A stretch of 64,000 bases of DNA from Falsirhodobacter algicola (GTDB lineage: Bacteria; Pseudomonadota; Alphaproteobacteria; Rhodobacterales; Rhodobacteraceae). The stretch is taken from the NCBI RefSeq assembly GCF_018279165.1, contig NZ_CP047289.1:186001-250000 (forward strand), in the 5' to 3' direction. The notes beneath the pieces are model-generated. The model was not told the origin of the DNA, did no database searches, and saw only the letters and a program-made list of their open reading frames with translations. The translations under genes were made by a program, and so were the position numbers. Of the stretch, positions 1-64,000 are shown piece by piece (positions within the stretch are counted from its first letter, which is position 1; the number at the start of each line of letters is the position of its first letter).

Positions 1-691
1 GCGCGAAGGCGTCGAGGATCGCCTCCTCCTCCCCCTCATGGGTGGAGGCGGCGAGGAGCGTCTCTGCCCGCGGCACCGGGGCCGGGGGCAGAGGGTCCGC
101 CCTCGTTTCGACGGCGGCCTTCAGCATCAGGCGCGGGCCGATCCGGTCCGCCGGAAGGCCGAGGGCGCGCAGCCGCGCCTCTCCGCCCGCGTCCTGCGCG
201 CTGACCCATGTCAGCGCCCCGAGGATGCGCCGCGCCAGCCCGATGCGCCCCCAGCGGCGGGCCGAACGTTCCGACATCTTCGCCCCGATGACGAAGACCG
301 GCACCCCGCGCGCCGCGCAGCCGAGGATGCGTTCGGGCCAAAGCTCGTTCTCCACCACGATCAGGGCGCGGGGGCGGCGGCGCAGGATGCGCGCCAGCGG
401 CCATGGCAGATCGAAGGGTGCCAGCCGCGCCGTCACCCCCGGCAGCGCCCAGCCCTGCACCAAGGCGCGGGCGGTGGGGTTGTTGCAGGTCACGACGACG
501 GGCGCGGCGCGGGACAGCCGCTCGATCACGGCGCGGGCGGACGTGATCTCTCCGTTCGAGGCGCCGTGCAGCCACAGCGCCCCCTCCGGCCACGGCCCGC
601 GCCCCATCCGCTGCGCCAGCGTCCCGCGCCGCAGCGCCAGAAGCGCCAGCACGGGCAGGGCGGCCAGCATCAGCAGACGGTACAGGGTCAT
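1..691 (-). CDS. waaA: 3-deoxy-D-manno-octulosonic acid (Kdo) transferase, 3' part outside window
   Basis: Transfers Kdo from CMP-Kdo to lipid A at the inner membrane, an essential lipopolysaccharide step. The minus-strand frame opens with ATG at 691 and stays open for 230 codons to the window edge, so the C-terminal half is missing. Visible landmarks: a hydrophobic N-terminal anchor (YRLLMLAALPVLALLALRRG), the 'HGASNGE' segment of the first GT-B domain, 'VVENELWP', and 'ASTHEGEEE' close to the cut, all typical of KdtA/WaaA. Its ATG overlaps the stop of the upstream small gene by four bases (ATGA), so the two are translationally coupled. Identification is firm; nothing can be said of the missing part. 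Confidence 0.93.
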   Translation of the reverse strand, partial: MTLYRLLMLAALPVLALLALRRGTLAQRMGRGPWPEGALWLHGASNGEITSARAVIERLSRAAPVVVTCNNPTARALVQGWALPGVTARLAPFDLPWPLARILRRRPRALIVVENELWPERILGCAARGVPVFVIGAKMSERSARRWGRIGLARRILGALTWVSAQDAGGEARLRALGLPADRIGPRLMLKAAVETRADPLPPAPVPRAETLLAASTHEGEEEAILDAFA

Positions 692-981
692 TCCACCCGC
701 ACCTCTTGCCGCAGGGTGCCGTCATCGTTGAAGATGAGGATGCGGCCATCTTCGGTGACGACGGCCGTCCATCCCCGACCCAGCGTGACGGCGGTCGGCA
801 CCGCCCCGTCCAACCGGATCGCCGGGGGCAGCATCGGTTCGCGCGCGGCCATCTCCGGCACGCGCGTGACAAGCAGCCATATCACGGTTATCAGGCCACC
901 GATCAGCACAAGGGTCAGTATGGTGACCAGCGCCTTCAGAAAGCCCAGTCCGGGCGGCATGTCTTGCGGAGCCTCTTTCAT
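688..981 (-). CDS. DUF6476-type single-pass membrane protein
   Basis: A 97-residue protein of unknown function. Residues about 14-38 form one hydrophobic helix (LVTILTLVLIGGLITVIWLLV), followed by a small beta-rich domain ('GRGWTAVVTEDGRILIF') that probably lies in the periplasm. It resembles the short DUF6476 proteins found beside rluD in Rhodobacterales; this family call is from memory of context and not a search. A GAAAGG sits six bases before the ATG. Its stop overlaps the waaA start by four bases, and its start codon overlaps that of the divergent rluD gene (CATG at 979-982). It may act at the envelope together with WaaA, but that rests on position only. Confidence 0.72.
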   Translation of the reverse strand: MKEAPQDMPPGLGFLKALVTILTLVLIGGLITVIWLLVTRVPEMAAREPMLPPAIRLDGAVPTAVTLGRGWTAVVTEDGRILIFNDDGTLRQEVRVE

Positions 982-2047
982 GGCAGACCTTTCCGGCCCG
1001 AATGGGGCACAACTTCAGGTGGTGATCGGGCCGAACCCGCCCGACCGTCTTGATAAGGCCCTCGCGCGGGAGGTGCCAGAGGAGGCGGCCCTGTCGCGCT
1101 CGCGGCTGGCCAAGATGATCGCGGCGGGCGACGTGCTGCGCGGCGGCCTGCCCGTTGCCGCCAAGGACCGCGTGGCGGAGGGCGACGTGCTGGTGCTGCA
1201 ACTTTCCGCGCCCGAGGATGTGGATGCCCAGCCCGAGGATATCCCCCTGACCATCCTGTACGAGGATGACGATCTGATCGTGATCGACAAACCCGTGGGC
1301 ATGGTCGTGCATCCCGCGCCGGGATCGCCGTCGGGCACGCTGGTGAACGCCTTGCTGTTCCATTGCGCCGGCAGCCTGTCGGGCATCGGCGGGGCGAAAC
1401 GTCCGGGCATCGTGCACCGGATCGACAAGGACACCTCCGGCCTGCTGGTCGCGGCGAAATCCGACCGCGCGCATCACGGCCTTGCTGCCCAGTTCGAAGC
1501 GCACAGCGTGACCCGCCGTTACGTCGCGTTGATCCACGGTGTGCCGGACAAGGCCGATCCGCGGCTGCGTGGTATCAGCGGCGTGTCCTTCGAACCCGGC
1601 GGCATCCTGAAGATCGCGACCCAGCTCGACCGTCACCGCAACGACCGTCAGCGGCAGGCGGTGGTGTCCCATGGCGGGCGCCACGCCGTCACGCGGATGC
1701 GCGTGCTGGAGGATTTCGGCACCGCTGCGCTTGTGGAATGCTGGCTGGAGACGGGGCGCACGCACCAGATCCGCGTGCATATGGCCCATGTCGGTCACGG
1801 CCTTCTGGGCGATCAGACCTATGGCGGCAAGCGCAAGGTCGCCGCCAAGGCGCTGGGCGCGGCCGCCTCCGAGGCGGCGGCCGCCTTCCCCCGTCAGGCG
1901 CTGCATGCGGCCACGCTCGGCTTCGTGCATCCGGCCACGGAGGAGGAACTGGCCTTCGAATCGCCCTTGCCCCCCGACATGCAGGACCTCTTGGATCTTC
2001 TTCGGGCCGGGGCCGCGCGGAACGAAGACTTCAAAACTGAAACATGA
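980..2047 (+). CDS. rluD: 23S rRNA pseudouridine synthase RluD family
   Basis: Converts uridines of 23S rRNA helix 69 to pseudouridine (U1911, U1915 and U1917 in E. coli). The 355-residue product has an N-terminal S4 RNA-binding domain ('RLDKALA...SRSRLAKMI', about residues 24-75), the linker 'VIDKPVGMVVHPAPG', and the catalytic motif 'GIVHRIDKDTSGLLV' whose Asp is the nucleophile. 'GRTHQIRVHMAHVGHGLLGD' is the conserved C-terminal block. ATG at 980 is chosen because a GGAG lies eight bases upstream; in-frame GTG codons near 1021 are alternatives. The frame stays open far upstream, but that part is antisense to waaA and has no family similarity. Confidence 0.94.
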   Translation: MADLSGPNGAQLQVVIGPNPPDRLDKALAREVPEEAALSRSRLAKMIAAGDVLRGGLPVAAKDRVAEGDVLVLQLSAPEDVDAQPEDIPLTILYEDDDLIVIDKPVGMVVHPAPGSPSGTLVNALLFHCAGSLSGIGGAKRPGIVHRIDKDTSGLLVAAKSDRAHHGLAAQFEAHSVTRRYVALIHGVPDKADPRLRGISGVSFEPGGILKIATQLDRHRNDRQRQAVVSHGGRHAVTRMRVLEDFGTAALVECWLETGRTHQIRVHMAHVGHGLLGDQTYGGKRKVAAKALGAAASEAAAAFPRQALHAATLGFVHPATEEELAFESPLPPDMQDLLDLLRAGAARNEDFKTET

Positions 2048-2190
2048 ACCCCCATATCGGCCACATTCCCGTGAGGCTGCGCAACATTTGCCGTTCCTCG
2101 ACGGTTTTGCCCCTCTCTCGCGTTAGAGGATCATAACGGCCGCGCCGGGCCGCCCAATCGGCAGCGCCGCAGGCTTATATGGAGGTTCAC

Positions 2191-3084
2191 ATGGCCAGCT
2201 ACACAAACCTTCCTGCTCCGTCCCCCGAACAGGGGCTGAACCGCTACATGCAGGAGATCCGCAAGTTCCCCCTGCTGGAGCCGGAGGAGGAGTACATGCT
2301 GGCCAAACGCTGGGTGGATCATCAGGACTCGGGGGCCGCGCACCGACTGGTCACCTCGCACCTGCGCCTCGCGGCCAAGATCGCCATGGGCTATCGCGGC
2401 TATGGCCTGCCGCAGGCCGAGGTCATCTCGGAGGCCAATGTCGGCTTGATGCAGGCGGTGAAGCGGTTCGACCCCGAAAAGGGCTTCCGCCTTGCGACCT
2501 ATGCGATGTGGTGGATCCGCGCCTCCATTCAGGAATACATCCTGCGCTCGTGGAGCCTCGTGAAGCTCGGGACCACCAGCGCGCAGAAGAAGCTGTTCTT
2601 CAATCTGCGCAAGGCCAAAGCCAAGGTCGGCGCGCTGGAGGAAGGCGATCTGCGCCCCGAGAACGTGGCCCGTATCGCCACCGACCTGAACGTCACCGAA
2701 GACGAGGTCATCTCCATGAACCGCCGGATGGCGGGGGCGGACGCCTCGCTCAACGCCACGGTCGGATCCGAAGACGGCGGCGCGCAGTGGCAGGACTGGC
2801 TGGAGGACGAGGACAGCGATCAGGCCTCTGACTATGCCGAGCGGGACGAGTTGGAAGCCCGGCGCGAATTGCTGATGCAGGCGATGGACGTTCTGAACGA
2901 CCGCGAGCGGGACATCCTTGCACAGCGCCGCTTGGCCGATGAGCCGGTGACGCTGGAGGATCTGTCCGAGACCTATGGCGTCAGCCGCGAGCGCATCCGC
3001 CAGATCGAGGTGCGCGCCTTCGAGAAGCTTCAGGCCAAGATGCGCGAATTGGCCCGCGGCAAGGGGATGGCCATCCCGGCCTGA
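2191..3084 (+). CDS. rpoH: RNA polymerase sigma-32 factor RpoH
   Basis: Alternative sigma factor of the heat-shock and, in Rhodobacter, photo-oxidative stress response. The 297 residues show region 2 ('NVGLMQAVKRFDPEKGFRL' and 'YAMWWIRASIQEYIL'), the RpoH box 'QKKLFFNLRK' that separates it from housekeeping sigma factors, and the region 4 helix-turn-helix 'SETYGVSRERIRQIEVRAF'. ATG 2191 is preferred over the in-frame ATG at 2179 because GGAGG (2181-2185) sits five bases before it. Rhodobacterales often carry two paralogues, RpoHI and RpoHII; the sequence alone does not tell me which this is. The CcsR-like RNA array at 30.5 kb belongs to a class that depends on these factors. Confidence 0.95.
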   Translation: MASYTNLPAPSPEQGLNRYMQEIRKFPLLEPEEEYMLAKRWVDHQDSGAAHRLVTSHLRLAAKIAMGYRGYGLPQAEVISEANVGLMQAVKRFDPEKGFRLATYAMWWIRASIQEYILRSWSLVKLGTTSAQKKLFFNLRKAKAKVGALEEGDLRPENVARIATDLNVTEDEVISMNRRMAGADASLNATVGSEDGGAQWQDWLEDEDSDQASDYAERDELEARRELLMQAMDVLNDRERDILAQRRLADEPVTLEDLSETYGVSRERIRQIEVRAFEKLQAKMRELARGKGMAIPA

Positions 3085-3100
3085 TCCCCGCCGCATGATA

Positions 3101-3129
3101 GGCCGCCCGGCGAACCGGGCGGCCTTGTT
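3101..3129 (+). terminator. Rho-independent terminator of rpoH
   Basis: A perfect 10-bp stem (GGCCGCCCGG / CCGGGCGGCC) with a CGAA loop is followed by TTGTT. It lies between the convergent rpoH and pepF genes. The minus-strand side lacks a T run, so it serves mainly rpoH. Confidence 0.8.
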
Positions 3130-3132
3130 GCA

Positions 3133-4953
3133 TCAGTCTTCCATCGCCTCCAGCTCGTCGATGAAGCCTGCGATCATCGCAAGGCCCTTGTCCCAGAAGG
3201 CCGGGTCCGAGGCATCGAGGCCGAACGGCGCCAGAAGCTCCTTGTGATGCTTCGATCCGCCCGCCTTCAGCATCTCGAAATACTTGTCCTGGAAATCGGC
3301 CCCGCCTTCGGCATAGACGGCATAGAGCGCGTTCACGAGCCCGTCGCCGAAGGCGTAGGCATAGACGTAGAACGGCGAGTGCACGAAATGCGGCACATAG
3401 GACCAGAACGTCTCGTAGCCGTCCATGAAGTCGAAGACATCGCCAAGGCTTTCGGCCTGCACCGACATCCACAGCGCGTTGATGTCGTCGGGCGTCAGTT
3501 CGCCCTCGGCGCGGGCGGCGTGCAGCTTGCATTCGAAATCGTAGAACGCGATCTGGCGGACGACGGTGTTGATCATATCCTCCACCTTGCCGGCCAGAAG
3601 GGTCTTGCGCTCCTCCTTGGTGCGGGCACCGTCCAGCAGCTTGCGGAAGGTCAGCATCTCGCCGAAGACGGACGCGGTTTCGGCCAGCGTCAGGGGCGTT
3701 GCGGACAACAGCTCCCCCTGACCGGCGGCGAGGCGCTGGTGCACCCCGTGGCCCAGCTCATGCGCCAGCGTCATCACATCGCGCGGTTTGCCGAGGTAGT
3801 TGAGCATCACATAAGGATGCACCGTGGAGACGGTGGGATGCGCGAAGGCCCCCGGCGCCTTGCCCGGTTTCACCCCGGCATCGATCCAGCCCTTGTCGAA
3901 GAAGGGCTGCGCCAGATCGGCCATGCGCGGATCGAAGGCGGCATAGGCCTCGCGCACGGTGGTGCAGGCTTCGTCCCAGTCGATGACGCGCGGCGTCTCG
4001 GTCGGCAGCGGGGCGTTGCGGTCCCAGACCTGAAGGCGATCGAGGCCGAGCCATTTCGCCTTCAGCCGGTAATAGCGGTGCGACAGCTTGGGATAGGCCG
4101 CGACCACGGCATCGCGCAGCGCCTCGACCACCTCCGGCTCCACATGGTTGGACAGGTGGCGCGCGGCCTGCGGCGACGGCATCTTGCGCCAGCGGTCCTC
4201 GACCTCCTTCTCCTTGGCGAGGGTGTTGTGGATGCGCGCGAACAGCTTCACGTTCTTGTCGAACACGGCGGCGAGTGCCCGTGCAGCGGCCTCGCGGCGG
4301 GCGCGGTCGGCATCGGTCAGAAGGTTCAGCGTTGCTTCGAGGTTCAGCTCCTCGCCGTCCACCTCGAAGGTCATTCCGGCCGTCGTCTCGTCGAACAGGC
4401 GGTTCCATGCGGCCGCGCCCACGGTGGACTGATCGTGCAGGAAGGTCTCCAGCTCGTCCGAAAGCTGGTGGGGGCGCATGGCGCGCATCCGCGCGAAGAT
4501 CGGGGCATAGCGGGCAAGGTCGGCATCGGCGGCCAGCAGCGCGTCCAGATGCGCATCCTCCAGCCGGTTGAATTCCAGCGTGAAGAAGACGAGGGGCGTC
4601 GTGAAGGTGGTGATGCGGTCCTGCGCGTCGGCCATGAACTTGGCGCGTTCGCTGTCCATGGTATTCTGATAGTAGCGCAGCCCGGCATAGGACATCAGCC
4701 GCCCGGCGGTGATGTCGATCTCTTCATAAAGCCGCACGCAGTCCAAGAGGCCCGCCGCGTCCAGCGTGGCAAGCTTGCCTTGATACCGCTCGGCGAAGGC
4801 GGCGCAGGTGTCGTGCAGCCAATCCATGTCCCGCTGCACCTCCGGCGCATCCGGCGCGGGATAGAGGTCCGTCAGATCCCATTCGGGCAGTTTGCCGAAG
4901 CCCTTGCCGCTGGCATTGGCGTCAAAGACGGGGCGGGGCAGGGGAAGGGTCAT
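3133..4953 (-). CDS. pepF: M3 family oligoendopeptidase F
   Basis: Cytoplasmic zinc metallopeptidase that degrades oligopeptides. The 606-residue length suits the family. The zinc site HELGH is at residues 398-402 in 'TLAHELGHGVHQRL', with the third ligand expected in the downstream 'ETASVFGEM' segment. The N-terminal half holds the helical lobe ('WDLTDLYPAPDAPEV'). The start is ATG 4953, preceded by AAAGGA. The gene converges with rpoH across a shared terminator region and is followed after 63 bases by the DNA ligase gene, with no overlap, so joint transcription is uncertain. Confidence 0.95.
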   Translation of the reverse strand: MTLPLPRPVFDANASGKGFGKLPEWDLTDLYPAPDAPEVQRDMDWLHDTCAAFAERYQGKLATLDAAGLLDCVRLYEEIDITAGRLMSYAGLRYYQNTMDSERAKFMADAQDRITTFTTPLVFFTLEFNRLEDAHLDALLAADADLARYAPIFARMRAMRPHQLSDELETFLHDQSTVGAAAWNRLFDETTAGMTFEVDGEELNLEATLNLLTDADRARREAAARALAAVFDKNVKLFARIHNTLAKEKEVEDRWRKMPSPQAARHLSNHVEPEVVEALRDAVVAAYPKLSHRYYRLKAKWLGLDRLQVWDRNAPLPTETPRVIDWDEACTTVREAYAAFDPRMADLAQPFFDKGWIDAGVKPGKAPGAFAHPTVSTVHPYVMLNYLGKPRDVMTLAHELGHGVHQRLAAGQGELLSATPLTLAETASVFGEMLTFRKLLDGARTKEERKTLLAGKVEDMINTVVRQIAFYDFECKLHAARAEGELTPDDINALWMSVQAESLGDVFDFMDGYETFWSYVPHFVHSPFYVYAYAFGDGLVNALYAVYAEGGADFQDKYFEMLKAGGSKHHKELLAPFGLDASDPAFWDKGLAMIAGFIDELEAMED

Positions 4954-5016
4954 GATACGGTCCTTTTTCAGCTTGCCCCCGATGTAGGGGCGGCGGGCGG
5001 GTCAGGGCAAGGGCCG

Positions 5017-6606
5017 TCACGATTGTGCGTTCAGCAGGTCCCGTAGGCCGTCCAGCGCGTCGATCTCCTCGGCGGGCTTGTCGCGGCGCCAGCGCACCAT
5101 GCGCGGAAAGCGCAGGGCGATGCCCGATTTGTGCCGGGCCGAGGCTTGGATCCCCTCGAAAGCGATCTCGAACACGAGTTCGGGGGGAACGCGCCGCACG
5201 GGGCCGAACTTCTCCAGCGTGTTGCGGCGGACCCAGCGGGTGATCTCGTTGAACTCGGCATCCGTCAGGCCGGAATAGGCCTTGGTGAAGGGCACGAGTT
5301 GATCGCCGTCGCGCACGGCAAAGGTGAAATCGGTGAACAGGTTGGCGCGCCGCCCGCTGCCCGACTGGGCATAGAGCATCACGCAATCCACCGTGAACGG
5401 GTCGAGCTTCCACTTCCACCAGTCCCCCCGTTTGCGCCCGACATGATAGGCCGAGGAGAGGCGTTTGAGCATCAGCCCCTCGGCCTGCCGTTCGCGGGCG
5501 GTGGCGCGGATCGCGGCGAGGGCGGGCCAATCGGCCGCCTCGATCACCGGCGAGGGGCCGATCGGCGCATCCGCCGGCAGCGCCGCCAGCAGCGCCCGAA
5601 GCCGCGCCCGGCGTTCCGACAGGGGGCGGGCGCGCAGATCGGTGCCGCCCTCCTCCAAGAGGTCATAGGCCAGAAGATGGGCCGGCGCCTCGCGCAGCAG
5701 CGCGCGGGTCACGTTCAGCCGCCCGATCCGCTTTTGCAGGCGGGCAAAGGGCAGGGGGGCCGCGCCGTCCCATGCCAGAACCTCGCCGTCGATCACGGTG
5801 CCTTCGGGCAAGAGATCGGCCAGAGGGGCGAATTCGGGAAAGCGGTCGGTGATCAACTCCTCGCCGCGCGACCAAAGGGCGAAGGCCCCCGCGCGGCGGA
5901 TGATCTGCCCGCGGATGCCGTCCCATTTCCACTCGGCCTGCCATTCCGCCGGATCGCCCAGCGCCTCGGGATCATCCAAGGGCGAGGCCAGCGCGAAGGG
6001 ATAGGGCCGCGCCCCCGCCGCCGCCGGATCGTCGGACAGGATCAGCGCGTCCCATGTCGTATCCTGCGGACGCCAATCGCCCATCAGGCGGTGGGCGAGG
6101 TCGGTTTCCTCGTGGCCCGTCGCGCGGGCAAGGGCGCGCACCATCAGCCCTTGGCTGACCCCCATGCGAAAGCCGCCGGTGATCAGCTTGTTGAAGAGGA
6201 ACCTCTCCCCGCCCGTCAGACGGTCCCACGCATCGAGGATCGCGGCCTGCCGCATCTCGGCCGGGCGGCCGGTCAGCGCGACGAGATCGCCGATCCAATC
6301 CGACAGGGGGCGATCCTCGGGGCGGGTGGCGGGGGGCAGAACCAGCGAAATCGTCTCTGCCAGATCGCCCACCACGGGATAGGCCTCTTCGAACAGCCAG
6401 AGGGGGATGCCCGCCGCCTCGGCGGCCCAAAGGCGCAATTCGGTCGAATTGACGGCGCGTTTGGGGCGGCGGCCGGACAGCAGCGCGATGGTCCAGACGC
6501 GGTCGGGTTCGGGCGCCTCGCGGAAATAGTCGGCAAGGGCGGCGACCTTCGCGGTCGTCTTCGTCGTGCGGTCCAAGGCGTCGAACAGCGCGAGGAAGCG
6601 GATCAT
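5017..6606 (-). CDS. ATP-dependent DNA ligase (exonuclease-associated type)
   Basis: Seals DNA nicks using ATP. It is distinct from the NAD-dependent LigA and belongs to the type paired with a metallo-beta-lactamase exonuclease. The 529 residues comprise an N-terminal helical domain, then the nucleotidyltransferase domain with motif I 'KWDGIRG', whose Lys227 is the expected adenylation site. 'GEVLAWDG' and 'EGLMLKRLSSAYHVGRKRGDWWKWKLD' (motifs III-V) and a C-terminal OB domain ending in 'RFPRMVRWRRDKP' follow. Its ATG overlaps the exonuclease stop by four bases. In many bacteria this pair sits with an Lhr-type helicase and a phosphoesterase; neither is seen here. Confidence 0.95.
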   Translation of the reverse strand: MIRFLALFDALDRTTKTTAKVAALADYFREAPEPDRVWTIALLSGRRPKRAVNSTELRLWAAEAAGIPLWLFEEAYPVVGDLAETISLVLPPATRPEDRPLSDWIGDLVALTGRPAEMRQAAILDAWDRLTGGERFLFNKLITGGFRMGVSQGLMVRALARATGHEETDLAHRLMGDWRPQDTTWDALILSDDPAAAGARPYPFALASPLDDPEALGDPAEWQAEWKWDGIRGQIIRRAGAFALWSRGEELITDRFPEFAPLADLLPEGTVIDGEVLAWDGAAPLPFARLQKRIGRLNVTRALLREAPAHLLAYDLLEEGGTDLRARPLSERRARLRALLAALPADAPIGPSPVIEAADWPALAAIRATARERQAEGLMLKRLSSAYHVGRKRGDWWKWKLDPFTVDCVMLYAQSGSGRRANLFTDFTFAVRDGDQLVPFTKAYSGLTDAEFNEITRWVRRNTLEKFGPVRRVPPELVFEIAFEGIQASARHKSGIALRFPRMVRWRRDKPAEEIDALDGLRDLLNAQS

Positions 6607-7625
6607 TCCAAAAGCTCCACATCGGCATCCTGTTCGGCATCGTCGCCTTCGTACTGCGTCTCCACGATGCCGGCGTCATAGCCCTGATCGGCCAGCCAGC
6701 GGCGGAACACCTGCGTGTAGCCATGGGTGACGAAGATCCGCTCGGCCCCCGTGGCGCGGATGGCCGCGTTCAGGCCGTTCCAGTCGGCATGGTCCGACAG
6801 CACGAACCCCTGCGCAAGGCCGCGCCGCCGCCGCACGCCGCGCAGCGCCATCCACCCCGAGGCGAAGGCCTGCGACGCCCCCTTGAACCGCGCCGCCCAT
6901 GGCGTGTTCAGCGCCGAAGGCGGCGCGATCACCAGCGCGCCGGGATGGCTTGCCCCCGTGACATCCGGCCCGGCCCAATGGGTGTCCGGCAGGCGGATGC
7001 CTTGGGCCCGCAGCACGCGATTCGTCGCCTCCACCGCGCCATGGGTCAGGATCGGGCCGATCGCCGGATCTACATTCGCCAAAATTCTTTGCGCCTTGCC
7101 CAAGGAATAGGCGCCAAGGATCGACACCCGTCCCTCGGCGGCATTGGCGGCCCACCAGCGGTTCACGTCCGCCATCACCTCCGGCTGCGGGCGCCAGTTG
7201 AACACCGGAAGCCCGAAGGTGCATTCGCTGATGAAGGCGTGGCAGGGCACCGGCTCGAACGGTTCGCACAGGCCGTCGGGTTCGGTCTTGTAGTCGCCCG
7301 ACACCACCCAGACCTCGCCGCCGACGGCGATGCGGATCTGCGCCGAACCGGGCAGATGCCCCGCCGGATGAAAGCTGACATCGGCCTCGCCGATCCGCCG
7401 CACCTCGCCGAAGCGCACGCTTTCGGCGCGGATCGCGCCCAGCCTGTGGCGCATCACCGGCAGCGCGACATCGGTCGCCAGATAGCGCCCATGCCCGCCG
7501 CGCGCATGGTCGGAATGGCCATGGGTGATCAGCGCCCGTTCGACCGGGCGCCACGGATCGACGAAGAAATCGCCGGCAGGGCAGTAGATGCCGCGATCGG
7601 TGAAGGTCAGGACCGGCTCTGTCAT
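6603..7625 (-). CDS. ligase-associated DNA exonuclease, metallo-beta-lactamase/beta-CASP fold
   Basis: Predicted DNA 3' exonuclease that works with the adjacent ligase in end repair. The 340-residue product opens with 'LTFTDRGIYCPAGDFFVDPW', typical of this family. It carries the metal motif HGHSDH at residues 35-40, a second His/Asp set ('HPAGHLPGSAQI', 'SGDYKTEP') and a beta-CASP-like C-terminal part ('LSDHADW', 'VTHGYTQVF'). I chose ATG 7625 over the in-frame ATG 7661 because homologues begin near this point; neither start has a good ribosome binding site. It is coupled to the ligase through an ATGA overlap. Confidence 0.93.
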   Translation of the reverse strand: MTEPVLTFTDRGIYCPAGDFFVDPWRPVERALITHGHSDHARGGHGRYLATDVALPVMRHRLGAIRAESVRFGEVRRIGEADVSFHPAGHLPGSAQIRIAVGGEVWVVSGDYKTEPDGLCEPFEPVPCHAFISECTFGLPVFNWRPQPEVMADVNRWWAANAAEGRVSILGAYSLGKAQRILANVDPAIGPILTHGAVEATNRVLRAQGIRLPDTHWAGPDVTGASHPGALVIAPPSALNTPWAARFKGASQAFASGWMALRGVRRRRGLAQGFVLSDHADWNGLNAAIRATGAERIFVTHGYTQVFRRWLADQGYDAGIVETQYEGDDAEQDADVELLE

Positions 7626-7767
7626 GGCAAGGCATCTAGCGGTGCAGGCGGCATGGTCCATATGGGGCGGTTTCGCCGAAACACCCTTTCCACCCGCGCA
7701 AAGCCGGGATTAGACTTCGAAGAACCGGACGCAGAGCCGGATCACGCAGACGGAGGGGCCGAAAAAC

Positions 7768-9180
7768 GTGACCGCCTACTTCAACGAGATGTTCGAGGGC
7801 GACGACGTGCGCCCCCCCTATGCCCGGCTTCAGGACTGGACAAAGGGGATGCCCGACGGGCTGCGCCACATGAAACAGGCCGAAGCGGAGGCCCTGTTCC
7901 GGCGCATCGGCATCACCTTCGCCGTCTATGGCGAGGGGGGCGATCCGGACCGGCTGATCCCGTTCGACATGTTCCCCCGCGTCTTCACCGCCGGTGAATG
8001 GCAGCGGCTGGACCGCGGGATCAAGCAGCGGGCGCGGGCGCTGAACGCCTTCCTCGTGGACATCTATGGCCGGGGCGAGATCGTGCGCGCCGGGCGGATT
8101 CCGGGCCATCTCGTCTATCGCAACGCCGCGTTCGAAAAGGCGGTGGTGGGCGTGGTGCCGCCCAAGGGCGTCTATTCCCATATCGTCGGCATCGATCTGG
8201 TGCGCACCGGCCCCGACGATTTCTTCGTCCTAGAGGACAACTGCCGCACCCCCTCCGGTGTCAGCTACATGCTGGAGAACCGGGAGATCATGATGCGCAT
8301 GTTCCCCGACCTCTTCCGCGAGAACCGGATCGAGCCGGTGGACAGCTATCCCGCGCTGCTGCGCCGCACCCTCGCCTCGGTCGCGCCGATGAAATGCCGG
8401 GGGGAGCCGACGATCGTCCTGCTGACGCCGGGGCATTTCAACTCCGCCTATTACGAGCACAGCTTCCTTGCCGACATGATGGGCGTGGAACTGGTGGAAG
8501 GGCAGGATCTGTTCGTGGAGGGCGAATATGTCTGGATGCGCACCACCGAAGGGCCAAAGCGCGTCGATGTCATCTATCGCCGGATCGACGATGCCTTCAT
8601 CGACCCGCTCTGCTTCCGGCCCGACAGCATGCTGGGCGTGCCGGGGCTGATGGACGTATACCGTTCGGGCGGGGTGAACATCTGCTCCTGTCCGGGGGCG
8701 GGGGTGGCCGACGACAAGGCGGTCTATACCTATGTGCCGGAAATGGTGCGCTTCTATCTGGGAGAGGAGCCGATCCTGAAGAACGTGCCCACATGGCAAT
8801 GCGCCCGCCCCGACGAGCTGTCCTATGTGCTGGAACATCTGGACGAATTGGTGGTGAAGGAAGTCCACGGCTCGGGCGGGTATGGGATGCTGGTTGGCCC
8901 CAAGGCCAGCAAGGGCCAGATCGAGGCATTCCGCGGGCGGATCATCTCCAACCCCGGCAACTACATCGCCCAGCCGACGCTGGCGCTGTCCACCACCCCC
9001 ACCTTCGTGGAGGAAGGCGTGGCCCCCCGCCATGTGGACCTGCGGCCCTACTGCCTCGTCGGGGACCGGGTGGAACTGGTGCCGGGCGGGCTGACGCGCG
9101 TTGCGCTGACGGAAGGATCGCTCGTCGTGAACTCCTCGCAGGGGGGCGGGGTCAAGGATACGTGGGTGCTGGCGGAGTGA
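7768..9180 (+). CDS. circularly permuted ATP-grasp protein (type 2)
   Basis: Predicted peptide-bond or amide-forming enzyme of the circularly permuted ATP-grasp superfamily (DUF404/DUF407). Its substrate is unknown. The 470-residue protein shows 'RTPSGVSYMLENREIMMRMFPDLF' near residue 170, 'CSCPGAGVADDKAVYTYVPEMV' in the centre and 'VVKEVHGSGGYGMLVGP' and 'RHVDLRPYCLVG' towards the C-terminus, all hallmarks of the family. Start is GTG 7768 with GGAGG ten bases upstream. It is the first gene of a run with alpha-E, transglutaminase-like and Anbu genes, a combination thought to make and break a small peptide or tag. Confidence 0.93.
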   Translation: MTAYFNEMFEGDDVRPPYARLQDWTKGMPDGLRHMKQAEAEALFRRIGITFAVYGEGGDPDRLIPFDMFPRVFTAGEWQRLDRGIKQRARALNAFLVDIYGRGEIVRAGRIPGHLVYRNAAFEKAVVGVVPPKGVYSHIVGIDLVRTGPDDFFVLEDNCRTPSGVSYMLENREIMMRMFPDLFRENRIEPVDSYPALLRRTLASVAPMKCRGEPTIVLLTPGHFNSAYYEHSFLADMMGVELVEGQDLFVEGEYVWMRTTEGPKRVDVIYRRIDDAFIDPLCFRPDSMLGVPGLMDVYRSGGVNICSCPGAGVADDKAVYTYVPEMVRFYLGEEPILKNVPTWQCARPDELSYVLEHLDELVVKEVHGSGGYGMLVGPKASKGQIEAFRGRIISNPGNYIAQPTLALSTTPTFVEEGVAPRHVDLRPYCLVGDRVELVPGGLTRVALTEGSLVVNSSQGGGVKDTWVLAE

Positions 9181-9184
9181 TGCA

Positions 9185-10135
9185 ATGTTGAGCCGGACCG
9201 CCGAGAAACTCTTTTGGATCGCCCGCCATATGGAACGGGCGGAAAACATGGCCCGTCTGCTGGAAGTGGGGGCGCGCATCTCGCTGCTGCCCACGGTGCA
9301 GGGCTATCGCAGCGAATGGGACAGCCTGTTGCAGGCTTCGGGCACCGCCGATGGGTTCGCGCGCAAATACGGCGACCCCGTGGCGCGCAACATCGAAAGC
9401 TATCTGTTCTTCGATCGGGACAATCCCTCCTCGGTCGCGTCCTGCCTGACCCATGCCCGCGAGAACGCGCGCATCGTGCGGACCGCGTTGACGACGCAGG
9501 TCTGGGACGCGCTGAACATCGCCTTTCAGGAACTGGGCCAGCTGGAGCGCACCCCCCGGTCGGAACTGGAACTGACGCGCCTGACCGATTGGGTGACGCG
9601 CACGGCGGCGGTGGTGCGCGGGGCGATCATGGCGACGCTGCTGCGCAATGACGGGTTCGATTTCCTGAACCTCGGTTACGCGCTGGAGCGGGCGGATGCG
9701 ACGGCGCGGCTGATCGACGTGAAGTATTACGTCCTGCTGCCGCGGGTGGAATTCGTCGGCTCCGGTCTCGACAACTATCAGTGGATGACGCTCTTGCGGG
9801 CGCTGTCGCTGCACCGGGCCTTCCATTGGAGCTATGCCGGCGACATCACGGCGCGCAAGATCGCCGATTTCCTGATCCTGAATCCGCAGAACCCGCGCGC
9901 CCTGATCACCAGCACCGAGGCGATCAACGCCGCCCTCGACCGGATCGCGCTGGCCTATGGCCGCCAGACCGAAAGCCAGACGCGCGCCCGCGCCATGATG
10001 TCCACGCTGAGCGGCGCGGATGTGGAGCAGATCTTCGACGAGGGGATGCACGATTTCATCAGCCGGTTCATCGGCGATGTCGCGCTTCTGTCCGGTCAGA
10101 TCTGGGAAGATTACCTCACGGGGGATGTGCGATGA
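9185..10135 (+). CDS. alpha-E domain protein (DUF403)
   Basis: An all-helical partner of the circularly permuted ATP-grasp enzyme. The 316 residues start with the family signature 'MLSRTAEKLFWIARHMERAENMARLLEV' (given here in part) and carry 'HRAFHWSYAGDITARKIADFL' near residue 215. No catalytic motif is evident. It begins four bases after the ATP-grasp stop, and its own stop overlaps the transglutaminase start (ATGA at 10132-10135), so the three are one translational unit. The biochemical role is unknown. Confidence 0.93.
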   Translation: MLSRTAEKLFWIARHMERAENMARLLEVGARISLLPTVQGYRSEWDSLLQASGTADGFARKYGDPVARNIESYLFFDRDNPSSVASCLTHARENARIVRTALTTQVWDALNIAFQELGQLERTPRSELELTRLTDWVTRTAAVVRGAIMATLLRNDGFDFLNLGYALERADATARLIDVKYYVLLPRVEFVGSGLDNYQWMTLLRALSLHRAFHWSYAGDITARKIADFLILNPQNPRALITSTEAINAALDRIALAYGRQTESQTRARAMMSTLSGADVEQIFDEGMHDFISRFIGDVALLSGQIWEDYLTGDVR

Positions 10136-10929
10136 TCCTGACGGTCCATCATGTGACGCGCTATTCCTACGATGCGCCGGTGCGCGGGCTGGTGCAGAGC
10201 CACCGGCTGACGCCCGCCAGCCATGCCGGCCAGCGGGTGATCGACTGGTCGGTGCAGGTGTCGAACGGCATCCGCGGCGGCTGTTTCCGCGACGGGGCGG
10301 GGGACATGTTCGAAAGCTGGTCCGTGACCGGCCCCGTGACGGAGGTGGAGGTGTCGGTCATGGGCCGGGTGGAAACCTCGGACCAGTTGGGCGTGCTGCG
10401 CGGCCACCGCGAGATGGTGGACCCGACCTGCTATCTGCGCGACACGCCGCTGACCCATCCGGGCGGCACGATCCGCGCCCTTGCCGCCGAGGCGCAGGGC
10501 CGCGAGCCGTTGCAGGTGGCCCATCACCTTGCCGCCCGCGTCGCCGAAGAGATCGTCTGGACCCCCGGCGCGACCGAGGCCGGCACCACCGCCACCGAGG
10601 CGCTGGCCCGCGGCAAGGGCGTCTGTCAGGACCATGCGCATACGCTGATCGCGGCGGCGCGCCATGCCGGGATGCCGGCCCGCTATATCGCGGGATACAT
10701 GGTGGCCGACGGAACGCAGGATGCGGCCCATGCATGGGCCGAGGTGTTCGTGGCGGGTCTTGGCTGGGTGGGGTTCGATGCCGCGAACCGCTGCTGCCCG
10801 GATGATCGCTACATCCGCCTTGCCTCGGGGTTCGATGCGCAGGACGCGGCCCCCATCCGAGGATCGGCGCGGGGCGGCGGCGGCGAGGTTCTGGATGTGA
10901 CGGTTGCGGTCCATCAGGCGCAGCAGTAG
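10132..10929 (+). CDS. transglutaminase-like cysteine protease family protein
   Basis: A 265-residue protein with an N-terminal beta domain ('VHHVTRYSYDAPVRGLVQSHRLTP') and a transglutaminase core. The triad is complete: Cys165 in 'GKGVCQDHAH', His200 in 'DAAHAWAEVF' and Asp216 in 'VGFDAANR'. Bacterial members are probably peptidases and not cross-linkers. It could process the product of the ATP-grasp/alpha-E pair to which it is coupled by a four-base overlap. The Anbu gene follows 29 bases later. Confidence 0.93.
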   Translation: MILTVHHVTRYSYDAPVRGLVQSHRLTPASHAGQRVIDWSVQVSNGIRGGCFRDGAGDMFESWSVTGPVTEVEVSVMGRVETSDQLGVLRGHREMVDPTCYLRDTPLTHPGGTIRALAAEAQGREPLQVAHHLAARVAEEIVWTPGATEAGTTATEALARGKGVCQDHAHTLIAAARHAGMPARYIAGYMVADGTQDAAHAWAEVFVAGLGWVGFDAANRCCPDDRYIRLASGFDAQDAAPIRGSARGGGGEVLDVTVAVHQAQQ

Positions 10930-10958
10930 GGTCGTCAGCCCTAGGGAAACGGAATCAC

Positions 10959-11684
10959 ATGACCTACTGCGTCGGCCTGTTGCTGGATGAGGGGATGGTG
11001 CTGCTGTCGGATACCCGCACGAATGCCGGGCTCGACAATATCGCCACCTATCGCAAGATGTTCGTCTTCGAAGAGCCGGGCGAACGCATCATCGCGATCA
11101 TGACGGCCGGATCGCTGTCGGTGACCCAGACCACCATCGCCCAACTGCGCGAGCGGATGGACGGCCCCGACGCCGACAGCGAAACGTCGATCATGAAGGC
11201 CCCGACCATGCTGCGCGTGGCCGAGATCGTCGGCAACATGCTGGCCCAAGTGCGGGCCGACGTGGATGACAAGCTGTCCACCATGCGGCAGGCGGCATCG
11301 GCCAGCATGATCGTGGCCGGTCAGCGGCGCGGCGGCGACATGCGCATGTTCCTCATCTATCCCGAGGGGAACTTCATCGAGGCGACCGAGGACACCCCCT
11401 TCCTTCAGATCGGCGAGCATAAATACGGCAAGCCGATCCTCGACCGGGTGATCACGCGCAAGACCTCGCTGACGGATGCCAAGAAGGCGGTGCTTCTGTC
11501 GATGGATTCGACGCTGCGCTCCAACCTGTCGGTGGGGATGCCGCTGGATCTGGCGGTGATCCGCCGCGACGACTGCCGGTTGAGCGAGGATCGCCGGATC
11601 GAGACCGGTGACGACACCTTCCGCCGCATGTCCGAAGCGTGGTCCGCCGCCCTGCGCGAAGCCTTCGTCACGGTCGACGTCTGA
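10959..11684 (+). CDS. proteasome-type protease Anbu/BPH
   Basis: A self-compartmentalising Ntn-hydrolase related to HslV and proteasome beta subunits. The 241-residue protein starts with 'MTYCVGLLLDEGMVLLSDTRTNAG', so removal of the initiator Met exposes Thr2 as the expected nucleophile. 'SDTRTNAG' and 'TYRKMFVF' supply the conserved Asp/Arg and Lys region. Anbu genes are regularly found with the ATP-grasp, alpha-E and transglutaminase genes seen here. The in vivo substrate is unknown. The gene converges with the hydrolase gene: its stop lies within the C-terminal codons of that gene. Confidence 0.93.
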   Translation: MTYCVGLLLDEGMVLLSDTRTNAGLDNIATYRKMFVFEEPGERIIAIMTAGSLSVTQTTIAQLRERMDGPDADSETSIMKAPTMLRVAEIVGNMLAQVRADVDDKLSTMRQAASASMIVAGQRRGGDMRMFLIYPEGNFIEATEDTPFLQIGEHKYGKPILDRVITRKTSLTDAKKAVLLSMDSTLRSNLSVGMPLDLAVIRRDDCRLSEDRRIETGDDTFRRMSEAWSAALREAFVTVDV

Positions 11685-12525
11685 ACAGGATCTCCGCGGC
11701 ATCGAGGAAGGTGCGGCGGATCGGCGGGCGCTCCATCATCAATTCGTGCTCGCCGCCTTCGATGGTGGTCAGCACGGCCCCGGTCCAGCGCGCCATGCGG
11801 GCGCGGATCGCGCCGGGATCGACCACGCGTTCGTGCGATCCGACCATCGCCAGCGCCGGGATCGCCGGGCTAGGGCGCAGCGACAGGGCGCGCATCTCGG
11901 CCAGCGCGGCCCCGAGCCAACCAAGGCTCGGCGCGCCCAGCATCCGGTCGGGCATGGCCCGCGCCTCGGCCTGAAGGCGGTCGAACACCTCTGGGTCGGA
12001 GGTGAGGGTGTTGCCCGCAAAACCCGCCTCCAGCACATAGGGCGCAAGACCGATGCCGGGCACGGGGCTCGCGGCTCGGTTCAGAAGGCCCGACCCACCG
12101 GCCACGAGGCTGGCCACCGGCCGCATCAGCCCGCCCATCGGCAGCCCGAACATCGGCGCGCTGAAGGCCGCGGCATCGGCCGCGCCGCCCTCCATCAGCC
12201 AGCGCAGCGCGATCAGCCCGCCCATCGAATGGGCGATCACGAAGACGCGGCCCGTCAGCAGCGGCAGAACCGCGCGAAGATCGGCCTGATATTCCTCGAA
12301 CCGGCGGACATGGCCGATCATGGGGTCCGTCAGGGCTCGTTCCGATCCGCCCTGACCGCGCCAATCCAGAGTCACGATCGAAAAGCCCCGCGCCACGAGG
12401 TCGGCAGCGATGCGTTCGTACTTCTCGATATATTCGGTCCGGCCCTGCAGCAGCAGCACGGTATCGGCGCCGCCCTCCCATCGGCGGGCGCGGATGCGCG
12501 TTCCGTCCTTTGCCCGCAGCATCAT
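11668..12525 (-). CDS. alpha/beta hydrolase (monoacylglycerol lipase/lysophospholipase-like)
   Basis: Predicted serine hydrolase of 285 residues. The nucleophile elbow is 'AHSMGG'; upstream lie the oxyanion-side loop 'LLLQGRTEYIEKY' and 'TLDWRGQGGSER', as in PldB-type enzymes. 'GSHERVVDP' and 'EGGEHELMME' provide the likely Asp and His of the triad. The gene starts at 12525 within TGATG of the preceding SCP2 gene, so both are co-translated. The 3' end overlaps the convergent Anbu gene by 17 bases. The substrate is probably a lipid or acyl ester, as inferred from the family and the SCP2 partner. Confidence 0.88.
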   Translation of the reverse strand: MMLRAKDGTRIRARRWEGGADTVLLLQGRTEYIEKYERIAADLVARGFSIVTLDWRGQGGSERALTDPMIGHVRRFEEYQADLRAVLPLLTGRVFVIAHSMGGLIALRWLMEGGAADAAAFSAPMFGLPMGGLMRPVASLVAGGSGLLNRAASPVPGIGLAPYVLEAGFAGNTLTSDPEVFDRLQAEARAMPDRMLGAPSLGWLGAALAEMRALSLRPSPAIPALAMVGSHERVVDPGAIRARMARWTGAVLTTIEGGEHELMMERPPIRRTFLDAAEILFRRRP

Positions 12526-12809
12526 CACGCCAAGGCCGCACCCAGCTTCATCGCCATCGCCATCGAGCCGTCCACCTTCAGCCGCCCCGTCATGAAGGCC
12601 GTCGCGGGTTTCAGCCGCCCTTCGAGGAGCGCGCGGAAATCCTCCACCGTGGCGGTCAGCGTCACATCGGCGGGGCCGTCCCCTTCGCGCACGCCCGCGG
12701 GATCGGCGATGATCGTGCCGGCCTCCTTCAGCACGAAGCGGGCCGTCCCCTCGAAGCCCTTCAGCCGCTTGCCCAGCCGATCCACGGCCTTGTCCATCAC
12801 GTCCTGCAT
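12525..12809 (-). CDS. SCP2 sterol-binding domain protein
   Basis: A single small lipid-binding domain of the SCP2 family, about 94 residues. 'VTLTATVEDFRALLEGRLKPATAFMTGRLKVDG' (cited in part) is the typical signature of the hydrophobic-pocket fold. ATG 12809 is chosen because AAAGGA lies eight bases before it and family members start here. An in-frame ATG at 12872 would add 21 residues but has no ribosome binding site and would abut the divergent TPR gene. It is coupled to the hydrolase, suggesting delivery of lipid substrates, which is inference. Confidence 0.85.
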   Translation of the reverse strand: MQDVMDKAVDRLGKRLKGFEGTARFVLKEAGTIIADPAGVREGDGPADVTLTATVEDFRALLEGRLKPATAFMTGRLKVDGSMAMAMKLGAALA

Positions 12810-12872
12810 CCACTTGTCCTTTCGCGCCGGCGGGGTTCTGGTAATTTCCGCAATCGGCGTTACCTTGGACAT

Positions 12873-13427
12873 ATGAAAGCCCGCGTTCCGATTTTCCAAG
12901 CCCTCCTTGCAGCCCCCGTGCTTGCGGCCCTGCTTTCGGCGCCGGTGCAGGCCGAGGATCTGGACACGCTCTATGATCGGCTGAGGGCGGCATCGGCCGA
13001 CGATTCCCCCGCGATCGAGGCCGAGATCGAGGCCGAATGGCAGAAATCGGGCTCGGCCGCGATGGACCTTCTGCTGCGCCGGGGGCAGGACGCGCTGGCC
13101 GACGGGCAGGCGGGGGCCGCGATCGACCATTTCAGCGCGCTGATCGACCACGCCCCCGATTTCGCCGAAGGCTACAACGCGCGGGCGGCGGCCTTCTTTC
13201 AGCAGGGTATGTTCGGGCAGGCCATCGACGACATCGCCCATGTGCTGATGCTGGACCCGCGCCATTACACCGCGATCACCGGCCTCGCCCTTATGTTCGA
13301 GGAGATGGACCGTCCGGCCGATGCGGCCGACGCCTATCGCGCGGCGCTGGCGATCAATCCGCATCTTGCGGGCGCGGAGGAGAACATCAAACGGCTCGAG
13401 GCCGAAACCGCCGGGCGGGAGATCTGA
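12873..13427 (+). CDS. exported TPR-repeat protein
   Basis: A 184-residue protein with an N-terminal signal peptide (charged MKAR, hydrophobic core, cleavage near 'APVQAED') and about three tetratricopeptide repeats: 'ALADGQAGAAIDHFSALIDH', 'GYNARAAAFFQQGMFGQAI' and the segment ending 'YRAALAINPH'. It is likely a periplasmic scaffold. No ribosome binding site is obvious at ATG 12873. The helicase gene follows six bases after its stop, so the two are probably transcribed together. Confidence 0.85.
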   Translation: MKARVPIFQALLAAPVLAALLSAPVQAEDLDTLYDRLRAASADDSPAIEAEIEAEWQKSGSAAMDLLLRRGQDALADGQAGAAIDHFSALIDHAPDFAEGYNARAAAFFQQGMFGQAIDDIAHVLMLDPRHYTAITGLALMFEEMDRPADAADAYRAALAINPHLAGAEENIKRLEAETAGREI

Positions 13428-13432
13428 CATAT

Positions 13433-16135
<2,703 letters not shown>

Positions 16136-16136
16136 G

Positions 16137-16430
16137 ATGCGGGAGGTGATGCGTCTGGACAAGTGGCTTGTTCAGGCGCGCTTCTTCAAGACCCGCGCCA
16201 TCGCCCTGTCCGAGGTGGAGGCCGGTCATGTCCGCGTCAACGGCGCCAAGACGCGCAAGCCCGCCTTTTCGGTGGGGGCGGGCGACACGCTGACCTTTCC
16301 GCAAGGCGGCCGCATCCGGGTGATCCGGGTGCTGGACCTGCCGCTGCGGCGCGGCCCCGCGTCCGAAGCGGCCGAGCTTTTCCACGACCTTGCGGAGGAT
16401 GTTCCGCAAGGCACGGACAAGGACGAATGA
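16137..16430 (+). CDS. S4 domain RNA-binding protein (Hsp15/HslR-like)
   Basis: A 97-residue protein with a single S4 fold: 'MRLDKWLVQARFFKTRAIA' followed by 'VEAGHVRVNGAKTRKPAFSVGAGD'. Proteins of the Hsp15 type bind stalled 50S subunits that carry nascent peptidyl-tRNA. ATG 16137 directly follows the helicase stop; an in-frame ATG at 16149 is possible, but the GGGAGG in between is too close to serve it. Co-transcription with the RNA helicase is likely. Confidence 0.88.
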   Translation: MREVMRLDKWLVQARFFKTRAIALSEVEAGHVRVNGAKTRKPAFSVGAGDTLTFPQGGRIRVIRVLDLPLRRGPASEAAELFHDLAEDVPQGTDKDE

Positions 16431-16544
16431 TGTTCCATCCTGCCGCCGAACTGGGCGGCACCGATCTTTCCGCCTTATGCGCGCTTGCCCTTTCGCCGTC
16501 CGGGGAATAGGTAACGCTCGTCCAATGCAACCGGATGATTTGCC

Positions 16545-16883
16545 ATGACCTACGTCGTTACCGACAACTGCATCGCCTGCAAATACACCGACTGCGTCGA
16601 GGTATGTCCGGTCGACTGCTTCTATGAAGGTGTGAACACGCTGGTCATCCACCCGGATGAATGCATCGATTGCGGCGTCTGCGAACCGGAATGCCCCGCC
16701 GACGCGATCCGCCCGGATACCGAGCCGAATATGGAAGGCTGGGTGGAGTTCAACCGCAAGTATTCCGAGCAGTGGCCCGTCATCACCCAGAAGCGCGATC
16801 CGCTGCCCGAAGCGACCGAGCGGGACGGCGAAGCGGACAAGCTGGACAAATACTTCGTCGCCGAGCCGGGCGAGGGCAACTGA
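16545..16883 (+). CDS. fdxA: 7Fe ferredoxin FdxA
   Basis: A 112-residue electron carrier of the ferredoxin II class. The N-terminal cluster region '[18 protein letters not shown]' and the second '[12 protein letters not shown]' supply Cys ligands for one [3Fe-4S] and one [4Fe-4S] cluster. The acidic C-terminal tail ('[19 protein letters not shown]') is typical of alphaproteobacterial FdxA. It lies between the S4 gene and carD, an order I recall as common in Rhodobacterales. Two hairpins separate it from carD. Confidence 0.95.
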
Positions 16884-16964
16884 GCCTGCCGGAACGCGGC
16901 CATTGGAATCGGCCCGATTCCGTGTTATGATCCTTCACATGTTGAGCCGCATGGAAGCCTGAAC

Positions 16965-16996
16965 GGCCTCCCTGCTTGTTGACGCGGAGGCCTGTT
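16965..16996 (+). terminator. hairpin downstream of fdxA
   Basis: GGCCTCC (16965-16971) pairs with GGAGGCC (16986-16992) across a 14-nt loop, followed by TGTTT. A moderate terminator for fdxA; the T run is weak. Confidence 0.5.
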
Positions 16997-17019
16997 TCCC
17001 TGCGACAGATCCCAGAACA

Positions 17020-17047
17020 CTCCCGAAATGCGTTTCGGGAGGGTATT
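17020..17047 (+). terminator. second hairpin in the fdxA-carD interval
   Basis: A perfect 9-bp stem, CTCCCGAAA / TTTCGGGAG, with a TGCG loop is followed by GGTATTTGT. It ends 33 bases before the carD start codon, so it may be a terminator for fdxA or an attenuator in the carD leader. Confidence 0.5.
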
Positions 17048-17079
17048 TGTCGTCGGTCGGGTCAGTGACGAGGAAGCGA

Positions 17080-17589
17080 ATGACCAAGACCAAGAAGCCC
17101 GAATTCCGTCCGGACGACTTCGTCGTCTACCCGGCGCATGGCGTGGGCAAGATCATGTCCATCGAAGAGCAGGAGATCGCGGGCCTGAAACTGGAACTGT
17201 TCGTCATCTCCTTCGAGAAGGACAAGATGACGCTGCGCGTTCCGACGCACAAGGCCAGCGACATCGGCATGCGCTCGCTCTCGGCGCCGGATGTGGTGGC
17301 CAAGGCGCTGGACACGCTGAAGGGCAAGGCGCGGGTGAAGCGGGCCATGTGGTCGCGCCGCGCGCAGGAATACGAACAGAAGATCAACTCGGGCGATCTG
17401 ATGTCGATCGCGGAGGTCGTGCGCGACCTGCACCGCTCCGACGATCAGCGCGAGCAGTCCTATTCGGAACGCCAGCTCTACGAATCCGCGCTGGAACGTC
17501 TGACGCGCGAAGTTGCGGCCGTATCCGGCACGGACGAGGCCGGCGCCCAGAAACAGGTGGACGAGGTTCTCCTGACCCGCGCCGCCTAA
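17080..17589 (+). CDS. carD: CarD family transcription regulator
   Basis: Binds the RNA polymerase beta subunit and stabilises open promoter complexes. In Rhodobacter, CarD activates many promoters that lack T at -7. The 169-residue protein has the N-terminal RNAP-interaction (Tudor-like) domain 'FRPDDFVVYPAHGVGKIMSIEEQEI' (in part) and a helical DNA-binding C-terminal domain with 'RRAQEYEQKINSGDLMSIAEVVRDLH'. ATG 17080 has GAGGA five bases upstream. Upstream in-frame codons starting at 17047 have no family similarity. Confidence 0.94.
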   Translation: MTKTKKPEFRPDDFVVYPAHGVGKIMSIEEQEIAGLKLELFVISFEKDKMTLRVPTHKASDIGMRSLSAPDVVAKALDTLKGKARVKRAMWSRRAQEYEQKINSGDLMSIAEVVRDLHRSDDQREQSYSERQLYESALERLTREVAAVSGTDEAGAQKQVDEVLLTRAA

Positions 17590-17615
17590 GGCCGTTCGGC
17601 GATACGATCCCAAAG

Positions 17616-17640
17616 GCCGCGGCATCTGCCGCGGCTTTTT
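17616..17640 (+). terminator. Rho-independent terminator of carD
   Basis: An 8-bp perfect stem GCCGCGGC / GCCGCGGC with an ATCT loop is followed by five T residues. It lies between the convergent carD and the next reverse-strand gene. Confidence 0.88.
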
Positions 17641-17643
17641 GCA

Positions 17644-20256
<2,613 letters not shown>

Positions 20257-20419
20257 CAGGAGGGGCGTGCACCATTGGAGGAAGGGAGGCCATTCGGCCG
20301 TCCCTGATCGTCGCCGATCTTAGTGCAGCTTTTCGCCGAAGGGAAGGAAAAGACCGGCAGGACAGCGCGCTCCTGCCTATATGATGATCCTAGGATGCGC
20401 ATGAAGAAGGGATCGATTC

Positions 20420-21103
20420 ATGACATGGTTGCAGGCTGTTGCACTTGGTACCGCATTGATGGCGCCGGTCGCCGTCATGGCCGAAGCGCCGATGATCACC
20501 GTCACCGGGCAGGGCGAGGTACGGGCCGTCCCCGACATGGCCACGGTGACCTTGGGCGTGACCGCGCAGGGTGCCACCGCCGCCGAGGCGATGGCCACCA
20601 ATTCGGAGCAGTTGCAGGCGGTGCTGGACCGGCTTCGGGCCGCCGGGATCGAGGATCGTGATCTGCAGACCTCCGGTCTGTCCCTGTCCCCCGATTGGCA
20701 GATGGCCGAGGGCGAGGCGCGCCGGATCGACGGCTATACCGCCGCGAACATGCTGACGGTGCGGGTGCGCGCGATCGACGGCTTGGGCGCGGTGCTGGAC
20801 GCCGCGATCGCCGATGGGGCGAACCGGCTCGACGGGGTCAGCTTCGATCTGGCCGATCCGGCCCCGGTGCAGGAGGAAGCGCGCCGCCGCGCCGTGGCCG
20901 ATGCGATGGCCCGTGCGCAGCTTCTGACCGATGCGGCGGGCCTGCGCCTCGGGGCGGTGCAGTCCATCGCGGAAGGGGGGCAGCCGTCCGGCCCCGCACC
21001 GATGTACCGCATGGCCGACGCCGCCTCCGTGCCCGTGGCGGCGGGCGAGATCAGCCGCACCGCCGAGGTGACGATGATCTTCGCCCTCGAGCCTGCGAAT
21101 TAA
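20420..21103 (+). CDS. SIMPL domain (DUF541) exported protein
   Basis: A 227-residue protein with a signal peptide (MTWLQAVALGTALMAPVAVMAEA) and one SIMPL/DUF541 domain: 'ITVTGQGEVRAVPDMATVTLGV' at the start of the mature part and 'RRRAVADAMARAQLLTDAAGL' further on. Related periplasmic proteins form oligomeric rings and have been linked to stress tolerance. Its exact role is unknown. AAGGGA precedes the ATG. Its stop codon overlaps the stop of the convergent glycosyltransferase (TTAA at 21100-21103). Confidence 0.9.
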   Translation: MTWLQAVALGTALMAPVAVMAEAPMITVTGQGEVRAVPDMATVTLGVTAQGATAAEAMATNSEQLQAVLDRLRAAGIEDRDLQTSGLSLSPDWQMAEGEARRIDGYTAANMLTVRVRAIDGLGAVLDAAIADGANRLDGVSFDLADPAPVQEEARRRAVADAMARAQLLTDAAGLRLGAVQSIAEGGQPSGPAPMYRMADAASVPVAAGEISRTAEVTMIFALEPAN

Positions 21104-22083
21104 CGCGTCCAGAGACCGGCGCGCTTGATGGCGTTGCGCAGGGCCTGTTCCTTGCGCGGCAGGGCGCGCCGGTCGAACAGGGCGCGCACCTCGTCCCCTT
21201 GGCCCTGATAGATCATCTTGCGCATCGCGGGCCAGGCTTTCAGCACCTTCTTGAGGTGGTTGTCCTTCGTCACCTTGTGCAGCACCTCCACCACGCGATC
21301 CTCTTCGCGGGCATAGAGCAGCGGCATCAGCCGCCAATGGCATGTCACCCGGCCATCCATCCCGTCGAGTTCCGGCCCCGGCCGACCGCCCCCGAACGAG
21401 GCGATCACCAACGGCAGCACGATCTGATCGAGCCATGGGAAGATCGGCTGGCATTCCAGCACCTCCGGGCGGTCGTGCCAGACGCGCCGCGCCCAATCGG
21501 CATAACGCTCTCCGAAGGCTGCGGGGCTTTGATGGAAGAACCAGCCCGCGTTGAAATAGAGATAGCGTTCCCAATGATCCTCGGGTTCATCCTCGGCCAA
21601 GGTCGGCGCGAAGGGAACGCCGAAATGGTCGTAAAGCGCGCGCCATGTCTGGCCGGTGGTGGGGCCGTAGAGCTCTTCTTGCGGCCAAGTGTTCTCGCGC
21701 TTCATCGAGGCGGAGGGGCGGGCGAAATCGAACTGCACATCGGCGAAGCTGCCGGTGATCAACGTATCAGTGTCGAGGAACAGGAAAGGCGCATCGGGCA
21801 GCGCGGCCAGCGCCTCGATCTTGTTGCCGTTGGGATAGGCGGCGCCGAAGATGCGCGATTCGAAGGGCAGGATCACCGCGCCCAACCCCTCCAGATAGGC
21901 GCGCCCCGCGTCGGACATGCGCGGATCCTCGGGCCAGAGGGGGCCGGGCTGCGGTTCGGCGATATATAGCGTGCCGGGAAAGTCGGGATCGCTGTGGCGC
22001 AGCGAGGCGGCCAGAAGCGCGGCCTCGGCCTCAAGCCGTCCCGCCTGACCGATGGCCAAGATGTTGAACACCTGTCGCGACAT
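21100..22083 (-). CDS. GT-A fold glycosyltransferase family protein
   Basis: A 327-residue putative glycosyltransferase. It carries 'FLFLDTDTLITG' with a DxD metal-nucleotide motif near residue 105, 'YPNGNKIEALA' before it and 'YFNAGWFF' after it, in the arrangement seen in nucleotide-sugar transferases. No membrane segment is seen, so it is cytosolic or peripheral. The acceptor is unknown and there are no sugar genes around it. It faces the SIMPL gene with overlapping stops, and tRNA-Tyr lies upstream on the same strand. Confidence 0.75.
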   Translation of the reverse strand: MSRQVFNILAIGQAGRLEAEAALLAASLRHSDPDFPGTLYIAEPQPGPLWPEDPRMSDAGRAYLEGLGAVILPFESRIFGAAYPNGNKIEALAALPDAPFLFLDTDTLITGSFADVQFDFARPSASMKRENTWPQEELYGPTTGQTWRALYDHFGVPFAPTLAEDEPEDHWERYLYFNAGWFFHQSPAAFGERYADWARRVWHDRPEVLECQPIFPWLDQIVLPLVIASFGGGRPGPELDGMDGRVTCHWRLMPLLYAREEDRVVEVLHKVTKDNHLKKVLKAWPAMRKMIYQGQGDEVRALFDRRALPRKEQALRNAIKRAGLWTR

Positions 22084-22163
22084 GGCAGCCCTCCGTTCCG
22101 ATATCTTCCGTTATACGGAAGCCTTCGGATAATCCAAACCCTGATGGCTGATCGGAAGGAAGA

Positions 22164-22247
22164 TGGTGGGCGACCCTGGAATCGAACCAGGCATGAGTCG
22201 CCTCGGCGGAGTTACAGTCCGCTGCCGCACCTTGCAGCACGTCGCCC
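22164..22247 (-). tRNA. tRNA-Tyr (anticodon GTA)
   Basis: The minus strand folds into a class II tRNA with encoded CCA. Acceptor GGGCGAC/GTCGCCC plus A discriminator, D stem GCTG/CGGC, anticodon stem GCGGA/TCCGC with loop CTGTAAC, a long variable arm (GAG/CTC stem) and T arm CCTGG-TTCGATT-CCAGG are all present. The anticodon GTA is at 22213-22215. Between acceptor and D stem the two linker bases read GT, so the usually invariant T8 appears to be G. Confidence 0.93.
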
Positions 22248-22356
22248 ACTGGAGGCGGGACATAAAGAAGGCGTTCGGGGGCGTCAAGCAGGAAAGTTCC
22301 GCTTGCACGCATCGCCCCGTCGCGCGATTGTCGCGGCCTTCCAAAAGGGGCATCGG

Positions 22357-23139
22357 ATGACCAAGAAACCGTCCTGGGTGATCGACAAAGAACGCGCCAA
22401 GCGGGCTTCCGCGGCCGAGACCGTGTGGCTGTTCGGCATCCATGCGGTGCGCGACGCGCTGCTGAACCCCGCGCGCGAGAAGCTGCGCCTCGTGCTGACC
22501 AAGAACGCCGCCGACCGGCTGGCCGACGCGCTCGAGGCGGGCGGGCTGGAGCCGGAGATCGTGGATCCGCGCAAGTTCGACGTGCCGATTGACCGCGATT
22601 CCGTCCACCAAGGGGCCGCGCTGGAGGTGAAGCCGCTTGCATGGGGCAGCCTTGATGAGATCTGCGGCGCGGGGGAGGGGGCGCCGCTGGTCGTCTGCCT
22701 CGACCGTGTGACCGATCCGCACAACGTGGGCGCGGTCCTGCGTTCGGCCGAGGTGTTCGGCGCACGGGCCGTGCTGGCGCCGCACCGCCATTCCGCCCCG
22801 GAAACCGGGGCCTTGGCCAAGACGGCCTCGGGCGCGCTGGAACGTCAGCCCTATCTGCGGGTTCCGAACCTTGCGGATGCGATGCAGGATCTGCGGAACA
22901 TGGGCTACACCCTGCTGGGGCTGGAGGGCGAGGCGGAGATGACCTTGGCCGAAGGGCTGGCGAAGGTCGGAACGCGCCCGGTCGCGCTGGTTCTGGGGGC
23001 CGAAGGGCCGGGCCTGCGGGAAAAAACGCGCGACACCTGCGATCATCTGGTGCGCATTCCCTTCACCGGCGGGTTCGGCTCGCTCAACGTGTCGAACGCG
23101 GCGGCGGTCTCGCTCTATGCGGCGGTCACGCGTGGGTGA
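22357..23139 (+). CDS. rlmB: 23S rRNA 2'-O-ribose methyltransferase RlmB (SpoU/TrmH family)
   Basis: Methylates G2251 of 23S rRNA in the E. coli numbering. The 260-residue protein has an N-terminal substrate-binding domain ('WLFGIHAVRDALLNP') and a SPOUT knot domain with motif 1 'TDPHNVGAVLRSAEVFG', motif 2 'VALVLGAEGPGL' and motif 3 'IPFTGGFGSLNVSNAAAVSL'. ATG 22357 is preceded by AGGGG at a good distance; upstream in-frame codons run through the tRNA-Tyr gene and are not coding. Confidence 0.95.
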   Translation: MTKKPSWVIDKERAKRASAAETVWLFGIHAVRDALLNPAREKLRLVLTKNAADRLADALEAGGLEPEIVDPRKFDVPIDRDSVHQGAALEVKPLAWGSLDEICGAGEGAPLVVCLDRVTDPHNVGAVLRSAEVFGARAVLAPHRHSAPETGALAKTASGALERQPYLRVPNLADAMQDLRNMGYTLLGLEGEAEMTLAEGLAKVGTRPVALVLGAEGPGLREKTRDTCDHLVRIPFTGGFGSLNVSNAAAVSLYAAVTRG

Positions 23140-23143
23140 TTTG

Positions 23144-23169
23144 CATATGTGGCAGCGATGCCACATATG
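23144..23169. repeat. perfect 11-bp inverted repeat with GCGA loop after rlmB
   Basis: CATATGTGGCA (23144-23154) and TGCCACATATG (23159-23169) are perfect complements separated by GCGA. As RNA this is a stem with a GNRA tetraloop; as DNA it could be an operator. No T run follows, so it is not a standard terminator. Confidence 0.7.
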
Positions 23170-23276
23170 ATGTGCCATCGGAAGCCGAAGATTGACACGC
23201 GCGATTTTCTTCATCCGAAATCATCACAGAATCGAGAATGCCCTTTCATTCCATCCGAAAGCGCCTATCCTTTGTA

Positions 23277-23363
23277 GAGGACGGGGCCGGAACCCCCGTT
23301 TCCTGACTTCACTGTCCCTCGTTCCGTAACTGCGCCCGGTCTTCGTGATCGGGCGCTTTTTTT
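23277..23363 (+). ncRNA. candidate small RNA upstream of the CoA-binding gene
   Basis: Between rlmB and the next gene lies a segment with a hairpin ACGGGG / CCCCGT (23281-23286 and 23294-23299, 7-nt loop), a single-stranded C/U-rich linker and a strong intrinsic terminator. A possible -10 (TATCCT, 23266-23271) lies just upstream, without a convincing -35. CATCCGAAA occurs twice, at 23212 and 23252. It could equally be the end of the rlmB mRNA or an attenuated leader of the next gene. Confidence 0.35.
23332..23363 (+). terminator. strong Rho-independent terminator
   Basis: GCGCCCGGTC (23332-23341) pairs with GATCGGGCGC (23347-23356), one G-T pair included, across a TTCGT loop and is followed by seven T residues (23357-23363). 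It lies 40 bases before the CoA-binding gene. Confidence 0.93.
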
Positions 23364-23403
23364 ACCTGCGGATCGTGCCATAGTCTGCAGCAGGAGGTGA
23401 ACC

Positions 23404-23823
23404 ATGAGCCATATGTCCGACAGCACCCTGCGGGAGATCCTGGAGACCAACCGGACGATCGCCGTCGTCGGCTGGTCCCCCAATCCGTCGCGGGCGAGCC
23501 ATCACGTCGCGGCCTTCATGAAGGCGCGGGGCTATCGCGTGATTCCGGTCAATCCCGGCCATGCGGGCACCGAAGCTTTGGGGGAAACCGTCGTGCCCGA
23601 TCTCGCAAGCCTGCCCTGCGAGGTGGATATGGTGGACATCTTCCGCCGGTCCGAAGACGTGCCCCCGGTGGTGGAGCAGGCGGTGAAGCTGACGGGGCTG
23701 AAGACGGTGTGGATGCAGCTTGGGATCCGCAACGCCGAAGCGCGCGCGCTCGCCGAGGCGCATGGCCTGCGCGTGGTGGAAAACCGCTGCCCCGCGATCG
23801 ATATTCCGCGCCTTATCGGCTAG
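23404..23823 (+). CDS. CoA-binding domain protein (YccU-like)
   Basis: A 139-residue single Rossmann-fold CoA-binding domain, as in E. coli YccU. '[23 protein letters not shown]' carries the nucleotide-binding loop, and '[13 protein letters not shown]' and '[12 protein letters not shown]' are typical. The last strand holds 'VENRCPAID', whose Cys is conserved in the family. A strong GGAGGTGA precedes the ATG. Function is unknown. Its 3' end overlaps hisE on the other strand by 11 bases. Confidence 0.9.
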
Positions 23824-24121
23824 CCTTCTCGGCGATGCCGGAGGTGCCTTCGCGGCGCTCCAGCTCGGCCATGACATCGCCGAGCGAGACATCGCGCGCC
23901 GCGAGCATCACCAGCAGGTGATAAAGGACATCGGCCGCCTCGCTCGTCAGGCGGTCGCGGTCGCCTTTCACCGCCTCGATGATGGCTTCGACCGCTTCTT
24001 CGCCGAATTTCTCGGCGCACTTCTCGGGGCCCTTTGCCAGCAGCTTCGCCGTCCACGAGCTTTCGGGATCGGCGTCGCGGCGGGCCTCGATGGTGCGGGA
24101 CAGACGGTCGAGCGCGGTCAT
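23813..24121 (-). CDS. hisE: phosphoribosyl-ATP pyrophosphatase HisE
   Basis: Second step of histidine synthesis: PR-ATP to PR-AMP. The 102-residue all-alpha protein carries '[28 protein letters not shown]' (in part), with the metal-binding Glu residues, and '[14 protein letters not shown]'. It is a stand-alone HisE, not fused to HisI, as usual in alphaproteobacteria. Its ATG overlaps the hisF stop (ATGA). Confidence 0.95.
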
Positions 24122-24879
24122 GACAGCCTCATCTGGATACCGGCGGCGGCCATATGGGCCTTCGCCTCGGCGATGGTGTAGGTTCCGAAGTGGAAGATCG
24201 ACGCCGCCAGCACCGCCGAAGCGCCGCCCTCGGTCACACCTTCGACGAGGTGATCGAGCGTTCCGACCCCGCCCGAGGCGATGACCGGCACGCGCACCGC
24301 GTCCGACACGGCCCGCGTCAGCGGCAGGTTGAAGCCCGCGCGCGTGCCGTCGCGGTCCATGGAGGTCAGCAGGATCTCCCCCGCGCCCTTTTCGGCGACG
24401 GTGCGGGCGAATTCCACCGCGTCGATGCCGGTGCGTTTGCGCCCGCCATGGGTGAAGATCTCCCACCGCCCCGGCTCCACAGTCTTGGCGTCCAGCGCGA
24501 CGACGATGCACTGGCTGCCGAAACGGTCGGCCGCGCGGGCCACCACATCGGGATCGGCCACGGCGGCGGAGTTGAAGCTGACCTTGTCCGCCCCCGCCAA
24601 GAGCAGTGCGCGCACATCGTCCGGGGTCCGCACCCCGCCGCCCACCGTCAGCGGCATGAAGCAATGTTCGGCCGTGCGCGTCACCAGATCGAACATCGTG
24701 CCGCGGTTTTCATGCGTGGCGTGGATGTCGAGGAAGCACAATTCGTCCGCGCCCGCCGCGTCATAGGCGCGGGCCGCTTCGACGGGATCGCCCGCGTCGA
24801 TCAGGTCGATGAAGTTGACGCCCTTGACCACGCGCCCGTCGGCGACGTCGAGGCAGGGGATGATGCGCGTCTTCAGCAT
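24118..24879 (-). CDS. hisF: imidazole glycerol phosphate synthase subunit HisF
   Basis: Cyclase subunit that takes ammonia from HisH to make imidazole glycerol phosphate and AICAR. The 253-residue TIM barrel begins '[23 protein letters not shown]', whose first Asp is catalytic, and contains '[18 protein letters not shown]' and '[16 protein letters not shown]', the two phosphate-binding loops. ATG 24879 has GAGGT five bases upstream. It is co-transcribed with hisA and hisE. Confidence 0.96.
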
Positions 24880-24892
24880 GGATACCTCGGGG

Positions 24893-25609
24893 TTAGCGCA
24901 GGGCGCGCAGGGCTTCGGCCAGATCGATCGCCCCATCGTAGAGGGCACGGCCCGAAATGGCGCCCGCGATCACACCCGTGTCGCGCAGCGCCAGAAGATC
25001 GTCCATCCGCGACACGCCGCCCGAGGCGATCACCGGGATGGAGATGGCGCGGGCCAGCGCCTCGGTCGCCTCGATATTGGGGCCGGCCATCGCGCCGTCG
25101 CGGTCGATATCGGTGTAGATGATCGCCGCCACGCCCGCATCTTCGAACGAGCGGGCAAGGTCGGTCACCATCACATCCGTCTCTTCGGCCCAGCCCTTGG
25201 TCGCGACGCGGCCCTTGCGGGCGTCGATCCCGACGGCGACCTGACCGGGGAAGGCGCGCGCCGCCTCGCGGACGAGGGCGGGATTCTCCACCGCGACGGT
25301 GCCGAGGATCACGCGCGACAGGCCCTTTTCCAGCCACAGGCCGATCGTCGCCATATCCCGGATGCCGCCGCCGAGTTGGCAGGGCACGTCGACACGGGCG
25401 AGGATCGCCTCCACCGCCGCGGCGTTCACCGGATGGCCCGCGAAGGCACCGTTCAGATCGACGAGGTGCAGCCATTCGCAGCCCGCTGCGGTGAAGCTGG
25501 CGGCCTGTGCGGCCGGATCGTCGCCGAAGACCGTCGCCGCCTCCATCTCGCCGCGCAAGAGGCGCACGCATTGGCCGTCCTTGAGGTCGATGGCGGGGTA
25601 GAGGATCAT
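24893..25609 (-). CDS. hisA: ProFAR isomerase HisA
   Basis: Isomerises N'-[(5'-phosphoribosyl)formimino]-AICAR ribonucleotide in histidine synthesis. The 238-residue TIM barrel starts '[20 protein letters not shown]' with the catalytic Asp. It has '[12 protein letters not shown]' and '[13 protein letters not shown]', the latter with the second catalytic Asp, then '[13 protein letters not shown]'. A GGGAG lies before the ATG. The gap to hisF is 13 bases. Confidence 0.96.
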
Positions 25610-25702
25610 GGCAAGCTCCCGGCAAGGTTTGGCTTGCCCTAGCGCATCGCGCCGCGCGGCGCAAACCTTGCCATGGCCCCTGCGCCGGATTACCTGCGGG
25701 CC

Positions 25703-26086
25703 ATGCGCCATCTTCTTGCCCTGCTGATCGTCTTTCCCGTCGCCGCCTTTGCCGCCGACCCGATCGAGGGGACGTGGCGCACCCCCGCCGATGCCGATGG
25801 GCGCGCGGGGCTGGTCCGCATCGTGCCCTGCGAGGGCGGATTCTGCGGGACGGTCGTGGCCGATATGACCGCCGGGGGCGACCGTGTCCCTTCCGACCTT
25901 CAGGGGATGACCATCCTGCAGGGGGTCAGCCGACAGGACGGCATCTATGGCGGCGGCCGGGTCAGCAACCCCGCCACGGGCCGCAGCTATGTCGCCCGGC
26001 TGATCCTGCAAGGCGACCGGCTGGATGTGGGGGGCTGCGTCATGGCCATCTGCCGCTCGGGCGGGGTCTGGAGCCGCGTGGACTAG
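25703..26086 (+). CDS. DUF2147 exported protein
   Basis: A 127-residue secreted protein. ATG 25703 gives a clean signal peptide ([20 protein letters not shown]); an in-frame ATG at 25673 would add ten residues before it. The mature part '[23 protein letters not shown]' and '[18 protein letters not shown]' match the small lipocalin-like DUF2147 family. Its function is unknown. It lies on the opposite strand between hisH and hisA, interrupting the his cluster, and its stop overlaps that of hisH (CTAG). Confidence 0.85.
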
Positions 26087-26718
26087 GGCCGCCAGGCAAG
26101 GAAGTTGCGGATGAGGCGCATGCCCGTCTCCTGCGATTTTTCCGGGTGGAATTGCGTTCCCACCATGGTGCCCTTGCCGATGATGGCCGTGATCTCGTCG
26201 CCATAGTTCACATGGGCCAGACGCTGGGCCGGATCGTCCACGCGGAAGTGGTAGGAGTGCACGAAATAGGCGTGATCGCCGGTCGCGATCCCCTCCAGCA
26301 CGGGGTGGGGATTGTCGATCACCAGATCGTTCCAACCCATATGCGGCACCTTCAGATCGGCCCCTTCGGGCGCGATGCGCGTCACCTCGCCGCCGATCCA
26401 GTCGAAGCCGCGCACGTCTTCGTATTCGCGGCCCCATGTCGTCATCATCTGCATCCCGACGCAGATGCCAAGGAAGGGGCGGGCGCGGGTGGTCACCGCC
26501 TCTTCGATCGCATCGAACAGGCCGCCCTGCGCCCCAAGCGCGCGGCGGCAGGCGGGGAAGGCGCCGTCGCCCGGCAGCACGATCCGGTCGGCCCGCGCCA
26601 CATCCTCGGGGCGGCCCGAGACGATCACCGTCTCGCCCGATTCGGCGCCCATCTTCTGGAACGCCTTCTGCGCGGAGTGAAGGTTGCCGCTGTCGTAATC
26701 GACCAGAACCGTGAGCAT
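26083..26718 (-). CDS. hisH: imidazole glycerol phosphate synthase subunit HisH
   Basis: Glutaminase subunit partnering HisF. The 211-residue class I amidotransferase has nucleophile Cys86 in '[10 protein letters not shown]' and the His/Glu pair in 'FHPEKSQ' near the C-terminus. '[15 protein letters not shown]' is the usual N-terminus. It starts within TGATG of the hisB stop; GAAGGG lies upstream. Confidence 0.96.
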
Positions 26719-27302
26719 CAGAGCATTCCCTTCGTGGACGGCAGGCCGGGGCTGCGGGGATCGAACTCCACCGCCTCGCGCAGGGCGCGGGCGACGGCCT
26801 TGAACGCGGCCTCGGCGATGTGGTGGCTGTTGATCCCGTGGATCAGGTCCACATGCAGCGTGATCCCGCCATGGGTGGCAAGGGCCTGAAAGAATTCGCG
26901 CACCAATTCGGTGTCGAAGGTGCCGGTCTTCTCGGTCGGGAAGGGCAGGTTCCACACGAGGTAGGGGCGCGCCGACAGATCCAGCGCGCAGCGCACCTGC
27001 GCATCGTCCATCGCAAGGTGGAAGCTGCCATACCGGCGGATGCCGCGTTTGTCGCCGAGCGCGCGCGTCAGCGCCTGCCCGATGGCGATGCCGCAATCCT
27101 CGACCGTGTGGTGATCGTCGATATGGGTGTCGCCTTTGGCGCGCAGCGTCAGATCGATCAGCGAATGGCGCGACAGCTGATCCAACATATGATCGAAGAA
27201 GCCGATCCCGGTCTGCACGTCATACACGCCCGTACCATCGAGATCGACGGACAGCGAGATGTCAGTTTCAGCAGTGGTGCGGGTGATATCGGCCTTGCGC
27301 AT
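26718..27302 (-). CDS. hisB: imidazole glycerol phosphate dehydratase HisB
   Basis: Dehydrates imidazole glycerol phosphate. The 194-residue length shows the mono-functional form without the phosphatase domain found in E. coli. Manganese-binding motifs '[14 protein letters not shown]' and '[17 protein letters not shown]' are present. ATG 27302 has GAAGGA upstream. It is the first gene of the minus-strand hisBH pair. Confidence 0.96.
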
Positions 27303-27369
27303 CGCGGTTTCCTTCGTTGTTCCGGGCCTTATAGGCTGCCGGCGAAGGCCCTGCAATGTCTGGCTGATC

Positions 27370-27444
27370 TGGAGCGGGCGAGGCGATTCGAACGCCCGAC
27401 CCTAACCTTGGCAAGGTTATGCTCTACCCCTGAGCTACGCCCGC
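27370..27444 (-). tRNA. tRNA-Gly (anticodon GCC), copy 1
   Basis: A complete cloverleaf with encoded CCA: acceptor GCGGGCG/CGCCCGC, anticodon loop with GCC inside ACCTTGCCAAGGT, and T loop TTCGAAT. It is identical to the copy 96 bases away. Confidence 0.97.
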
Positions 27445-27465
27445 GCTTCAGATCATCGGTCCAAT

Positions 27466-27540
27466 TGGAGCGGGCGAGGCGATTCGAACGCCCGACCCTA
27501 ACCTTGGCAAGGTTATGCTCTACCCCTGAGCTACGCCCGC
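27466..27540 (-). tRNA. tRNA-Gly (anticodon GCC), copy 2
   Basis: Identical to copy 1 over all 75 bases including CCA. On the minus strand it is transcribed first, with a 21-base spacer between the genes. Confidence 0.97.
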
Positions 27541-27607
27541 ACCGTTTGGACGAGCGGGGATTTAGGCCAGCCCGCTGCCGGGCGCAAGAGGAAAAATGAC
27601 GGTTCGT

Positions 27608-27639
27608 AAAACAAAGGGCGGCGCCTTTCGGCACCGCCC
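27608..27639 (-). terminator. Rho-independent terminator of the small Cys protein gene
   Basis: On the minus strand GGGCGGTGCC and GGCGCCGCCC pair around GAAA, with one G-U pair, followed by TTTGTTTT. It ends the transcript of the 64-residue protein about 60 bases after its stop. Confidence 0.85.
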
Positions 27640-27697
27640 CCGTCTGCTGGCTTGCTGGCTGGCGCGCGCAGATTGCGCGGCTGGCTGGCTGGCTTGC

Positions 27698-27892
27698 TTA
27701 TTCCGCGGCGATCTGGCCGGCGAAGTGGCCGCACCAATCGTTCGAGGCCACCACCGGCCAGAAGCCGCGCGCATCCGCGGAGGGCTGGGTGACGGGCGGG
27801 TTGAAGCGGCACAGGCCGGCGTCATCGCTGGCAGCGGTACCGTTGGCGACGTGATCCTCGAAGAACACGCATTCGGCGCAATGTTTGGTCAT
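27698..27892 (-). CDS. small cysteine-containing protein, unknown function
   Basis: A 64-residue protein starting at ATG 27892, with GGAG eight bases upstream. It contains CxxC near the N-terminus ('[11 protein letters not shown]'), a Cys in 'GLCRFNPP' and another in 'DWCGHFAG', a spacing that could bind a metal or cluster. I do not recognise a named family; similar short proteins seem common in Rhodobacterales. It has its own terminator. The 60-base tail between stop and terminator is made of CTGG/CTTG-like repeats. Confidence 0.7.
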
Positions 27893-28160
27893 ATCCGAAT
27901 CTCCATCTCGATCTGTTTCGTTCGGAGGCGTTCCGGCCTTCCTTGGAATAGATCTAAGTCGCCACGCCGCGAAGGTCAAGAAAAAAGTGTAATGTTTCCA
28001 ATATGTTGACAGGTTTACTCAGCTTTGGCGCCCCAAGTTTTTCGGTCGGGAATGAAAGCAAATCGCTCAGGCTTCGGCCAAGCGTCTGACGGGAAACGCC
28101 AATAGGGCGAACAGAATGCGAACGCTTCCAATCCGCCGCACAAGGGGCTATCTTGCGGGC

Positions 28161-30506
28161 ATGACCGGATCCGATGATTTCGACGCCTTCGAGGCCGCCG
28201 TTCCCTTGAGCCAGCGCGCGATGGCGCAGCGCCCGGCCCCCTATCTGGACGATCTGAACCCCGCGCAGCGCGCGGCGGTGGAGGCGCTGGATGGGCCGGT
28301 GCTGATGCTTGCCGGCGCGGGCACGGGCAAGACCAAGGCGCTGACCTCGCGAATCGTCCACCTTCTGACGACGGGGCGCGCCCGCCCGAACGAGATCCTT
28401 GCCGTGACCTTCACCAACAAGGCCGCGCGCGAGATGAAGGACCGCGTCAGCCGGATGCTCGGCGGGATGGAGGGGATGCCGTGGATGGGCACCTTCCATT
28501 CCATCAGCGTGAAGATCCTGCGCCGTCATGCCGAATTGGTGGGGCTGAAATCGAACTTCACCATCCTCGATACGGACGATCAGATCCGCCTTCTGAAGCA
28601 GCTGATCGTCGCCGCCAATATCGACGAGAAACGCTGGCCCGCACGGATGATGGCCGGGCTGATCGACGGCTGGAAGAACCGCGCATGGACCCCGCGCGCC
28701 GTGCCCGCCGCCGAGGCCGGGGCCTTCAACCATCGCGGCACCGAGATCTACGAGCAGTATCAGGACCGTCTGCGCGCGCTGAACGCCGTCGATTTCGGCG
28801 ATCTGCTGCTGCATGTGCTGACGATCTTTCAGGCGCATCCCGACGTGCTGGCCCAGTATCAGCGCTGGCTGCCCTATATCCTCGTGGACGAATATCAGGA
28901 CACGAACACCGCGCAGTATATGTGGCTGCGGCTTTTGGCGCAGGCGCATCGCAACATCTGCTGCGTCGGCGACGACGATCAGTCGATCTATGGCTGGCGC
29001 GGGGCCGAGGTGGGCAACATCCTGCGATTCGAAAAGGATTTCCCCGGTGCGGCGGTGATCCGGCTGGAACAGAACTACCGCTCTACCGAACATATCCTCT
29101 CGGCGGCGTCGGGCGTGATCGCGGCCAATGCGGGGCGCCTCGGCAAGACCCTCTGGACCGAAGCGCGCGGCGGCGAGAAGGTCCGCCTGATCGGCCATTG
29201 GGACGGCGAGGAAGAGGCCCGCTGGATCGGCGAAGAGGTGGAGGCCATGAGCCGCGGCACGCGCGGGATGGCACCGCTCGGCCTCGACGGTATGGCGATC
29301 CTCGTGCGCGCCTCGCATCAGATGCGCGCCTTCGAGGATCGGTTCCTGACGATCGGCCTGCCGTATCGCGTGATCGGCGGCCCGCGATTCTACGAACGGC
29401 TCGAGATTCGCGACGCGATGGCCTATTTCCGGCTGGCGGTGTCGCCCGATGACGATCTCGCGTTCGAGCGGGTGGTGAACACACCCAAGCGCGGCCTTGG
29501 CGACAAGGCACAGCAGTCGATCCAGCGCACCGCGCGCGAGGCTGGGCTGCCGCTTCTGGAAGGGGCGCGGGCGCTTTTGGCGCAAGGCGGGCTCGGCGGC
29601 AAGGGCGCGGGGCAGTTGCGCCAGTTCGTCGAAGGGGTGGATCGCTGGCACGCGGCCACGCTGCGCGGTCAGAGCCATGTCGAACTGGCGGAAACGATCC
29701 TCGACGAATCCGGCTATACGGCCATGTGGCAGAACGACAAGACGCCCGAGGCGCCGGGACGGCTCGAGAACCTCAAGGAACTCGTGAAGGCGCTGGAGCA
29801 GTTCGAGAATCTGCAAGGCTTCCTCGAACATGTCGCGCTGATCATGGACAACGAACAGGCCGAAAGCGGTGAGAAGGTGTCGATCATGACCCTGCATGCC
29901 GCCAAGGGGCTGGAGTTTCCGGCGGTGTTCCTGCCGGGGTGGGAAGACGGGCTCTTCCCCTCGCAGCGGGCGATGGACGAAAGCGGGCTGAAGGGCCTCG
30001 AGGAAGAGCGCCGCCTTGCCTATGTCGGCATCACGCGGGCCGAGCAGGTGTGCACCATCTCCTTCGCGGCGAACCGGCGCGTCTATGGGCAATGGCAATC
30101 GGCGCTGCCGTCGCGTTTCGTGGATGAACTGCCCGCCTCGCATGTGGAAGTGCTGACCCCGCCCGGCCTGCATGGCGGCGGCTTTGGCGCGGCGGCCCCC
30201 ACGGCGATGGATCAGCGCGTGGCCAGTGCCGATGTCTACAACTCTCCCGGTTGGCGGCGGATGCAGGGCCGCGCCACGGCCCGCCCGATGGCCCAACCGC
30301 GCGAGGCGACGGGCATCGTCATCGATCTGCAGGCGGTGGCGAAGTTCACCGAAGGCGACCGGGTGTTCAATCGCAAGTTCGGCTATGGCACCGTGCAGGC
30401 CGTCGAGGGGGATAAGTTGGATGTCGCCTTCGACAAGGCGGGATCGAAGAAGATCGTCGCCAGCTTCGTCGTCGCGGCCGATCAGGCGGATGACGTGCCG
30501 TTCTGA
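28161..30506 (+). CDS. uvrD: UvrD/PcrA-type DNA helicase
   Basis: Superfamily 1A 3'-5' helicase for nucleotide excision and mismatch repair and for removing proteins from DNA. Of 781 residues, Walker A is 'AGAGTGKT' at 51-58. 'GTFHSISVKILRR', 'VDEYQDTN' (motif II), 'GDDDQSIYGWRGAE' (motif III), 'EQNYRS' (IV) and 'MTLHAAKGLEFPAVFLPGWEDGLFP' (V, in part) follow. The C-terminal end has a Tudor-like 'GDRVFNRKFGYGTVQAVEGDKL' that contacts RNA polymerase in PcrA. ATG 28161 is chosen by similarity; ATG 28116 is in frame but unlike the family. The 268 bases upstream hold no further gene I can support. Confidence 0.94.
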   Translation: MTGSDDFDAFEAAVPLSQRAMAQRPAPYLDDLNPAQRAAVEALDGPVLMLAGAGTGKTKALTSRIVHLLTTGRARPNEILAVTFTNKAAREMKDRVSRMLGGMEGMPWMGTFHSISVKILRRHAELVGLKSNFTILDTDDQIRLLKQLIVAANIDEKRWPARMMAGLIDGWKNRAWTPRAVPAAEAGAFNHRGTEIYEQYQDRLRALNAVDFGDLLLHVLTIFQAHPDVLAQYQRWLPYILVDEYQDTNTAQYMWLRLLAQAHRNICCVGDDDQSIYGWRGAEVGNILRFEKDFPGAAVIRLEQNYRSTEHILSAASGVIAANAGRLGKTLWTEARGGEKVRLIGHWDGEEEARWIGEEVEAMSRGTRGMAPLGLDGMAILVRASHQMRAFEDRFLTIGLPYRVIGGPRFYERLEIRDAMAYFRLAVSPDDDLAFERVVNTPKRGLGDKAQQSIQRTAREAGLPLLEGARALLAQGGLGGKGAGQLRQFVEGVDRWHAATLRGQSHVELAETILDESGYTAMWQNDKTPEAPGRLENLKELVKALEQFENLQGFLEHVALIMDNEQAESGEKVSIMTLHAAKGLEFPAVFLPGWEDGLFPSQRAMDESGLKGLEEERRLAYVGITRAEQVCTISFAANRRVYGQWQSALPSRFVDELPASHVEVLTPPGLHGGGFGAAAPTAMDQRVASADVYNSPGWRRMQGRATARPMAQPREATGIVIDLQAVAKFTEGDRVFNRKFGYGTVQAVEGDKLDVAFDKAGSKKIVASFVVAADQADDVPF

Positions 30507-30541
30507 TCGGCGGGCCGCTACAGACCATCTGACAAAAAGAA

Positions 30542-30579
30542 AACGGCGGCGCCCAGGGAGGAGGAGGGGCGCCGCCGTT
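30542..30579 (-). terminator. array unit 1: hairpin doubling as Rho-independent terminator
   Basis: A perfect 13-bp stem (AACGGCGGCGCCC with its complement) closes the standard 12-nt loop. On the minus strand it is followed by TTTTCTTTTTG, so this last hairpin both displays the CCUCCUCCC loop and ends the transcript. It lies between the array and the convergent uvrD gene. Confidence 0.92.
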
Positions 30580-30589
30580 CTGTCACGTC

Positions 30590-30613
30590 CGGCCCAGGGA
30601 GGAGGAGGGGCCG
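30590..30613 (-). ncRNA. array unit 2
   Basis: Stem of six pairs (minus strand CGGCCC with GGGCCG) around the CUCCUCCUCCCU loop; tandem G-A mismatches lie outside it. Confidence 0.85.
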
Positions 30614-30623
30614 TCGTTCTGAT

Positions 30624-30659
30624 GGAACATCACCCAGGGAGGAGGAGGGGCGACATTCC
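30624..30659 (-). ncRNA. array unit 3
   Basis: Twelve pairs, GGAATGTCGCCC with GGGTGATGTTCC, including three G-U pairs. On the plus strand these would be A-C mismatches, so the stem is only intact in minus-strand RNA. Confidence 0.9.
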
Positions 30660-30688
30660 GACCTGCGGCCGCCGGGGAGGAGGTCGGC
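30658..30688 (-). ncRNA. array unit 4 (variant)
   Basis: The loop is shortened: minus strand GCCG-ACCTCCTCCC-CGGC. A competing perfect 7-bp stem CCGACCT/AGGTCGG (30658-30664 with 30681-30687) would bury part of the motif. This is the most divergent unit. Confidence 0.65.
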
Positions 30689-30702
30689 AACCGTAGAAGG
30701 TA

Positions 30703-30734
30703 AGCGACGCCCAGGGAGGAGGAGGGGCGCCGCT
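30703..30734 (-). ncRNA. array unit 5
   Basis: Ten pairs, AGCGGCGCCC with GGGCGTCGCT, one of them G-U, around the standard loop. Confidence 0.9.
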
Positions 30735-30741
30735 CGATCCG

Positions 30742-30769
30742 CGGCGGCCAGGGAGGAGGAGGGCCGCCG
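30742..30769 (-). ncRNA. array unit 6
   Basis: Perfect 8-bp stem CGGCGGCC/GGCCGCCG around the standard loop. Confidence 0.9.
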
Positions 30770-30781
30770 GAGGAAAGATGT

Positions 30782-30815
30782 ACGGCGATCCCAGGGAGGA
30801 GGAGGGGATCGCCGT
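30782..30815 (-). ncRNA. array unit 7
   Basis: Perfect 11-bp stem ACGGCGATCCC/GGGATCGCCGT around the standard loop. Confidence 0.9.
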
Positions 30816-30820
30816 TGGAA

Positions 30821-30852
30821 CGATCGGCCCAGGGAGGAGGAGGGGCCGTCCG
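30821..30852 (-). ncRNA. array unit 8
   Basis: Inner stem CGGCCC/GGGCCG, extended by three more pairs (one G-U) past a single A-A mismatch, around the standard loop. Confidence 0.87.
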
Positions 30853-30886
30853 TACTTCGTCTGGAGCGCGAGGCTCCGAATAGGGT

Positions 30887-30920
30887 GCGGCAACATCAGG
30901 GAGGAGGAGGATGTCGCCGC
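30887..30920 (-). ncRNA. array unit 9
   Basis: Eleven pairs, GCGGCGACATC with GATGTTGCCGC, one of them G-U on the minus strand, around the standard loop. A 34-base spacer separates it from unit 8, the widest in the array. Confidence 0.9.
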
Positions 30921-30928
30921 GTTTCTCG

Positions 30929-30952
30929 AGGCCCAGGGAGGAGGAGGGGCCC
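30929..30952 (-). ncRNA. array unit 10, first after the DUF1127 stop
   Basis: Six pairs, GGGCCC with GGGCCT, the outermost G-U, around the standard loop. It starts 10 bases after the DUF1127 stop codon. Confidence 0.85.
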
Positions 30953-30962
30953 GTCGAAATTC

Positions 30963-31172
30963 TTATGCGCCGAAGGCCGCGTCGCGGGCGATGGAGCGGA
31001 TCTCGCTCCGACGGATGCCCAGATCGGTGAGTTCGCGGCTGGACAGGGCGTTCAGTTCCTGTACCGTCTGACGGTAGATCGCGCGGCGGCGCAGAGCGGC
31101 CTTGAGCGTGTCCAGCGAGAAGCTGATACGGCCGGGGCCAGCGATCGTGCCGGTATAGATTGCTTGTGCCAT
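30963..31172 (-). CDS. DUF1127 small RNA-associated protein (CcaF1-like)
   Basis: A 69-residue, Arg-rich protein starting MAQAIYTGTIAGPGR. The C-terminal DUF1127 motif 'ELNALSSRELTDLGIRRSEIRSIA' (in part) is complete. In Rhodobacter sphaeroides the homologue CcaF1 is an RNA-binding protein encoded ahead of the CcsR RNAs and affects their processing. ATG 31172 has GAGG nine bases upstream; the frame is open further upstream but has no family similarity there. I found no convincing RpoH-type promoter in the 263-base divergent region to mrp, so regulation by RpoH is inferred from Rhodobacter. Confidence 0.92.
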   Translation of the reverse strand: MAQAIYTGTIAGPGRISFSLDTLKAALRRRAIYRQTVQELNALSSRELTDLGIRRSEIRSIARDAAFGA

Positions 31173-31335
31173 TTTGAGCCTCGTTTGCTTCGCGTCCTGC
31201 GCCGAACCGGATTGTCCTGCGCTGTTGAAGACAATTTGGCCCGTGGGGGTCGCGGGCACAATCCCGGAAACCGGCAACTCCGCCATGCGCGGTCCGCATG
31301 GCTTGCACGGCGCTGTTGGACCTCCTGAGGGCAGG

Positions 31336-31361
31336 GCGCACATATTTTGTGCAGTGTGCGC
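31336..31361. repeat. inverted repeat in the DUF1127-mrp divergent region
   Basis: GCGCACA (31336-31342) and TGTGCGC (31355-31361) frame an A/T-rich centre. The centre, CATATTTTGTGCAGT (31341-31355), recurs exactly upstream of ftsZ at 50220-50234. It could be an operator for mrp, the DUF1127 gene or both. Confidence 0.45.
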
Positions 31362-31435
31362 ACGGATTCCGGCCAAGCCCTTGCGTATTGTGACATTTTG
31401 TCCAAGTTGAGCAGCGGCAATCACAGGAGTCCGTC

Positions 31436-32488
31436 ATGTCATCGTTGCGCGAATCCGTCCTTGCGGCCCTTGGCGGGATCGAGGTTCCGGGCGGAACGCT
31501 CCTGTCGCGGGACATGGTGCGCGCCTTGGCCGTGGAAGGCGGCTCCGTCCGCTTCGTGATCGAGGCCCCCACCGCCGAGGAAGCCCGCATGATGGAGCCG
31601 CTGCGCCGCCTCGCGCAGGCCCGGGTCGAGGCGTTGGAGGGTGTGACCGCCGTTTCGGTGATCCTGACGGCCGAAAGCGCCGCCCCGACGCTGAAGATGG
31701 GGCGCCATCCGACGCCGCAGGCCGGACCGCAGCCGGTGCCGGGGGTGAAGCGCATCCTCGCCATCGGTTCGGGCAAGGGCGGGGTGGGTAAATCCACCGT
31801 CTCCTCGAACCTTGCGGTGGCACTGGCGCGGCAGGGGCGAAAGGTCGGCCTTCTGGATGCCGACATCTATGGCCCCTCGCAGCCGCGGATGATGGGCGTG
31901 TCGAAAAGGCCCGCCTCGCCGGACGGCAAGACGATCATCCCGCTTCAGGCGCATGGCGTCACCATGATGTCGCTGGGCCTGATGGTGAAGGAGGACGAGG
32001 CCGTGATCTGGCGCGGCCCCATGCTGATGGGCGCGCTTCAGCAGATGTTGGGTCAGGTCGCATGGGGGGAGCTGGATGTCCTGCTGATCGACCTGCCGCC
32101 CGGTACGGGGGATGTGCAGATGACGCTGTGCCAGCGCACGCATGTGACGGGCGCGCTCGTCGTGTCCACCCCGCAGGACGTGGCGCTGCTGGATGCGCGC
32201 AAGGCGCTGAACATGTTCGAGCGTCTGAACACCCCCATTCTTGGCCTGATCGAGAATATGAGCAGCTATGTCTGCCCCAGTTGCGGGCATGAGGCGCATA
32301 TCTTCGGCCATGGCGGCGTGGCGACCGAGGCGGAGCGTCTGGGTCTGCCCTTCCTTGCGGAACTGCCGCTGGACCTGTCGGTGCGGCTGGCCGGCGATGC
32401 GGGAACGCCGGTGGCGGCGGGCGAGGGGCCGGTGGCGGATGCCTATGCCGCTTTGGCCGCCCGCCTCGTGGCGGATGGTGTGGCCTGA
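31436..32488 (+). CDS. mrp: Mrp/ApbC family iron-sulfur cluster carrier ATPase
   Basis: P-loop ATPase that carries [4Fe-4S] clusters to apoproteins. The 350-residue protein has an N-terminal DUF59/MIP18-like domain (about 1-80), the deviant Walker A 'GKGGVGKS' at 113-120, '[16 protein letters not shown]' and '[13 protein letters not shown]'. The cluster motif CPSCG follows 'IENMSSYV'. GGAG precedes ATG 31436. It is divergent from the DUF1127 gene. Confidence 0.95.
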
Positions 32489-32604
32489 GGCTGGGATCGT
32501 CTGGGACGGGCATTCCGGGATGGGCCGCGGCGCCGGGCTGGCCTGTGGCCTACGGGCCGCGGTTTAAGCGAATCTATACCATGAGCGGAAAACCGACATC
32601 CCCA

Positions 32605-32629
32605 TGGGATGCGGTGGAACAATGCGGGC
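32605..32629 (+). promoter_or_regulatory. candidate MraZ-box direct repeats
   Basis: TGGGA (32605), TGGAA (32615) and CGGGC (32625) recur at an exact 10-base period, close to the TGGG-N6 direct repeats bound by MraZ in other bacteria. A second set, on the other strand, is TCCCA at 32748, 32768 and 32778, again in 10-base phase. Both sets are imperfect. Confidence 0.35.
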
Positions 32630-32669
32630 GGCCACCAGATGTTGTGGCCGCTTTCGTCGCATGTCCAAC

Positions 32670-32759
32670 ATGGGTGGGCGGAGTCGTCTGATTACCGGGG
32701 TGGGGGATCGGCGGCTCTTTGCCGCCCCCCAAATGTTCCGCCCGCCGTCCCATTTTTTT
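32670..32759 (+). terminator. terminator inside the mraZ leader
   Basis: ATGGG (32670-32674) pairs with CCCAT (32749-32753) and GGGCGGA (32676-32682) with TCCGCCC (32737-32743). An inner hairpin GGCGGC/GCCGCC (32710-32715, 32721-32726) fills the loop. Seven T residues follow (32753-32759). It would terminate most leader transcripts before mraZ. Confidence 0.65.
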
Positions 32760-33057
32760 CCTTTACGTCCCACCTCATCCCATGTCATTCCTGTCTCCAC
32801 GAAGACGAGGGCGGCACGAGAACAGGGGCATCAAGACCCCGATGGCAAGAACCCGGCGGGTTCATACAGGCAACCGTCAATCGTCCGACAAAAGCAGATC
32901 CGGCGCGCGGCCGAGCAGTCATCCCCCAGGTGGGCGCGCGCAGCTGGACACCCAGCGATGGGACAGACCGGCGGATCGGGCAGTGGCAGCCGCTCGATCC
33001 GCCGTTTTCCGTTCGGGGATCCCCCTCGGACGGGGTGGCAGTCAGGACGGCAGGACC

Positions 33058-33573
33058 GTGGCAGAGGCGTTCAGAGGCGAGTTCGGCCAGAAGGTCGATG
33101 CGAAGGCGCGGGTGCTGATCCCGGTCGCCTTTCGTCGCATTCTGGATGCGGGCGATCCAAACTCCTCGGCGCAGCGCACCCGCTTCGTGATGGTCTATGG
33201 CGACGAGCGTCGCCGCTTCGTGGAATGCTACACCATGGAGGGCATGGCCGCGCTGGAGGCGCAGATCGCGGCACTGCCGCTCGGCACCCCGGCGCGCCGG
33301 TTGCTGGAGCGGAACTTCATCACCCTGTCCGCCACGATCGAGATCGACGAGGATGGCCGCATCGTCCTGCCCGCCCGCGTGCGCGACAAGCTTGGCCTGA
33401 CGGCGGAAGAGATCCGCGGTTCGGTCGAATCCGTATTCGCCGGTACGCTCCAGACCTTCCAGATCTGGCGCAAGACCGACTTCGACACCTGGCTTGCCGA
33501 ACAGGAGGCCGAGGACATGCAGCTTCTGGCCGATGGGCAGGACATGCTGACGCTGCTGCATGGCGTGGGATAA
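33058..33573 (+). CDS. mraZ: MraZ, dcw cluster transcription repressor
   Basis: A 171-residue DNA-binding protein with two SpoVT-AbrB-like modules: 'FRGEFGQKVDAKARVLIPVAFRRIL' (in part) and 'LSATIEIDEDGRIVLPARVRDKLGL'. It represses its own dcw operon in other bacteria. The start is GTG 33058 by similarity; the frame is open for 340 bases upstream, but those residues are Arg/Pro-rich and unlike the family. The rsmH gene follows after three bases. Confidence 0.9.
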   Translation: MAEAFRGEFGQKVDAKARVLIPVAFRRILDAGDPNSSAQRTRFVMVYGDERRRFVECYTMEGMAALEAQIAALPLGTPARRLLERNFITLSATIEIDEDGRIVLPARVRDKLGLTAEEIRGSVESVFAGTLQTFQIWRKTDFDTWLAEQEAEDMQLLADGQDMLTLLHGVG

Positions 33574-33576
33574 CAG

Positions 33577-34548
33577 ATGACAGACGCACCGCACATTCCC
33601 GTCCTCCTGACCCCGCTGCTGGAGCTCGTGGCTCCGGTGGGCGGCGTGTGGCTGGACGGCACCTTCGGGGCGGGCGGCTACACCCGTGGCCTGCTGGAGG
33701 CCGGGGCCGAGCATGTGATCGGGGTGGACCGCGATCCCTTGGCGCTGGAGATGGCGGCCCGCGCCGATTGGGGCGGGCGCGTGACGCTGGTCGCCGGCGA
33801 GTTCGGGGAGCTGGACATCCATGCCGGCCAACCCTTGGACGGCGTGGTGCTGGATCTCGGCGTTTCCTCCATGCAACTCGATCTGGCGGAGCGGGGCTTC
33901 TCCTTCGCCAAGGACGGCCCCCTCGATATGCGGATGAGCCAGTCCGGCCCTTCGGCGGCCGATCTCGTGAACACCGCCGAAGAGGGCGAGCTGGCCGACA
34001 TCCTCTATCACTACGGAGAGGAGCGGGCATCGCGCCGCATCGCGGGGGCGATCGTGCGCGCGCGGACGCAGGCACCGATCACCCGGACCCTGCATCTGGC
34101 CGAGATCGTGGCCAAATGCCTGCCGCGCCCCAAACCCGGCCAGACCCATCCCGCCACGCGCAGCTTCCAAGCGATCCGCATCGCGGTGAACACCGAATTC
34201 GATCAGCTGGTCGAAGGGCTGATGGCCGCCGAACGCGCGCTGAAGCCGGGCGGCAAGCTGGCGGTCGTGACCTTCCATTCTTTGGAGGATCGGATCGTGA
34301 AGCGGTTCTTCCAGTCCCGCGCCGGGCAGGACGCGCAGGCCAACCGCTACGCCCCCGCCCTCGCGACCGAGGCGCCGCGCTTCACCCTCCTGTCCAAGCG
34401 GGCGATTGGCCCCTCCGAGGAGGAGACGGCGGTCAATCCGCGCGCCCGTTCGGCCAAGCTGCGGGCCGGGGTCCGCACCGAGGCGGAGGCGGGGACGGTC
34501 GATCCCGCCGCCCTCGGCGCCCCCCGCATCGGCCGACGGAGACGCTGA
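33577..34548 (+). CDS. rsmH: 16S rRNA (cytosine-N4) methyltransferase RsmH (MraW)
   Basis: Methylates C1402 of 16S rRNA. The 323-residue protein shows the SAM motif '[15 protein letters not shown]', '[13 protein letters not shown]', the helical insert region and the C-terminal '[15 protein letters not shown]' with '[11 protein letters not shown]', all typical. It lies three bases after mraZ and ends exactly where ftsL begins. Confidence 0.96.
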
Positions 34549-34893
34549 ATGCGCGCGCTCATCTACATCGCGAGCTTCCTGTGCGTGATGCTTCTGGCCT
34601 TCTGGGCCTACCGCGAGAACTACGCTACGCAGGAGATGCTGCGCGGCGTGTCGCGCCTGAACGCGCAGATCGCGGATCTGCGGTCCTCGCTGGCGATGCA
34701 GCGGGCGGAATGGGCCTATCTGAACCGCCCCGAGCGGCTGGAGGAGTTGGTGAACATCAACTTCGACAAGCTGCGCCTTCTGCCGATGACCGCGGACCAG
34801 TTCGGCCTGCCCGAGCAGGTGACCTATCCCCCCCAGCCCCTGTTCGGGGCCACGATCGATCCCAATGCTGCGCAGGATGAGTTGATCCCATGA
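34549..34893 (+). CDS. ftsL: cell division protein FtsL
   Basis: A 114-residue bitopic membrane protein of the divisome. A short cytoplasmic start is followed by one helix ('LIYIASFLCVMLLAFWAY') and a periplasmic coiled coil ('LRGVSRLNAQIADLRSSLAMQRAEW', in part). Sequence conservation of FtsL is low; size, topology and position between rsmH and ftsI make the call. It ends in an ATGA overlap with ftsI. Confidence 0.92.
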   Translation: MRALIYIASFLCVMLLAFWAYRENYATQEMLRGVSRLNAQIADLRSSLAMQRAEWAYLNRPERLEELVNINFDKLRLLPMTADQFGLPEQVTYPPQPLFGATIDPNAAQDELIP

Positions 34894-36674
34894 TCCGCAC
34901 ACCGCTTCGCCCGCTGGCCCGCATCCTTCAGGCCCGTCTGAACGGCCAGAACCCCGACGTGATCGAGCGCGAGAACCTGCGCCTGCGGCACGAGGCGGCG
35001 CGGGACAAGGCGCGCAGCCGGGCCGAGGTGCGGCTGCTGTTCCTCGGGCTTTCGTTCTTCATGATGTTCATGGTGATCGGCGCGCGGATGGGGCTTTTGG
35101 CCTCCACCGAACCGTCGGAGCCGCGCTCGGCCCTGCCGGGGCACGAGATTTCGGCCAACCGCGCCGACATCACCGACCGCGATGGCCGCATCCTTGCGAC
35201 GAACATCCAGACCTATGCGCTCTATGCCCACCCGCAGGACATGATCGATCCGATGCATGTCGCCGAGGAACTGGTGCGCATCTTCCCCGACATGGACGAA
35301 GACGCGCTGAAGCGCCGTTTCACCGACGGACGCAAGTTCATGTGGATCCGCCGCAAGCTGTCGCCCGAACAGATGCAGGCCGTCCATGACATCGGCGATC
35401 CGGGCCTTCTGTTCGGCCCGCGCGAGATGCGGCTCTATCCCAACGGGCACCTCGCCTCGCACATCCTCGGCGGGACCAGCTTCGGGGCCGAGGGCGTGGC
35501 CTCGGCCGAGGTGATCGGCACGGCGGGGATCGAGCGGGCGATGGATGCGCGGCTGCGCGATCCGGCGCAGTCCGAGCCGCTGCAACTCTCGATCGATATG
35601 ACGGTGCAGGCCGCGATCACCGAAGTGCTGAACACCGGCATGAAGATGATGAACTCCAAGGGTGCGGCGGCGGTCCTGATGGATGTGCATACCGGGGAGG
35701 TGATCTCCCTCGTCTCGCTGCCCGATTTCGACCCGAACGACCGGCCCGCGCCGATCCTGACGGGCGATCCCGGCGACAGCCCGCTCTTCAACCGCGCGGT
35801 GCAGGGGGTGTATGAGCTCGGCTCCACCTTCAAGATCTTCACGGTGGCGAACGCGATGCAGCTCGGCCTCGTCGGGCCGGACACCATCATCGACGGCAAT
35901 GCGCCGTTGATCTGGGGCAAGTACCGCATCAAGGAGTTCCAGAACCACAACTACGGCATCCAGACCGTAACGCAGGTCATCGAGAACTCCTCCAACGTCG
36001 GTACGGCGCGCATCGCGCTGGAGGTGGGGGCACAGCGGCAGCAGGCGTTCATGCGCTCGCTCGGGCTGTTCGATCCGACCCCGGTGGAACTGGTGGAAGC
36101 GCCGGGCGCCAAGCCCATCGTTCCCGCCCGCTGGCCGGAGATCGTGACGATCACCACCTCCTACGGGCACGGGATCGCGGCCAGCCCGATGCATCTGGCC
36201 GCCGCCTATTCCACCATCGCCAATGGCGGCTACCGCGTGACGCCGACGCTGCTGCACCGCACCCAGACGCCGGAGATGCCGCAGGTCGTGGCGACCGATG
36301 TCGCACACAAGGCGGTGGACATGCTGCGCATGGTGGTGACGAACGGCACCGCCAGCTTTGCCGATGTGCCCGGCTATCAGGTGGGCGGCAAGACGGGGAC
36401 GGCGGACAAGCCGGACCCGCAGGGCGGCTATTACAACGACAAGGTGGTGAACACCTTCGCCTCGGTCTTCCCGACCAGCGCGCCGCAATATGCGCTGGTG
36501 GTGACACTGGACGAACCGTCGGACAACACGCTATCGGTGCCGCGACGTTCGGCGGGCTGGACGGCGGTTCCGGTCGCGGCGGAGATCATCCGGCGCGTGG
36601 CACCGCTGATGGGGCTGCGCCCGATCGAGACGCAGCCGGCCGCGCAGCTTCGCGCCGACCTGCCCGAAGAGTGA
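34890..36674 (+). CDS. ftsI: division-specific peptidoglycan transpeptidase FtsI (PBP3)
   Basis: Class B penicillin-binding protein of 594 residues that cross-links septal peptidoglycan. After a basic cytoplasmic tail and a membrane helix ('LLFLGLSFFMMFMVIGARMG') come the pedestal domain ('ANRADITDRDGRILATNIQTY') and the transpeptidase domain. The catalytic Ser312 lies in STFK, followed by the SSN motif ('IENSSNVG') and KTGT ('VGGKTGTADKP'). It overlaps ftsL by four bases. Confidence 0.96.
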   Translation: MIRTPLRPLARILQARLNGQNPDVIERENLRLRHEAARDKARSRAEVRLLFLGLSFFMMFMVIGARMGLLASTEPSEPRSALPGHEISANRADITDRDGRILATNIQTYALYAHPQDMIDPMHVAEELVRIFPDMDEDALKRRFTDGRKFMWIRRKLSPEQMQAVHDIGDPGLLFGPREMRLYPNGHLASHILGGTSFGAEGVASAEVIGTAGIERAMDARLRDPAQSEPLQLSIDMTVQAAITEVLNTGMKMMNSKGAAAVLMDVHTGEVISLVSLPDFDPNDRPAPILTGDPGDSPLFNRAVQGVYELGSTFKIFTVANAMQLGLVGPDTIIDGNAPLIWGKYRIKEFQNHNYGIQTVTQVIENSSNVGTARIALEVGAQRQQAFMRSLGLFDPTPVELVEAPGAKPIVPARWPEIVTITTSYGHGIAASPMHLAAAYSTIANGGYRVTPTLLHRTQTPEMPQVVATDVAHKAVDMLRMVVTNGTASFADVPGYQVGGKTGTADKPDPQGGYYNDKVVNTFASVFPTSAPQYALVVTLDEPSDNTLSVPRRSAGWTAVPVAAEIIRRVAPLMGLRPIETQPAAQLRADLPEE

Positions 36675-36687
36675 CGGAGGTGGCCCG

Positions 36688-38154
36688 ATGGCCCGCAGCA
36701 AAGCCCTTGCCGATCTTGGCCTGACCGCCCGCGGGGGCCGCGAGGCGCGCATCTGCGGCCTTGCCGTGGACAGCCGCGACGTGCGCGAGGGGTTCCTCTT
36801 TGCCGCGCTTCCGGGCCAGCACGCCCATGGGGCGCGTTTCGTCGAAACGGCGCTGGCACAGGGCGCCGCGGCGATCCTGACCGATGCCAAGGGCGCGGCC
36901 CTGATCGGCGCGGTCGATGCCGCCCTGATCGTGGCCGAAGATCCGCGCCAATCGCTGGCCGGGGCAGCCGCGCTGTGGTTCGGCGCGCAGCCCGGAACGA
37001 TGGTGGCGGTGACGGGCACCAACGGCAAGACCTCGGTCGCGACCTTCGCCCGCCAGATCTGGATGCGGCTGGGCCATGCGGCGATCAACATCGGCACCAC
37101 CGGGGTGGAGGGGGCATGGACCGCGCCCTCGCCGCATACAACGCCCGAACCGATCACCCTGCACCGCATTCTGGCCGAGGCCGCGCAGGCCGGGATCACC
37201 CATGCCGCGATGGAGGCGTCGAGCCACGGCCTCGATCAGCGGCGGCTGGACGGGGTGCATCTGAAGGCGGCGGGCTTCACGAACTTCACGCAGGACCATC
37301 TCGATTATCACCGCACCTTCGAGGCGTATTACGATGCGAAGATGGGCCTCTTCGACCGGCTGCTGCCGCCCGATGGCGTGGCGGTGGTGAACCTCGACGA
37401 CGCCCATGGCCCCGATGTCGCGCGGCGCGCGGCGCAGCGCGGGCTTGCGACGATGGGCGTCGGGTTGAGCGCCCGGGCCGATCTGCGCATTCTGGCCCGG
37501 CGCTTCGATGCCACGGGGCAGGAGGTGCGGCTCGAATGGAAGGGCGCTGCGCATCAGGTGCGGCTGAACCTCGTGGGCGGGTTCCAAGCGCAGAACGTGG
37601 CGCTGGCGGCGGGCCTCGTGATCGGGGCGGGTGCGCCCGCGCGCGCGGTGTTCGAGGTGCTGCCCGATCTCGTCGGGGTGCGCGGGCGGATGCAGCTTGC
37701 CGCCACCCGGCGCAACGGGGCGGCGATCTATGTCGATTACGCCCATACGCCCGATGCGGTGGCGACGGCGCTGCAGGCGCTGCGCCCGCATGTGATGGGG
37801 CGGATCGTCGTCGTCTTCGGGGCCGGCGGCGACCGCGACCGCACGAAGCGCCCGCTGATGGGCGCGGCCGCCGCCGCACATGCCGACATCTGTTTCGTGA
37901 CCGATGACAACCCCCGGTCCGAAGACCCGGCCGCCATCCGCGCCGAGATCCTTGCGGCCTGTCCCGACGCGACCGAGGTCGCCGACCGGGCCGAGGCGAT
38001 CCTGCGCGGTGTCGATGCGCTGGGGCCGGGGGATGCGCTGCTGATCGCGGGCAAGGGGCACGAGACGGGGCAGGTGATCGGCTCCGACGTGTTTCCCTTC
38101 GACGACGTGGAACAGGCCTCGGTCGCCGTGGCGGCGCTGGATGGCGTGATATGA
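36688..38154 (+). CDS. murE: UDP-MurNAc-L-Ala-D-Glu:meso-DAP ligase MurE
   Basis: Adds the third residue to the peptidoglycan stem peptide. The 488-residue Mur ligase has the ATP loop 'VTGTNGKTSVATFARQIW', 'MEASSHGLDQRRLDG' and 'NFTQDHLDYHRTFEAYYDAK'. The DNPR motif ('TDDNPRSEDP') marks meso-diaminopimelate specificity. ATG 36688 is preceded by GGAGG. Confidence 0.97.
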   Translation: MARSKALADLGLTARGGREARICGLAVDSRDVREGFLFAALPGQHAHGARFVETALAQGAAAILTDAKGAALIGAVDAALIVAEDPRQSLAGAAALWFGAQPGTMVAVTGTNGKTSVATFARQIWMRLGHAAINIGTTGVEGAWTAPSPHTTPEPITLHRILAEAAQAGITHAAMEASSHGLDQRRLDGVHLKAAGFTNFTQDHLDYHRTFEAYYDAKMGLFDRLLPPDGVAVVNLDDAHGPDVARRAAQRGLATMGVGLSARADLRILARRFDATGQEVRLEWKGAAHQVRLNLVGGFQAQNVALAAGLVIGAGAPARAVFEVLPDLVGVRGRMQLAATRRNGAAIYVDYAHTPDAVATALQALRPHVMGRIVVVFGAGGDRDRTKRPLMGAAAAAHADICFVTDDNPRSEDPAAIRAEILAACPDATEVADRAEAILRGVDALGPGDALLIAGKGHETGQVIGSDVFPFDDVEQASVAVAALDGVI

Positions 38155-38196
38155 TGAGCCCGCGTGCCGATGCCGCGCAGGCCCCCCGGAGGATGC

Positions 38197-39630
38197 ATGA
38201 CCGATAAACCTCTCTGGACCTCGGAGGAGGCCGCCGCCGCCACGGGCGGGCGCACCGGCGCATGGGATGCGACGGGCGTCAGCATCGACACGCGCACCCT
38301 GCGGCCGGGCGATCTGTTCGTGGCGCTGGCGGATGCGCGGGACGGCCACGATTTCGTGGCGGCGGCGCTGGCGCGGGGCGCGGCGGCGGCGCTGGTGTCG
38401 CGGGTGCCGGACGGGGTGGACCCGTCGGCCCTGCTGATCGTGCCCGATGTGCTTCAGGCCCTGCGCGATCTGGGATCGGCGGCGCGCCGCCGGACGGGGG
38501 CCAAGGTGATCGGCGTCACCGGCTCGGTCGGGAAAACCTCCACCAAGGAGATGCTGCGCGCCGCGCTGGGCGGGCAGGGCATCGTCCATGCCGCCGAGGC
38601 CAGCTACAACAACCATTGGGGAGTGCCGCTGACACTGGCGCGGATGCCCGCCGACACCGATTTCGCGGTGATCGAGATCGGGATGAACCATCCCGGAGAG
38701 ATCGCACCCCTTGCCCGGCTGGCCGATCTGGACATCGCGCTGATCACCACCGTGGCCCCGGCGCATCTGGCCGCCTTCGCCGGCATCGCCGAGATCGCCG
38801 AGGAAAAGGCCGCCATCATGGACGGCCTGCGCCCCACCGGCACGGCGATCCTGCCCGCCGATCTGGAGGTGACGCCGATCCTGACCGCCCGCGCCGCAGG
38901 TTTCACCTGCCGCACCTTCGGCGAGACGGGCGATTACCGCCTTCTCGATGCGCAGGTCGGCGAGCATGCGACCGTGATGCGCGCCGCACATGCCGGGCGC
39001 GAGATGCTGTTCAAGATCGCGACCCCGGGCCGCCATTTCGCGATGAACGCGTTGGGCGTCGTGGCGGTGGCGGATGCGCTGGGCCTCGATCCGGCGCTGA
39101 CGATGGCCGATCTCGGCCGCTGGCGCCCGCCCGCCGGGCGCGGCACGCGCGAACGGGTGATCCTCGATCCGATCGACGATCTGAGCTTCGATCTGGTGGA
39201 CGATGCGTTCAACGCAAACCCTGCCTCCGTCGCGGCCAGCCTCGAAGTTGTCGCGGTGATGAAGCCGCAGGACGGCGTGGGGCGTCTGGGCAAGGGGCGG
39301 CGCATCGCCGTCCTTGGTGACATGCTGGAGCTTGGCCCCCGCGAGGAAGAGCTGCACGCCGCCATCGCGGATCATCCCGTGCTGGCGCGGTTCGACATCG
39401 TGCATTGCGTCGGCCCGCGGATGCGCGCGCTGCATGCCGCGCTTCCCCGGCGGCTGCGCGGCGAGTGGACGGAAACGGCGGCCGAATTGGCGAAACATGC
39501 GCGCACGCTGGTCGATGCCGGCGACATCGTGCTGGTCAAGGGTTCGAAGAGCGCGAAGGTCAGCCTCGTGGTTGACGCGCTGCGCAAACTCGGGCAGGCC
39601 ACCGTATCTTTGGAACAGGGAACGGACTGA
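38197..39630 (+). CDS. murF: UDP-MurNAc-tripeptide:D-Ala-D-Ala ligase MurF
   Basis: Completes the UDP-MurNAc-pentapeptide. The 477-residue protein has the N-terminal domain with '[16 protein letters not shown]', the ATP loop '[14 protein letters not shown]', '[17 protein letters not shown]' and '[14 protein letters not shown]'. ATG 38197 has GGAGG close upstream; an in-frame ATG at 38164 is less likely. Its TGA shares a base with the mraY ATG. Confidence 0.96.
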
Positions 39631-40709
39631 TGCTCTCTCTGCTGGTGCAATTCTCGGACGGTGGCGACGTCTTCAACCTGTTCCGCTACATCACGTTCCG
39701 CGCGGGCGGGGCCTTCTTCACCGCGCTGATCTTCGGGTTCATCTTCGGACGGCCGCTGATCAACTTCCTGCGGATCAAGCAGAAGAAGGGCCAGCCCATC
39801 CGCTCGGACGGGCCGACGACCCACTTCTCCAAGGCCGGTACGCCGACCATGGGCGGGCTGCTGATCCTGACATCGTTGATGGTGTCCACGCTGCTTTGGG
39901 CGCAGCTGTCCAATCCCTATGTGTGGATCGTGATCCTCGTGACGCTGGCCTTCGGGCTGATCGGCTTTGCCGACGATTACGCCAAGGTGACGAAGCAGAC
40001 GACGGCGGGCGTGTCGGGACGGGTCCGCATGGGCCTTGGGCTGCTGACGGGGCTGCTGGCGACCATCGCCGCCGCAGGCTTCCATCCCGCGCCGCTGACT
40101 GATCAACTGGCGCTGCCCTTCGTCAGCATGATGCTGGACCTCGGCCTCTTCTTCATCCCCTTCGGGATGCTGGTGATCGTGGGGTCGGCCAATGCGGTGA
40201 ACCTGACGGACGGGCTGGACGGGCTGGCGGTGATGCCGGTGATGATCGCCTCGGCCACGCTGGGGGCGATCGCCTATGCGGTGGGCCGGGTCGATTTCAC
40301 CGAATATCTCGGCATCCACTACGTTCCCGGCACGGGAGAGCTGCTGATCTTCGCGGCGGCGCTCGTCGGCGGGGGTCTGGGATTCCTGTGGTACAACGCG
40401 CCCCCGGCGGCGGTGTTCATGGGCGATACCGGCTCGCTCGCGCTTGGTGGGGCATTGGGGGCGATCGCGGTCTGCATCAAGCATGAGATCGTTCTGGCCA
40501 TCGTCGGCGGCCTCTTCGTCGTGGAGGCGCTGAGCGTCATCATTCAGGTGCTCTATTTCAAACGGACCGGGCGGCGGGTGTTCCTGATGGCCCCGATCCA
40601 CCACCATTTCGAAAAGAAGGGCTGGGCCGAGCCGCAGATCGTCATCCGCTTCTGGATCATCTCGTTGATCCTTGCGCTGATCGGCCTCGCCACGCTGAAG
40701 GTGCGCTGA
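39630..40709 (+). CDS. mraY: phospho-MurNAc-pentapeptide translocase MraY
   Basis: Integral membrane enzyme making lipid I from UDP-MurNAc-pentapeptide and undecaprenyl phosphate. The 359-residue, ten-helix protein contains '[16 protein letters not shown]', '[14 protein letters not shown]', '[15 protein letters not shown]' with the metal-binding Asp, and the HHH motif '[12 protein letters not shown]'. It overlaps its neighbours by one base on each side. Confidence 0.97.
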
Positions 40710-42118
40710 TGATTCCGGTTCGGGGATATACGGGGCGCAAGGTGGCGGTGCTGGGCCTTGGCCGGTCGGGGCTGGCCACGGCGCGCGCGTTGCAGGCGGG
40801 CGGGGCGCTGCCGCTGGTCTGGGATGACAGCCCGGAATCGCGCGCCCGCGCCGAGGCCGAGGGCTTTGCCCCGTTCGATCTGACGCGCAACGCCGCCTTC
40901 GACGACGTGGCCGCGCTGATCGTCAGCCCCGGCATCCCCCATCTCTATCCCGCGCCGAACGCGGTGATCGCCCGCGCGCTGGAACTGGGCGTCCCGGTGG
41001 ACAACGACATCGGCCTCTTCTTCCGCTCCTTCGCCACGCGCGATTGGGACGGGTTCGATCAGATGCCTCGCGTGATCTGCGTCACCGGATCGAACGGCAA
41101 ATCCACCACCACCGCCCTGATCCGCCACATCGTCGCCGAGGCGGGCCGCCCGGTGCATATGGCCGGCAATATCGGGCGCGGGGTGCTGGATCTGCCCCCG
41201 GCCGAGGATGGGACCGTCGTCGTGCTGGAACTGTCCAGCTATCAGACCGAACTGGCGCGCGCGCTGACGCCCGATGTCGCGGTCTTCACCAACCTCTCGC
41301 CCGATCATCTGGACCGGCATGGTGGCATGGGCGGCTATTTCGCGGCCAAGCGGCGGCTGTTCACTCAAGGCGGCCCGGACCGTTGCGTGATCGGTGTCGA
41401 TGAGGTGGAGGGCCGGTTCCTCGCCAATCAGATGTCCGTCGCCCCCGAGGATGACCGGGTGATCCGCATCTCGGCCGCCGCGCGGCTGGAGGGGCCGGGC
41501 TGGTCGGTCTTTGCGCGCAAGGGGTTCCTGTCGGAATGGCGCAAGGGGCGGCAGATCGCCTCCATCGACCTGCGGGAGATGCCGGGCCTGCCGGGCGCGC
41601 ACAACCATCAGAACGCTTGCGCCGCCTATGCGGCCACGCGCACGCTGGGCCTGTCGCCGCGGCTGATCGAAGGGGCGCTCGCCTCCTTTGCGGGGCTGCC
41701 CCATCGCAGCCAGCTTGTGGGCGAGGCCGAGGGCGTGCGCTTCGTCAACGATTCCAAGGCCACGAATGTCGACAGCGCGGCCAAGGCGCTTCAAGCCTTC
41801 CCGCGCATCCGTTGGATCGCGGGCGGCATGGGCAAGGAGGGCGGCATCGTGTCGCTTCAGCCGCATCTGGGCGCGGTGGCCAAGGCCTATCTGATCGGCC
41901 ATTCGGCGCGCGAATTCGCGCTGCAACTGGCCGGCACCCCGCATGAGATCTGCGAGACGATGGATCAGGCCGTCGCCCGCGCCGCCGAGGAGGCCGAGCC
42001 GGGCGATACCGTCCTTCTGGCCCCCGCCGCCGCCAGCTTCGACCAGTACCCCGATTTCGAGAAACGGGGTGAGCATTTCACCGCTCTCGTGGCGGCGCGG
42101 CTGGCAGGAAGGCACTAG
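40709..42118 (+). CDS. murD: UDP-MurNAc-L-Ala:D-Glu ligase MurD
   Basis: Adds D-glutamate to UDP-MurNAc-L-Ala. The 469-residue Mur ligase has '[18 protein letters not shown]' at the N-terminus, the ATP loop '[17 protein letters not shown]', 'LSSYQTELA' and '[16 protein letters not shown]', then '[18 protein letters not shown]'. It is followed by a 73-base gap before ftsW, one of the few breaks in the cluster, with no promoter I can identify there. Confidence 0.96.
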
Positions 42119-42191
42119 TCAGGGGCGGATGCATGGGGTACGCTTTCGGGCAGACCCGGAACAATCGGGCAGGCAGTGACAGGCACATTCC

Positions 42192-43361
42192 ATGACTGAG
42201 ATGGTTCATGGCGCGATTCCCGCTCGGGCGTCGGAGCCGGTTCTTCCCCGTTGGTGGCGCACCATCGACAAGTGGTCGCTGACCTGCATCTTCATCCTGT
42301 TCGGCATGGGGCTGCTCTTGGCGCTGGCGGCCTCGGTGCCGCTGGCCACGCGCAACGGCCTTCCGCAGTTCTATTACGTCGAACGGCAGATGTTCTTCGG
42401 CGGCATGGCGATGGTGGCGATGGTGTCCATCTCCATGATGTCGCCGGATATGGTGCGGCGTCTGGGCGTGATGGGCTTTCTCGTGGCCTTCCTCGCGCTG
42501 ATCCTGCTGCCCGTCGCCGGGACCGATTTCGGCAAGGGCGCGGTGCGGTGGTACAGCCTCGGCTTCGCCTCGTTCCAGCCATCGGAGTTTCTGAAGCCCG
42601 GCTTCATGATCGTGACGGGCTGGCTCATGGCCTCCAGCCAAGAGGTGAACGGCCCGCCCGGCAAGCGCATCAGCTTTGCGCTGCTGATCGTAATCGCGGG
42701 CTTCCTGTCGATGCAGCCCGATTTCGGGCAGACGGCGCTGATCCTCTTTGGCTGGAGCGTGATCTACTTCGTCGGCGGCGCGCCGATGGTTCTGATCGCG
42801 ACCTTCATCGGGGCCATCGTCTTCGCCGGCACGCTCTTCTACGAATCGTCCGAGCACTTCGCCCGGCGGATCGACGGCTTCCTCAATCCCGAACTCGATC
42901 CGCGCACGCAGCTCGGCTATGCCACCAACGCCATCATCGAAGGCGGCTTCTTCGGCGTCGGTGTCGGCGAGGGGCAGGTGAAATGGTCGCTGCCCGACGC
43001 GCATACCGATTTCATCATCGCCGTCGCGGCCGAGGAATACGGCCTGATCCTCGTGCTGTGCATCATCGCGCTCTATGCGACGGTGGTCGTGCGCAGCCTG
43101 TTCCGCCTGATGCGCGAACGCGATCCGTTCATCCGCCTTGCGGGGACGGGGCTGGCCTGCATCTTCGGGGTTCAGGCCATGATCAACATGGGCGTCGCGG
43201 TGCGCCTTCTGCCGGCCAAGGGCATGACGCTGCCCTTCGTCAGCTATGGCGGCTCCTCCGTCATCGCGGCGGGCATCACCGTCGGGATGCTGCTGGCGCT
43301 GACACGGTCGCGTCCGCAGGGCGAGATCGGCGACATCCTGTTCAACAAGCGGGGCCGCTGA
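42192..43361 (+). CDS. ftsW: septal peptidoglycan glycosyltransferase FtsW
   Basis: SEDS-family polymerase that works with FtsI. The 389-residue protein has about ten membrane helices and the hallmark segments '[25 protein letters not shown]' (in part), '[14 protein letters not shown]' and, near the C-terminus, '[21 protein letters not shown]'. Its TGA overlaps the murG ATG by one base. Confidence 0.96.
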
Positions 43362-44458
43362 TGACGGCACGGACGGACGGCCCCCTCCTGCTGATCGCGG
43401 CGGGGGGAACGGGCGGGCATATGTTCCCCGCCCAAGCCTTGGCCGAGGCGATGATCGCCCGCGGCTGGCGCGTGAAACTGTCCACCGACGATCGCGGCGC
43501 CCGCTATGCCGGAAACTTCCCCGAGGCGGTGGTGGTGGAGCGTGTGGCTTCGGCCACCTTCGCGCGGGGCGGGCTCTTGGCGCGGGCGGCGGTGCCCCTG
43601 CGCATCGGGCGGGGCGTTCTGTCGGCTTGGCGCAAGATGCGCGCGGACCGGCCGGCGGTGGTGGTGGGCTTCGGCGGTTATCCGTCGATCCCGGCGCTGA
43701 CGGCGGCGGGGATGCTGCGCCTGCCGCGCATGATCCATGAACAGAACGGCGTGCTGGGGCGGGTGAACCGCATCTTCGCGCCCAAGGTGGACCGGGTGGC
43801 CTGCGGCATCTGGCCGACCGACCTGCCGCGCGGCGTGTCGGCCGTCCATACGGGCAATCCGGTGCGCCAGTCGGTGCTGGACCGCGCCGCCGCGCCCTAT
43901 GCCATGCCGGACGGCCCGCTGGAGGTGCTGGTGATCGGCGGCAGCCAAGGGGCGCATGTCCTCTCGCGCGTGGTGCCGGACGCCTTCGGCCGCCTGCCGC
44001 GCCATATGCGCGAACGCCTGCGCATCAGCCATCAGGCCCGCGCCGAGGATGCGGACGCCGTCATCCGCGCCTATCGCGACAGCGCCATCGCCGCCGAGGT
44101 GCGCCCCTTCTTCGAGGATGTGCCCGAACGGATCGCCGCGGCGCAGCTCGTCATCTCGCGCTCGGGGGCAAGCTCGGTCGCCGACATCACGGTGATCGGC
44201 CGCCCCTCCATCCTGATCCCCTTCGCCGCCGCTGCGGGCGATCATCAGACGGCGAATGCGCGCGGTCTGGTGCAGGGGCAGGCGGCCTCCATCATCCCCG
44301 AGGCGCAGCTCGATGCGCCCACGCTCATCGAACATATCACCGCCATCCTGAACCAGCCGGAGGCCGCGCGCCGCATGGCCGCCAACGCGCTTGCGCTTGG
44401 GCGGCCCGATGCCACCCAGCGGCTGGTCGAGGTGGTCGAAGAACTGAGGACTTCATGA
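43361..44458 (+). CDS. murG: lipid II-forming GlcNAc transferase MurG
   Basis: Peripheral inner-membrane GT-B enzyme that converts lipid I to lipid II. The 365-residue protein has the Gly-rich loop '[19 protein letters not shown]', '[14 protein letters not shown]', '[13 protein letters not shown]', the second loop '[12 protein letters not shown]' and the donor site '[22 protein letters not shown]'. It overlaps murC by four bases. Confidence 0.97.
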
Positions 44459-45849
44459 ACGCCGCAACCAAACTGCCGGGAGAGCTCGGCCCTATCCATT
44501 TCGTCGGCATCGGCGGCATCGGCATGTCCGGCATCGCCGAGGTGCTGATGACGCTGGGCTATACGGTGCAGGGTTCGGACGCGAAGGCCTCGAAGATCAC
44601 GGACCGCCTCGTGGATCTGGGCGCGACCTTCTTCGAAGGGCAGCGGGCCGAGAATATCGGCGAGGCGGGGGTGGTCGTCATCTCCTCGGCGATCAAGCGC
44701 GGCAATCCCGAACTGGAGGAGGCGCGCCGCCGCCAGCTTCCGGTCGTGCGCCGGGCGGAGATGCTGGCCGAACTGATGCGCCTGCGCTCGAACATCGCGG
44801 TGGCGGGCACGCATGGCAAGACGACGACCACGACCATGGTGGCGACGCTCTTGGACAAGGGCGGCTTCGATCCGACCGTCATCAATGGCGGTGTGATCCA
44901 CGCCTATGGCTCCAACGCGCGGGCCGGGGCGGGCGAGTGGATGGTGGTGGAGGCCGATGAGAGCGACGGCTCCTTCAACCGGCTGCCCGCGACCATCGCC
45001 ATCGTCACCAATATCGACCCCGAGCATATGGAGCATTGGGGCTCGTTCGATGCCCTGCGCAAGGGCTTCCACGACTTCGTGTCGAACATCCCGTTCTATG
45101 GCCTCGCCGTCTGCTGCACGGACCATGCCGAGGTGCAGGCGCTGGTCGGCCGCGTCACGGATCGGCGCATCGTGACCTTCGGCTTCAACGCGCAGGCCGA
45201 TGTGCGCGCGGTGAACCTGCGCTACGAAAACGGCGTGGCGTTGTTCGATGTGGCGCTTCAGGCCGAGGATGCGCTGATCGAAGGGTGCACCCTGCCGATG
45301 CCGGGCGATCACAACGTCTCCAACGCCCTCGCGGCGGTGGCCGTGGCGCGGCATCTTGGGATGAAGCGCGCCGAGATCCGCGAGGCGCTGGCGGCCTTCG
45401 GCGGCGTGAACCGCCGTTTCACCAAGGTCGGCGAGGTCGGCGGCGTGTCGATCATCGACGATTACGGCCACCACCCGGTGGAGATCGCGGCCGTCCTGAA
45501 GGCGGCGCGTCAGGCCACCAAGGGCCGCGTGATCGCCGTGCATCAGCCGCACCGCTACAGCCGCCTGCACACGCTCTTCGATGATTTCTGCACCTGTTTC
45601 AACGAGGCCGATGTCGTCGCCATCGCCGAGGTCTATGCCGCCGGCGAAGAGCCGATCGAGGGCGCATCGCGCGACGATCTCGTGGCGGGGCTGATCGCCC
45701 ATGGCCATCGCCATGCCCGCGCCATCCTGTCGGAGGCCGATCTGGAGCGGCTGGTGCGCGAACAGGCGCGGCCGGGGGATATGGTCGTCTGCCTCGGGGC
45801 GGGGACCATCTCCACATGGGCGAATGCCCTGCCGGAGCGTCTGGGATGA
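44455..45849 (+). CDS. murC: UDP-MurNAc:L-Ala ligase MurC
   Basis: First amino-acid-adding ligase of peptidoglycan synthesis. The 464-residue protein has '[17 protein letters not shown]', the ATP loop '[17 protein letters not shown]', 'EADESDGSF' and '[17 protein letters not shown]'. Its stop overlaps the following DUF2484 start (ATGA). Confidence 0.97.
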
Positions 45850-46076
45850 TCACGCTGCTGCCGACCGCGCTGTGGATCCTTGCCGCGCTGTGCCTGCGCC
45901 GGAACGGGCAGACCCGCGTCGGTTGGGCGCTGGTGCTGACGGGGATTCCGCTTCTGGGCCTGATCACGCTGCATGCGGGGCCGTTCTGGGGCTTTGTCGC
46001 GCTGGCGGCGGCGCTGCCGCTGTTGCGCCTGCCGCTGCGCGCCGTGCGGGCGCGGGCGCGGAGGGCGCTGCAATGA
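45846..46076 (+). CDS. DUF2484 small membrane protein
   Basis: A 76-residue hydrophobic protein with two likely helices ('[14 protein letters not shown]' and '[19 protein letters not shown]') and a basic C-terminus. It matches the DUF2484 proteins that in Rhodobacterales sit between murC and murB. ATGA overlaps with both neighbours show it is translated as part of the cluster. Its function is unknown; a role in envelope synthesis is suggested only by position. Confidence 0.85.
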
Positions 46077-46996
46077 CGATGCCCCCCGTGCGCGGCGTGC
46101 TGACGCCGAACCGCTCCATGGCCGAGCTGACATGGCTGCGCGTCGGTGGGCCGGCCGATTGGCTGTTCCAACCGGCGGACGAGGACGATCTTCGGGCCTT
46201 TCTGGCCGCGCTTGATCCGGCGATGCCGGTCTTTCCGATGGGGGTCGGCTCGAACCTGATCGTGCGCGATGGCGGCCTTCGGGCGGTGGTGATCCGGCTG
46301 GGGCGCGGGTTCAACGGGATCCGCACCGACGGGGACCGCGTGATCGCGGGGGCGGCGGCGCTGGATGCGCATGTGGCGCGGCGCGCGGCCGAGGCGGGGC
46401 TGGACCTGACCTTCCTGCGCACCATTCCCGGCAGCATCGGCGGCGCGGTGCGGCTGAATGCGGGCTGCTATGGCAGCTATATCGCCGATCACCTGATCGA
46501 GGTGCGGGCGATCGCGCGGGACGGGCAGGCGGTGACGATCCCGGCGGCGGATCTGCGCCTTGCCTACCGCCATTCGGAGGTGCCGGACGGCTGCGTGATC
46601 GTGGAGGCGGTGCTGCGCGCCGCGGCGGGCGATCCCGAGGATCTGGCCACGCGCATGGCCGAGCAACTGGCCCGCCGCGATGCGACCCAGCCGACGAAGG
46701 ACCGCAGCGCCGGATCGACCTTCCGCAACCCCGCGGGCCATTCCTCCACCGGGCGGCCCGACGATACGCACGAATTGAAGGCGTGGAAGGTCATCGACGA
46801 TGCCGGTCTGCGCGGCGCCACGCTGGGCGGCGCCCAGATGAGCGAGAAGCATCCCAACTTCCTGATCAACACCGGGCAGGCTTCCGCCGCCGATCTGGAG
46901 AATCTGGGCGAGCGGGTGCGAAAGAGGGTTTTCCAATCCAGCGGACTTGCGTTAGAGTGGGAAATCATGAGGGTCGGAGAACCCTCTGAAAAATAA
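46073..46996 (+). CDS. murB: UDP-N-acetylenolpyruvoylglucosamine reductase MurB
   Basis: FAD enzyme that makes UDP-MurNAc. The 307-residue protein has the FAD-binding segments '[20 protein letters not shown]' and '[18 protein letters not shown]', the catalytic Ser region '[11 protein letters not shown]' and '[17 protein letters not shown]'. It is coupled to DUF2484 by a four-base overlap. Confidence 0.96.
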
Positions 46997-47002
46997 TGAA
47001 GT

Positions 47003-47028
47003 GTTAGCATCCGGTTAACGGATGTAAC
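47003..47028. repeat. inverted repeat between murB and ddl
   Basis: GTTA-G-CATCCG and CGGATG-TAAC flank GTTAA, giving a short hairpin or dyad in the 45-base murB-ddl gap. It might slow ribosomes or polymerase or bind a regulator; there is no T run. Confidence 0.4.
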
Positions 47029-47041
47029 CCGAGGCAGTGAA

Positions 47042-47965
47042 ATGGCGGGCATGTCTGGCAGGACATTCCGCACGGTTGCGGTTTTGATGGGTGGCCCCTC
47101 GGCCGAACGCGAGGTGTCGCTGGTCACTGGGCGCGAATGCGCGGCAGCCCTGCGGAAAGCGGGATACGACGTGGTCGAGCTTGATGCCGGCCCGGACCTT
47201 GCCGCACGGCTGGTCGATCTGAAGCCCGATGTCGTGTTCAACGCCCTTCATGGCCGCTGGGGCGAAGATGGCTGCGTGCAGGGCATCCTCGAATGGCTGC
47301 GCATTCCCTATACCCATTCGGGTGTCCTTGCCTCGGCGCTGGCGATGGACAAGACGCGGGCCAAGGACGTGTTTCGCACCGCCGGCCTGCCGGTCGTCGA
47401 AAGCGTGATCGCCCCCCGCGCCGAGGTGGAGGCCCGCCACGTCCTGCCGCCCCCCTATGTCGTGAAGCCGAACAGCGAAGGCTCCTCGGTCGGGGTCTAT
47501 CTGGTGGAGCGGGGGGCGAATGCGCCGCCGCGCCTGTCCGATGCGATGCCCGACGAGGTGATGGTCGAAACCTATGTGCCGGGCCGCGAGCTGACGGTTA
47601 GCGTGCTGGGCGACCGCGCGCTTTGCGTGACCGACATCATCACCACCGGCTGGTACGATTACGACGCGAAATACACCGCCGGCGGATCGCATCACGTCGT
47701 CCCCGCCGACATTCCGACGGACATCGAGGCGGCCTGCCTCGCCCATGCGCTGACGGCGCATCGCGCGCTCGGCTGCCGCGGGCTGAGCCGCACCGATTTC
47801 CGCTGGGACGAGGCGCGCGGCATGGACGGCCTCGTGGTGCTGGAGACGAACACCCAGCCCGGCATGACCCCCACCTCGCTTTCGCCCGAGCAGGCGGCGC
47901 ATTGCGGGATGGACTTTCCCGCGCTCTGCGATTGGCTGGTGAGGGATGCCTCGTGCGATCGATGA
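47042..47965 (+). CDS. ddl: D-alanine-D-alanine ligase
   Basis: ATP-grasp enzyme that makes D-Ala-D-Ala for MurF. The 307-residue protein has '[20 protein letters not shown]', the ATP-binding '[16 protein letters not shown]', '[10 protein letters not shown]' and '[19 protein letters not shown]' with the metal ligands. GAGG lies before ATG 47042; an in-frame ATG at 47051 is possible. It overlaps ftsQ by four bases. Confidence 0.96.
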
Positions 47966-48834
47966 ACCGCCCGCCGCGCCGCGATCCTGCCCCGAGCCTT
48001 TTGGCCTACCGCCTTCAGCGGATGATGCTGACGCCGCTTTATCGGCGTCTTTTCCGTTTGGGCCTGCCCTTCGTGGTGCTGGGCCTCGTGCTGCTGATGG
48101 TGCTGGGCAGCGCCGATCGCCGCGCCGCTATCGCCGCCAGCTTCACCCAGCTGCGCGAAGCGGTGGAGGATCGGCCCGAATTCATGGTCCACGCCCTGTC
48201 GATCGAGAACGCCTCGCCCCAACTGGCCGAAACGATCCGCCGGATGCTGGATCTGCATCTGCCGCAAAGCTCGTTCGATCTGGATCTGCCGGGGATGCGC
48301 GACCGGATCATGACGCTCACGCCGGTGGAGAATGTCGATCTGCGCGTTCTGGCGGGCGGGCTCTTGCAGGCGGATGTGACGGAGCGGGTTCCCGTGGTCG
48401 TCTGGCGCTCGTCGGCCAATACCGAGCTTCTGGACGCGGAAGGCCATCGCGTTCTGCTGATCGCCGAGCGCAACGACCGAGCGGATCTGCCGCTGATCAC
48501 CGGCCGCGGCGCGAACGATGCCGTCCCCGAGGTGCTGACGCTGATCGGCGCGGCCCAGCCGATCATGCCGCGGGTGCGCGGGTTCGTGCGGATGGGGGAA
48601 CGGCGTTGGGACATCGTGCTGGACCGGGGGCAGCGCATCATGCTGCCCGTGACGGACCCGGTGCCCGCGCTGGAACGGATCCTCGCCCTCGACAAGGCCG
48701 ACGATCTTCTGGCCCGCGACGTGACCGTGATCGATTTCAGACTGAAGAACCGCCCCGTGCTGCGTCTGGCCCCCAATGCGGTGGCCGAACGCGCGCGGGC
48801 CCGCGGCAAGACAGCGAGTGGAGGCGCCCCATGA
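47962..48834 (+). CDS. ftsQ: cell division protein FtsQ
   Basis: Bitopic divisome protein of 290 residues. A basic cytoplasmic tail is followed by one helix ('[17 protein letters not shown]') and a periplasmic part. This holds a POTRA domain ('[22 protein letters not shown]') and a beta domain ('[26 protein letters not shown]', approximately). An in-frame GTG at 47953 is an alternative start. ATGA overlaps link it to ddl and ftsA. Confidence 0.93.
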
Positions 48835-50165
48835 CCGATCTGTATCAATCCCAGCGTGCGATGCGGAACATGCGCCGCGCGGCCATTCAGCGGGGCGTGA
48901 TCGCCATCCTCGACATCGGATCGACCAAGATCGCCTGCCTGATCCTGCGCTTCGACGGGCCGGAACGTCTGCGCGAGCATGACGGCGTCGGCAGCATGGC
49001 GGGGCAGAGCCAGTTCCGCGTGATCGGTGCCGCCTCCACCCGGTCGCGCGGGGTCCGCTTCGGCGAGATCAGCGTGATGAACGAGACCGAGCGCGCCATC
49101 CGCACCGCCGTTCAGGCCGCCCAGAAGATGGCCGAGGTGCGGGTCGATCACGTCATCGCCACCTTCTCGGGCGGGGAGCCGCGCAGCTACGGCCTTGCCG
49201 GGGAGTGGGAGCTTCAGGATTCCGTCGTGACCGAGCAGGACGTGGCGCGGGTTCTCGCCTCCTGCGAGGTGCCCGATATCGGCGGCGGGCGCGAGGTGAT
49301 GCACGCCCAGCCCGTGAACTTCGCGCTCGATCATCGCAGCGGTCTGGGCGATCCGCGCGGGCAGATCGGCAACCGGCTGGCCTGCGACATGCACATGCTG
49401 TCGGTGGATGCGGGGACGATCCAGAACCTGCTCTACTGCATCAAGCGCTGCGATCTGGAACTCGCGGGGATCGCATCCTCGGCCTATGTGTCCGGGATCG
49501 CCAGCCTCGTGGAGGACGAGCAGGAACTGGGTGCGGCCTGCATCGACATGGGCGGCGGCTCCACCGGGGTGTCGATCTTCATCAAGAAGCATATGATCTA
49601 TGCCGACAGCGTGCGGATGGGGGGCGATCATGTCACCTCCGACATCTCCAAGGGGCTTCAGATCCCGCTGGCGCAGGCCGAGAAGATCAAGACGATGCAT
49701 GGCGGCATCCACGCCACCGGCCTCGATGACCGCGAGCAGATCGACATCGGCGCCGATACCGGCGATTGGGACAAGGACAGCCGCTCCGTCAGCCGTTCGG
49801 AGCTGATCGGGATCATGCGCCCCCGCGTCGAGGAGATCCTCGAGGAAGTGCGCGCCCGCCTCGACGCCGCCGGGTTCGAGCATCTGCCGAGCCAGCAGAT
49901 CGTGCTGACGGGCGGGGCCAGTCAGGTGCAGGGACTGGACGGCCTTGCCTCGCGCATTCTGGGCCAGCGGGTGCGGATGGGGCGGCCGCTGCGCGTGCAG
50001 GGGTTGCCGCAGAAGATCACCGGCCCGGCCTTCGCCTCGGCCGTCGGGCTCTGCCTGTTCGCCGCGCATCCGCAGGACGAATGGTGGGACTTCGACATTC
50101 CGGCCGAACGCTATCCGGCGCGGTCGTTCAAACGCGCGCTGCGCTGGTTCAAGGACAACTGGTGA
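48831..50165 (+). CDS. ftsA: cell division protein FtsA
   Basis: Actin-like protein that tethers FtsZ to the membrane. The 444-residue protein has phosphate-1 loop 'AILDIGSTKIACLI', phosphate-2 'CIDMGGGSTGVSIF' and the adenosine site 'VLTGGASQVQGLDGLASRIL'. The SHS2 (1C) domain lies between ('VDHVIATFSGG'). An amphipathic C-terminal end ('FKRALRWFKDNW') fits the membrane-targeting sequence. A 178-base gap follows before ftsZ. Confidence 0.96.
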   Translation: MTDLYQSQRAMRNMRRAAIQRGVIAILDIGSTKIACLILRFDGPERLREHDGVGSMAGQSQFRVIGAASTRSRGVRFGEISVMNETERAIRTAVQAAQKMAEVRVDHVIATFSGGEPRSYGLAGEWELQDSVVTEQDVARVLASCEVPDIGGGREVMHAQPVNFALDHRSGLGDPRGQIGNRLACDMHMLSVDAGTIQNLLYCIKRCDLELAGIASSAYVSGIASLVEDEQELGAACIDMGGGSTGVSIFIKKHMIYADSVRMGGDHVTSDISKGLQIPLAQAEKIKTMHGGIHATGLDDREQIDIGADTGDWDKDSRSVSRSELIGIMRPRVEEILEEVRARLDAAGFEHLPSQQIVLTGGASQVQGLDGLASRILGQRVRMGRPLRVQGLPQKITGPAFASAVGLCLFAAHPQDEWWDFDIPAERYPARSFKRALRWFKDNW

Positions 50166-50248
50166 CACCCATATCCGGTAGCGACGGCGAGATACCGCCG
50201 AGGTCGGGGCGCGCCGATCCATATTTTGTGCAGTCCCCGCTTTTCCGG

Positions 50249-50277
50249 GTGACGTTGCGACGGGTTGAGTCTAAACT
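50249..50277 (+). promoter_or_regulatory. candidate housekeeping promoter of ftsZ with GANTC site
   Basis: GTGACG (50249-50254), a 17-base spacer and TAAACT (50272-50277) match the sigma-70 consensus at four of six bases each. A GAGTC site (50267-50271), the target of CcrM-type methylation in alphaproteobacteria, abuts the -10. The start codon lies 66 bases downstream of the -10. Confidence 0.4.
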
Positions 50278-50343
50278 CTCCGGTAAAAGCGCGAATGGGC
50301 GCCGCGAACGGTGCCGCAGGACATTGAACACAGGCGGAACGCA

Positions 50344-51954
<1,611 letters not shown>

Positions 51955-51973
51955 TCCTGCAACAGAATGAAGG

Positions 51974-51998
51974 GGCCCGGTGATCGCCGGGCCTTTTT
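51974..51998 (+). terminator. Rho-independent terminator of ftsZ
   Basis: GGCCCGG (51974-51980) pairs with CCGGGCC (51987-51993) over TGATCG, followed by five T residues. It separates ftsZ from lpxC. Confidence 0.9.
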
Positions 51999-52001
51999 AT
52001 T

Positions 52002-52013
52002 ATTGATATCAAT
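52002..52013. repeat. 12-bp perfect palindrome after ftsZ
   Basis: ATTGATATCAAT directly follows the terminator T tract. It shares TTGAT/ATCAA halves with FNR-type boxes but lacks the four-base spacer. Confidence 0.35.
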
Positions 52014-52060
52014 CACTTGCGTCGCTGCACATCCTGTCACATGGCGTCATAAAGAGTGAA

Positions 52061-52088
52061 TTGAGCCTCCGGCTTTCCGCACTTAATT
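52061..52088 (+). promoter_or_regulatory. candidate promoter of lpxC
   Basis: TTGAGC (52061-52066), a 16-base spacer and TTAATT (52083-52088), or TAATTA with 17 bases. The fit is modest, but it is the best in the 146 bases between the ftsZ terminator and lpxC. Confidence 0.3.
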
Positions 52089-52146
52089 AACACTTGTGCC
52101 AAGCGGTCATCCGCCGGTGCGAGCGAAGTGAGAGAAAGTCGATCCC

Positions 52147-53067
52147 GTGCAAACCACTTTGAAATCCGCTGTCAGCTTCTCCGGTCTGGGTCTCCACACC
52201 GGTCGGCCGGTGCGCATGATCGTGCGTCCTGCATCGGCAGATTACGGCATCTGGTTCCGCCGCACGGACATCGTGTCGGGTGACGCGATGATCCCCGCCC
52301 GGTGGGATTCGGTCGAACCCTCGAAACTTTGCACGCTGCTCAACAACGACGCCGGTGCCACCGTCTCCACGGTGGAGCATGTGATGGCGGCGCTGGCCGG
52401 CTGCGGCATCCACAACGCCCTGATCGAGATCGACGGCCCGGAAGTTCCGATCCTCGACGGTTCGGCAGCGGTGTTCGTGGACCGTTTCCTTGCGGCGGGC
52501 CTGCGGGAACAGGCCGTTCCGGTTCGTGCGATCCGCGTGCTGAAATCGGTCGAAGTGCGCGAGGGGGAGGCCGTCGCCCGCCTCGATCCCGCCGACATGC
52601 TGGAGATCGATTTCCGTATCGATTTCGCCGAAGCCGCGATCGGGCGTCAGGCCAAACGCCTGAACATGGCCAACGGCGCCTTCGTGCGCGAGCTGTGCGA
52701 CAGCCGCACCTTCTGCCGCCAGTCCGACGTGGACGCGATGCAGGCGAACGGTCTGGCCCTTGGCGGCACGCTCGACAATGCCGTGGTCTTCGACGGCGAA
52801 CGTGTTCTGTCGCCGGGCGGGCTGCGTCACCGGGACGAACCGGTGCGCCACAAGATGCTCGACGCTTTGGGCGATCTGGCGCTGGCGGGCGGGCCGATTC
52901 TGGGCCGCTACACCGGCGTGCGCTCGGGCCATGCCATGACGAACCGCCTTCTGCGGGCGCTGTTCGCCAAACCCGGTGCGTGGCAGATGGTGGAATGCGG
53001 CGGCTCGACCGAGCTGAAGCTGCCGGGCGTCGGCGTGGTTCGGGCTGACCTTCGGGCCGTGGCCTGA
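52147..53067 (+). CDS. lpxC: UDP-3-O-acyl-GlcNAc deacetylase LpxC
   Basis: Zinc enzyme for the committed step of lipid A synthesis. The 306-residue protein begins 'MQTTLKSAVSFSGLGLHTG', has the zinc His in 'STVEHVMAALAGCGI', 'DGPEVPILDGSA' and the second zinc site 'HKMLDALGDLALAG'. A His near the C-terminus ('RSGHAMTNRLL') acts in catalysis. Start is GTG 52147. Confidence 0.96.
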   Translation: MQTTLKSAVSFSGLGLHTGRPVRMIVRPASADYGIWFRRTDIVSGDAMIPARWDSVEPSKLCTLLNNDAGATVSTVEHVMAALAGCGIHNALIEIDGPEVPILDGSAAVFVDRFLAAGLREQAVPVRAIRVLKSVEVREGEAVARLDPADMLEIDFRIDFAEAAIGRQAKRLNMANGAFVRELCDSRTFCRQSDVDAMQANGLALGGTLDNAVVFDGERVLSPGGLRHRDEPVRHKMLDALGDLALAGGPILGRYTGVRSGHAMTNRLLRALFAKPGAWQMVECGGSTELKLPGVGVVRADLRAVA

Positions 53068-53176
53068 GCGGGCGAAAGGCGTTTTGCCACCCGGATTTTT
53101 CTGTGCTAGGACAGGGCCGAGACCCTGTCGCGCCGTCCCGGGTGGCCGAAGGGCAAGGCACGAGGATAGGCGAAAG

Positions 53177-54019
53177 ATGACAGGCACAAGGGCAGGCGGG
53201 CGGATCCTCAGCGCGCTTTTCGTCGCGGGTCTGCTTGCCGGCTGCGGGCCGCGCGGTGATCGCGACGGCATCAATCTCGAGGGGCAGAGCGCCGATCAGA
53301 TCTTCAGCAGCGGTCAGGCCGCGCTGGATCAGGACAACCCCGAACGCGCCCTGCGCTACTTCGATGCCATCGAACAGCGTTACCCTTATACCCTCTATGC
53401 GCGCCGCGCCCTGATCATGCAGGCCTTTGCCTATCATCAGGCCAAGGAATACGACAAAGCGCGCGAAGCGGCGCAGCGTTTCCTCGATTATTACGGCGGG
53501 GACGACGATGCGGCCTATGCGCAATATCTGATCGCGCTGTCCTATTACGATCAGATCGACGAGGTCGGCCGCGATCAGGGCCTGACCTTCCAGGCGCTGC
53601 AATCGCTGCGCACGGTGATCGAACGCTATCCCGACAGCGAATACGCCCGCAGCGCCACGTTGCAGTTCGACCTCGCCTTCGACCACCTGGCCGCCAAGGA
53701 GATGGAGATCGGCCGCTACTATCTGAAGCGGCAGAACTACACGGCGGCGATCAGCCGTTTCCGCGCCGTGGTGGAGCAGTATCAGACCACCAGCCAGACG
53801 CCGGAGGCGCTGCTGCGCTTGGTCGAAAGCTATCTCGCGCTTGGCCTGACGGCCGAGGCGCAGACGGCGGGGGCGATCCTTGGCTACAACTATCAGGCCT
53901 CTCCCTTCTATGACGATGCGCACCGGCTTCTGACGGGCCGCGGGCTCAACCCCGATGTGACGGGGGACAACTGGCTGGCCAGCATCTACCGGCAGACCGT
54001 CCGGGGTGAGTGGCTGTAA
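53177..54019 (+). CDS. bamD: outer membrane assembly lipoprotein BamD
   Basis: Part of the BAM complex that inserts beta-barrel proteins. The 280-residue protein has a lipoprotein signal with lipobox 'LLAGC' (Cys23) and five TPR-like repeats, for example 'ALRYFDAIEQRYPYTLYARRALIMQAF' (in part) and 'SLRTVIERYPDSEYA'. ATG 53177 is chosen since it gives a proper signal peptide. recN follows 17 bases later. Confidence 0.95.
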   Translation: MTGTRAGGRILSALFVAGLLAGCGPRGDRDGINLEGQSADQIFSSGQAALDQDNPERALRYFDAIEQRYPYTLYARRALIMQAFAYHQAKEYDKAREAAQRFLDYYGGDDDAAYAQYLIALSYYDQIDEVGRDQGLTFQALQSLRTVIERYPDSEYARSATLQFDLAFDHLAAKEMEIGRYYLKRQNYTAAISRFRAVVEQYQTTSQTPEALLRLVESYLALGLTAEAQTAGAILGYNYQASPFYDDAHRLLTGRGLNPDVTGDNWLASIYRQTVRGEWL

Positions 54020-54036
54020 CCCGGCGGGGAACGACC

Positions 54037-55680
54037 ATGCTGCGCGCTCTCGACATTCGGGACATGCTGATCATCGAGCGGCTCTCGCTGGCGTTCCAGC
54101 CGGGGCTGAACGTGCTGACCGGCGAAACGGGGGCGGGCAAGTCCATCCTGCTCGATTCGCTGGGCTTCGTGCTGGGATGGCGCGGGCGGGCGGAACTCGT
54201 CCGCTCGGGCGCGGATACTGGCGAGGTGACGGCGGTCTTCGACCTGCCGCCCAGCCATGCCGCCCGGGGCGTGCTGGCCGAAGCGGGCATCGCCGCCGAG
54301 GATGAGCTGATTCTGCGCCGCGTGAACCATGCCGATGGGCGCAAGACGGCATGGGTCAACGATCGCCGCGTCTCGGGCGAGGTGCTGCGGACCCTGTCGG
54401 ATGTGCTGGTGGAACTGCATGGTCAGCATGACGATCGCGGCCTTCTGAACCCGCGCGGCCACCGGCTGATGCTGGACGCCTATGGGCGGCTGGATGTCGG
54501 CCCCGTGCGCCGCGCATGGCAGGAGATGGGCACCGCCCGCCGCCGCCTGATGGAGGCGGAAAGCGCGCTGGATGCCATCCGCGCCGAGGAGGATTTCCTG
54601 CGCCACGCCGTCGCCGAACTCGACAAGCTGGACCCGCAGGCCGGCGAGGAGGCGAGCCTCGACACACGCCGCCGCGCGATGCAGGGGGCCGAGCGCATCC
54701 GCGACGATATCGCCCGCGCCCATCACGCCTTGTCCGATCAGGGGGCGGAGGGCGTTCTGATGGACGCGATGCGCTGGCTGGAGGGTGCGGCCGACCGGGC
54801 GGAAGGGCGTCTCGATCCCGCGCTGGCGGCGCTTGGCCGCGTCATGGCCGAATTGGGCGATGCGCAGCAGGGTGTCGAGCAGTGCCTGTCGGCCCTCGAT
54901 TTCGATCCGCACGAGCTCGAGGCGCTGGAGGAGCGGCTGTTCGCCATCCGCGCCTTGGCGCGCAAGCACGGCGTTCTGGCCGATGAGTTGGGCGATTTCG
55001 CCGAAGGGCTGCGCCGCCGCCTTGCCGCACTCGATGGGGGGGAGCGGGACATTGCCGGTCTGCGCAGCGCCTTGTCGGACACCGAACTGACCTATCGCGC
55101 CGCCGCCGACGCGCTGACCGCCGCGCGGCGCAAGGCGGCGGTCGCGCTCGATCGGGCCATGGCGGCGGAACTCGCCCCCCTAAAGATGGAGCGCGCGGTC
55201 TTCGAAACGCTGGTGACGCCCGCCGAAGCCGGGGGGGAGGGCGCGGATGCCGTCGCCTTCACCGTCGCCACCAACCCCGGCGCACCGCCCGGACCGTTGA
55301 ACAAGATCGCCTCGGGCGGGGAGTTGTCGCGCTTCCTTCTGGCGCTGAAGGTCTGCCTGACGGGGGATTCGCGCGATGTGACGATGATCTTCGACGAAAT
55401 CGACCGCGGTGTCGGCGGGGCGACCGCCAATGCCGTGGGCCGCCGGTTGAAGGCGCTGGCCGAAGGCGGGCAGGTGCTGGTCGTGACGCACTCGCCGCAG
55501 GTGGCCGCGCTTGGCGCGCATCATTGGCGAGTGGAAAAGCGGGTGCGGGACGGGATGACGACCTCGACCGTGCTGGCGCTGACGGACGATCAGCGGGTGG
55601 AGGAAGTCGGCCGGATGCTGGCCGGTGATGTCGTCACCGATGCCGCGCGGGATGCGGCCCGCGATCTGCTGGAAAGCTGA
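54037..55680 (+). CDS. recN: DNA repair ATPase RecN
   Basis: SMC-like protein that acts at double-strand breaks. The 547-residue protein has Walker A 'GETGAGKS' at 29-36, a long helical middle region, the ABC signature 'KIASGGELSRFLLALKVCL' and Walker B 'MIFDEIDRGVGG'. ATG 54037 fits the family start ('MLRALDIRDMLIIERL'). The bamD-recN order is common in alphaproteobacteria. Confidence 0.96.
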   Translation: MLRALDIRDMLIIERLSLAFQPGLNVLTGETGAGKSILLDSLGFVLGWRGRAELVRSGADTGEVTAVFDLPPSHAARGVLAEAGIAAEDELILRRVNHADGRKTAWVNDRRVSGEVLRTLSDVLVELHGQHDDRGLLNPRGHRLMLDAYGRLDVGPVRRAWQEMGTARRRLMEAESALDAIRAEEDFLRHAVAELDKLDPQAGEEASLDTRRRAMQGAERIRDDIARAHHALSDQGAEGVLMDAMRWLEGAADRAEGRLDPALAALGRVMAELGDAQQGVEQCLSALDFDPHELEALEERLFAIRALARKHGVLADELGDFAEGLRRRLAALDGGERDIAGLRSALSDTELTYRAAADALTAARRKAAVALDRAMAAELAPLKMERAVFETLVTPAEAGGEGADAVAFTVATNPGAPPGPLNKIASGGELSRFLLALKVCLTGDSRDVTMIFDEIDRGVGGATANAVGRRLKALAEGGQVLVVTHSPQVAALGAHHWRVEKRVRDGMTTSTVLALTDDQRVEEVGRMLAGDVVTDAARDAARDLLES

Positions 55681-55684
55681 CCCG

Positions 55685-56650
55685 ATGGAGAAGAAGCCCT
55701 GCTGCGGCGCCCGCCGCGACACCGTCCTGACCGGCGACGCCCTGCTGCTGTCGCGCGCGACCGCCGTTCCGCGCGCCGAGGATGCGGTGATGCAGGAGCT
55801 GCGCGCGGCGCTGCTGCCCGTGCCCGGCGGCATCTTCGAGATGGGGGCCCGCCGTTCCACCTTTGCCGATGACGGCGACAGCCCGCGGCGCAAGGTCAAG
55901 CTCGCGCCGTTTCGGATGGCACCGGCGACGGTGACGAATGACGAATATGCCCGTTTCGTCGCCGCCACCGGCTATCGCACCGTGGCCGAGCAAGAGGGGT
56001 GGGCCTTCGTCTTTCACCTGCTGCTGCCCGATGCCGAGGCATGGCCCGAAAGCCCGCCCGGCGCGCGGTGGTGGCGCAAGGTGGACGGCGCCTGCTGGTC
56101 CGCCCCCGAGGGGCCGGGATCGGACCTTGCGGGCCGCGGCGATCATCCGGTGGTGCAGATCGCATGGTACGACGCGCTGGCCTATTGCACATGGTCCGGC
56201 CTGTCCCTGCCGACCGAGGCGCAATGGGAACGCGCCGCCCGCGGCGGCCTTGCCAAGCGCAAGTTCCCGTGGGGCGATGAGATGATGCCCGGCGGCGCCT
56301 TTGCGATGAACACCTTCCAAGGCACCTTCCCGCATCACAACACCGCCGAGGATGGCTGGATCGGCACCGCGCCCGCCCGCAGTTTCCAGCCCAATGGCTA
56401 TGGCATGTACAACATGACCGGCAATGTCTGGGAATGGGTGGCGGACCGCTTTGCACCGCATCCCGCGCCGGGGCGCCTGCCGGATGTCGATCCGGTCGGC
56501 CCCGAGGCGGGGCAGGCGCGAGTGCAGCGCGGCGGCTCCTACCTGTGCCATGTCAGCTATTGCGACCGCTACCACGTCCATTCGCGCACCCGCAACGATC
56601 CCGACAGCTCGGTCGGGAACGCGGGGTTCCGGGTCTGCGCCCCGGCCTAG
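55685..56650 (+). CDS. formylglycine-generating enzyme (SUMF1/FGE type)
   Basis: Oxidises a Cys in sulfatases to the catalytic formylglycine. The 321-residue protein shows 'PGGIFEMGARRSTFADDGDSPRR' at the domain start, 'LPTEAQWERAARGG' and 'MTGNVWEWV'. The copper-binding pair Cys288 and Cys293 lies in 'GGSYLCHVSYCDRYHVHSRTRN' (in part), matching human FGE Cys336/Cys341. Those two Cys are missing in most SUMF1-like proteins, so real FGE activity is likely. The start at 55685 lies four bases after recN. No sulfatase gene is in the window. Confidence 0.9.
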   Translation: MEKKPCCGARRDTVLTGDALLLSRATAVPRAEDAVMQELRAALLPVPGGIFEMGARRSTFADDGDSPRRKVKLAPFRMAPATVTNDEYARFVAATGYRTVAEQEGWAFVFHLLLPDAEAWPESPPGARWWRKVDGACWSAPEGPGSDLAGRGDHPVVQIAWYDALAYCTWSGLSLPTEAQWERAARGGLAKRKFPWGDEMMPGGAFAMNTFQGTFPHHNTAEDGWIGTAPARSFQPNGYGMYNMTGNVWEWVADRFAPHPAPGRLPDVDPVGPEAGQARVQRGGSYLCHVSYCDRYHVHSRTRNDPDSSVGNAGFRVCAPA

Positions 56651-58014
56651 GCGACCTCGGCGAAGACCTGACGCAGGGCGGCGGCCAGCTTCTCGAACAT
56701 CTCGTCGAGATGGCTTTCGGTGCAGATGAAGGGCGGGCACAGCACGATGGACTGGCCGAGCGGGCGGCAGATCAGCCCGTGATCGGTGCAGGTGTTGGCG
56801 ATACGCTCGCTCACCGACAGGTTGGAGGCGAAGGGCGTTTTCGTCGCCTTGTCCTGCACCGCTTCGAGCGCGCCCATCAGGCCCGCGCCGCGCCATTCGC
56901 CGATATTGGCATGACCGGCGAGTTCCGCCATGCCCGCTTCGAAGCGCGGCGTCAGCGCGCGGACATTGTCCAGAAGCCCGCCGTTCAGGATCAGGTCGAT
57001 CGCCGCCAGCGACACCGCACAGCCGACCGGATGCCCCGAGGCGGTGAAGCCATGCGGAAACTCCTCGATCGCCTCGCTTGCATTTTGCAGGCGCTGCGCC
57101 AGTTCCGGCCCGAGGACGACCGCGCCCATCGGGAAATACCCCGCCGTCATCGCCTTGGAGGCGATGATCGCATCGGGCACGAAATCGAAGGTCTGGCTGC
57201 CCCAGACATTGCCCGTGCGCCCGAAGCCGCAAATCACCTCATCGGCGATCAGCGGAATGCCGTAGCGTTTCAGCACCGCCTGAATCGCTTGGAAATACCC
57301 TTTGGAGGGCGGGATCACCCCGCCCGCACCGATCACGGGTTCGGCGAAGAATCCGGCGATCGTGTCCGGGCCTTCCTTGATGATCGTCGCCTCCAGCTCA
57401 TGGGCGAGGCGCTGCGTGAACGCCTCCTCCGTCTCGCCCTCTTGGCCGAAGCGCCAGTAATGGGGCGATCCGACATGGAGGAAGCCCGGCAGCGGCAGAC
57501 CGAAGACCGAGTTGTAAGGTTTGCCCGTCATCGAGGCCGACACCGCCGTCACCCCGTGATAGCTGTTCCAGCGGGTGATGATCTTGCGTCGCTGCGGCTG
57601 CCCTTCGGCACCGCCGAGGAACCACAGCATCTTCACCATGGTGTCGTTCGCCTCCGACCCCGAATTGGTGTAGAAGACCTTGCCCGAGGCGAAGGGCGAC
57701 ACCTCCACCAGACGTTCGGACAGCATCACCGTCTGATCCGACATCCGCCCGAAGAAGGCGTGATAGCCGGGGAAACGGTCGTACTGGGCCTTTGCCGCTT
57801 CGGCCAGCTTGGGGTGGTCGAAGCCCGCGACCATGTTCCACAGGCCCGAATTGCTGTCGAAATAGCGTTTTCCGGCCGTGTCGAAGACATAGGGCCCTTC
57901 GCCATGCGTCAGCACGACCGTGCCGCGCTGCGCCACCGAAGGCAGGTCTGTGAAGCCGTAGAACGTGGCGGCTTCGGCACGGCTATCCCAGCTGCGGGGG
58001 GCGTCGTCACGCAT
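56647..58014 (-). CDS. class III pyridoxal-phosphate aminotransferase (putrescine/omega-amino acid type)
   Basis: A 455-residue omega-aminotransferase. 'FDSNSGLWNMVAGFDHPKLAEAA' (in part) and 'YTNSGSEANDTMVKMLWFL' are typical of the family. 'IADEVICGFGRTG' carries the cofactor Asp, and 'IIASKAMTAGYFPMGAV' holds the PLP-binding Lys. Relatives use pyruvate with putrescine, GABA or similar amines. AAGGAG precedes ATG 58014. It is the last gene of the minus-strand amine operon, 56 bases after the oxidase, and its stop overlaps that of the FGE gene (CTAG). Confidence 0.92.
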   Translation of the reverse strand: MRDDAPRSWDSRAEAATFYGFTDLPSVAQRGTVVLTHGEGPYVFDTAGKRYFDSNSGLWNMVAGFDHPKLAEAAKAQYDRFPGYHAFFGRMSDQTVMLSERLVEVSPFASGKVFYTNSGSEANDTMVKMLWFLGGAEGQPQRRKIITRWNSYHGVTAVSASMTGKPYNSVFGLPLPGFLHVGSPHYWRFGQEGETEEAFTQRLAHELEATIIKEGPDTIAGFFAEPVIGAGGVIPPSKGYFQAIQAVLKRYGIPLIADEVICGFGRTGNVWGSQTFDFVPDAIIASKAMTAGYFPMGAVVLGPELAQRLQNASEAIEEFPHGFTASGHPVGCAVSLAAIDLILNGGLLDNVRALTPRFEAGMAELAGHANIGEWRGAGLMGALEAVQDKATKTPFASNLSVSERIANTCTDHGLICRPLGQSIVLCPPFICTESHLDEMFEKLAAALRQVFAEVA

Positions 58015-58070
58015 GGCAGGCTCCTTGTTCGTTGCCGCCAGCCTATCCGTGCCGCAATCGGCTGTCCATG

Positions 58071-59339
58071 TCAGACACCGAGCCGGTCGCGCAGGGCGAA
58101 CCATGTCATCGCGGTCGCCAGCAAGGGCGCGCGCATCGCCGCGCCGCCCGGGAACCGGGGCTGCGGCAGGCTGGCCATCAGATCGAAACGGCCCGCCTCT
58201 CCGGCGACGGTTTCGGCAAGGATGCGCCCGGCCAGCGTCGCCATCGCCACCCCATGCCCCGAATAGCCCGAGGCCGACAGCACCCCCGGCGCGACCCGCC
58301 GGAAACAGGGCAGGCGGTTCACCGTGATCGCCAGCGTTCCGCCCCATGCATACTCGATCCGCACATCGCGCAGCTGCGGATAGACTTGCAAGAGCGGCTT
58401 GCGCACCGTGCGCAGGATGTCGGGGAAACGGTAGCCATAGCTTTCGCCGCCGCCGAAGAGCAGGCGGTGATCCTCGGTCATGCGCCAGTAGTTGACGACG
58501 AAACGGGTGTCATGCGCCGCCACCGGCTCCATCAGGCCCTCCACGGGTTCGGTGGCGACGATGAAATTGTTGATGGGCATGACGCGCGCCGCCACCCCCG
58601 GCTCCAGCCCGCCGAGATAGCCGTTGCAGGCGAGGATCACATGATCGGCGCGCACATGCCCGTCGGCGGTGTGCACGGTGGTGCCGTCCAACCGCGTGAC
58701 GGTGCTGCCCTCGAAGATGCGGGCCTTGGCCGCCCGGGCAAGGCCGAGCGCGAAGTTCAGCGGATGGATCGCGCCCGCGCCGCGGTCGATATCGCCCCCG
58801 CGAAAGCGGTCGGTGCCGAGGATTGCGGCGATGCGGGCGGCGTCCAGCGGCTCCACCCGGTCGTAATCGTAATCGCGCGCCAGCTTTTCGGCATAGGCAT
58901 GGGCGTGCGCCACCTCGGATGCGGTGCGGGCGGCGTGGACGATGCCGGGCTGGAACGGCACCGGCATGGCGTGGCGCGCGATCAGATCGCGGACGAGCGC
59001 CTTCGCCTCCTCCCCCAGATCCCAGAGGCGGCGGGCATCGGCGCGGCCCACCATCCCCTCCAGCGTGTCCTGATCCAGCCGCTGGCCGGAACCGACCTGA
59101 CCGCCATTGCGCCCCGACGCGCCGAAGCCCACGCGATGCGCCTCCAGAAGGACGACATCGAAGCCGCGTTCGGCCAGATGCAGCGCCGCCGACAGCCCGG
59201 TATAGCCGCCGCCCACCACGCAGACATCCGCCCGCACTGCCCCCTTCAGCGCGGGAAAGGCGGGCAGGGGCGTCGCCGTCGCGGCATACCAACTGGGCGG
59301 ATAGGTGCCGGGGCGGTCGTTGGCGGTCAGCAGGTTCAT
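58071..59339 (-). CDS. FAD-dependent gamma-glutamylamine oxidase (PuuB-like)
   Basis: A DAO-family flavoprotein of 422 residues. The Rossmann motif is 'VCVVGGGYTGLSAALHLAERG', followed by 'FGASGRNGGQVGSGQRLDQD', the segment shared by PuuB-type gamma-glutamylputrescine oxidases, and 'ASGYSGHGVAMATLAGRIL' at the C-terminal FAD site. ATGA overlaps the glutamine synthetase-like gene. Coupling to a glutamyl ligase supports oxidation of a gamma-glutamylated amine; the exact amine is unknown. Confidence 0.9.
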   Translation of the reverse strand: MNLLTANDRPGTYPPSWYAATATPLPAFPALKGAVRADVCVVGGGYTGLSAALHLAERGFDVVLLEAHRVGFGASGRNGGQVGSGQRLDQDTLEGMVGRADARRLWDLGEEAKALVRDLIARHAMPVPFQPGIVHAARTASEVAHAHAYAEKLARDYDYDRVEPLDAARIAAILGTDRFRGGDIDRGAGAIHPLNFALGLARAAKARIFEGSTVTRLDGTTVHTADGHVRADHVILACNGYLGGLEPGVAARVMPINNFIVATEPVEGLMEPVAAHDTRFVVNYWRMTEDHRLLFGGGESYGYRFPDILRTVRKPLLQVYPQLRDVRIEYAWGGTLAITVNRLPCFRRVAPGVLSASGYSGHGVAMATLAGRILAETVAGEAGRFDLMASLPQPRFPGGAAMRAPLLATAMTWFALRDRLGV

Positions 59340-60691
59340 ACGTTCAGCAGCAGATGCTCACGTTCCCACGGGCTGATGACCTGCAGGAACTCCTTGTATT
59401 CGTTGCGCTTCACCGCGTCGTAATAGCGGCAGAAATCCTGCCCCAGCACATCGCGCAGGGCCATGTTCTCGTCCAAGAGATCCAGCGCATCGCCAAGGTT
59501 GTAGGGCAGGTCCGTCTCTACGTTATAGGCGCTGCCGATGCATTCGGGGCGGGGCTTCGTCTGCTCCACCAGCCCCAGATACCCGCAGGCGAGCGAAGCC
59601 GCGATCCCGAGATAGGGGTTGCAGTCCATCCCCGCGAGGCGGTTTTCCAGCCGCCGTGCCTCCGGCCCGGAGATGGGGATGCGCAGGCCGGTGGTGCGGT
59701 TGTCGCGGCCCCATTCCAAGTTGATCGGCGCCGCGAAGTCCGGGACATAGCGGCGGTAGCTGTTGACATAAGGGGCCAGCAGCGCGACCGCCGCCGGCAG
59801 ATGTCGCTGCATCCCGGCGATGAAATGCAAGAAGTGATCCGTCTCGGAGCCTTTGTCGTCCGAGAAGATGTTGCGCCCGGTCGCCAGATCCGTGACCGAG
59901 TGGTGGATATGCATGGCCGAGCCCGGCTCCCCCTCGATCGGCTTGGCCATGAAGGTGGCGAAGCAGTCGTGGCGCAGCGCGGCCTCGCGGATCAGGCGTT
60001 TGAAGAAGAAGATCTCATCGGCCAGCTTGACCGGATCGCCATGGGCGAGGTTGATCTCCACCTGACCGGCGCCGCCTTCCTGAAGGATGCCGTCGATCTC
60101 GAATCCCTGAAGTTCGGCGAAATCGTAGATGTCGTCGATGACCTTGCCGTATTCGTCCACCGCACTCATGGAATAGGCCTGACGGCCGGCGGCGCGGCGA
60201 CCCGAACGGCCCATGGGCGGCATGACCGGCATGTTCGGGTCGATGTTCCGCGCGACGAGGAAGAACTCCATCTCCGGGGCGACGATCGGTTTCCAGCCCT
60301 TGTCGGCATATAGCTGCACGATGCGCTTGAGCACGTTGCGCGGGGCGGTGGGGACCGGATCGCCCGACTGGGTTACCGCGTCATGGATGACCTGCAACGT
60401 GATGTCGGCGGTCCAAGGCGCGGCGGTGGCGGTGGAATAGTCGGGATGCAGGATCATGTCCGGCTCGGTGAACGCGCCGAGCGGGTTGGAGGCCCATTCC
60501 CCGGTGATCGTTTGCAGGAAGATCGAGTTCGGCAGGAAAAAGCTCGTCTGCCGCGCGAATTTGGACGCGGGCATCGCCTTGCCGCGGGCCACGCCCGCGA
60601 TGTCGGACACGATGCACTCCACCTCGTCCAGACGGCGCCCGGCGATGTAATCGCGCGCAGCTTCGGGAATCTCGTCGGTCCAGTTGGTCAT
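59336..60691 (-). CDS. glutamine synthetase-family gamma-glutamyl amine ligase (PuuA-like)
   Basis: A 451-residue enzyme of the glutamine synthetase fold. It has 'VAPEMEFFLVARN' and 'EGGAGQVEINLAHGDP' with metal-binding Glu residues, 'AMHIHHSV' and 'NRTTGLRIPISGPEARRLENRLAG' (in part). It lacks the adenylylation loop of true GlnA. Neighbouring oxidase and amidotransferase genes point to gamma-glutamylation of an amine as in the Puu pathway. It is coupled on both sides by ATGA overlaps. Confidence 0.92.
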   Translation of the reverse strand: MTNWTDEIPEAARDYIAGRRLDEVECIVSDIAGVARGKAMPASKFARQTSFFLPNSIFLQTITGEWASNPLGAFTEPDMILHPDYSTATAAPWTADITLQVIHDAVTQSGDPVPTAPRNVLKRIVQLYADKGWKPIVAPEMEFFLVARNIDPNMPVMPPMGRSGRRAAGRQAYSMSAVDEYGKVIDDIYDFAELQGFEIDGILQEGGAGQVEINLAHGDPVKLADEIFFFKRLIREAALRHDCFATFMAKPIEGEPGSAMHIHHSVTDLATGRNIFSDDKGSETDHFLHFIAGMQRHLPAAVALLAPYVNSYRRYVPDFAAPINLEWGRDNRTTGLRIPISGPEARRLENRLAGMDCNPYLGIAASLACGYLGLVEQTKPRPECIGSAYNVETDLPYNLGDALDLLDENMALRDVLGQDFCRYYDAVKRNEYKEFLQVISPWEREHLLLNV

Positions 60692-61371
60692 GCCTGCCTC
60701 GGCGCTGTGAAGAAATCTGCGATATGGTCCGCCAGTCGGCCCGCGCTGTTGGGCGGACCCATCCGGGCCTCGGCCCCGGCCAGAAGCGGGTCCGGCACCA
60801 CGCCCTTGCCGCGCGTGCGGATCAGGCCGCGGATGAAGGCGTCGGGAAATTCGGGATGGGCCTGCACGGTGAAGGCCCGGTCGTCATAGGCCAGCGCGGC
60901 ATGGGCGCAGAAATCGGATTGCGCCACGGTGCGCGCGCCGGGGGGCGGGGCCACCACCTGATCCTGATGCCATGCGTTCAGGGTCAGCGTCTCGTCGCCG
61001 AACCGGTAATCGGTGGGACCGACCGACCAGCCGCCGGCGAATTTCTCCACCCGGCCGCCAAGGGCCTGCGCGATGATCTGATGGCCGAAGCACACCCCGA
61101 CCAGCGGCACGCGGGCGGCATGGATGTCGCGAATGAACGCCTCCAGCGGGGGGATGAAGGCGTGATCCTCGTAGGCGCCATGGCGCGAGCCGGTGATCAG
61201 CCAACCATCCGCCTCGTGGACGGTGGCGGGAAACTCCAGATCCACCACCCGCCATGTGCGGAAGGTGAAGCCGCGCCCATCGAGAAGGCGCTGGAACATG
61301 TCAGGGTAGTCGCCGCTTTCGGGCCGAAGGTCCGCCGGCGCGTCGCCGGTTTGCAAGATGCCGATCCGCAT
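60688..61371 (-). CDS. class I glutamine amidotransferase-like protein
   Basis: A 227-residue protein with the GATase fold. The nucleophile Cys94 is in 'VGVCFGHQIIAQALGG', and the His/Glu pair is in 'VQAHPEFPDAF'. In this operon it may hydrolyse a gamma-glutamyl compound, the role PuuD has in putrescine degradation, but it is nearer in sequence style to GMP synthase-type amidotransferases than to PuuD. ATG 61371 is preferred over 61398. Confidence 0.88.
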   Translation of the reverse strand: MRIGILQTGDAPADLRPESGDYPDMFQRLLDGRGFTFRTWRVVDLEFPATVHEADGWLITGSRHGAYEDHAFIPPLEAFIRDIHAARVPLVGVCFGHQIIAQALGGRVEKFAGGWSVGPTDYRFGDETLTLNAWHQDQVVAPPPGARTVAQSDFCAHAALAYDDRAFTVQAHPEFPDAFIRGLIRTRGKGVVPDPLLAGAEARMGPPNSAGRLADHIADFFTAPRQA

Positions 61372-61438
61372 GGGGTTTCCGAGATTGCCTGCCTGCAACC
61401 TAGTCAGAGGATCGCGCCCTTGTCGAGGCTTCTTGCCG

Positions 61439-62284
61439 TCAGCGGATGATCTGCGGCAGCAGGCGGGGCCGGCGGCGTTGACGCTGGTTGCTGGGCAGGT
61501 GCCGGTTCAGATGCCGCCCGATGCGCCCGAAGAGCCATGTGAGCAGCAGCGTCAGACACACGAAATAGAACGCGACGATCGGATAGGGCACGAAGGGGTT
61601 GAAGGTCCGGCCCGCGAAATAGCTGGCATAATACAGCGCGTCGCCCCGCTGCTGATAGGCCGGGAACCCCGAGAAGAAGACCAGCGTCGTGGCGTGGAAG
61701 AGGAAGATCGCCTCGTTGGTATAGGCGGGCCATGCCAGACGCAGCATCGTCGGCCATTGGATGCGACGAAAACGCTGCCAGCCGGCGATGCCATAGGCCT
61801 CGGCCGCCTCCAGATCGCCGCGCGGAACCGAGCGCAGCGCGCCGAGGAAAATCTCGGACGTATAGGCGGCGGTGTTCAGGAACAGTACCAGCGTCGCCCC
61901 CGCCCAAGCCCGCGTCGTCCAACCGGTGTCGAGATGCAGATCGAACAGTCCCAGCGGCAGGGTCAGCCCCTGACGCGGCAGCAGCACCAGAAGCTGATAG
62001 GCCACGAAGAACTGGATGAAGAGCGGGGAGCCGCGGAACACGAAGACGATCCAGTCGCAGGGCTTGCGGATCCACGCGCTATGCGCCGTCTTGCCCAAGG
62101 CCAGCGCCGTCGCCAGAAAGAACCCCGCCGCCAGCGCGATCACCGCGAAATAGATGTTCCAGATCAGGCCCGATCCGATCAGCGTGAACTGCTGGCACAG
62201 ATCGTAGCCTTCGCGCGGCAGCAGCCGTTCGCCATATCCCAGCGAACGCAAGCCATAGGCCTGAATCGTCTCGAGGCAGGTCAT
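61439..62284 (-). CDS. polar amino acid ABC transporter permease (HisM type)
   Basis: A 281-residue inner-membrane permease with about five helices. The EAA loop that contacts the ATPase is 'EAAEAYGIAGWQRFRRIQWP', and 'FRGSPLFIQFFVAYQLL' is the conserved segment near the second helix. It overlaps the other permease by four bases. It is separated by 67 bases from the amidotransferase gene. Confidence 0.93.
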   Translation of the reverse strand: MTCLETIQAYGLRSLGYGERLLPREGYDLCQQFTLIGSGLIWNIYFAVIALAAGFFLATALALGKTAHSAWIRKPCDWIVFVFRGSPLFIQFFVAYQLLVLLPRQGLTLPLGLFDLHLDTGWTTRAWAGATLVLFLNTAAYTSEIFLGALRSVPRGDLEAAEAYGIAGWQRFRRIQWPTMLRLAWPAYTNEAIFLFHATTLVFFSGFPAYQQRGDALYYASYFAGRTFNPFVPYPIVAFYFVCLTLLLTWLFGRIGRHLNRHLPSNQRQRRRPRLLPQIIR

Positions 62285-63138
62285 GTCGTCACCTTCGGCT
62301 GGCCGGGGGTGACACGGGACAGGATGCGGTTCAACGCGATCTCCGACAGTTTCGTCATGCCGAGATAGAAGACCAGCAGCCCGAGGAAGTACCACAGCCG
62401 CCAGTCGGGATGCGGATAGCTGTAGGTCTGCGTCTTCATCGCGCCGATCTGCTGCGCCCAATAGACGATATCCTGAATGCCGAGGATGAACAGCAGCGGC
62501 GTCGCCTTGATGAGGATCATCCACAGGTTCGACAGGCCGGGCAGGGCGTGGACCCACATCTGCGGGATCAGGATGCGCCGGTTGATCTGGCGCTGGGTCA
62601 TCCCGAAGCTTTCGGCGGTTTCAAGCTGGGCGCGGGGCACGGCCTTCATCGCCCCGGCCAGCACATTGGCCGCAAAGGCGCCGAAGACGATGGCGAAGGT
62701 GAAGACCGCCAGCACGAAGGCATAGATCTGATGCACGATCTGCGGCGCATTGCCCGGCGGGATCTTGGCGGCGGGGCAGACGCGGAACTCCCCCCCCTGA
62801 CGGACGGGCTGGCTCAGATCGTCGCAGCGCAGGAAATGGGCGAGGTATTCGAGCCCCTGATCCAGCGCGATGATGAAGAACAAAAAGAAGATGATGTCGG
62901 GAATGCCCCGCACCATCGCCATGTAGATCCGCCCTGTCCAGCGCAGCGGCGCCAGGTCCGACCGGCTGGCCATCGCGCCGGCAAAGCCGAACAGCAGCGC
63001 CACCGGCGCCGTCACGGCCAGCAGCAGCAGCACCGTCAGGAACGAGGCATAGAACGACAGATGCGTCCCCGTGGTGAGGTAGCATGACAGCCAGTTCAGG
63101 CCTTCGAGGGTCTTGGGATCGGCGCAATAGGCGAACAT
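62281..63138 (-). CDS. polar amino acid ABC transporter permease (HisQ type)
   Basis: A 285-residue permease partnering the HisM-type protein. 'MVRGIPDIIFFLFFIIAL' and the EAA loop 'ETAESFGMTQRQINRRILIPQM' are visible. A periplasmic insert with two Cys ('LRCDDLSQPVRQGGEFRVCPAA') sits between helices, which is longer than in E. coli HisQ. It lies 37 bases after the binding-protein gene. Confidence 0.92.
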   Translation of the reverse strand: MFAYCADPKTLEGLNWLSCYLTTGTHLSFYASFLTVLLLLAVTAPVALLFGFAGAMASRSDLAPLRWTGRIYMAMVRGIPDIIFFLFFIIALDQGLEYLAHFLRCDDLSQPVRQGGEFRVCPAAKIPPGNAPQIVHQIYAFVLAVFTFAIVFGAFAANVLAGAMKAVPRAQLETAESFGMTQRQINRRILIPQMWVHALPGLSNLWMILIKATPLLFILGIQDIVYWAQQIGAMKTQTYSYPHPDWRLWYFLGLLVFYLGMTKLSEIALNRILSRVTPGQPKVTT

Positions 63139-63175
63139 GGGATCGGCGCGCGGCGGGGGCCGCGCGCCCCTGCCG

Positions 63176-63904
63176 TTAGAATTGCGGCGCGTCGTCGCCG
63201 CCGAACCATTCGGTCAGCAGCGCGTTGAGCGAGCCGTCGTCCTTCATGGATTGGATGGCGGTGTCGAAGGTCGCTTTCAGCTCGGTGTCGGACTTGCGCA
63301 GCCCCATGCCGATGCCGTCGCCAAGTTGAACCGGCTCTCCCAGCCAGACGAAGGCCCCGCCGGATTCGTCCACCACCGGCTTCAGATAATCGCTGTCGGA
63401 AAAGACGGCATCGGCCTCGCCGTTGCGGACGGCGCCCACGGCTTCGTCGGGCGTTGCGTATTCCAGAAGCGTCGCACCGGTTTCGGCGACATGGGCGGCC
63501 TGGATGGTGTTCGTCTGCGCGGCCACGACGCCGCCCTCGATATCGGCATCCGGGTCCATCGCGGCATAGGCCGAGAAGGCCGGCGGGTAGTAGTTCTGCG
63601 TGAAGTCGATCACTTCGCGGCGTTCATCCGTGATGGACATGCCGGCCACGATCGCATCGAAATTGCCCGATTGCAGGTTCGGGATCATGCCATCCCAATC
63701 GGTCGTGACCCATTCGCAGCTGACTTCGGCGCGGGTGCACAGCTCGTTGAACAGCGCGATTTCGAACCCATCGACCTGGCCCGCATCGTTGATGAAGTTG
63801 AACGGAGGGTAGGCGCCCTCCGTGGCGAGGCGCACGACCTGCTGGGCCGACACGCTGCCGGCGGTCAGCGCCAGAAGCGCGGTGGTCAGGATCATCGTCT
63901 TCAT
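63176..63904 (-). CDS. periplasmic amino acid-binding protein (family 3)
   Basis: A 242-residue solute-binding protein with a signal peptide (MKTMILTTALLALTAGSVSAQ). 'VVRLATEGAYPPFNFINDAGQVDGFEIALF' (in part) and 'WDGMIPNLQSGNFDAIVAGMSITDERREVIDFTQNYY' (in part) are the family 3 signature, with the Arg that binds the ligand carboxylate in 'TDERREV'. The likely ligand is a polar or basic amino acid. It is not of the PotF (polyamine) family. Confidence 0.93.
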   Translation of the reverse strand: MKTMILTTALLALTAGSVSAQQVVRLATEGAYPPFNFINDAGQVDGFEIALFNELCTRAEVSCEWVTTDWDGMIPNLQSGNFDAIVAGMSITDERREVIDFTQNYYPPAFSAYAAMDPDADIEGGVVAAQTNTIQAAHVAETGATLLEYATPDEAVGAVRNGEADAVFSDSDYLKPVVDESGGAFVWLGEPVQLGDGIGMGLRKSDTELKATFDTAIQSMKDDGSLNALLTEWFGGDDAPQF

Positions 63905-63939
63905 CGTCGTCTCCCTGGGAATTGTTCTGTGTAGTATCG

Positions 63940-64000
63940 TTAGTGACCGCCGGCCGACAGGAAACTGCGCAGCCGTTCGGAACGCGGAGCGCCGAAGAGG
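63940..64000 (-). CDS. ABC transporter ATPase, C-terminal end only
   Basis: The last 19 codons before TAA read LFGAPRSERLRSFLSAGGH, the usual C-terminus of HisP/GlnQ-type ATPases ('P.SER...FL'). The rest lies beyond the window. It is followed 35 bases later by the binding-protein gene, completing an ATPase, binding protein and two permeases. Confidence 0.8.
   Translation of the reverse strand, partial: LFGAPRSERLRSFLSAGGH

Follow-up and report, generated by a model that had tools for sequence, protein, structure and literature searches.

The window, a stretch of 64,000 nt from the Falsirhodobacter algicola genome, carries on its minus strand a series of hairpins with a common loop sequence directly behind a DUF1127 gene. 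The sequence-only reading took these hairpins for a CcsR/cuckoo RNA array expanded to an unusual copy number. The locus raises the questions of whether ten loops are exceptional in this family, what the loops would do and what would switch their expression on.

The hairpin array and its two-hairpin unit

The array spans 30537-30953 on the minus strand and is composed of ten hairpins, each with the core CCUCCUCCC in its loop (10/10); the coordinates given earlier, 30541-30955, were right to within a few bases. The 12-nt loop CUCCUCCUCCCU (CTCCTCCTCCCT as DNA) is identical in nine of the ten hairpins, and the exception is hairpin 7 with the variant loop ACCUCCUCCC (ACCTCCTCCC as DNA). The first bases of the 9-mer CCTCCTCCC on this strand are located at 30944, 30907, 30840, 30802, 30759, 30722, 30683, 30645, 30605 and 30564. 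The motif-to-motif distance is 37-43 nt with a single exception of 67 nt between hairpins 2 and 3, and the stems measure 6-17 pairs when at most one mismatch is allowed in the count. All ten motifs have an unpaired probability of 1.0 (two decimals) in the predicted ensemble of the array, and no array larger than two arose in 20 Markov resamplings of the minus strand of the window or in 400 such resamplings of related loci. Motif positions, stems, unpaired loops and chance controls agree on ten minus-strand hairpins with nine identical loops, as had been read from the sequence. The host gene and the elements of the array are listed below.

30963-31172, minus strand: CcaF1-like DUF1127 gene of 69 aa at the head of the operon (PF06568, E = 9.2e-13)
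30927-30953, minus strand: hairpin 1, loop CUCCUCCUCCCU
30887-30920, minus strand: hairpin 2, forming unit 1 with hairpin 1 (CcsR1 match 30882-30962, 56.1 bits)
30863-30877, minus strand: small motif-free hairpin GGAGC-CUCGC-GCUCC, read from the sequence, in the long stretch that links unit 1 to unit 2
30820-30853, minus strand: hairpin 3
30782-30815, minus strand: hairpin 4, forming unit 2 with hairpin 3 (CcsR1 match 30777-30858, 48.9 bits)
30739-30772, minus strand: hairpin 5
30702-30735, minus strand: hairpin 6, forming unit 3 with hairpin 5 (CcsR1 match 30697-30777, 34.3 bits)
30662-30697, minus strand: hairpin 7, variant loop
30624-30659, minus strand: hairpin 8, forming unit 4 with hairpin 7 by position only
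30590-30613, minus strand: hairpin 9
30537-30584, minus strand: hairpin 10, presumed terminator, a GC-rich stem followed by TTTTCTTTTT, forming unit 5 with hairpin 9 (CcsR1 match 30538-30623, 47.7 bits)

The order of DUF1127 gene, ten motif hairpins and terminator-like end is read directly from the sequence. The Pfam match confirms the DUF1127 gene that had been placed upstream of the array, and its stop codon lies about 10 nt upstream of hairpin 1 on the same strand. The gene is matched in 7/7 congeneric genomes with an array behind it in each (7/7), and a comparable small motif-free hairpin was seen by eye in 5/7 congeners. Hairpin 10 with the following TTTTCTTTTT looks like the terminator of the array. 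A scan of the locus for sigma-70 promoters and terminators gave no matches; hairpin 10 is absent from the terminator scan because the scan admits only loops of 3-8.

The surroundings of the operon were named by eye. A UvrD-like helicase frame (28116-30506, plus strand) is convergent with the array, with about 30 nt between its end and the presumed terminator, and an Mrp/ApbC-like frame (31436-32488, plus strand) is divergent to the operon. Two tRNA genes at 27373-27444 and 27469-27540 (minus strand) are 24 nt apart, have the same Rfam score and the same aligned letters, and their anticodon was read by eye as GCC (glycine).

The reference model for the family is Rfam RF02791 (CcsR1), which describes 83 nt with two hairpins and has a gathering score of 65.3. 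This covariance model matches hairpins 1+2, 3+4, 5+6 and 9+10 with E-values from 7.8e-13 (1+2) to 1.4e-6 across different searches; no CcsR1 match is listed for hairpins 7+8 (unit 4). All scores in the window are at most 56.1 bits and thus below 65.3, which is why the gathering scan of the window lists no CcsR1. RS0680a is described as two stem loops with the motif in each (PMC3927594), and RSs0680a-d are equated with CcsR1-4 in an excerpt from PMC5036791. Since one CcsR RNA has two loops, ten loops correspond to five CcsR-like RNAs, and five is the number to set against four. Hairpins 3-10 are nearly evenly spaced in the window, so it is the model and the sequence type, and not the spacing, that support the two-hairpin phase. 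Sequence type was assessed in 76 arrays of at least four hairpins, where GCGGC, GGCGG or GGCGA occurs in the 5' arm of 252/328 even-numbered and 113/355 odd-numbered hairpins, a difference reached by 0/5000 within-array shuffles. The hairpin count is even in 49/76 of these arrays. Cereibacter johrii and Luteovulum azotoformans each have four close pairs 105-114 nt apart, with a CcsR1 match of 106.2 bits; in C. johrii a short second contig, which may be a duplicate from the assembly, repeats the same four pairs.

The locus shares with CcsR1-4/ccaF1 of Rhodobacter (Cereibacter) sphaeroides (RF02791, CIN1) the DUF1127 gene, tandem RNAs that can be read as two-hairpin units, CCUCCUCCC loops and the presumed terminator, and the assignment to the CcsR/cuckoo family and the CIN1 locus holds, with four of the five units fitted by the CcsR1 model below its gathering score. 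It differs in its count of five units against four, in the lack of long linkers between most of them and in the lower model scores; C. johrii and L. azotoformans stand in for R. sphaeroides in this comparison. A conserved loop motif on variable stems is likewise shared with the cuckoo RNAs, which PMC4504443 describes as having 2-4 hairpins; the array here has ten, which would be two per unit if it is cut as in CcsR. The ar14/NfeR1/SmelA075 RNAs of Rhizobiales (RF02344) have the same CCUCCUCCC loops, and hairpins 8-10 score 57.7 bits against that model, under its gathering score of 58.8. Those RNAs are described as having three hairpins each and their own promoter, whereas the RNAs in the window lie behind the DUF1127 gene on one presumed transcript.

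Pairing was analyzed in 302 distinct units with a 12-nt loop, among which the motif is invariant. Stem positions 4-11 are standard-paired in 55-83% of units compared with 40-47% expected, all 11 stem positions lie above all 300 shuffles, and GC, CG, AU and UA pairs are all present. Sliding the 3' arm mostly lowers pairing. The arrays that supplied these units had been detected through their stems, and their sequences are not independent of each other by descent; both facts inflate the excess, so it is not to be read as a probability. The hairpin structure is under selection.

Array size among relatives

The exact motifs per locus number 10 (window), 6, 9, 8, 10, 11 and 11 in the seven congeneric genomes. 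A wider sample was taken from 106 confirmed DUF1127 loci, the best 80 of which were used; this set is weighted towards Paracoccus, and some second DUF1127 copies and contig ends are among its members. At 75/80 of these loci the array has four hairpins or more, with a median size of 9 and a maximum of 17. Ten or more hairpins are found at 37/75 array-bearing loci in this best 80 of 106, and ten is the commonest size (17/76 arrays). The hairpin detector permits one motif mismatch; a ninth hairpin that it counted at locus L062 was judged false, and it misses some hairpins at locus L130. In 18 other genera of this family, one or more close motif pairs were seen in 11 genomes, and one genome has a run of 15 motifs.

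The covariance model gave the same picture. Among 61 family genomes drawn, matches to CcsR1 at E <= 0.001, counted with stricter filters that lose some of them, occur in 49/61 and number up to seven per genome. At least four are found in 20/61, the window's genome among them. One of 14 control genomes gave a CcsR1 match, and this lay below the cut-off. The gathering score itself is attained in 4/61 family genomes; the Rfam threshold is passed by so few that the CcsR1 model looks narrow for this family.

These counts do not uphold the copy number as unusual. Relatives often have 8-12 loops and routinely reach ten or more, and the earlier reading had set ten loops against four RNAs. Loops are not to be counted as RNAs, and once RNAs are compared with RNAs there is nothing out of the ordinary about the locus. 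The array is a real, well-formed representative of a known arrangement, and its size is normal for its relatives.

Two other loci have layouts of note. The Paracoccus saliphilus array (L130) contains three near-identical copies of a multi-hairpin segment together with motif copies that the detector did not pick up, a pattern read as recent segmental duplication within the array. At locus L028 (genome G013), less than 3 kb holds four DUF1127-like matches, which are both separated and followed by motif loops.

Loop function, candidate targets and rival explanations

The array loop is complementary to AGGGAGGAGGAG, an extended Shine-Dalgarno sequence, which bears out the earlier description of the loop as an anti-Shine-Dalgarno motif. 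We consider it likely, and hold with good confidence, that the locus is a ccaF1-ccsR (CIN1) operon with five tandem two-hairpin RNAs whose loops silence mRNAs. One transcript would contain the DUF1127 mRNA followed by five CcsR-like RNAs, the last ending in the terminator. In the CcsR literature covered, RNase E is reported to cut CcsR1-4 from the ccaF1 transcript, and by the same published route RNase E, aided by the DUF1127 protein, may free the two-hairpin units here. The exposed CUCCUCCUCCCU loops would then pair with Shine-Dalgarno sites rich in purines, GGGAGGAGG and its variants, and keep translation from starting. As the loops hardly differ from each other, additional units should increase the dose without adding specificities.

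It is unlikely that the multi-loop RNA acts mainly as a sponge or decoy that titrates a G-rich sRNA, Hfq or the DUF1127 protein instead of silencing mRNAs directly. Many near-identical exposed loops would suit that role, and the binding of CcsR RNAs to Hfq is reported in the excerpts of PMC8307010 and PMC5036791. However, NfeR1 has the same loop motif and silences directly, its three identical CCUCCUCCC loops being described as functionally redundant in silencing ntrB (PMC10746234), and flhR mRNA is a reported CcsR1-4 target. The array would also form the 3' untranslated region of the DUF1127 mRNA and ends in a terminator-like hairpin, so its hairpins might protect and terminate that mRNA with no loop action in trans. 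Protection alone, however, needs no invariant loop motif amid varying stems, and the R. sphaeroides CcsR RNAs are described as acting in trans; we regard an exclusive role at the mRNA 3' end as very improbable.

The tandem, palindromic and GC-rich character of the array is also what a dispersed or selfish (REP-like) repeat or a coding repeat might show, but there is one array in the genome and arrays stand behind the same gene in all seven congeners, and an origin of either kind is extremely improbable. The hairpin detector found no other array within the window, and no second array was found elsewhere in the genome. The 9-mer occurs elsewhere in the genome as scattered copies, and the 12-mer has one further genomic copy (C1:1150711), which lies inside a znuA-like coding sequence; a dispersed repeat was rejected on these grounds. 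A coding repeat was rejected because the loop spacing is not throughout a multiple of three in any of the seven congeners and no single frame is open in all.

Candidate targets of the mRNA-silencing loops were sought as ATG starts behind an exact 9-mer, and shorter seeds and other start codons are missed because the search was limited to these. The sequence GGGAGGAGG followed 3-11 nt on by ATG gave 49 listed sites compared with four for the reversed pattern in the seven congeners, a count to which ordinary Shine-Dalgarno use contributes and which includes four sites on the arrays' own antisense side. Two of the six sites in the window's genome precede plausible full genes, which encode a DctQ-type TRAP subunit and ManD (assigned by an NCBIfam equivalog, mannonate dehydratase). 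The predicted pairing of the loop is -25.0 kcal/mol with the dctQ start region and -22.6 kcal/mol with the manD start region, compared with -15.3 and -15.4 kcal/mol for the 16S tail. Pairing of the loop with the start region of the DUF1127 gene itself is poor (-5.3). The DctQ-type TRAP transporter gene at G000:C1:981458 and manD at G000:C3:114567 are the candidate targets in this genome. There are 29 candidate target frames of at least 60 aa, of which 22 have Pfam domains and 8/22 are uptake transporters, compared with 1/14 among control frames behind another strong Shine-Dalgarno sequence (20/21 scanned, L206 left out). This transporter excess is not significant (p = 0.06, and 0.21 without orthologue duplicates).

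The promoter and its LysR-type box

The LysR-type box in the region upstream of the DUF1127 gene is a more interesting point than the size of the array. Common to the seven congeners in this region are a dyad, GGATTGTGC and CAACAG, and alignment of 64 promoters of the sample gave the following layout.

31282-31302, minus strand: perfect dyad GCCATGCG-N5-CGCATGGC with the LysR-type box geometry T-N11-A, VtlR/LsrB-like, kept in 7/7 congeners
31256-31265, minus strand: GGGATTGTGC, presumed -35 region; the distance from box to TTGTG is 22-23 nt in 62/64 aligned promoters
31230-31239, minus strand: CCAAATTGTC, presumed -10 region, of the CATNTT type in many relatives; its offset of 23 from TTG is fixed in 59/64
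31219-31229, minus strand: TTCAACAGCGC, presumed transcription start region, with CAACAG kept in 7/7 congeners

Promoter counts cover 74 of the 80 loci; six whose match did not start at base 3001 (L053, L063, L090, L093, L102 and L110) were dropped, though some had enough upstream DNA. ATGC-N7-GCAT lies upstream of 58/74 DUF1127 loci, against a mean of 2 and at most 6 of 74 in a Markov null, and its background varies from 1 per 394,217 nt in the same loci to 7 per 189,163 nt in other loci from the genus, with 4 in the window. The reverse-complemented Brucella VtlR motif (taken from an excerpt of PMC12595884) is found with at most three mismatches upstream of 59/74 loci, compared with 1/74 in the Markov null and 1/73 in control stretches; elsewhere in the loci there are 11 such matches in 394,217 nt. 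A VtlR-like site upstream of DUF1127 genes is, at the level of the clade, shared with the VtlR/LsrB-controlled DUF1127 genes and AbcR2 of Brucella, but the window's own site is degenerate with 4/15 mismatches. The null reaches that level in 12/74, so the dyad and its conservation carry the case for the window.

Related boxes are described in two Rhizobiales. S. meliloti LsrB is reported to bind TGCA-N6-GCAT upstream of nfeR1 (PMC10746234), and the A. tumefaciens box is given as GCAT-N3-TG-N3-T (PMC7486931). The latter is contained in the Brucella VtlR motif, and the commonest form in the loci analyzed here has AG for TG. Within the papers covered, a redox-responsive LysR-type regulator is tied to such RNAs and DUF1127 genes in Rhizobiales only. 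The fixed-spacing box in CcsR-locus promoters, which resembles the site of such a regulator, is a candidate link between the two groups. In the literature found on LsrB with Rhodobacter and sRNA, and on CIN1 with DUF1127, no LysR-type box was linked to CcsR loci; this coverage does not extend to the main papers on CcsR and cuckoo RNAs, so the link may already be in print.

The CcsR1-4 operon is reported to have an RpoHI/RpoHII promoter, and for a sister DUF1127 promoter the RpoH-type motif has been published as TTG plus TAT. The second promoter element in the window is CAAATT, and relatives have a rigid TTG ... CATNTT-type arrangement. Expression of the array is probably stress-induced, from an RpoH-type promoter with the LysR-type box upstream. 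A wider proposal, to which we give belief and doubt in equal measure, is that the VtlR/LsrB redox regulon, known from Rhizobiales, includes the CcsR/CIN1 arrays of Rhodobacteraceae. In both orders a single LysR-type regulator would then stand over anti-Shine-Dalgarno sRNAs (NfeR1, AbcR, CcsR) as well as DUF1127 proteins, and the number of two-hairpin units would set an adjustable dose by which uptake transporters are switched off during oxidative stress. A LysR gene next to trxB, which we take to be a sign of LsrB, was not seen in the trxB neighbourhood of the window's genome.

The pattern CATGC-N7-GCATGGC has 11 matches at 9 sites in the window's genome, several of them inside coding sequences. 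At one of these sites, G000:C1:508269-508287 (L217), a dyad of the same type precedes the start codon of a second DUF1127 gene by about 100 nt; this gene, the only other one found in the genome, has no motif array. A further dyad (G000:C1:639859-639879, L218) lies upstream of a short gene, with the protein start MADFIDSSAF, that adjoins a UreG-like gene, and this short gene is a possible further member of the regulon.
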